Part shown: piece after piece, positions 1-22,100 of the stretch
How positions within the stretch are numbered: the stretch's first letter is position 1
Layout: each line of letters starts with the position of its first letter
The notes under the pieces: generated by a model
Told to the model about the DNA's origin: nothing
Databases searched by the model: none
The model's input: the letters and a program-made list of their open reading frames with translations, nothing else
Translations under genes and position numbers: made by a program
Origin: a virus
Direction: 5' to 3' (one strand)
IMG/VR virus record: IMGVR_UViG_3300043399_000369
Coordinates: 1 to 22,100 of that record
Length of the DNA: 22,100 nt

Positions 1-1
1 C

Positions 2-103
2 ACACATTGGCGCAACTTAGGGGCGTTAGATGACGACCACCTTTGGCAGCAATGGCGGCGGCTTTGCGAAGAACCCGGCCTAATCGAAGACGCAGCCCAA
101 TGA
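2..103 (+). CDS. C-terminal end of an unidentified upstream phage gene (partial)
   Basis: The window opens inside a reading frame with no stop from base 2 to a TGA at 101-103. It gives 33 residues, rich in Trp, Asp and Leu, ending in EDAAQ. The stop overlaps the ATG of the next gene in an ATGA arrangement, the coupling used throughout this operon, so I read it as a real C-terminus rather than chance. Its place directly before head-tail joining genes suggests a capsid-region protein (major capsid, scaffold or decoration), but the fragment carries no recognisable motif and the function cannot be stated. Confidence 0.55.
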   Translation, partial: THWRNLGALDDDHLWQQWRRLCEEPGLIEDAAQ

Positions 104-804
104 AAATATCGGTCATAATTCCTGTTTTTAATCAAATAGCGTTCACCATAAAATGCTTAGAATCGTTAGCACGACATGACCCGGTGCATGAAATTATCGT
201 TATTGACAACGGTTCCACAGACAGTACCGCACAACAATTAGACATTTTATCTGACGCAATCACAGTAATAACAAACGACGTAAACCGAGGGTTTGCGGTT
301 GCGTGCAATCAAGGCGCAGAAGCAGCAACCGGCAACATTCTTTATTTTCTCAACAATGACACAATCGTGCACCCCGGCTTTACCCGCATGGTATTGATGT
401 TAGAAAACCCTGACGTGGGCATTGTCGGCCCCAAACTTGTCTACCCTGACCTTTCAATACAGTCGGCAGGCATAGCGGTAGATTTTGACAGGCCGTTAGG
501 GTTAGAAGCATGGAACCTTTGCATTGATTGGACTAACGAACCGACAGATGTTTTTGCGGTTAGTGGCGCGGCGTTAGCGATACGGAAAGAAACGTTTGAA
601 ATTTTAGGCGGCTTCGATCAGCAATACTGGAACGGTTACGAAGACGTAGATTTGTGCTTAACTTCTATTTTTAGCGGCTACCGCAACATCTATTACCCGC
701 GTTCTTTGATTACCCATTTTGAATCACAGTCAGGCCCAGAAAGATTTTCAGCGGTAACCGCAAACGTAAACCTTCTTCGTAAAAAGTGGGAAACGAAACT
801 ATGA
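100..804 (+). CDS. Family 2 glycosyltransferase (GT-A fold), rhamnosyltransferase-like
   Basis: The 234-residue product begins MKISVIIPVFNQ, the classic N-terminal beta strand of GT2 enzymes. D36-N-G-S follows as the nucleotide-binding acid. NND at residues 85-87 sits where GT-A enzymes carry the metal-binding DxD. G-Y-E-D-V-D at 179-184 is the acceptor-side ED motif of WbbL/rhamnosyltransferase-like proteins. Such enzymes move a sugar from a nucleotide-sugar donor to an acceptor. I chose the ATG at 100 because it overlaps the upstream stop (ATGA) and begins exactly at the GT2 core; an in-frame ATG at 43 would add a basic, non-conserved leader. The stop overlaps the connector gene start. Its place inside the head-tail operon suggests it decorates a virion protein rather than DNA or host wall, but this is inference. 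No membrane helix is visible, so it is probably cytoplasmic. Confidence 0.88.
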   Translation: MKISVIIPVFNQIAFTIKCLESLARHDPVHEIIVIDNGSTDSTAQQLDILSDAITVITNDVNRGFAVACNQGAEAATGNILYFLNNDTIVHPGFTRMVLMLENPDVGIVGPKLVYPDLSIQSAGIAVDFDRPLGLEAWNLCIDWTNEPTDVFAVSGAALAIRKETFEILGGFDQQYWNGYEDVDLCLTSIFSGYRNIYYPRSLITHFESQSGPERFSAVTANVNLLRKKWETKL

Positions 805-1436
805 CCATAACCAACGGCTATGCCACACTCAACGAATTTAAGGCGTACCTGTTCCCTTCTAGTAACTATGGAACGGCAGAAGACGCACAAATGGAAGCGG
901 CGATAGAAACCGCTTCCCGCATGATTGACGAACACACAAGCCGGCGTTTCTACTCTGACGCGAACGCTTCTGCACGTTCTTATTGGGCCGACGATCCAAC
1001 ACGGGTGGTAGTGGACGATTTTTCAACCACTACCGGGCTAATTATTAAAACAGACACAGGCGACAACGGAACTTACGACCAAACTTGGGCTGCAAACGAA
1101 TACTTTGTAGAACCTGTAAATGGTGTTGTGGGCGGTGTCGCAGGCTGGCCTTATTATGTGATCGTGGCGACAGTTCCGAAACTTTTCCCGGTGTCAGGTC
1201 GCAGGCCACGAATTCAAGTAACTGCCCGTTGGGGTTGGGCTGCCGTGCCGAAACCTGTAAAGCAGGCTTGTCTTATTTTGGCTGCACGCATCTACCGCCG
1301 GGCGCAAACCCCTGAAGGTTACGCTTCCGGCGAATCGTTTGGGGCTATCAGGGTTTCGTCAAAAATTGATCCTGATGCACAAATGCTGCTTGCCCCATAT
1401 CGCAAAGCCGGCGGTTACGGTTTGGTGGTCGGCTAA
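801..1436 (+). CDS. Head-tail connector / adaptor protein (HK97 gp6 / SPP1 gp15-like)
   Basis: The 211-residue protein starts MTITNGYATLNEFKAYL, the usual opening of phage head-tail adaptors ('Y.tl.e.k.yl'). An acidic helical stretch with IETASRMIDEHTSRRF near residues 35-50 follows, the conserved 'a...a...id..cgR.F' signature of this family. These proteins form a ring under the portal and join the filled head to the tail. The ATG at 801 is preferred over an in-frame ATG at 786 because it gives the ATGA overlap with the preceding glycosyltransferase and starts at the conserved region. The stop TAA shares one base with the next ATG (TAATG). At about 210 residues it is longer than minimal gp6 proteins, but this length is common in actinophages. 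Assignment rests on remembered family pattern and gene order. Confidence 0.75.
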   Translation: MTITNGYATLNEFKAYLFPSSNYGTAEDAQMEAAIETASRMIDEHTSRRFYSDANASARSYWADDPTRVVVDDFSTTTGLIIKTDTGDNGTYDQTWAANEYFVEPVNGVVGGVAGWPYYVIVATVPKLFPVSGRRPRIQVTARWGWAAVPKPVKQACLILAARIYRRAQTPEGYASGESFGAIRVSSKIDPDAQMLLAPYRKAGGYGLVVG

Positions 1437-1837
1437 TGGATTTGCAAACAGTACGGCAAAGATTAACTTCAGCAATTGAAGAAGTGGATAACTTGCGCGT
1501 TTACGATTCTGTCCCAGCGCAAATTTCACCGCCAGCGGCAGTAATCATTTTAGGCGAAGGCACCTATTCGCAAGATTTTGACGCAGGAATGTTAGTTAAT
1601 TACACGGTGCTGGTTTTGCTCACCCGTGCCGACGACCGCCACGCGCAAGAACGTTTAGACGAATTTTTGTCAGACGGTGGCGTAAACGACACCATCTACA
1701 CGGCAATCAGCAACGACCCAACTTTGGACGGCAGTTGCGATTCTGCACGGGCAGTAGGTTGGAACCAACCGGCCACATTCACCATTGCCGGCATTGACTA
1801 CATAGGCGCAGAAATATCGGTGGAAGTTTTAGGCTAA
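1436..1837 (+). CDS. Putative tail terminator / tail completion protein
   Basis: The 133-residue protein begins with a helix (MDLQTVRQRLTSAIEEVDNL). It then alternates short strands, including a hydrophobic VNYTVLVLLTRADDR strand, an acidic helix (AQERLDEFLSDGG) and a C-terminal strand pair ending in GAEISVEVLG. This helix-strand-strand-helix-strand plan, the size, and the position between the connector and the tail tube gene fit tail terminators or head-closure proteins of long-tailed phages. These proteins cap the tail tube and set where polymerisation stops. The start overlaps the connector stop by one base. No catalytic motif is present. It could instead be a head-closure (gp16-like) protein; sequence alone does not decide. 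Confidence 0.55.
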   Translation: MDLQTVRQRLTSAIEEVDNLRVYDSVPAQISPPAAVIILGEGTYSQDFDAGMLVNYTVLVLLTRADDRHAQERLDEFLSDGGVNDTIYTAISNDPTLDGSCDSARAVGWNQPATFTIAGIDYIGAEISVEVLG

Positions 1838-1839
1838 AA

Positions 1840-2850
1840 ATGCGAATTTTGACAGTTGAGCCCGGCCCCGAATTTTCAGTAGCGGACGTTCACAACGGCT
1901 ACCGGAAAGCGTTTCAACAACTAGGCCACCAAGTACGGAATTTCAATCTTGGCGACAGAATCACGTTTGCAGAAAACGCTTTGCCGCCAATGCCAGCAAA
2001 AGAAAAAACTGCAACAGCAGCCCGCATGGTTGCAGAACAGTTACGCGCAGCCTGTTTTGATTTTTGGCCTGATCTGGTCGTAATCACTTCAGCGTTTCTA
2101 ATCCCACCAGAAACTTTCGACATTATCCGGGACAGGCGCATAAAAATTGCGGTCATTCTCACAGAATCACCGTATGAAGACCCCACGCAGATTGGGATAG
2201 CGGCACGGTCAGATTTAGCGGTCATAAACGATCCAATCAATCTAAACGAATACCGCAAACACCAACCAAACACCCACTACATAGGCCACGCCTACGACCC
2301 CGAACTGCACAAACCGCAAATAATAAACCCGAACTATCAGGCAGACTTTGGTTTTGTCGGTACAGGGTTTCCCAGCCGGGTCGAATTTTTAGAACAAATA
2401 AACTTTGACCAACTGACTGTAAAACTTGCCGGCAACTGGCAACAATTAGACGCAACCAGTCCGCTAGCAAAACATTTGCTGCACCACGAAAGCGGCTCGT
2501 TTCCCAACAGCGAAACCGTCCGCTTCTATTCGTCTATCAAAGTTTCAGCGAACCTGTACCGTAAAGAAGGCGCAGACGGCCATTTAACCGGGTATGCGTG
2601 CGGGCCACGCGAAATAGAATTAGCGGCCGTAGGTACTTTCTTTTTGCGTGAATCTCGCCCAGAATCAGACGAACTTTTTCCGATGCTGCCAACATACGAA
2701 AGCCCACAACACTTTTCTGAACTTTTACACAAATGGGTTACAGATGATCGGCAACGGCAACAGGCTGCACGTTTGGCACAATTAGCCGTTAAACCCCGAA
2801 CCTTTACCAACAATGCCCTGTTGTTGTTGGAACGTCTAGACACCAATTAA
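1840..2850 (+). CDS. CgeB-like glycosyltransferase (GT-B fold)
   Basis: The 336-residue protein opens MRILTVEPGPEFSVADVHNGYRKAF..LGH, the N-terminal Rossmann half seen in CgeB/DUF3880 glycosyltransferases ('D...g....AF..lGhev'). DLVVITSAFLIPPETFD and KIAVILTESPYED follow at about residues 75-112. After a linker, DFGFVGTGFPSRVEFLEQI marks the second Rossmann domain near residues 165-185. The C-terminal signature G..GYACGPREIELAAVGTFFLRESRPESDELFP (about residues 245-280) is the nucleotide-sugar binding region of the family ('RtfEi.A.G.fll.....e..elF'), with the E before LAA likely contacting the donor sugar. No signal peptide or membrane helix is visible. It lies between the terminator-like and tail tube genes. 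It is the second glycosyltransferase in this operon and probably acts on the same virion target or extends the same glycan; this is inference. Confidence 0.82.
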   Translation: MRILTVEPGPEFSVADVHNGYRKAFQQLGHQVRNFNLGDRITFAENALPPMPAKEKTATAARMVAEQLRAACFDFWPDLVVITSAFLIPPETFDIIRDRRIKIAVILTESPYEDPTQIGIAARSDLAVINDPINLNEYRKHQPNTHYIGHAYDPELHKPQIINPNYQADFGFVGTGFPSRVEFLEQINFDQLTVKLAGNWQQLDATSPLAKHLLHHESGSFPNSETVRFYSSIKVSANLYRKEGADGHLTGYACGPREIELAAVGTFFLRESRPESDELFPMLPTYESPQHFSELLHKWVTDDRQRQQAARLAQLAVKPRTFTNNALLLLERLDTN

Positions 2851-2871
2851 CACCCATAGGGAGAAACTACA

Positions 2872-3276
2872 ATGGCAAGACGACATGGCCGCAACGGCCG
2901 CCTTTACTTAGGTGTTGCATCTTCGGCTGCAAACCCTTCTTCTGTCGCATTTCTGCGCCAATGGTCAGCAGAATTCGCAGTAGACACCCAAGAAGTAACC
3001 GCGTTTGGTGACACAAACAAAACCTACCTTTCAGGTTTGCCAGATGCGCAGGGATCATTTAGCGGCTTTTGGGACGATGCCACCGCACAGTCCTACACCG
3101 CAGCAATTGATGGTGACGCCCGCAAGTTTTACCTTTACCCGGACATCACCAACGCCCCAACCGTTTACTGGTATGGAACAGGCTTCTTCGATTTCTCAAT
3201 CGACGCGCCCGTAGACGGACCGGTTACGGTTTCTGGTTCGTGGCGTGCCGCTGGACCTGTCAGCAAGCAAGGCTAA
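2872..3276 (+). CDS. Major tail (tube) protein
   Basis: The 134-residue product is beta-rich with few charged helices. It has repeated short strands around TQEVTAFGDTNKTYLSGLPDA, FYLYPDI and GTGFFDFSIDAPVDGPVTVSGSW. The line 'DVTAFGD..KTYL.GL.D..g.f.G..d' followed by a closing 'F.FSID.pV.gpV..SgsW.aaG' is the pattern of small actinophage tail tube proteins, which stack as hexamers around the tape measure. The ribosome site AGGGAGAAA sits about 5 bases before the ATG and is the strongest in this part of the operon, as expected for a highly made structural protein. A gap of about 20 bases also separates it from the glycosyltransferase upstream. If virion proteins are glycosylated, this abundant protein is a candidate target. 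Confidence 0.82.
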   Translation: MARRHGRNGRLYLGVASSAANPSSVAFLRQWSAEFAVDTQEVTAFGDTNKTYLSGLPDAQGSFSGFWDDATAQSYTAAIDGDARKFYLYPDITNAPTVYWYGTGFFDFSIDAPVDGPVTVSGSWRAAGPVSKQG

Positions 3277-3282
3277 ATTTTC

Positions 3283-3699
3283 GTGCCTAATCAGGTTTAC
3301 GTTACGAACTTGCGCGAAACACGCCAGTTTCTAAGCAAGTTCGCACCCGACCTGATGCCCATTTTTCGACAGGAAATGAAAACCGTTATTGACACGGTAA
3401 CAGTTCCGGCTATTAAGCAGCGGATTCCTGTTAAAAGCGGCAATGCGCGTAATTCTGTTCGTGCAGTTGCCGGCGGTAATGTTTATTACATTAAAGCCGG
3501 TAACGCACGAACGCCTTACTATGGTTGGCTAGACTTCGGCGGCCGTTTAACTGGACGTGGCCGAGGCCGCAACCAAATCATTTCCCGGCCAATCGTTAAA
3601 GGTGGCCGTTACATTTACCCCGGCTTGGCTTCAACCGCAGACCAATTAGTGGAAGCAGCAGGCCGGGCTTTAGATCAAATTATCCAAAAAGCAACGTAA
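3283..3699 (+). CDS. HK97 gp10-like tail component / neck protein
   Basis: The 138-residue protein has the gp10 pattern. A long N-terminal helix (LRETRQFLSKFAPDLMPIFRQEMKTVIDTVTVPAIKQ) precedes R-I-P-V-K-S-G-N-A-R-N-S-V near residues 45-57 ('p.rtG.lr.Si'), then YYGWLDFGG ('Y...vefGt') and a final helix. Family members act in tail completion near the head-tail joint. The start is GTG at 3283, six bases after the tail tube stop, and no strong ribosome site lies in front of it, so translation may depend on coupling. The gene follows the tail tube gene; in many siphophages the gp10-like gene lies before the terminator and tube genes. An unusual order is therefore visible, and the exact role is less certain than the family. 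Confidence 0.72.
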   Translation: MPNQVYVTNLRETRQFLSKFAPDLMPIFRQEMKTVIDTVTVPAIKQRIPVKSGNARNSVRAVAGGNVYYIKAGNARTPYYGWLDFGGRLTGRGRGRNQIISRPIVKGGRYIYPGLASTADQLVEAAGRALDQIIQKAT

Positions 3700-3712
3700 G
3701 GAAACCCCGACC

Positions 3713-4003
3713 ATGTTTGATAAGTACCGAGTCACCTACAGCGACGGAACCAGCAACGAAGTTTTAGGCAAAAAATCTGACGTAGTTAGGTTTGAACGCA
3801 AATACAAAATGCCTGTTGCCAACTTGCTTTCCGATAACGCCATTTACACAGAACACCTTTGGTTCTTTGGTTGGTGCGCTGAAAAACGTGAAGGCAACAC
3901 AGAACTTGATTTTGACGACTGGGTAGAAACAATTGAAGCGGTCGAAATTTTGACCGTTGAGAACGAAAACCCTACGGCCCCGAATCCTTCACCTACGCCC
4001 TAG
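3713..4003 (+). CDS. Tail assembly chaperone, short form (gpG-like)
   Basis: The 96-residue product is read in the zero frame from ATG 3713 (AAGGA just upstream) to TAG 4001-4003. It begins MFDKYRVTYSDGTSNEVLGKKSDVVRFERKYKMPV and ends in a Pro/Thr/Asn-rich tail. The middle (LWFFGWCAEKREGNTELDFDDWVETIEAVE) matches the common 'la..alrr.g.t.lsFdeWl..v..v.' pattern of tail assembly chaperones. These proteins bind the tape measure while the tube polymerises around it. The gene sits directly before the tape measure gene, as expected. The disordered C-terminus lies on top of a slippery heptamer that gives the longer fusion listed separately. Confidence 0.85.
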   Translation: MFDKYRVTYSDGTSNEVLGKKSDVVRFERKYKMPVANLLSDNAIYTEHLWFFGWCAEKREGNTELDFDDWVETIEAVEILTVENENPTAPNPSPTP

Positions 4004-4146
4004 CGGTGTTGGCGATTGATTCGGGCATACCTATGACGGTTCTACTAAAAGAACCTGACGATTTTTTACAAACAATGTTTGACGTTTTGGCACGTCGGGC
4101 AGAAGCGCAAACCTACGGCCCCGACTCTAAACGATGGGACGAATAG
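3713..4146 (+). CDS. Tail assembly chaperone, -1 frameshift fusion (gpGT-like)
   Basis: After the zero-frame stop there is no start-led gene before the tape measure, yet the -1 frame is open from before the stop to TAG 4144-4146. It encodes YGPESFTYALAVLAIDSG followed by IPMTVLLKEPDDFLQ and TMFDVLARRAEAQTYGPDS, which is chaperone-T-like protein. The heptamer A AAC CCT (3967-3973) fits X XXY YYZ in the zero frame with X=A and Y=C. A slip there gives join(3713..3973,3973..4146), about 144 residues. Programmed -1 frameshifting between the two chaperone genes is known from lambda G/GT and is common in long-tailed phages. The site is read directly from sequence; the efficiency and any downstream RNA structure are unknown. 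Confidence 0.85.
3967..3973 (+). promoter_or_regulatory. Slippery heptamer AAACCCT for -1 ribosomal frameshift
   Basis: In the zero frame the codons are GAA AAC CCT. Sliding back one base re-pairs AAC on AAA and CCT on CCC, the X XXY YYZ arrangement. It lies 28 bases before the zero-frame stop and in the overlap of the two chaperone frames. No other good heptamer is visible in this overlap. Confidence 0.75.
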
Positions 4147-4149
4147 CAG

Positions 4150-6543
4150 ATGGCTAAGTCAAGAGAAGTAAAAATTGCAGTCGTAGGTGACGCTTCACAG
4201 TTGCAACGTGAAATGCAAAAAGCGCGTGCATCTATGGGCGATTTTGGCGCAGCAACAGAACGCGCGCAATCTGCGCTTGGTTCGTTCTTGATCGGCGGCG
4301 CAGCCATTTTGGGTGCAAAAAAATTGGTGGACGCAGCAGCAGAATTAGAACAGGCAGTAGGTGGCACAGAAGCAGTTTTTGGTTCTGCCGCAGAAGCAGT
4401 AGGCGAATTTGCAAAAAGCGCAGCGCAACTTAGTGGCCTATCTGAAAACGCTGCACGCACTTTAACTTCCCGACTTGGTGCTGGGTTGCGTAGTGTCGGT
4501 TTCACCGCAAAAGAAGCAGCGCAACAGTCAATTTTCTTAACGCAAGTTGGTGCAGATTTAGCAGCAACCTTAGGCGGCACAACTGAAGAAGCAGTTACAG
4601 CATTAGCCGCAACATTCCGCGGCGAATATGACCCAATTGAACGCTACGTTGGCGGTTTGAAGGCAAGCACAGTTGCCGCTAAAGCAGTTGCTATGGGCTT
4701 GGCAGAAACTGAAAATGACGTTTCTTCTTACGCTAAAGCGCAAGCAACTTTGGCTTTGATTACTGAAAATTCTGCGTTTGCACAAGGCCAATTTGTGCGC
4801 GAATCGAAAACTGCGCAAGGTGCTGCCGCTATTGCTCGTGCAGAAACTCAAGACACAGCAGCAACAATTGGCAAATCTTTGCTACCTATTTACACCCGAT
4901 TGGCTGAAACTTTAGGCGTGGTTGCTAATGCTTTCGGCGCATTGCCGGCCCCGGTGCAAACAGGCATTTTGGCTTTTACTGGTATTGCGTTAGTTACTAA
5001 ACCATTAACTGAAGGCATACGCGCCTTAAGTGATGTTATGCGCGCATTGAAACCTGCTTTTGATAATGCAGTTTCAAGTTTGTTTAGTTACAAAACTGAA
5101 GTTACTTCAATTGGTAAAACGCAAGAAACTTTAGCGAAACAAACACCTAACTTAACTTCAGCATTTAACGGTGTAACAGCAGCGTTGGGCGCAATTGGTA
5201 TTGCCGTAACGGCAGCGGCAGTTATTTGGACTATTTACAACAATGAACAACAGGCTGCAAAAAAGGCCGCTAAAGATTTTGGCGACACTTTAGACAAAAA
5301 CACCGGTCAAATTACGGCAAACACAACTGCGCTTTTCCGGCAAACTTTGCAAGACAAAAACCGCATTGACAACCTGAACAAAGCCGGCATTTCAGTAGAA
5401 GAATATACAAAAGCAATTACTTCTAACGAAAACGCAGTTTCTACATACGTTAAAACTTTAGCCATAGAAGGCATTGTTGGACGTGATTCTGAACGTGCCC
5501 GCCAAAACGCTGTTGATAAAATTAGAGCCGAGGGTGGCGCACGAAACGAACTTATTGCCACTTTGGTTGAACAAAAGGCGTTAGATAGCGGTTTGTTAAG
5601 TCAAATCATTGACAACACTAAAGCCAATGATGAAAACATCAAAAAAATTCGTGATCGTGCCGAAGAACAGGCAAGGGCAGCTGGCGCATCAAAGGAAGAT
5701 GCGAGCGCAGCGGCAGATGCAGCGATTGAAGCGAAACGGCAGGCTGACGCTACAGCGGAACTTAACGACCAATTGCGTAAAAAAATTGATCTTCTTTTTG
5801 AAGCGGCAACTGGTCAAATCAATTTGGAACAAACCGGCATTGCTGCCCGTAAAGCAATTGAAGATTTTAACGAAGCGCAACGTGACGGCAAAAAATCTGC
5901 TGACGAACGTCGGGCGGCAGAATTAAACGCGCAGGAAGCCATTTTGCGGGTTGGTCAGGCGGCAGTTAAAGCCGCTGAAGACCAAAAGGGAAGTGCGCTT
6001 AGTGCCGCTGAATCTTCCGCTATTCAAATCTTTCAGTTATCGAATTTGGCTAATACGCTTGCGCCCGGTTCACCATTGCGCGTTTACATTGAACAATACA
6101 TTGCCAAACTAAACGCAATCCCACCCAAAAAAGAAACTATTGTTTCTGTTGAAACTGCCGTTGCAATTGCACGAATTCAAGAACTAAACGACCGAATCAC
6201 AAACTTTTTATCCCGAATCGGTATCAGAATACCAAGTAACTTTTTCCCCTTCGGAATAGGTACACGCTGGACTGGCGGCCCGGTAGATGAAAACAAACCG
6301 TATTTGGTTGGCGAGAAAGGCCCAGAACTTTTCGTGCCTTCGTCATATGGTCGAATTGTGGACGCCTTCGGAACCAGTAAAACAATGGGGGCAGGAATGG
6401 GCGGTGCTTCTATTAGCAGCCCCAACAATTACAGCATTACCGTTAATGTTTCACCTATGACAGATTCAAGCGCAGTAGGCAAAAGTGTTGTGGAAGCAAT
6501 CACCGCCTACGAACGTCGCAACGGCAGCGGGTGGAGATCGTGA
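4150..6543 (+). CDS. Tail tape measure protein
   Basis: This is a 797-residue protein, the longest in the window, directly after the chaperone pair. It starts MAKSREVKIAVVGDASQLQREMQKA, the usual 'i.v.gDas.l...l..A' opening. It then runs through Ala/Glu/Gln-rich helices with a hydrophobic segment near residues 265-280 and a second (VTAALGAIGIAVTAAAVIWTI) near 340-360, which could act as membrane-interacting segments during DNA ejection. Coiled-coil stretches fill about residues 400-620. The C-terminus has GGPVDENKPYLVGEKGPELF, the 'GGpv..G..y.VGE.GPElf.P' signature seen at the end of many siphophage tape measures. At the usual ratio of about 1.5 angstrom per residue the tail would be near 120 nm, fairly short for an actinophage. 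No peptidase motif was recognised. Confidence 0.93.
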   Translation: MAKSREVKIAVVGDASQLQREMQKARASMGDFGAATERAQSALGSFLIGGAAILGAKKLVDAAAELEQAVGGTEAVFGSAAEAVGEFAKSAAQLSGLSENAARTLTSRLGAGLRSVGFTAKEAAQQSIFLTQVGADLAATLGGTTEEAVTALAATFRGEYDPIERYVGGLKASTVAAKAVAMGLAETENDVSSYAKAQATLALITENSAFAQGQFVRESKTAQGAAAIARAETQDTAATIGKSLLPIYTRLAETLGVVANAFGALPAPVQTGILAFTGIALVTKPLTEGIRALSDVMRALKPAFDNAVSSLFSYKTEVTSIGKTQETLAKQTPNLTSAFNGVTAALGAIGIAVTAAAVIWTIYNNEQQAAKKAAKDFGDTLDKNTGQITANTTALFRQTLQDKNRIDNLNKAGISVEEYTKAITSNENAVSTYVKTLAIEGIVGRDSERARQNAVDKIRAEGGARNELIATLVEQKALDSGLLSQIIDNTKANDENIKKIRDRAEEQARAAGASKEDASAAADAAIEAKRQADATAELNDQLRKKIDLLFEAATGQINLEQTGIAARKAIEDFNEAQRDGKKSADERRAAELNAQEAILRVGQAAVKAAEDQKGSALSAAESSAIQIFQLSNLANTLAPGSPLRVYIEQYIAKLNAIPPKKETIVSVETAVAIARIQELNDRITNFLSRIGIRIPSNFFPFGIGTRWTGGPVDENKPYLVGEKGPELFVPSSYGRIVDAFGTSKTMGAGMGGASISSPNNYSITVNVSPMTDSSAVGKSVVEAITAYERRNGSGWRS

Positions 6544-8657
6544 CCGAAACTTTTGACGATGGCGTAACACTTAGCGTAGAAATTTCTTTTGATGCCCCAT
6601 CTGTAGAACCCCCAACTTGGGTGGACTTAACGGACAAGGCGCAACAGATAGAGATAGAACGCGGCCGCAGTTACGAACTAGACGACTTTCAAGCCGGACG
6701 TGCGGTAGTTCGGTTTGACAACCGGGACCGAATGTTAGACCCCACCTTTTCGGGTGCTTATTCGGGATTGCTGCCAATGGCACGTTTGCGAATTAGGGCC
6801 ACGCAAAACGCAAAGATGTACGATCTTTTTTACGGCTACATCAATAGTTGGCCTACCGCATACGAAAAAAACGATTATGCGCAGACGACAATTACAGCGT
6901 TTGATGCGTTGGCGGTTCTTAATCAGGACAGTTTGGAAAGCAGTCATCTAAAAAATGCGCTTACAAAAATTGACCCTTATGTTTGGTATGCGTTTGAAGA
7001 AACTAACGGGTCCACTGTCATTGTTGATAAGTCGGGCAATGGCATAAATGGTATTTACGGTACTGGTTCTGCCGGTGGTATTGGTGGCGAAGATTTAGGA
7101 ACAATTAACTACCAACAAAACCCTGTTCCTTTCGGTGATGCCGACGGAAAATCTGTTGATTTAGAAGACCAATGGCCGCTTCTATTCGACCAGTATTCAG
7201 TATTAAAAAACAGCCAATTTAATAGGTTGCCATCTTCCAAAAATCTTTTTGCAGAATCAAATTGGACAGTTGCCGTTGCATGGACAAAAACGAGTAATGC
7301 CCAATCAACCATTTTTTCCACCTGTCGCGATTTTGTAAAAAGAACTGGCGGTGGCGGTATAGGGCCAACAGTTTTAAGTTTGCCGTCAGAAAGCCAAAGG
7401 GCATTAACCACTTATAACAATAGAGTTAAATTGCAGCACGCTGGCGTTGAAATGCTTTTTACAAATGACAATCTTACCTACACAAACAGCGGCACTTATT
7501 TAGCGGTCATTACACGCGATAACGCAACTATTTCAATGCGTGTTTTAGCTTTTGACAGCAATGGCGTTTTGAAAGCAGATATAACAGGCACAGATACGTT
7601 AAGCGGTGACGCACTTTCGACAGACGCTTACGAAGTTTGGTTGGCGGCAGATCGCGGTTACATTTACGATATTTGGACTACCGGTAGCAATGTTCCCCCA
7701 GCAGGTCAAATGGCCGCCGCTGTATGCCCGCTGCGGGGACGTTTAGACGAGTTCGCCTATTGGAACCGCACATTGAACGCTACAGAACAGGCAGAAATTA
7801 TTTCTGCATATAGCGCAGCCTGGCCTAACGAATTGACAGGCGCACGAATTAATCGTGTTTTGGATACAGTCAGTTGGTCTTCAACAAATCGAAGCATTGA
7901 TATTGGCACGGCTACGGTTGAGCAAGGTACTTTGGGTGGTGACGCTTTAAGTTACATAAAAAAAGTGGCATTATCTGAAAATGGTGTTTTGTTCGTGAAT
8001 GGTGCTGGCAAAGTTGTTTTCCAGGATAGGTCAAATTATTTGACGGACGGTAGCAACATTCAAATTAAGTTCAGTGACAAAATCACAGTCGCAGATACAG
8101 CAACCTACAACGACCCCAACTACACCTATAACGCTGCGATTGAATATCAGGGCGCGATTGGTTACGAAGACATTCAATACGCCGGTTATGACGACCGGCT
8201 AGTAGCAAACGTCATAGATGTAGCCTATTCAAATGGTACCGCTACCGCTCGTGATTCTTCGTCTTATGACCGTTACAGGTGGCGCAAACAATCAGTTGAT
8301 ACGTTACTAACGACACAAACCGCAGCTTCACAACTAGCAAACGTGCGGTTAGGCCGTTACGCAACCCCGCAAGTTAGGGTTGCGTCAATTGTCGCCAACC
8401 CTCGCCGCTATCCTGCAAACGCTTGGTCTCCACTGTTAGGGGCAGAAATCGGCCAGGGTGTAAACGTAATCAGAACACCTATACGAAACAGCACCAGTTT
8501 TAGTATTCCCTCTGTCATTGAAGGGGTGCGTCATTCGATTGACGCAGGGGAAAAATCTTGGCGTGTTACGCTTACCCTTTCCCCGTTTGAACAGAACAAC
8601 TATTTAACTTTCGATAACGCAGTAAAGGTTTGGGACTCTACCCGTTGGGGTCCATGA
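6540..8657 (+). CDS. Minor tail protein with inserted LamG/concanavalin-like domain
   Basis: The product is about 705 residues long. The N-terminal ~145 residues (PPTWVDLTDKAQQIEIERGR, AGRAVVRFDNRDRMLDP, LFYGYINSWP) have the Dit/Tal-like pattern of minor tail proteins in actinophages. A LamG/concanavalin-like sandwich follows at about residues 145-430: it opens with DPYVWYAFEETNGSTVIVDKSG ('w.l.E..g....Ds.g') and closes with RGRLDEFAYWNRTLNATEQ, the standard LamG_3 ending. The rest returns to the tail-hub-like fold and ends in DSTRWGP. The LamG insert probably contacts a host surface glycan. I prefer GTG 6540, which makes a GTGA overlap with the tape measure stop; GTG 6531 is an alternative adding three residues. 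The gene lies where distal tail and tail-tip proteins are encoded. Confidence 0.82.
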   Translation: MTETFDDGVTLSVEISFDAPSVEPPTWVDLTDKAQQIEIERGRSYELDDFQAGRAVVRFDNRDRMLDPTFSGAYSGLLPMARLRIRATQNAKMYDLFYGYINSWPTAYEKNDYAQTTITAFDALAVLNQDSLESSHLKNALTKIDPYVWYAFEETNGSTVIVDKSGNGINGIYGTGSAGGIGGEDLGTINYQQNPVPFGDADGKSVDLEDQWPLLFDQYSVLKNSQFNRLPSSKNLFAESNWTVAVAWTKTSNAQSTIFSTCRDFVKRTGGGGIGPTVLSLPSESQRALTTYNNRVKLQHAGVEMLFTNDNLTYTNSGTYLAVITRDNATISMRVLAFDSNGVLKADITGTDTLSGDALSTDAYEVWLAADRGYIYDIWTTGSNVPPAGQMAAAVCPLRGRLDEFAYWNRTLNATEQAEIISAYSAAWPNELTGARINRVLDTVSWSSTNRSIDIGTATVEQGTLGGDALSYIKKVALSENGVLFVNGAGKVVFQDRSNYLTDGSNIQIKFSDKITVADTATYNDPNYTYNAAIEYQGAIGYEDIQYAGYDDRLVANVIDVAYSNGTATARDSSSYDRYRWRKQSVDTLLTTQTAASQLANVRLGRYATPQVRVASIVANPRRYPANAWSPLLGAEIGQGVNVIRTPIRNSTSFSIPSVIEGVRHSIDAGEKSWRVTLTLSPFEQNNYLTFDNAVKVWDSTRWGP

Positions 8658-8670
8658 AAAGGAAAAAACG

Positions 8671-9201
8671 ATGCCATTTACAACACCCGCAACGGTAGCT
8701 ACTGGTTCTGTTGCATCTTCAATCGCTTACAATTCCCAAGTTATTAATAACATTGCTTGGTTGGGTTCTGACGCGCCAGCGTGCCAGGTGTACCGCAATT
8801 CAAACCTTTCTGTTGCTAATACTTTAGACACAGTAGTGGCCTACAATTTAGAAAGTTTTGACAACGCAAATATGCACGATGCGGTTACGAACACTAGCCG
8901 TATTACTATTCCCACTGGCGGCGGCGGTTTATATCAAATTTTAACTACCGGCATTTTTGCTACAAACGCTACTGGTGTACGTCGTTTAGATATTTTGCTT
9001 AATGGCGGTACTTTAATTGGTCGCACCGGCGTTCTTGGCAATTCGTCAGGTAAGGCCTTTATGCAAACTTCTGCGTTTTATCGTTTGAACGCTGGCGACT
9101 ATGTAGAAACGCAAGTTTTTCAAAATTCGGGCGGCGCGTTGGACTTTGAATACGCTGCAAGTTATGCCTCATTCTTTACCGTTCTATGGATTAGGAACTA
9201 A
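8671..9201 (+). CDS. Minor tail protein, C1q/TNF-like jelly-roll candidate
   Basis: This 176-residue protein has a good ribosome site (AAAAGGAAAA) before ATG 8671. The N-terminal part (residues 1-60) is Ser/Thr/Asn-rich and probably attaches to the tail. The remainder reads as repeated beta strands: SRITIPTGGGGLYQILTTGIF, GVRRLDILLNGGTLIGRTGV, GDYVETQVFQNSGG, YASFFTVLWIRN. This 'i.ip..G.Y.i........g.r...i..nG......y.l.aGD.ve..v.q.sG......' layout is what C1q/TNF-like jelly-roll domains in phage tail proteins look like. Such proteins form trimers at the tail tip or on side fibres. It lies between the minor tail protein and the putative receptor-binding protein. The fold is inferred from pattern only. 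Confidence 0.7.
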   Translation: MPFTTPATVATGSVASSIAYNSQVINNIAWLGSDAPACQVYRNSNLSVANTLDTVVAYNLESFDNANMHDAVTNTSRITIPTGGGGLYQILTTGIFATNATGVRRLDILLNGGTLIGRTGVLGNSSGKAFMQTSAFYRLNAGDYVETQVFQNSGGALDFEYAASYASFFTVLWIRN

Positions 9202-9203
9202 TA

Positions 9204-10451
9204 ATGGCAACCAATTTTCCAAACTCGTTAGATGCGTTTACCAACCCGACCGCTTCAGATACACTGGCTTCAGTTCCGCACGCATCGCAGCACGCAGACG
9301 CAAACGACGCAATTGAAGCGTTAGAAGCCAAAGTTGGTATTAATAGTGCAACGTCTACTTCTACGCTGGAAGTTCGCGCGCCTTCAATTGTTACTTCGTC
9401 TACGCGCCCTACTGGTGTTTCGGGTCGGTTGATTTATGAAACTGACACAAAACGCCATATGGTGTATGTAGATGGCAGCGAACAGTGGCAGCCGCTTGCG
9501 CCTCGCACAGGTTACAAAAATGCGATTATTAACGGTGACTTTCGTATTAATCAGCGTGAATTTAGTTCGACAACCACCGCAGGCTATGGCTTTGATCATT
9601 GGAGATCAATTTTTAGTGGTGGCACTGTTACTTATTCGTCACAAAGTTTTATTACTGGTGTTGGTCCATCTACTGGCTATGAACCAAGCACATATGCACG
9701 TCTTGTTAGTGCATCTCAAACTGGTGTTAATGATTTTGCAAAATTGCGTCAGCCAATTGAAAACGTCCGTACTTTTTCAGGTTCTAAAGCCACAATTTCT
9801 TTTTGGGCGCGCGCTGGTTCAGGAACACCAAAAGTAGCAATTGAACTTAATCAATACTTTGGCACAGGCGGTGCGCCATCGTCGGAAGTTAATATTTATG
9901 CCGGACAAATAACACTTTCTACGTCTTGGGTTCGTTATTCAGTTTCTATTGATGTGCCATCTTTAGCAACTAAAGTTATTGGAACAAATGCGAATACTTC
10001 GTGTTTGTTTTTAGATTTTTGGACTTCTGCTGGTTCAACTTATAATTCGCGCACTGGTTCGCTTGGTCTTCAAAATGTAACTGTTGATTTTTGGGGCGTT
10101 CAAATGGAACGCGGGTCCATAGCAACAGATTTAGAAGAACGACCTATTAATGTGGAATTACAATTATGCCAGCGTTATTATCAGCGATGGAAAACCGGTT
10201 ACGTGATTATGCCAACTATTGCGGTTGGTGCAACAAATGTTAATAGAGGGAATTTTTGGCTTCCGGTTTCAATGAGAGATACGCCAAATACTTCAATTAG
10301 TGGCGCGCAAGCAGAAGGACACCATACAAACGCGCCAACAATCACTTCTGTCACCCCTCAAATGGTTTACCTTGATTACACCGGTGCTAATTATCGTGGT
10401 GGCGGAATTAGTCTTATTTATACTTTTCTTGCTTTTGAATCGGAGTTCTAA
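9204..10451 (+). CDS. Putative receptor-binding / tail fibre protein with galactose-binding-like domain
   Basis: The 415-residue product has an N-terminal attachment segment (LDAFTNPTASDTLASVPHASQHADANDAIEALEAKVG) that looks like a short coiled coil of the kind that trimerises fibres. A short beta segment follows (GRLIYETDTKRHMVYVDGSEQW). A large domain begins at about residue 105 with YKNAIINGDFRINQREF, the well-known 'NG.F.inQRg' opening of carbohydrate-binding, galactose-binding-like domains in phage fibres. It continues through ATISFWARAGSG and closes with VQMERGSIATDLEERPINVELQLCQRYY ('QlE.Gs.aT.fE.rp...el.lCqRYy'). This is expected to bind a host cell-surface sugar. From roughly base 9500 the coding strand is unusually T-rich compared with the neighbouring genes, which may reflect recent exchange of the host-range domain. 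Confidence 0.78.
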   Translation: MATNFPNSLDAFTNPTASDTLASVPHASQHADANDAIEALEAKVGINSATSTSTLEVRAPSIVTSSTRPTGVSGRLIYETDTKRHMVYVDGSEQWQPLAPRTGYKNAIINGDFRINQREFSSTTTAGYGFDHWRSIFSGGTVTYSSQSFITGVGPSTGYEPSTYARLVSASQTGVNDFAKLRQPIENVRTFSGSKATISFWARAGSGTPKVAIELNQYFGTGGAPSSEVNIYAGQITLSTSWVRYSVSIDVPSLATKVIGTNANTSCLFLDFWTSAGSTYNSRTGSLGLQNVTVDFWGVQMERGSIATDLEERPINVELQLCQRYYQRWKTGYVIMPTIAVGATNVNRGNFWLPVSMRDTPNTSISGAQAEGHHTNAPTITSVTPQMVYLDYTGANYRGGGISLIYTFLAFESEF

Positions 10452-10645
10452 TGCCAATTTTTATGACAACTACAAATGTGGCAGGCGATATTTTAGTTAT
10501 TCGACGTGACGATAACGGGACGGAATGGTGGTTGGCCGAACGCGAAAATGATCCTGAATTTATTGAATGGTTACAAGACGGTAACGAGCCGTTACCGTGG
10601 CCGCAACCATTTCCTGAACCTGAAACCGCGCAAGAAAGATTTTAG
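10451..10645 (+). CDS. Small acidic protein downstream of the receptor-binding protein
   Basis: The 64-residue product starts in a TAATG overlap with the fibre gene. It reads as an N-terminal strand pair (TNVAGDILVIRRDDNGTEWWLAE) followed by DPEFIEWLQDGNEPLPWPQP and a Pro/Glu tail. The 'n...eF..WL..GN.p.p' stretch resembles short proteins often found just after tail fibre genes in phages, some of which are fibre-associated. The domain is too short for a firm assignment. Placement suggests a tail-tip accessory or fibre chaperone role; this is inference. Confidence 0.6.
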   Translation: MPIFMTTTNVAGDILVIRRDDNGTEWWLAERENDPEFIEWLQDGNEPLPWPQPFPEPETAQERF

Positions 10646-10648
10646 TAA

Positions 10649-10786
10649 ATGATCGATATTAATTCACCGTATTTAGAAGAAGGCGTTGTGCCGCTGCTTG
10701 CTTTCGACGAAGATTTAGAAAGTTTGCCGGACCCTAACGAAGGCGAAATGCAAGGCGAAGTTTTACCTGATGATTGGAAACCGTAA
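10649..10786 (+). CDS. Tiny acidic protein, 45 residues, unknown
   Basis: A 45-codon ORF fills the gap between the previous small gene and the endolysin. It starts at ATG 10649, three bases after the upstream TAG, and its TAA at 10784-10786 overlaps the endolysin ATG (TAATG). It is strongly acidic (many Asp/Glu, two Lys-type charges at most) with no predicted membrane helix, and ends DDWKP. The exact coupling on the downstream side and the continued coding-like codon use support it as real. Its end resembles that of the 40-residue acidic peptide at 13536 (DWNI). No function can be assigned. Confidence 0.55.
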   Translation: MIDINSPYLEEGVVPLLAFDEDLESLPDPNEGEMQGEVLPDDWKP

Positions 10787-11448
10787 TGGCTACTGTAGAT
10801 GAAACGCTTAATTTGGCACGCTCGTTTTTAGGTGAAGGGCCAAAACGGTTCACCGATTGGTACCCTGCCTCACCAACAACGCCGTGGTGCGCCATTTTCC
10901 AATCGTATGTTTTGACGGCTACAGGTCAGCCGTTGCATTACGCTTGGGTTTCCGGAATGTTTGACGCATACCGCGCGCAAGGTCGTAACAGTTACGACGT
11001 ACGCAGCGCGCAACCAGGCGATTTAGTCGCATTTGAATATGGCGAAAACAATGGCGGTTACGATCATATCGCAATGGTTGAATCTGTACCTATTGACGGT
11101 TCAGGCCTTGTTTGCATTAACGGCAACTGGCAAAACCGTGTGCAGCGTGTCCTGCATCGCTTTGACCGTTCCGGCTATGCGGGTGGCATTAAAGAAATTG
11201 CGCGCCCGTTCTATACTTCCCCAACACCGACCCCTACACCTGACGAGGACGAAATGAAATCTGTAATTATGTTTGACAAACGCTACAACCCTGCACGCGG
11301 TTTTCATGCTTGCGGAAATACAAAGGTTGCTTTAACGAGCATGGATCAAGTGCAAATGCTGCAATTTCTTGGCGTTCCTATTGTTGATGCCCCTAACGAA
11401 TGGATTGACGCACTGGCGACATTGCCACGAAATGACGGCGTAGTTTAG
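10786..11448 (+). CDS. Endolysin with CHAP peptidase domain
   Basis: The 220-residue protein begins MATVDETLNLARSFLGEGP, the opening helix of CHAP amidase/endopeptidase domains. TTPWCAIFQSYVL follows with the catalytic Cys at residue 35. AQPGDLVAFEY comes next, then YDHIAMVE with the catalytic His at 94 and a GNWQN loop near residues 113-117. It cleaves peptidoglycan, either the sugar-peptide amide or the cross-bridge. A Thr-Pro repeat linker (TSPTPTPTPDED, about 144-155) separates a C-terminal segment of about 65 residues (KRYNPARGFHACGNTK onward), which may bind the wall but matches no family I can name. The start at 10786 is chosen over an in-frame ATG at 10774 because it overlaps the upstream stop and begins at the domain. 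A holin-like gene follows directly, as expected in a lysis cassette. Confidence 0.9.
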   Translation: MATVDETLNLARSFLGEGPKRFTDWYPASPTTPWCAIFQSYVLTATGQPLHYAWVSGMFDAYRAQGRNSYDVRSAQPGDLVAFEYGENNGGYDHIAMVESVPIDGSGLVCINGNWQNRVQRVLHRFDRSGYAGGIKEIARPFYTSPTPTPTPDEDEMKSVIMFDKRYNPARGFHACGNTKVALTSMDQVQMLQFLGVPIVDAPNEWIDALATLPRNDGVV

Positions 11449-11472
11449 AAAGCAGATGGGGCCGGTTTTGTT

Positions 11473-11718
11473 ATGCAATGGGAACCAATACTTGCCGCTG
11501 CCACGACTGGCCTACTAGCCTTAATAGGCGTTATTTGGCAGTCCCAAAAAACGCGTCATGTGAACAGCCGAGAACACGCAGACAGTCAAGCGAAACTAGA
11601 CAAAATTGCCAACAACGTAGAACGCATTTCGGACAAAGTAGAAACCGTTTCAGATCGTTTAGATGACCATATTGTGATGCACCGCATGGCCGAAAGGAAA
11701 TCTTGGTGGCGTAAATGA
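11473..11718 (+). CDS. Single-helix membrane protein, holin-like
   Basis: The 81-residue protein has one clear membrane helix near the N-terminus (about residues 5-22, ILAAATTGLLALIGVIWQ). A long charged coiled-coil-like helix follows (about 28-70, heptad-like LDKIANNVERISDKVETVSDRLDD), with a basic C-terminus SWWRK. This one-helix-plus-coil layout directly after an endolysin is typical of small holin or lysis-accessory proteins in actinophages. It may assist the r1t-type holin encoded 2 kb downstream. The stop overlaps the next gene in ATGA. The holin role is inferred from position and topology. Confidence 0.65.
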   Translation: MQWEPILAAATTGLLALIGVIWQSQKTRHVNSREHADSQAKLDKIANNVERISDKVETVSDRLDDHIVMHRMAERKSWWRK

Positions 11719-11936
11719 CCTTTGCAGATGAAGTTTCCCGACAACTTCCCAACGCTAACAAATGCAAACTTTGCATTTACGTTGCAGGGTTAGACAGTAA
11801 AGAAAGGGCAGACGTGCAGGCAGTTATCGCAAATTCTGATTACCCGGCAACTGCTATTGCACGGGCGTTAAAACAACGTGGTTTAACTATTTCTGATTCG
11901 ACCGTACAAAGATGCCGGCAGCGTCATGTCATTTAA
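11715..11936 (+). CDS. Small helix-turn-helix protein with CxxC
   Basis: This 73-residue protein carries a CKLC pair at residues 17-20, then helices ending in a recognisable HTH: YPATAIARALKQRGLTISDSTVQRCRQRH ('a.aIaraL..rG..is..tv.rhr..h'), with the recognition helix at about residues 61-70. Similar small HTH proteins act in phages as DNA-binding subunits (for example small terminase-like proteins) or as regulators. It overlaps the holin-like gene by 4 bases and the metallophosphoesterase by 11 bases, so the three are probably translated together. Which DNA it binds cannot be told from sequence; its tight link with the phosphoesterase suggests joint action. Confidence 0.6.
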   Translation: MTFADEVSRQLPNANKCKLCIYVAGLDSKERADVQAVIANSDYPATAIARALKQRGLTISDSTVQRCRQRHVI

Positions 11937-13134
11937 CGAAGAAGTGAAAGCGGCAACTTCGCGACGTAACCGCAACCACCCTAAAGGGTGGGAACCGGGG
12001 CTTGTGTGGGACGGCCGAAAAGGTGCGGTAACGACCGTTGCGAAAGACGTTCCTTCTGACGGCCTTTGGGCTGCGATTATTGCCGATTGGGGCTTGGACC
12101 CTTCTTCTACACAGATTGTTGAAGGTTCGGTACAAATTCGTGCATGGGACGCACCCGGCGGCGAACGCCTGCGCTATTACCGTGCCACGATCCAATCGGC
12201 ACAAGCCACAGATGACGAAGCGCAGGTGGACATTGACCGCCTTTGCCGCATGGTCGAAAAACGTAAACCTTTCAAACCTGCACCACCAGTTGCCACAGAT
12301 AGGGCCCTAGTTTGCCTTCTAACGGACTGGCAGTTAGGTAAGGCAGACGAACCTAACGGCGGCACAGAACAGACCGTGCAACGCATTTGCGAAGTTTTAG
12401 ACGCATTGCCTGAAAGGTTGCAGACCGCTAAACGGTTAGGGCGAGAATTTGAAGCCGTCTATTTGGTCGGTTTGGGTGACATTGTGGAACAATGCGCCGG
12501 CCATTATCCGTCCCAACAATTCAAAGTAGATTTGGACCGACGCGAACAAATGCGGCTAGCCCGCCGGCTCATTCTGCGAGCAGTAGACAACGTGCTGCGG
12601 TTCGCGCCCCGGATCGTTTTAGCGGCCGTTCCCGGTAATCATGGTGAGAACCGGCAGAACGGCAAGGCATACACGCGCAGCACAGATAACGACGATTTGG
12701 CAGTTTTTGAACAGGTAGCAGAAATTTTGGCTGCGAACCCTGACCGTTACGGCCATGTAACCACCGTGCTAGCCGAAGGGAACACGCTTACGTTAAACAT
12801 TGCTGGCGTTCCTGTAGCGTTTGCGCACGGCCACAAGGCCGGCCAATCAGGCCACCCGGCTGCCAAATTAGAAAAGTGGTGGGCTGGTCAAGTGATGGGC
12901 AGCCAGCCCGTTGGTGATGCCGCCATTTTATTTACCGGCCATTTTCACCATCTGATCGTTTCGGAAACTACCGGCAGGACGTTTATTCAAGCACCGGCGT
13001 TAGATGGCGGTTCGGAATGGTGGACTGACATTAGCGGCCAGTCAAGCCCTGCCGGCTTTCTCACCATCGGCGTTGGTGCCGCGTATGGTGGGCGGGCTTG
13101 GGGTGACCTGCAAGTGCATACTTTAGATTTTTAG
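11926..13134 (+). CDS. Calcineurin-like metallophosphoesterase (phage nuclease-like)
   Basis: The 402-residue protein shows the metallophosphoesterase ligands in order. These are D134-x-Q136 (in place of the usual DxH), G184-D185, G237-N238-H239-G-E241, H301-G-H303 and G338-H339-F-H341-H342. These would hold two metal ions in the active site. The first ~120 residues (MSFNEEVKAATSRRNRNHPKG...) are a phage-specific region that may bind nucleic acid. Similar proteins in actinophages are often annotated as phosphoesterase or exonuclease-like; the true substrate is not known to me. The change of the first-motif His to Gln is seen directly and may alter metal choice. Translation starts inside the HTH gene. 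Confidence 0.8.
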   Translation: MSFNEEVKAATSRRNRNHPKGWEPGLVWDGRKGAVTTVAKDVPSDGLWAAIIADWGLDPSSTQIVEGSVQIRAWDAPGGERLRYYRATIQSAQATDDEAQVDIDRLCRMVEKRKPFKPAPPVATDRALVCLLTDWQLGKADEPNGGTEQTVQRICEVLDALPERLQTAKRLGREFEAVYLVGLGDIVEQCAGHYPSQQFKVDLDRREQMRLARRLILRAVDNVLRFAPRIVLAAVPGNHGENRQNGKAYTRSTDNDDLAVFEQVAEILAANPDRYGHVTTVLAEGNTLTLNIAGVPVAFAHGHKAGQSGHPAAKLEKWWAGQVMGSQPVGDAAILFTGHFHHLIVSETTGRTFIQAPALDGGSEWWTDISGQSSPAGFLTIGVGAAYGGRAWGDLQVHTLDF

Positions 13135-13144
13135 AAAGGGCGAA

Positions 13145-13549
13145 ATGATGGCAGACGAATACGAAGACGAAATGGAAGAAACCGAAGAAGAAGCGTATGT
13201 GGACGCGGCTTGGCCTTCGATTCTTTTAGATGCGTTCGCTTTGGTGCATGGCAACCGTGGCAGGCTTTATAACCACCCGTGGAAAGACTACGGAATGGTC
13301 ACGCAACTGTTTAATACTTCAGTTGGTGACGACCTTTTGACACCTGCCGAAGGCGTCTATTTTATGTTGTGTGTGAAAATGGCCCGGTTGGCTAATGGTT
13401 TGCAGCAAGGTTTCCCCGCTGAACTTTTGCAAGACACTTTGACTGACATTGCGGGTTATGCCGACGCGCTTTGGGGCGTATTGTTAAACCCTGAACCTTT
13501 AGAGGAAGAGGAATTGGACGAGGAAGAGTACGAAGATGACGATTACTGA
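13145..13549 (+). CDS. DUF6378-like protein with acidic ends
   Basis: The 134-residue protein (133 if the adjacent ATG at 13148 is used; AAAGGG fits that start slightly better) has an acidic first 20 residues. A helical core follows with YNHPWKDYGMVTQLFN and AEGVYFMLCVKMARLANG, then LQDTLTDIAGYADALWG. The 'R..dYG........f......................v...m...K.aRl......D...DiaGY' pattern is that of DUF6378, a small all-helical phage domain of unknown function that recalls MazG-type nucleotide pyrophosphatases. The long acidic C-terminus (EEEELDEEEYEDDDY) is unusual and may mimic nucleic acid or mediate binding. The nucleotide-related role is only an inference. Confidence 0.65.
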   Translation: MMADEYEDEMEETEEEAYVDAAWPSILLDAFALVHGNRGRLYNHPWKDYGMVTQLFNTSVGDDLLTPAEGVYFMLCVKMARLANGLQQGFPAELLQDTLTDIAGYADALWGVLLNPEPLEEEELDEEEYEDDDY

Positions 13550-13658
13550 ACCTGATTTGATCCCTTTGCCGGTTGAAGAAGAACCAGAACCTTACGACCC
13601 GGACGAACACGAATACCCAGACGAGCAGGAATACCCTAAAAAAGATTGGAACATTTAA
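13536..13658 (+). CDS. Tiny acidic peptide, 40 residues, unknown
   Basis: The 40-codon ORF starts at ATG 13536 inside the end of the DUF6378-like gene and stops at TAA 13656-13658, which overlaps the holin ATG (TAATG). It is rich in Glu, Asp and Pro (PVEEEPEPYDPDEHEYPDEQ) and ends DWNI, without any hydrophobic segment. Overlap at both ends supports translation. It fills the only gap between two recognised genes. Function unknown; it could simply couple holin translation to the upstream gene. Confidence 0.5.
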   Translation: MTITEPDLIPLPVEEEPEPYDPDEHEYPDEQEYPKKDWNI

Positions 13659-13918
13659 TGAATAAGCAATTTGTGAAAGCAGCAGCGGAACGGGCGTTGA
13701 AGACGTTTGCGCAAACTTTGGCTGCGTTGGTGACTGTCGCACAGTTCGATTGGTTTAACGCTGATTGGGGGCAATTGTTGGGGACTGCTGCCGCAGCCGC
13801 ATTTGCGTCTATTTTGACTTCTATTGCTTCGGAACCGTTCGGCCCTAGTCATTCCCCTAGTTTGGTGGAAGAGATGCCTAAAATTGAATTTGAGGGCCGT
13901 TCAGGGCCTTTGCCGTAA
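13658..13918 (+). CDS. Holin, phage r1t type
   Basis: The 86-residue protein starts MNKQFVKAAAERALKTFAQTLAAL. It has two hydrophobic segments, at about residues 10-28 and 40-58 (DWGQLLGTAAAAAFASILTSI), separated by a short turn with WFNADW, and then a polar tail. The 'a..AaerA.kTfaQ......................dW...l..A..Aa..siltS..s' pattern is that of the r1t-type holin family, common in phages of Actinobacteria. It would make the membrane hole that releases the endolysin. I use ATG 13658 rather than the in-frame ATG 13646 because it starts the family pattern and overlaps the preceding stop. It is the last gene before the terminator region, so the lysis genes are split by four unrelated genes. Confidence 0.82.
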   Translation: MNKQFVKAAAERALKTFAQTLAALVTVAQFDWFNADWGQLLGTAAAAAFASILTSIASEPFGPSHSPSLVEEMPKIEFEGRSGPLP

Positions 13919-13923
13919 CTTTT

Positions 13924-14007
13924 TAGCCCGTTCACGGAAAGCACTTTGCCCTGCTTTTCGATTTGCCACACCCCTCGCTGCCGGGGGCAACGATAAAGAA
14001 CGGGCTA
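13924..14007 (+). other. Candidate structured RNA or DNA element in the late-operon tail
   Basis: A perfect 10-bp inverted repeat (TAGCCCGTTC 13924-13933 with GAACGGGCTA 13998-14007) closes an 84-base element. Inside, CTTTTCG (13954-13960) and TTGCC (13963-13967) can pair with GGCAA-CGA-T-AAAG (13986-13998). CCC/GGG can pair around a TCGCTGCC loop. The two helices would stack almost directly. The element sits six bases after the holin stop and just before the terminator. It could be a small RNA, a 3' end stabiliser or a protein site. It does not fit a tRNA (10-bp closing stem). Confidence 0.4.
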
Positions 14008-14010
14008 TTT

Positions 14011-14060
14011 GGGGGCAGGACTCGCCACCGCCGGGCTAGAAGTCCTGCCCCCGTTTTTTT
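14011..14060 (+). terminator. Intrinsic terminator ending the structural/lysis operon
   Basis: A perfect 12-bp inverted repeat (GGGGGCAGGACT 14011-14022 and AGTCCTGCCCCC 14041-14052) with an 18-base loop is followed by GTTTTTTT (14053-14060). This is a standard GC-rich hairpin plus U-tract. It lies 92 bases after the holin gene and before the next promoter candidate, so it probably ends the late transcript. Confidence 0.88.
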
Positions 14061-14079
14061 ACCTATCCGTCCACACCCC

Positions 14080-14107
14080 TTGACAGGTCTGTTATTGTGT
14101 CTTTTGT
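14080..14107 (+). promoter_or_regulatory. Candidate promoter for the small-gene/replication operon
   Basis: A perfect -35 hexamer TTGACA (14080-14085) stands just after the terminator. At a 16-base spacing lies TTTTGT (14102-14107), a poor -10 match (3 of 6). The location between the terminator and the first gene of the next block supports a promoter, but the -10 is weak, so an activator or a different sigma factor may be needed. Confidence 0.45.
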
Positions 14108-14123
14108 GGGCAGGCGGCCCACA
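14105..14123 (+). promoter_or_regulatory. 19-bp palindrome at the candidate promoter (operator-like)
   Basis: TGTGGGC (14105-14111) and GCCCACA (14117-14123) form a perfect 7-bp inverted repeat around a 5-base centre. It overlaps the expected -10/+1 zone of the TTGACA promoter candidate, where a repressor operator would sit. It could also fold as a 5' untranslated hairpin. No second copy was noticed in the window. Confidence 0.4.
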
Positions 14124-14148
14124 CCCAACAAACAAACTAAACACAAGG

Positions 14149-14160
14149 AAGGCAGCACAA
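14149..14160 (+). repeat. Repeated ribosome-site motif AAGGCAGCACAA, copy 1
   Basis: AAGGCAGCACAA precedes (and shares its last A with) the ATG at 14160. The same 12 bases occur at 16132-16143 before the exonuclease gene, and close relatives occur before the ATGs at 15574 (AAAGGCGCACA) and 14809 (AAGGCAACCA). AAGG likely pairs with 16S rRNA; the conserved spacer is unusual. Confidence 0.55.
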
Positions 14161-14429
14161 TGGGCAGTAAAACAGACCGCATTTATCAGTCTTTGAAAGA
14201 ACGCGACGATCAGCGCGGCAGCGACGGCATACGAAAAGTTTGTGTAGGCGACGTTCACAAAATTCAAATCTTAGGTTCTGAAACTTTAGAACTAGAAGTA
14301 GTTGATGTGGACGAGCGCAGCCGCATTGTTTATTGCGAAGATCAACACAACCTTACCCATGTTGTGCGCGTCTTTAACGATTACAACCACATGGCAGAAG
14401 CCTTTTGGACCTACGACGTGATCGGGTGA
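14160..14429 (+). CDS. Conserved-looking small phage protein, unknown
   Basis: This 89-residue protein is the first gene of the block after the terminator. The N-terminal helix (GSKTDRIYQSLKERDDQRG) is charged. The rest alternates strands (IRKVCVGDVHKIQILG, LELEVVDVDERSRIVYCED, THVVRVFNDYNHMAEAFWTYDVIG), suggesting a small beta barrel. I recognise no family. The ATG at 14160 has the AAGG motif shared with later genes; an in-frame GTG at 14097 would place translation across the palindrome and is less likely. First position after a promoter often means high early expression. Confidence 0.7.
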   Translation: MGSKTDRIYQSLKERDDQRGSDGIRKVCVGDVHKIQILGSETLELEVVDVDERSRIVYCEDQHNLTHVVRVFNDYNHMAEAFWTYDVIG

Positions 14430-14431
14430 CC

Positions 14432-14614
14432 ATGAACGAAATGTTTGCATTTGAACATAAAGCGTTAGACGAAATATCAGACGCACTACATAACCTTTTA
14501 GCGGTCGCACAAATAGATTACGACCGTTTCCAAAACCATTTAACAGTCGTACAAAGCCAACTTGACCAGTTAGCGGAATGGGGCGAAAGGCTGAAAAACA
14601 ACCATGACGCTTAA
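14432..14614 (+). CDS. Small helical (coiled-coil) protein, unknown
   Basis: The 60-residue product from ATG 14432 is almost wholly helical (EHKALDEISDALHNLLAVAQ then QNHLTVVQSQLDQLAEWGER), with leucine spacing compatible with a coiled coil or helical hairpin. It starts two bases after the previous stop and overlaps the next gene by 11 bases. An in-frame ATG at 14405 would overlap the upstream gene and adds non-fitting residues. No function recognised. Confidence 0.65.
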   Translation: MNEMFAFEHKALDEISDALHNLLAVAQIDYDRFQNHLTVVQSQLDQLAEWGERLKNNHDA

Positions 14615-14816
14615 CTACGATTGGGAAACTGTAGAAAAAGGCACGCCAGTAAAAGTAGTTGGCGAGCGTGGCAACTTCACATTCTGCAAGCAAGACAAAA
14701 ACGGAGACATTGAAGTGTACGGTGGCGCAAACGGCCACCTAATGTTCCGCACCTTCACCGCAAACAGAATACGAATCAAAGGCAAACGACGCACAGAAAA
14801 GGCAACCAATGTTTAG
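14604..14816 (+). CDS. Small beta-barrel-like phage protein, unknown
   Basis: The 70-residue product reads DWETVEKGTPVKVVGERGNF then KNGDIEVYGGANGHLMFRTF then ANRIRIKGKRR. 'V..G..VkV.GerG.f.f......G...v.gG..Gh..fRtf...ri' resembles a small SH3/KOW-like barrel found in several actinophages near DNA-metabolism genes. The basic C-terminus (KGKRRTEKA) might touch nucleic acid. It overlaps both neighbours (11 and 8 bases). The resemblance is from memory of the pattern; no role is known to me. Confidence 0.62.
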   Translation: MTLNYDWETVEKGTPVKVVGERGNFTFCKQDKNGDIEVYGGANGHLMFRTFTANRIRIKGKRRTEKATNV

Positions 14817-14982
14817 GAAACTGTCACAAAAAATAGGTTTTATGAAAAACAGGCAATGGTTAGATGACCAAAATTTTGAAGGTATCCGCTGCCTGAACTG
14901 TCGGGCAGAATTTTTAGAACCGACCGCAGAAGAAACAGTAGGCGCATTTTTACAACACCCCTGCAAAAGTAAGGTGAACTAA
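14809..14982 (+). CDS. 57-residue putative zinc-binding protein
   Basis: The ORF runs from ATG 14809 (preceded by AAAAGGCAACC) to TAA 14980-14982. A basic N-terminal helix (residues 1-18) is followed by I-R-C28-L-N-C31-R, and near the end H50-P-C52. The C-x2-C plus H-x-C spacing is compatible with a single zinc site. It overlaps the previous gene by 8 bases and the next by one base (TAATG). Such small zinc proteins often bind nucleic acid or protein partners; no family was recognised. Confidence 0.6.
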   Translation: MFRKLSQKIGFMKNRQWLDDQNFEGIRCLNCRAEFLEPTAEETVGAFLQHPCKSKVN

Positions 14983-15149
14983 TGAAAACCATTCAAACAG
15001 TCGTTTACACGATCGCAGTAATTGTTGGGCTAGTGACATTGAATGAATTTTTAACCTACTGGCCTGCCATGCCGCTAGCAGCCCCCGTTTCTGCCGCAGC
15101 GTTGTTTGCGGGTGTAGGCTTCACCGCCTACCTACTAGGCAAGGATTAG
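14982..15149 (+). CDS. Small membrane protein, two helices
   Basis: The 55-residue ORF starts in a TAATG overlap. Two hydrophobic segments are plain: about residues 4-22 (IQTVVYTIAVIVGLVTLNE) and about 32-52 (LAAPVSAAALFAGVGFTAYLL). They are joined by a short loop with TYWPAM, and the tail is GKD. This hairpin topology could act as a holin-like or superinfection-exclusion type protein, but its position in the early-type block, away from the lysis genes, does not single out one role. Confidence 0.6.
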   Translation: MKTIQTVVYTIAVIVGLVTLNEFLTYWPAMPLAAPVSAAALFAGVGFTAYLLGKD

Positions 15150-15152
15150 CCA

Positions 15153-15239
15153 ATGGGAAACCTAGAACTACTCATGGTTGCGTTCTGCATCAGCGCATTT
15201 TTGTTAATGGTGGCTATTGTTGAAAGTTGGATTTTCTGA
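15153..15239 (+). CDS. Tiny single-helix membrane peptide, 28 residues
   Basis: ATG 15153 to TGA 15237-15239 encodes a peptide that is one hydrophobic helix (LELLMVAFCISAFLLMVAIV) flanked by MGN and ESWIF. It is three bases after the previous membrane gene and its stop overlaps the resolvase-like gene start (TGATG). The exact packing at both ends is the main support; at this size a chance ORF cannot be excluded. Confidence 0.45.
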   Translation: MGNLELLMVAFCISAFLLMVAIVESWIF

Positions 15240-15577
15240 TGGCGAACGCGAACAAAGCGAAAGGCAGCCAAGCGGAACGGCAAGTGCGCGACTTCCTGCA
15301 ACAGCAAGGCGTAGATTGTGATCGTGTCCCGGCAGGCGCAACTAAAGACGTAGGGGACATTTTCACCTACGATAAAAAATGGCCTGCCATTCAAGTTAAA
15401 AACCATAAAACGATCCAGTTGGGGGTTTGGGTGACAGAAGCGCAACAGCAAGCCGAACACGCAAACCGTTTAACTTCTATTGTGGTGCATAAACGCAAAG
15501 GCAAAGGCAGCCCGGCGGACTGGTATGTGACCACCACTTTGCAAGATTTCGTAAACCTTATGAAAGGCGCACAATGA
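15239..15577 (+). CDS. Holliday junction resolvase-like nuclease (PD-(D/E)XK fold)
   Basis: The 112-residue protein has the small archaeal-Hjc-like layout. N-terminal helix KGSQAERQVRDFLQQQG carries E13. Then VPAGATKDVGDIF carries the catalytic D40, and AIQVKNHK carries the Q52-x-K54 pair (Q in place of the second acid is common in phage versions). A closing helix-strand pair (TEAQQQAEHANRLTSIVVHKRKG) follows. It probably cuts branched recombination or replication intermediates before packaging. ATG 15239 overlaps the upstream stop; an in-frame ATG at 15227 would add only four residues. It sits among small early genes and upstream of the exonuclease, in keeping with a recombination set. Confidence 0.75.
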   Translation: MANANKAKGSQAERQVRDFLQQQGVDCDRVPAGATKDVGDIFTYDKKWPAIQVKNHKTIQLGVWVTEAQQQAEHANRLTSIVVHKRKGKGSPADWYVTTTLQDFVNLMKGAQ

Positions 15578-15786
15578 AACCCGAAAAGCACCAATTGAAA
15601 AAGTGGTTGCACGTCAGCAACGGCCTACTGCCATTGCAATTAGATAACGAACTAGACTGGGAACTACGCGAATATGTTGTAGAAGCCCGCATTGCCATTG
15701 TTGAAATGGTGGAACATATTCGACGTTTGCAAGAGATCGAAAAAATGTTGCGGGCAAGTTTGGAAGAAACAACAGATTTTGACTGA
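15574..15786 (+). CDS. Small helical protein, unknown
   Basis: The 70-residue product is coupled at both ends (ATGA with the resolvase-like gene, TGATG with whiB). A short Lys-rich start precedes a long amphipathic helix (LDWELREYVVEARIAIVEMVEHIRRLQEIEKMLRASLEE). It looks like a helical hairpin or coiled coil. A close relative of the AAGG...CACA motif precedes its start. No family was recognised. Confidence 0.62.
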   Translation: MKPEKHQLKKWLHVSNGLLPLQLDNELDWELREYVVEARIAIVEMVEHIRRLQEIEKMLRASLEETTDFD

Positions 15787-16118
15787 TGAAAGCGGCACGA
15801 CCAATACACCTATGGCATGAAAAAGCGGCTTGCAAAGGCAAAACTGACCTGTTTTTTCCTGAACCGGGAAAGGTAGAAAACAACAGAACGAAACTGGCGA
15901 AACAAACCTGCAAAACCTGCCCTGTATTTGACGACTGTTTAGCGCACGTTACTTACAACATAGAACGCTACGGAATCTGGGCAGGCATGAATGTGAAAGA
16001 ACGCAGCAGACACAGGGCAAGGCTTGGCATTAAGTTGTCTAGCGTTCCGCACGGCTACCGCACCAAATGGGAATCCGGCTGCCGTTGTCACATCTGCGTC
16101 ACAGAATACGGCGAATAA
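15786..16118 (+). CDS. whiB: WhiB-family iron-sulfur transcription regulator
   Basis: The 110-residue protein has the four WhiB cysteines that hold a 4Fe-4S cluster: C16, C42-x2-C45 and C51 (the family C...CxxC....C arrangement). The family turn G63-I-W-A-G-M follows in place of G[VI]WGG. A basic stretch (KERSRHRARLG) comes next, usual for DNA contact. WhiB proteins occur only in Actinobacteria and their phages and bind sigma-A to change transcription; phage members are known to repress host whiB genes and affect septation or superinfection. An extra C-terminal motif HGYRTKWESGCRCHICVTE adds a CxCxxC group that is not part of the core family and may bind another metal. Confidence 0.92.
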   Translation: MKAARPIHLWHEKAACKGKTDLFFPEPGKVENNRTKLAKQTCKTCPVFDDCLAHVTYNIERYGIWAGMNVKERSRHRARLGIKLSSVPHGYRTKWESGCRCHICVTEYGE

Positions 16119-16131
16119 CACACAACCCCGA

Positions 16132-16143
16132 AAGGCAGCACAA
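16132..16143 (+). repeat. Repeated ribosome-site motif AAGGCAGCACAA, copy 2
   Basis: These 12 bases are identical to those before the gene at 14160, and lie directly before ATG 16144 of the exonuclease gene. They sit in an A/C-rich 25-base gap after whiB. The shared start region suggests common translational control, or a recent shared origin of the leaders. Confidence 0.55.
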
Positions 16144-17718
16144 ATGGACACATTAGGACCAACAATCGAAAAATTGCGGTATGGCCGCTACCAGATCAAA
16201 CCGCCCGGCAAAAACGCACGCACCGGCTACACACGCGCCACAACCATCACCAAAACGTTAGACGACCAATCTTCACTTATACCGTGGAACGCAGCACGAA
16301 CCGCAATCGGCATAATTAAAGAACCGCATTTGTTTGCCGCTATCGCAGCGTGCGACCCGGAAAACAAAAAAGAACTTTACGACCTGTGCGAAAAAGCGGC
16401 AGAAGCGGGCGGGTCAGCAACCCGACGTGAGCAAGGCACAGCAATACACAAGTTTTTAGAACGCAAACTAGAAGACCCAACCTATGCACCGCCGGCCCCT
16501 TACGACCAAGACGTGCAATCAATCCTGCAAGCATTAGATAACGCAGGTTTAACAGTCATGCCGGGCCTTTCAGAATTCGTAGTCGTCAATCATGACCTGA
16601 AAATTGCTGGCACGGCAGACCTAGCGGTGCAAGACGCTAACGGAAACATTTACGTTGCTGACCTTAAAACTGGTTCATCAGTCAAATATGGGGCGCAAGC
16701 ATGGGCCATACAGTTGTTCATTTACGCCACCGGCAACGCCATCTACCATCATGCAGTAAACGAAGCGGACGATTACGAAACGCCTTTGCCGGCTTTCGAC
16801 CAGCAACGCGGCATTGTTTTACATTGCGAACCAGCATCAGGCAAAACCGACCTTTATTGGATTGACCTAACAGTAGGCAAAGACGGCTTAGAACTTGCCT
16901 TAGCAGTTCGCAAACATCGCAACATAAAACCGTTAGAACCGTTCACAATTACTGAAGCGACCACCAATCTTAAAATGGTTGCAGAAGAACAGTATGTGGA
17001 CGAACTTTGGCGGGTTTCAGCGACCGAACAGATCAAAGAGATTTTGCAACACCCGGACGCTGCGAAAGATTTGCAATGGCCGGCAAACATACCCACCCTG
17101 AAAAGCGGGCTGCCGATCACAGTTCAGCAAGGGCAAACAATTAACGACCTGCTGACCGTCATTTTCAAAATTCACCAACTGCCACTAATGCAAGTTGCGC
17201 CACCGCAAACAATCAAAGAACCCGAACCGGTCACACAACCCGAACCTGAACCGCAACCTGAACGGAAACCTTTACCGCCAGTTCACAACCTAGACAAGCC
17301 AGAAGACCCGCAAGTAACAGAAGATGACATTGCCGGGCTGCGTGTTCAAATTCAATTTTTGACAGAACCGCAACGTTGGTGGGCGCAAAACCATTTAGAA
17401 CAGTTGCGCGAAGAATGTTTAACTGTCGCTTTGCTGCCACCTACCGGGCAACCGTATTTGCGGAGATGGAACATTACGGCAACAATTCTGAACATGGCTG
17501 TTTTTGAAGATGACGAAATGCTGCAAGGCGTCGTTAAAGCCTGCACAAAACGGGCTTTCAAAACCACCGCAGACGGCTTAGGGCATTTGACAATTAAACA
17601 GTCCGAAAAGGCGTTTGAATTGTCGCAACAGATCGCGCACGAAACATTGATACCGGCTTGGACTGACGCCGGCCAAATCAAGTTCGTGCCAAACCCTCAC
17701 CAAATCGGTGCGGAATAA
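16144..17718 (+). CDS. Cas4/RecB-like PD-(D/E)XK exonuclease
   Basis: The 524-residue protein carries the RecB-nuclease motifs in order. REQGTAIHKFLE holds H102; SEFVVVNHDLKIAGTADLAV holds E144 and the metal acid D159; VADLKTGSS gives D173-x-K175; and a later Q in AWAIQLFIYATG is the QhxxY motif. No cysteine cluster like that of true Cas4 is visible around the domain. A Pro/Glu/Gln linker (roughly residues 358-385) joins a C-terminal helical domain of about 140 residues of unknown role. In actinophages this family, with a downstream small binding protein, serves DNA recombination or end processing. Start ATG 16144 has the AAGG motif; upstream in-frame sequence overlaps whiB and is not family-like. 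Confidence 0.85.
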   Translation: MDTLGPTIEKLRYGRYQIKPPGKNARTGYTRATTITKTLDDQSSLIPWNAARTAIGIIKEPHLFAAIAACDPENKKELYDLCEKAAEAGGSATRREQGTAIHKFLERKLEDPTYAPPAPYDQDVQSILQALDNAGLTVMPGLSEFVVVNHDLKIAGTADLAVQDANGNIYVADLKTGSSVKYGAQAWAIQLFIYATGNAIYHHAVNEADDYETPLPAFDQQRGIVLHCEPASGKTDLYWIDLTVGKDGLELALAVRKHRNIKPLEPFTITEATTNLKMVAEEQYVDELWRVSATEQIKEILQHPDAAKDLQWPANIPTLKSGLPITVQQGQTINDLLTVIFKIHQLPLMQVAPPQTIKEPEPVTQPEPEPQPERKPLPPVHNLDKPEDPQVTEDDIAGLRVQIQFLTEPQRWWAQNHLEQLREECLTVALLPPTGQPYLRRWNITATILNMAVFEDDEMLQGVVKACTKRAFKTTADGLGHLTIKQSEKAFELSQQIAHETLIPAWTDAGQIKFVPNPHQIGAE

Positions 17719-17747
17719 CAACACACAAAAGAGAAAGAAGCAAAAAC

Positions 17748-18161
17748 ATGATTGACCCGACATTGGCAAAATCACTTACCGAAACTTCCAACGTGGCAAA
17801 GTTCCCAAACGTAGGCGACAAGGTAGTAATCAAAATTACCGACCTGCAAGAACGTGAACAGACAGACTTCCGAACAGGTGAAGTTTTAACTTGGAAAGAC
17901 GGCAGCCCCAAAAAGCAGTTCGTTTTTTACGGTGTGGACCAAGACACCGGCGAAGAAACCCGCATTTTTGCTAAAGGTTTCATGCTCGGCGCAATTAAAG
18001 ACGCGTTGCGTGAAGCAAACGCAAACGTTGAAGAAGGCGGCGTTTTAGCGGTGCAGTTTTCGCACGAAGAACAAACCGAACCGGGCTTAAACCCTGCCAA
18101 AAAATATAAGGCGCAATACAAGCCACCGGTCAAAAGCATTAGTGCAGATGACCTGATTTAA
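17748..18161 (+). CDS. Putative ssDNA-binding (OB-fold-like) protein
   Basis: This 137-residue protein follows the exonuclease after 29 A/C-rich bases with AAGAGAAAGAAG as ribosome site. Strands at VGDKVVIKITDLQEREQ, KKQFVFYGVD, EETRIFAKGF and GGVLAVQFSHEE around one helix (MLGAIKDALREAN) suggest an OB-like barrel. The acidic C-terminal tip (ISADDLI) resembles the acidic hydrophobic tails of SSB proteins. Location beside a recombination exonuclease fits ssDNA binding. I do not recognise a named family, so the function is inference; it could also be an exonuclease partner. Confidence 0.5.
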   Translation: MIDPTLAKSLTETSNVAKFPNVGDKVVIKITDLQEREQTDFRTGEVLTWKDGSPKKQFVFYGVDQDTGEETRIFAKGFMLGAIKDALREANANVEEGGVLAVQFSHEEQTEPGLNPAKKYKAQYKPPVKSISADDLI

Positions 18162-18172
18162 TTAACAAAATC

Positions 18173-18227
18173 TGCCCTGCCGTAACGACATATCCCCCAC
18201 CCAAACCCCGACCGTTACGGCAGGGCA
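18173..18227. repeat. Perfect 15-bp inverted repeat with C-rich loop (hairpin)
   Basis: TGCCCTGCCGTAACG (18173-18187) and CGTTACGGCAGGGCA (18213-18227) are exact complements around a 25-base loop rich in CCCC runs. No T-run follows on the + strand. On the - strand the hairpin is followed by GATTTTGTTAA, so it looks like a terminator only in that direction, although no - strand genes are seen. It may instead be an RNA structure, a regulator site or part of an origin. It fills nearly all of the 91-base gap. Confidence 0.7.
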
Positions 18228-18252
18228 ACCCAACCTAAGAAAGCAAACTAAC

Positions 18253-18456
18253 GTGGAAAAACAACACCTACTTATCTGGTGTGACAACAACAACCGCTTC
18301 TACATTGACGCGGTGCATGGTGCCGACCGAATCACTCTCGCAACAGTTTCAGACCAAGCAGACGCAGAACAGATAGCAAGACATTTGTCTGGTTGGACAA
18401 GGCGAGAAGACGGACGGCCTTTCCCCATTCATCTTGGAAGGAACACAACACAATGA
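18253..18456 (+). CDS. Small unknown protein (67 residues)
   Basis: The gene starts with GTG 18253 after AAGAAAG and lies just downstream of the 15-bp hairpin. It reads HLLIWCDNNNRFYIDAVHGADRITLATVSDQADAEQIARHLSGWTRR: two strands, a helix and a basic tail. This compact alpha/beta pattern recalls small phage proteins of unknown role. Its stop is 12 to 24 bases before the Rpf gene, so the two are probably co-translated. No function assigned. Confidence 0.6.
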   Translation: MEKQHLLIWCDNNNRFYIDAVHGADRITLATVSDQADAEQIARHLSGWTRREDGRPFPIHLGRNTTQ

Positions 18457-18480
18457 AATTGGGGCATTGTGCAAACCGTT

Positions 18481-18993
18481 ATGAAAAAACCGTTACTGGT
18501 ACTTTTATTTGTATTCGCTATTGCAACAGCAATGGCGGTACACCAACCGACAAAAACAACATTTACAGCAACAGCACAAACCAAACCTAACGAACCTTCG
18601 ACACAAACGGCGGAAGAATACGCTTCGCAAGAAGCAGAAAGGCAACTTGTGGAATTTTTACAGGCAGCAGCAACCACCACGACGACAGTTAAACCGCGTG
18701 TAATCGCAACGCCACCAAATAACGATCCCGGCGACGGTTCCCGGTGGGACCAACTAGCAAAATGCGAATGTGGCGGCAATTGGGCGTGCAACACCGGCAA
18801 CGGTTTCGGCGGCGGCCTACAATTCATGCACCAAAACAGTTATTCGTCATGGCGTAGTTTTGGTGGCACAGAATTCACTCAACACCCGTGGGAAGCGACC
18901 CGAGAACAGCAAATTGTTGTAGCGGAACGCATCTTGGCTTCTTCTGGTTGGCGTGCTTGGCCGGGCTGCTCACGCAAATTCGGGTGGATATAA
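18481..18993 (+). CDS. Secreted Rpf-like transglycosylase (resuscitation-promoting factor domain)
   Basis: The 170-residue protein has a signal peptide (MKKPLLVLLFVFAIATAMA, cleavage probably after about residue 19). A Thr/Glu-rich spacer follows (to about residue 85, with TTTTTVKP), then a full Rpf domain. SRWDQLAKCECGGNW carries the catalytic E96, with ACNTGNGFGGGLQFMHQNSYSSWRSFGG after it, ATREQQIVVAERILASSGWRAWPGC next, and SRKFGWI at the end. Rpf domains are lysozyme-like enzymes that cut peptidoglycan glycan strands and, in Actinobacteria, help dormant cells resume growth. The C-E-C around the catalytic Glu replaces the usual C-E-S, and a further Cys in ACNTGN is extra. ATG 18481 gives the typical signal peptide; GTG 18469 would add MQTV and has a GGGG just upstream. 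Confidence 0.87.
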   Translation: MKKPLLVLLFVFAIATAMAVHQPTKTTFTATAQTKPNEPSTQTAEEYASQEAERQLVEFLQAAATTTTTVKPRVIATPPNNDPGDGSRWDQLAKCECGGNWACNTGNGFGGGLQFMHQNSYSSWRSFGGTEFTQHPWEATREQQIVVAERILASSGWRAWPGCSRKFGWI

Positions 18994-18995
18994 CG

Positions 18996-19232
18996 ATGGA
19001 TTGGTGGCCGTGGCTGCTATTCGCAGCCGAAATAATCGGCATAAGTTCAATCAGATACACAGCCAAAACCGGCAAATGGTGGGGGTGGCTGCTACCACTC
19101 GCAACAATGACCTGCTCGTGGGCCATCTACTCAATAACAACCCGGCAATGGGGATTCACCGCACTAACCGCCCTATGGGCCACAACCTACATAGCGAACG
19201 CACGAACTTGGAAAAGGAAAACACCCCGATGA
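18996..19232 (+). CDS. Small membrane protein, about three helices
   Basis: The 78-residue protein from ATG 18996 starts two bases after the Rpf stop. Hydrophobic segments lie at about residues 2-18 (DWWPWLLFAAEIIGISS), 28-46 (KWWGWLLPLATMTCSWAIY) and 52-68 (GFTALTALWATTYIANA), with a basic tail RTWKRKTPR that should stay in the cytoplasm. Tryptophans cluster at the membrane edges. The stop overlaps the methyltransferase ATG. It may be a transport or immunity-type protein; nothing in it identifies a family. Confidence 0.62.
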   Translation: MDWWPWLLFAAEIIGISSIRYTAKTGKWWGWLLPLATMTCSWAIYSITTRQWGFTALTALWATTYIANARTWKRKTPR

Positions 19233-20302
19233 CCTACCAACTATTGCACGGCAACTGTTTAGACATACTAAAAACATTGCCTGACAATTCTATAGACGCA
19301 ATCGTTACCGACCCGCCTTACGAACTTGGTTTTATGGGCAAAAAATGGGATGCGTCCGGCATCGCCTACAACGTTGAAATGTGGGAACAATGCTTGCGCG
19401 TGTTGAAACATGGCGGCCATTTGTTAGCGTTCGGCGGCACACGCACATATCACCGAATGGCGTGCGCAATCGAAGATGCAGGTTTTGAAATTCGTGACTC
19501 AATCCATTGGTTGTACGGATCAGGGTTTCCGAAATCGTTAGATGTTTCAAAAGCGATAGATAAAGCGGCAGGGGCAGATCGGGAGATTGTCGGAAAACAC
19601 CCTAACCCCGGAAGTGTAAAGCCACGCATTGCAATGGGTGAACGCTGGAAAGCCGAACCCGACATAACCGCGCCGGCTACTGACGCAGCAAAACAATGGG
19701 AAGGTTGGGGAACCGCACTAAAACCAGCACACGAACCCGTCGTAGTCGCACGCAAACCACTAGACGGAACTGTGGCAAACAATGTTTTACAACACGGCAC
19801 CGGCGCACTCAACATAGACGCAACACGCGCAAACGAACGCTGGCCTGCAAACCTAATCATTGACGAAACAATCGCAGAACAGCACCCCGAATGGGCTAAC
19901 TACTTTTATTGCCCGAAACCGTCAAAACGGGAACGCAACGCAGGACTAGATGACCTTCCAAACAAACTAGGCGGATCGCTTGAAGGTGGAAACGACAAAC
20001 GCAAGGGCGACAAGCCGCAACTTCAACTAACAAAAAACTTTCACCCGACTGTCAAACCGCTCGCCCTAATGCAATACCTAATACGGCTAGTAACACCACC
20101 CGACGGCACAGTTTTAGACCCGTTCGCCGGATCAGGAACCACACTCGCCGCAGCAATCCTAGAAAACAAAAATGCTATAGGCATCGAACTAACCGACGAC
20201 TACCTACCAATCATCGAAGCGCGATGCCAATGGGCGACCGAACAAAAACAGCAGCAAACCGACCAGCAGCCAACTTTATTCGACGAAAGCACACCCCGAT
20301 GA
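19229..20302 (+). CDS. Orphan DNA methyltransferase, beta class (N6-adenine or N4-cytosine)
   Basis: The 357-residue protein opens LLHGNCLDILKTLPDNSIDAIVTDPPYE, with catalytic motif IV D28-P-P-Y31. The central part (roughly residues 90-270) holds the target-recognition region. It closes with FHPTVKPLALMQYLIRLVTP, then LDPFAGSGTT (motif I, binding S-adenosylmethionine, F299 onward) and IGIELTDDYLPII. Motif IV before motif I defines the beta class. No restriction endonuclease gene is next to it, so it is probably a solitary enzyme that protects phage DNA from host restriction or marks it for replication. ATG 19229 has GGAAAAGGAAA and overlaps the previous stop. Confidence 0.88.
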   Translation: MTYQLLHGNCLDILKTLPDNSIDAIVTDPPYELGFMGKKWDASGIAYNVEMWEQCLRVLKHGGHLLAFGGTRTYHRMACAIEDAGFEIRDSIHWLYGSGFPKSLDVSKAIDKAAGADREIVGKHPNPGSVKPRIAMGERWKAEPDITAPATDAAKQWEGWGTALKPAHEPVVVARKPLDGTVANNVLQHGTGALNIDATRANERWPANLIIDETIAEQHPEWANYFYCPKPSKRERNAGLDDLPNKLGGSLEGGNDKRKGDKPQLQLTKNFHPTVKPLALMQYLIRLVTPPDGTVLDPFAGSGTTLAAAILENKNAIGIELTDDYLPIIEARCQWATEQKQQQTDQQPTLFDESTPR

Positions 20303-22100
20303 CCGACACGCTACAAACCGCCTTGCAATACGCACAGCAAGGCTGGCATATCGTCCCAATCATGCCCGGCGAAAAACGGCCAGCAATCCAAAACTGGACA
20401 GAACACGCCACCAACAACCCCGAACAAATCCGCAACTGGTGGCAACAAAACCCAAACTACGGAATCGGCCTCGCCACCGGCCCACAATCAAAACTATTCG
20501 CAATAGACATAGACGTAACCGAAACAAAAAACGGCTACGACACACTCAACGATTTAGAAGAAACGTACGGCCAACTGCCCGAAACATTAACCAACCTGAC
20601 ACCAACCGGCGGCATGCACCTTATTTACCGTTGGCCAGACGGTGCAGACATACGAAACGATGCCGGCCGCAAACTAGGACCGGGCATAGACGTGCGCGGC
20701 AACGGCGGCCAAATCCTTATCCACCCGTCACAACACCCCAACGGCGGCCACTACCAATTCGACGCAGGACAACCCGCACAACCACAACCCGCCCCCGAAT
20801 GGCTAATACAACTGCTAACCCCCGAACCAGCTCAACCAAAACCTGCACCAACCCCAAACGTCACCAGCCAACCCGCAGAAAGCCCGGCAGCACGCTACTG
20901 CCAAGAAACCAGCTGGCCTGACCTGCTCACCGCAGACGGCTGGACACTCGCCTTCATAGACCAACGCACAGGCGAACATCATTGGACCCGACCGGGAAAA
21001 AAAGAAGGAACATCAGCAACCACCCACTACGCAGACACAGACGCCCTAGTGGTATTCACCACAAGCCTTGACTGGCTGCCACCCGGTGCTTACTCACGCT
21101 TCGGCTACTACGCCAACCGACACCACAACGGCGACCGCAGCGAAGCAGCCAGCCAACTAGCGCAAACCTACCAACACGACACAGAACAATTCTTCACAAA
21201 CCAAACATTCACCAGCACCACAACCACCACAGAAACGCAACCAGAAACCCCAAACACACAACGGCTAGAACTTGCGCATTTAGTCAATTGGGAAAAACTG
21301 TGGACCGACGACCGACCCGATCAAGAATGGATTGCTGAACCGATCTTGCCGGCCAAAAGAAGCGTCAGCATCTACGCACCAGCCAAAGCAGGCAAATCAA
21401 CCATAACGCTAGCCATAGTCGCAGCAGTAGCAACCGGCGGCTACGTCCTCGGTCACCACAAAGCCACACCAACAGACGTACTCTATCTGGACTACGAAAT
21501 GACCGAAGACGATCTGATAGAACGCCTATCAGGACTCGGCTACGGCCCCCAAGACGACCTAACAAAACTGCACTACGCACTACTACCAAGCCTGCCGCCC
21601 CTAGACACAGCCGAAGGCGCAGCCGCCCTACTCACACTCGTAGACCACACCAACGCACAATTAGTAGTCGTAGACACCTTCGGCCGTGCAGTCGAAGGCG
21701 ACGAAGACAAAGCCGACACCGTACGCAACTTCTACCGGCACACCGGGCTAGCACTCAAAGCCCGTGACGTAGCCGTATGCAGAACAGACCACACAGGCAA
21801 AGACACCAAAAAAGGGCAACGAGGCAGCAGCGCAAAAAACGACGACCTAGACGTAGTTTGGCAACTAGCCCGCACACAATCACGCACAGGCGACGGACTC
21901 ACCCTAACCCGCACCCACAGCCGCATAAGTTGGATACCCGAACAAATCCGAATAGAACGAATCGAAACAGAACACGGCCACGACTACCGCGCAGACCTAC
22001 AAAACGAAACATGGCCAGACGGAACCCGACAAGACGCAGACCTACTCAACCACCTACAAATCCCCTTAGACGCATCGCAACGGCAAGCAGCGCAAACAAT
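20299..22100 (+). CDS. Primase-polymerase / helicase-like ATPase fusion (partial, runs off the end)
   Basis: The frame is open from ATG 20299 (ATGA overlap with the methyltransferase) to the last base, about 600 residues with no stop. Residues 1-170 are a Prim-Pol domain: LQYAQQGWHIVPIMPGEKRP, then LFAIDIDV with catalytic D70 and D72, TPTGGMHLIY with H107, and GIDVRGNGGQILIHPS with D131. A Pro/Gln linker (about 170-195) follows. From about residue 335 there is a RepA/AAA_25-like ATPase: IYAPAKAGKST (Walker A, K366) with LYLDYEMTEDDLIERL and LVVVDTFGRA (Walker B) after it. It should prime and unwind phage DNA. The C-terminus is cut, so total length is unknown. The coding strand is strongly A/C-rich here. 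Confidence 0.88.
   Translation, partial: MTDTLQTALQYAQQGWHIVPIMPGEKRPAIQNWTEHATNNPEQIRNWWQQNPNYGIGLATGPQSKLFAIDIDVTETKNGYDTLNDLEETYGQLPETLTNLTPTGGMHLIYRWPDGADIRNDAGRKLGPGIDVRGNGGQILIHPSQHPNGGHYQFDAGQPAQPQPAPEWLIQLLTPEPAQPKPAPTPNVTSQPAESPAARYCQETSWPDLLTADGWTLAFIDQRTGEHHWTRPGKKEGTSATTHYADTDALVVFTTSLDWLPPGAYSRFGYYANRHHNGDRSEAASQLAQTYQHDTEQFFTNQTFTSTTTTTETQPETPNTQRLELAHLVNWEKLWTDDRPDQEWIAEPILPAKRSVSIYAPAKAGKSTITLAIVAAVATGGYVLGHHKATPTDVLYLDYEMTEDDLIERLSGLGYGPQDDLTKLHYALLPSLPPLDTAEGAAALLTLVDHTNAQLVVVDTFGRAVEGDEDKADTVRNFYRHTGLALKARDVAVCRTDHTGKDTKKGQRGSSAKNDDLDVVWQLARTQSRTGDGLTLTRTHSRISWIPEQIRIERIETEHGHDYRADLQNETWPDGTRQDADLLNHLQIPLDASQRQAAQT

Follow-up and report, generated by a model that had tools for sequence, protein, structure and literature searches.

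Phage lysins are usually sorted into entry enzymes, which belong to the virion, and exit enzymes, the endolysins; secreted and SAR endolysins are phage muralytic enzymes that are exported via Sec. A phage Rpf domain is found as Rpf motif 1 of the mycobacteriophage tape measure proteins, where it belongs to a virion protein with a role in entry, whereas the Rpf protein described here is separate, carries a leader and is encoded in a replication module. Stand-alone Rpf or transglycosylase genes are also present in the database records of cultured phages, namely the Rhodococcus phages Trina and Dorin, the M. abscessus prophage prophi79-1 and the Streptomyces phage GiJojo. Like the gene studied here, they are separate genes with a signal-like leader, and those of Trina and Dorin lie beside a methyltransferase and ThyX (plus a RecD-like helicase in Trina). 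However, the cultured-phage proteins fall into a different Rpf clade, the Rpf domain of Trina and Dorin is N-terminal with a C-terminal tail, the GiJojo gene is near its endolysin, and the prophi79-1 gene adjoins the terminase. To our knowledge, swapping of the catalytic domain has not been reported for these stand-alone proteins. Such swapping is described in cellular proteins as the non-orthologous domain displacement of RpfB/YabE (Rpf/Sps; Ravagnani, 2005; PMC1084345), in which the same position and accessory part are combined with a different transglycosylase domain.

Here, we analysed a 22,100-nucleotide stretch of viral DNA (IMG/VR record IMGVR_UViG_3300043399_000369, positions 1 to 22,100; hereafter the window), which carries an Rpf gene that had been predicted from the sequence to be a stand-alone secreted protein beside replication genes.

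Results

The Rpf gene is located at 18481..18993 on the + strand, starts with ATG and encodes 170 amino acids plus a stop; its product was assigned to PF06737 and PHROG 29757 (transglycosylase), with a predicted RpfB fold. Contig L002, which is 99% identical to the window, has an in-frame stop immediately before the equivalent ATG, so the ATG at 18481, and not the GTG at 18469, is the conserved start. The product begins with a hydrophobic Sec-type leader (18481..18537, +; start backed by L002), which is followed by a Thr-rich low-complexity spacer of about 65 residues (18538..18735, +; TTTTT), variable among relatives in the alignment and the leader/linker comparison, and by the core of the Rpf catalytic domain (residues 86-163; 18736..18969, +; Pfam boundaries). 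Judged by pattern and hydrophobicity only, the leader MKKPLLVLLFVFAIATAMA, followed by VH, is Sec/SPase I-like and has no lipobox, with predicted cleavage between AMA and VH. The stand-alone protein, its spacer and, within the reach of such pattern analysis, its signal peptide thus agreed with the original prediction.

PF06737 matched residues 86-163 with E=5.4e-27 (94.7 bits against a cut-off of 27 bits) and was the sole Pfam family above cut-off; the accessory domains DUF348 and G5 were absent from the protein, which places it outside the RpfB subfamily. NCBIfam RpfC also matched (E=2e-22), under its equivalog cut-off, and the RpfB, RpfC and RpfE chains in the PDB matched at about E=1e-21 to 1e-17. 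The AlphaFold model could be superposed on the RpfB catalytic domain 4emn with a TM score of 0.91, normalised to the target, and 1.2 A. E96, which had been proposed as the retained catalytic Glu, aligned with the catalytic Glu of RpfB and was invariant across the alignment, as were C95 and C163, which aligned with the disulfide Cys pair of RpfB. The domain score, the catalytic Glu, the Cys pair and the predicted RpfB-type fold mark the putative product as an intact member of the Rpf family. The Rpf domain has been under purifying selection, with a median dN/dS of 0.18 over 126 pairs that are not independent of one another.

The C95-E96-C97 segment (18763..18771, +) comprises, according to the alignments, the catalytic Glu, the conserved Cys95 (partner Cys163) and an extra Cys97. 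It had been noted that this C-E-C differs from a usual C-E-S; Cys97 is indeed real, but the residue that usually follows the Glu is A, T or S and not only S, and Cys97 comes with Cys103 (18787..18789, +). C97 and C103 co-occurred in the window and L002, in L003 and in L018, and no other sequence seen has either. Because the tree unites the window, L003 and L018 (support 89/92), the pair represents a consistent trait of one lineage and not repeated covariation, and no claim of an independent gain can be made. The pair suggests a second disulfide, C97-C103, beside C95/C163, rather than altered catalysis.

The gene order around Rpf on the + strand is as follows: a RusA-like nuclease, a WhiB-like regulator (15786..16118; PF02467, E=7e-18), which is an actinophage marker, a PD-(D/E)XK or Cas4-like exonuclease (16141..17718; PHROG 466, E=3e-56), a PHROG 1911 protein of the replication module (17748..18161; E=1.5e-23), a small ORF directly upstream of Rpf (18253..18456), which recurs in relatives at the corresponding place with 32-99% conservation, Rpf, a small predicted membrane protein (18996..19232; PHROG 2421, E=1e-10), a DNA N6/N4 methyltransferase (19229..20302; PF01555, E=3e-36) and a Prim-Pol/AAA replicative protein that runs off the window (20299..22100; PF09250, E=3e-46; PF13481, E=2e-25). 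The membrane protein gene starts right after the Rpf stop and its end overlaps the methyltransferase start; from Rpf through Prim-Pol, each gene either adjoins the next or overlaps it by 4 bases. The separate lysis enzyme, a CHAP endolysin (10774..11448, +; PF05257, E=4e-8; PHROG 21825 endolysin), lies 7 kb from Rpf, and the holin is at 13646..13918 (+; PHROG 443, E=2e-21). The predicted placement next to replication genes and far from endolysin and holin was therefore borne out. Because the genes from Rpf to Prim-Pol abut or overlap while endolysin and holin are separate, Rpf is likely co-expressed with the replication genes; early or middle timing is read from position only. Promoter and terminator scans gave no signal above chance, and Rfam and tRNA scans gave no matches. 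The PHROG 2421 protein between Rpf and the methylase has no assigned function, and similar proteins occur elsewhere in phages, not always adjoining Rpf.

Separate endolysins were also found in the Rpf or slot-SLT phages checked, with CHAP in the window and G441 and Amidase_2 in G439, G440, G442, G443 and G444. In G432, which has an upstream SLT-like gene, a VanY-type endolysin follows a small holin-like ORF. We considered the window Rpf as the phage endolysin and rejected this, given the CHAP endolysin and holin elsewhere and the amidase or VanY endolysins of relatives. In the other upstream-SLT phages tested, a search for the two families CHAP and Amidase_2 found neither, and the SLT-like protein could be a lysis enzyme there.

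A scan with the Rpf protein matched 24 viral contigs, and the synteny of the window was common to three of them, L002, L005 and L021 (65% GC). The remaining contigs belong to different phages, in which Rpf is a separate gene near the endolysin, after the terminase or among unknown genes. The lineage of the window was then sampled by scans with PHROG 1911 and Prim-Pol as anchors. With PHROG 1911, Rpf was found in all 18 loci that reach the position occupied by Rpf in the window (the slot); the other six contigs end before it. Loss of Rpf in close relatives was thus rejected, because the Rpf-less contigs stop short of the slot, and one of them (L190/L266) carries Rpf at its other end. Among 80 Prim-Pol loci scanned, 52 contigs besides the window hold both exonuclease and Prim-Pol, and the counts over these 52 are not independent owing to shared ancestry. 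Rpf lies in the exonuclease/Prim-Pol interval in 22 of the 52, an exported SLT-type transglycosylase lies in the same interval in three, and an exported SLT-like protein is encoded upstream of the exonuclease in 21, with 15 of these upstream genes 1.08-1.11 kb from the exonuclease, before WhiB and the nuclease. Neither enzyme was seen in 6/52 contigs, which are mostly truncated on that side, and both together in 0/52. The check proposed with the original prediction, a search for the same gene by replication genes in related phages, was positive in these two samples. Rpf is conserved in this uncultured actinophage lineage, whose members are mostly from freshwater.

In the slot protein of L198/L199, a lipobox-bearing leader (VSGC) and a Thr-rich linker precede a C-terminal domain whose Pfam match is SLT_3/SLT and not Rpf; these SLT proteins resemble the Rpf proteins of the lineage at the N-terminal start (MDE/MDD) and in their TTTT linkers. 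Comparison of the Rpf genes of L263 (228-830) and L264 (6188-6730) revealed two Rpf lobe types, NTGNGFGGGLQFMHQ and PPVSGGFSGGLMFHIGTW, behind a near-identical leader and linker, with C-terminal helices little changed. This looks like recombination inside the domain that replaced the substrate lobe alone. By pattern, a lipobox is present in 11/50 proteins, and the rest have SPase I- or anchor-like leaders. Most upstream SLT-like proteins were too divergent for the Pfam cut-off; for the commonest divergent type, the predicted structure had a mean pLDDT of 55, Foldseek was uninformative, and profile searches gave mostly weak lysozyme matches (E>=0.013). The trait that appears conserved in these comparisons is a predicted exported glycan cutter in the replication module, and what appears exchanged is its cutting cassette and its anchoring.

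Several individual contigs deserve mention. An SLT-like family lies upstream of WhiB in L226, L227, L230, L231, L236 and similar contigs at a fixed 1.1 kb from the exonuclease, and the member tested had no Pfam match. The Rpf of L018 (3585-4133) has about 35 predicted cytoplasmic residues before its transmembrane segment, which is a signal-anchor form, and lies about 0.7 kb from holin and endolysin on the opposite strand. L021 has an apparent frameshift within the Rpf domain (about 7748-8402), either a sequencing error or a decaying gene. In L190/L266 (33,012 bp), the module is divided between the two contig ends, which suggests a complete, circularly permuted genome of the lineage of about 33 kb.

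The best cellular matches of the window Rpf were Rpf proteins of freshwater Actinomycetota (Acidimicrobiia) MAGs, from the family that also holds Ca. Microthrix. These genes sit at a metG-tatD-rpf-rsmA-ispE locus, the arrangement of the rpfB locus in mycobacteria. Phage and Acidimicrobiia MAG proteins have in common a 4-residue insertion (QFAHG..WSTW / QFMHQ..YSTW) and cluster together (support 100/98) in a tree built on 81 columns, whose finer branching is unsure. The window Prim-Pol was searched against 395 Acidimicrobiia genomes for prophages and gave distant matches only (<=48% identity); the short flanks read beside these matches contained no Rpf/SLT and no module. Since the prophage search yielded distant matches only, the host is assigned from Rpf kinship and WhiB, and was probably an acidimicrobial or related freshwater actinobacterium.

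Discussion

The window Rpf resembles the actinobacterial Rpf family (RpfB/RpfC/RpfE; PF06737) in its predicted fold, its catalytic Glu, its C95/C163 disulfide pair and its predicted secreted or anchored form, and its closest cell homologues are at the rpfB locus. It differs in being phage-borne, in having neither G5/DUF348 nor LysM, in the extra C97/C103 and in the 4-residue insertion (FMHQ/FAHG type), for which some Acidimicrobiia were the only other carriers in the sequences seen. The export route is predicted to be like that of secreted or SAR endolysins; in contrast to these, the gene lies outside the lysis cassette of a phage that has a separate endolysin. By itself, a stand-alone phage Rpf is no novelty, given that cultured Rhodococcus phages already have such genes near DNA-metabolism genes. 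The new part appears to be the exchangeable exported slot, whereas the stand-alone phage Rpf is already in databases; in a partial literature search, we found no account of actinophage replication modules with a conserved slot for interchangeable exported enzymes. Unlike the RpfB/YabE case, the exchange here is of Rpf against SLT and of Rpf against another Rpf lobe, within one phage lineage.

We consider the chances about even that the phage-encoded Rpf serves to remodel the wall of the infected cell or to support its lysis. The gene would have been acquired from a host, from an rpf of the type found at the rpfB locus (metG-tatD-rpf-rsmA-ispE), and its product would act as a phage lytic glycosidase exported by Sec, which would cut the glycan strands of the infected cell's peptidoglycan from outside the cell's own membrane during genome replication. 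Glycan cutting would loosen or remodel the wall, and the enzyme would complement the endolysin, which cleaves peptides and which the holin finally releases. This combination of a glycan cutter and a peptide- or amide-cleaving endolysin may be likened to the pairing of RpfB and RpfE with the endopeptidase RipA in mycobacteria (PMC6736417). The slot also fits the report that some mycobacteriophages need host Rpfs in order to lyse and replicate optimally (PMC12908700). We infer that the phage enzyme is catalytically active, is actually exported, is expressed with replication, acts in cis and cooperates in lysis. On the other side, cutting of the wall ahead of lysis might do harm if the enzyme were more than mildly active.

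The evidence fits lysis help, growth maintenance and superinfection exclusion alike. As a growth or anti-dormancy factor acting in cis, Rpf or SLT would free anhydro-muropeptides or sustain septation and wall growth, which would keep a slow-growing infected cell active and enlarge its burst. We regard this as unlikely: it agrees with the Rpf origin, with the placement among replication genes and with the up-regulation of four host rpf genes in Rhodococcus during phage WC1 infection (PMC10986025), and the same kind of product is expected from Rpf and SLT, so the swap is compatible with it, yet the Rpf-specific partner domains (G5, LysM) are not retained. Somewhat less probable again is superinfection exclusion, in which an exported and often tethered wall enzyme alters the wall such that a second phage cannot inject, as Ltp-type exclusion lipoproteins do. 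The signal or lipoprotein leader, disordered linker and extracytoplasmic domain encoded in a non-structural module, with several catalytic variants, recall the Ltp-like precedent (PMC11480721). However, muralytic activity is not described for the known Ltp proteins, every member here has a catalytic-type lysozyme-superfamily domain, with Rpf under purifying selection, and in Pfam and pattern searches the window protein has neither Ltp HTH-type repeats nor a lipobox, the latter being present in some relatives.

The suggestion that the secreted Rpf wakes dormant neighbours and so widens the pool of infectable hosts fared poorly, and we now think it very improbable. The SPase I-like leader of the window protein, in which the pattern of a lipobox is absent, would permit diffusion, and dormant Actinobacteria are resuscitated by Rpf proteins (PMC1084345; PMC12090717). 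At the same locus, however, relatives have lipoprotein- or anchor-like leaders, and an exported SLT replaces Rpf in some; competing phages would moreover share in the benefit, which makes it a public good. Because lipoprotein forms stay on the producing cell, they favour action on the wall of that infected cell over the waking of neighbours. We give least credence of all to a virion- or tail-associated entry lysin. Rpf domains do occur in the tape measure proteins of many actinophages (PMC1796659; PMC6392294), but in the window lineage Rpf has a gene of its own, which encodes an export leader and lies outside the structural module, and no fusion to structural proteins was seen among the IMG/VR relatives examined.

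For the lineage as a whole, we tentatively propose, with confidence just short of even, that widespread uncultured actinophages keep a dedicated replication-module gene for an exported wall cutter of the lysozyme superfamily, retaining its export and its module but exchanging its catalytic cassette (two Rpf lobe types and several SLT types) and its mode of attachment (a secreted or a lipoprotein form). Its product would remodel the wall from the inside while the genome replicates, a programme separate from those of entry lysins and of endolysins. An exported glycan cutter that is conserved among replication genes would point to a third use of lysins, on the infected cell's wall in the replication phase. 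The natural Rpf/SLT swaps in one gene module also offer a direct test of whether a phage Rpf means resuscitation or merely glycan cutting.

By eye, glycosyltransferase-like proteins were also seen among the head-tail genes of the window (43-804 and 1840-2850), and the relatives L299/L300 likewise have glycosyltransferase-like ORFs among head-tail genes; virion or receptor glycosylation is a possible role.
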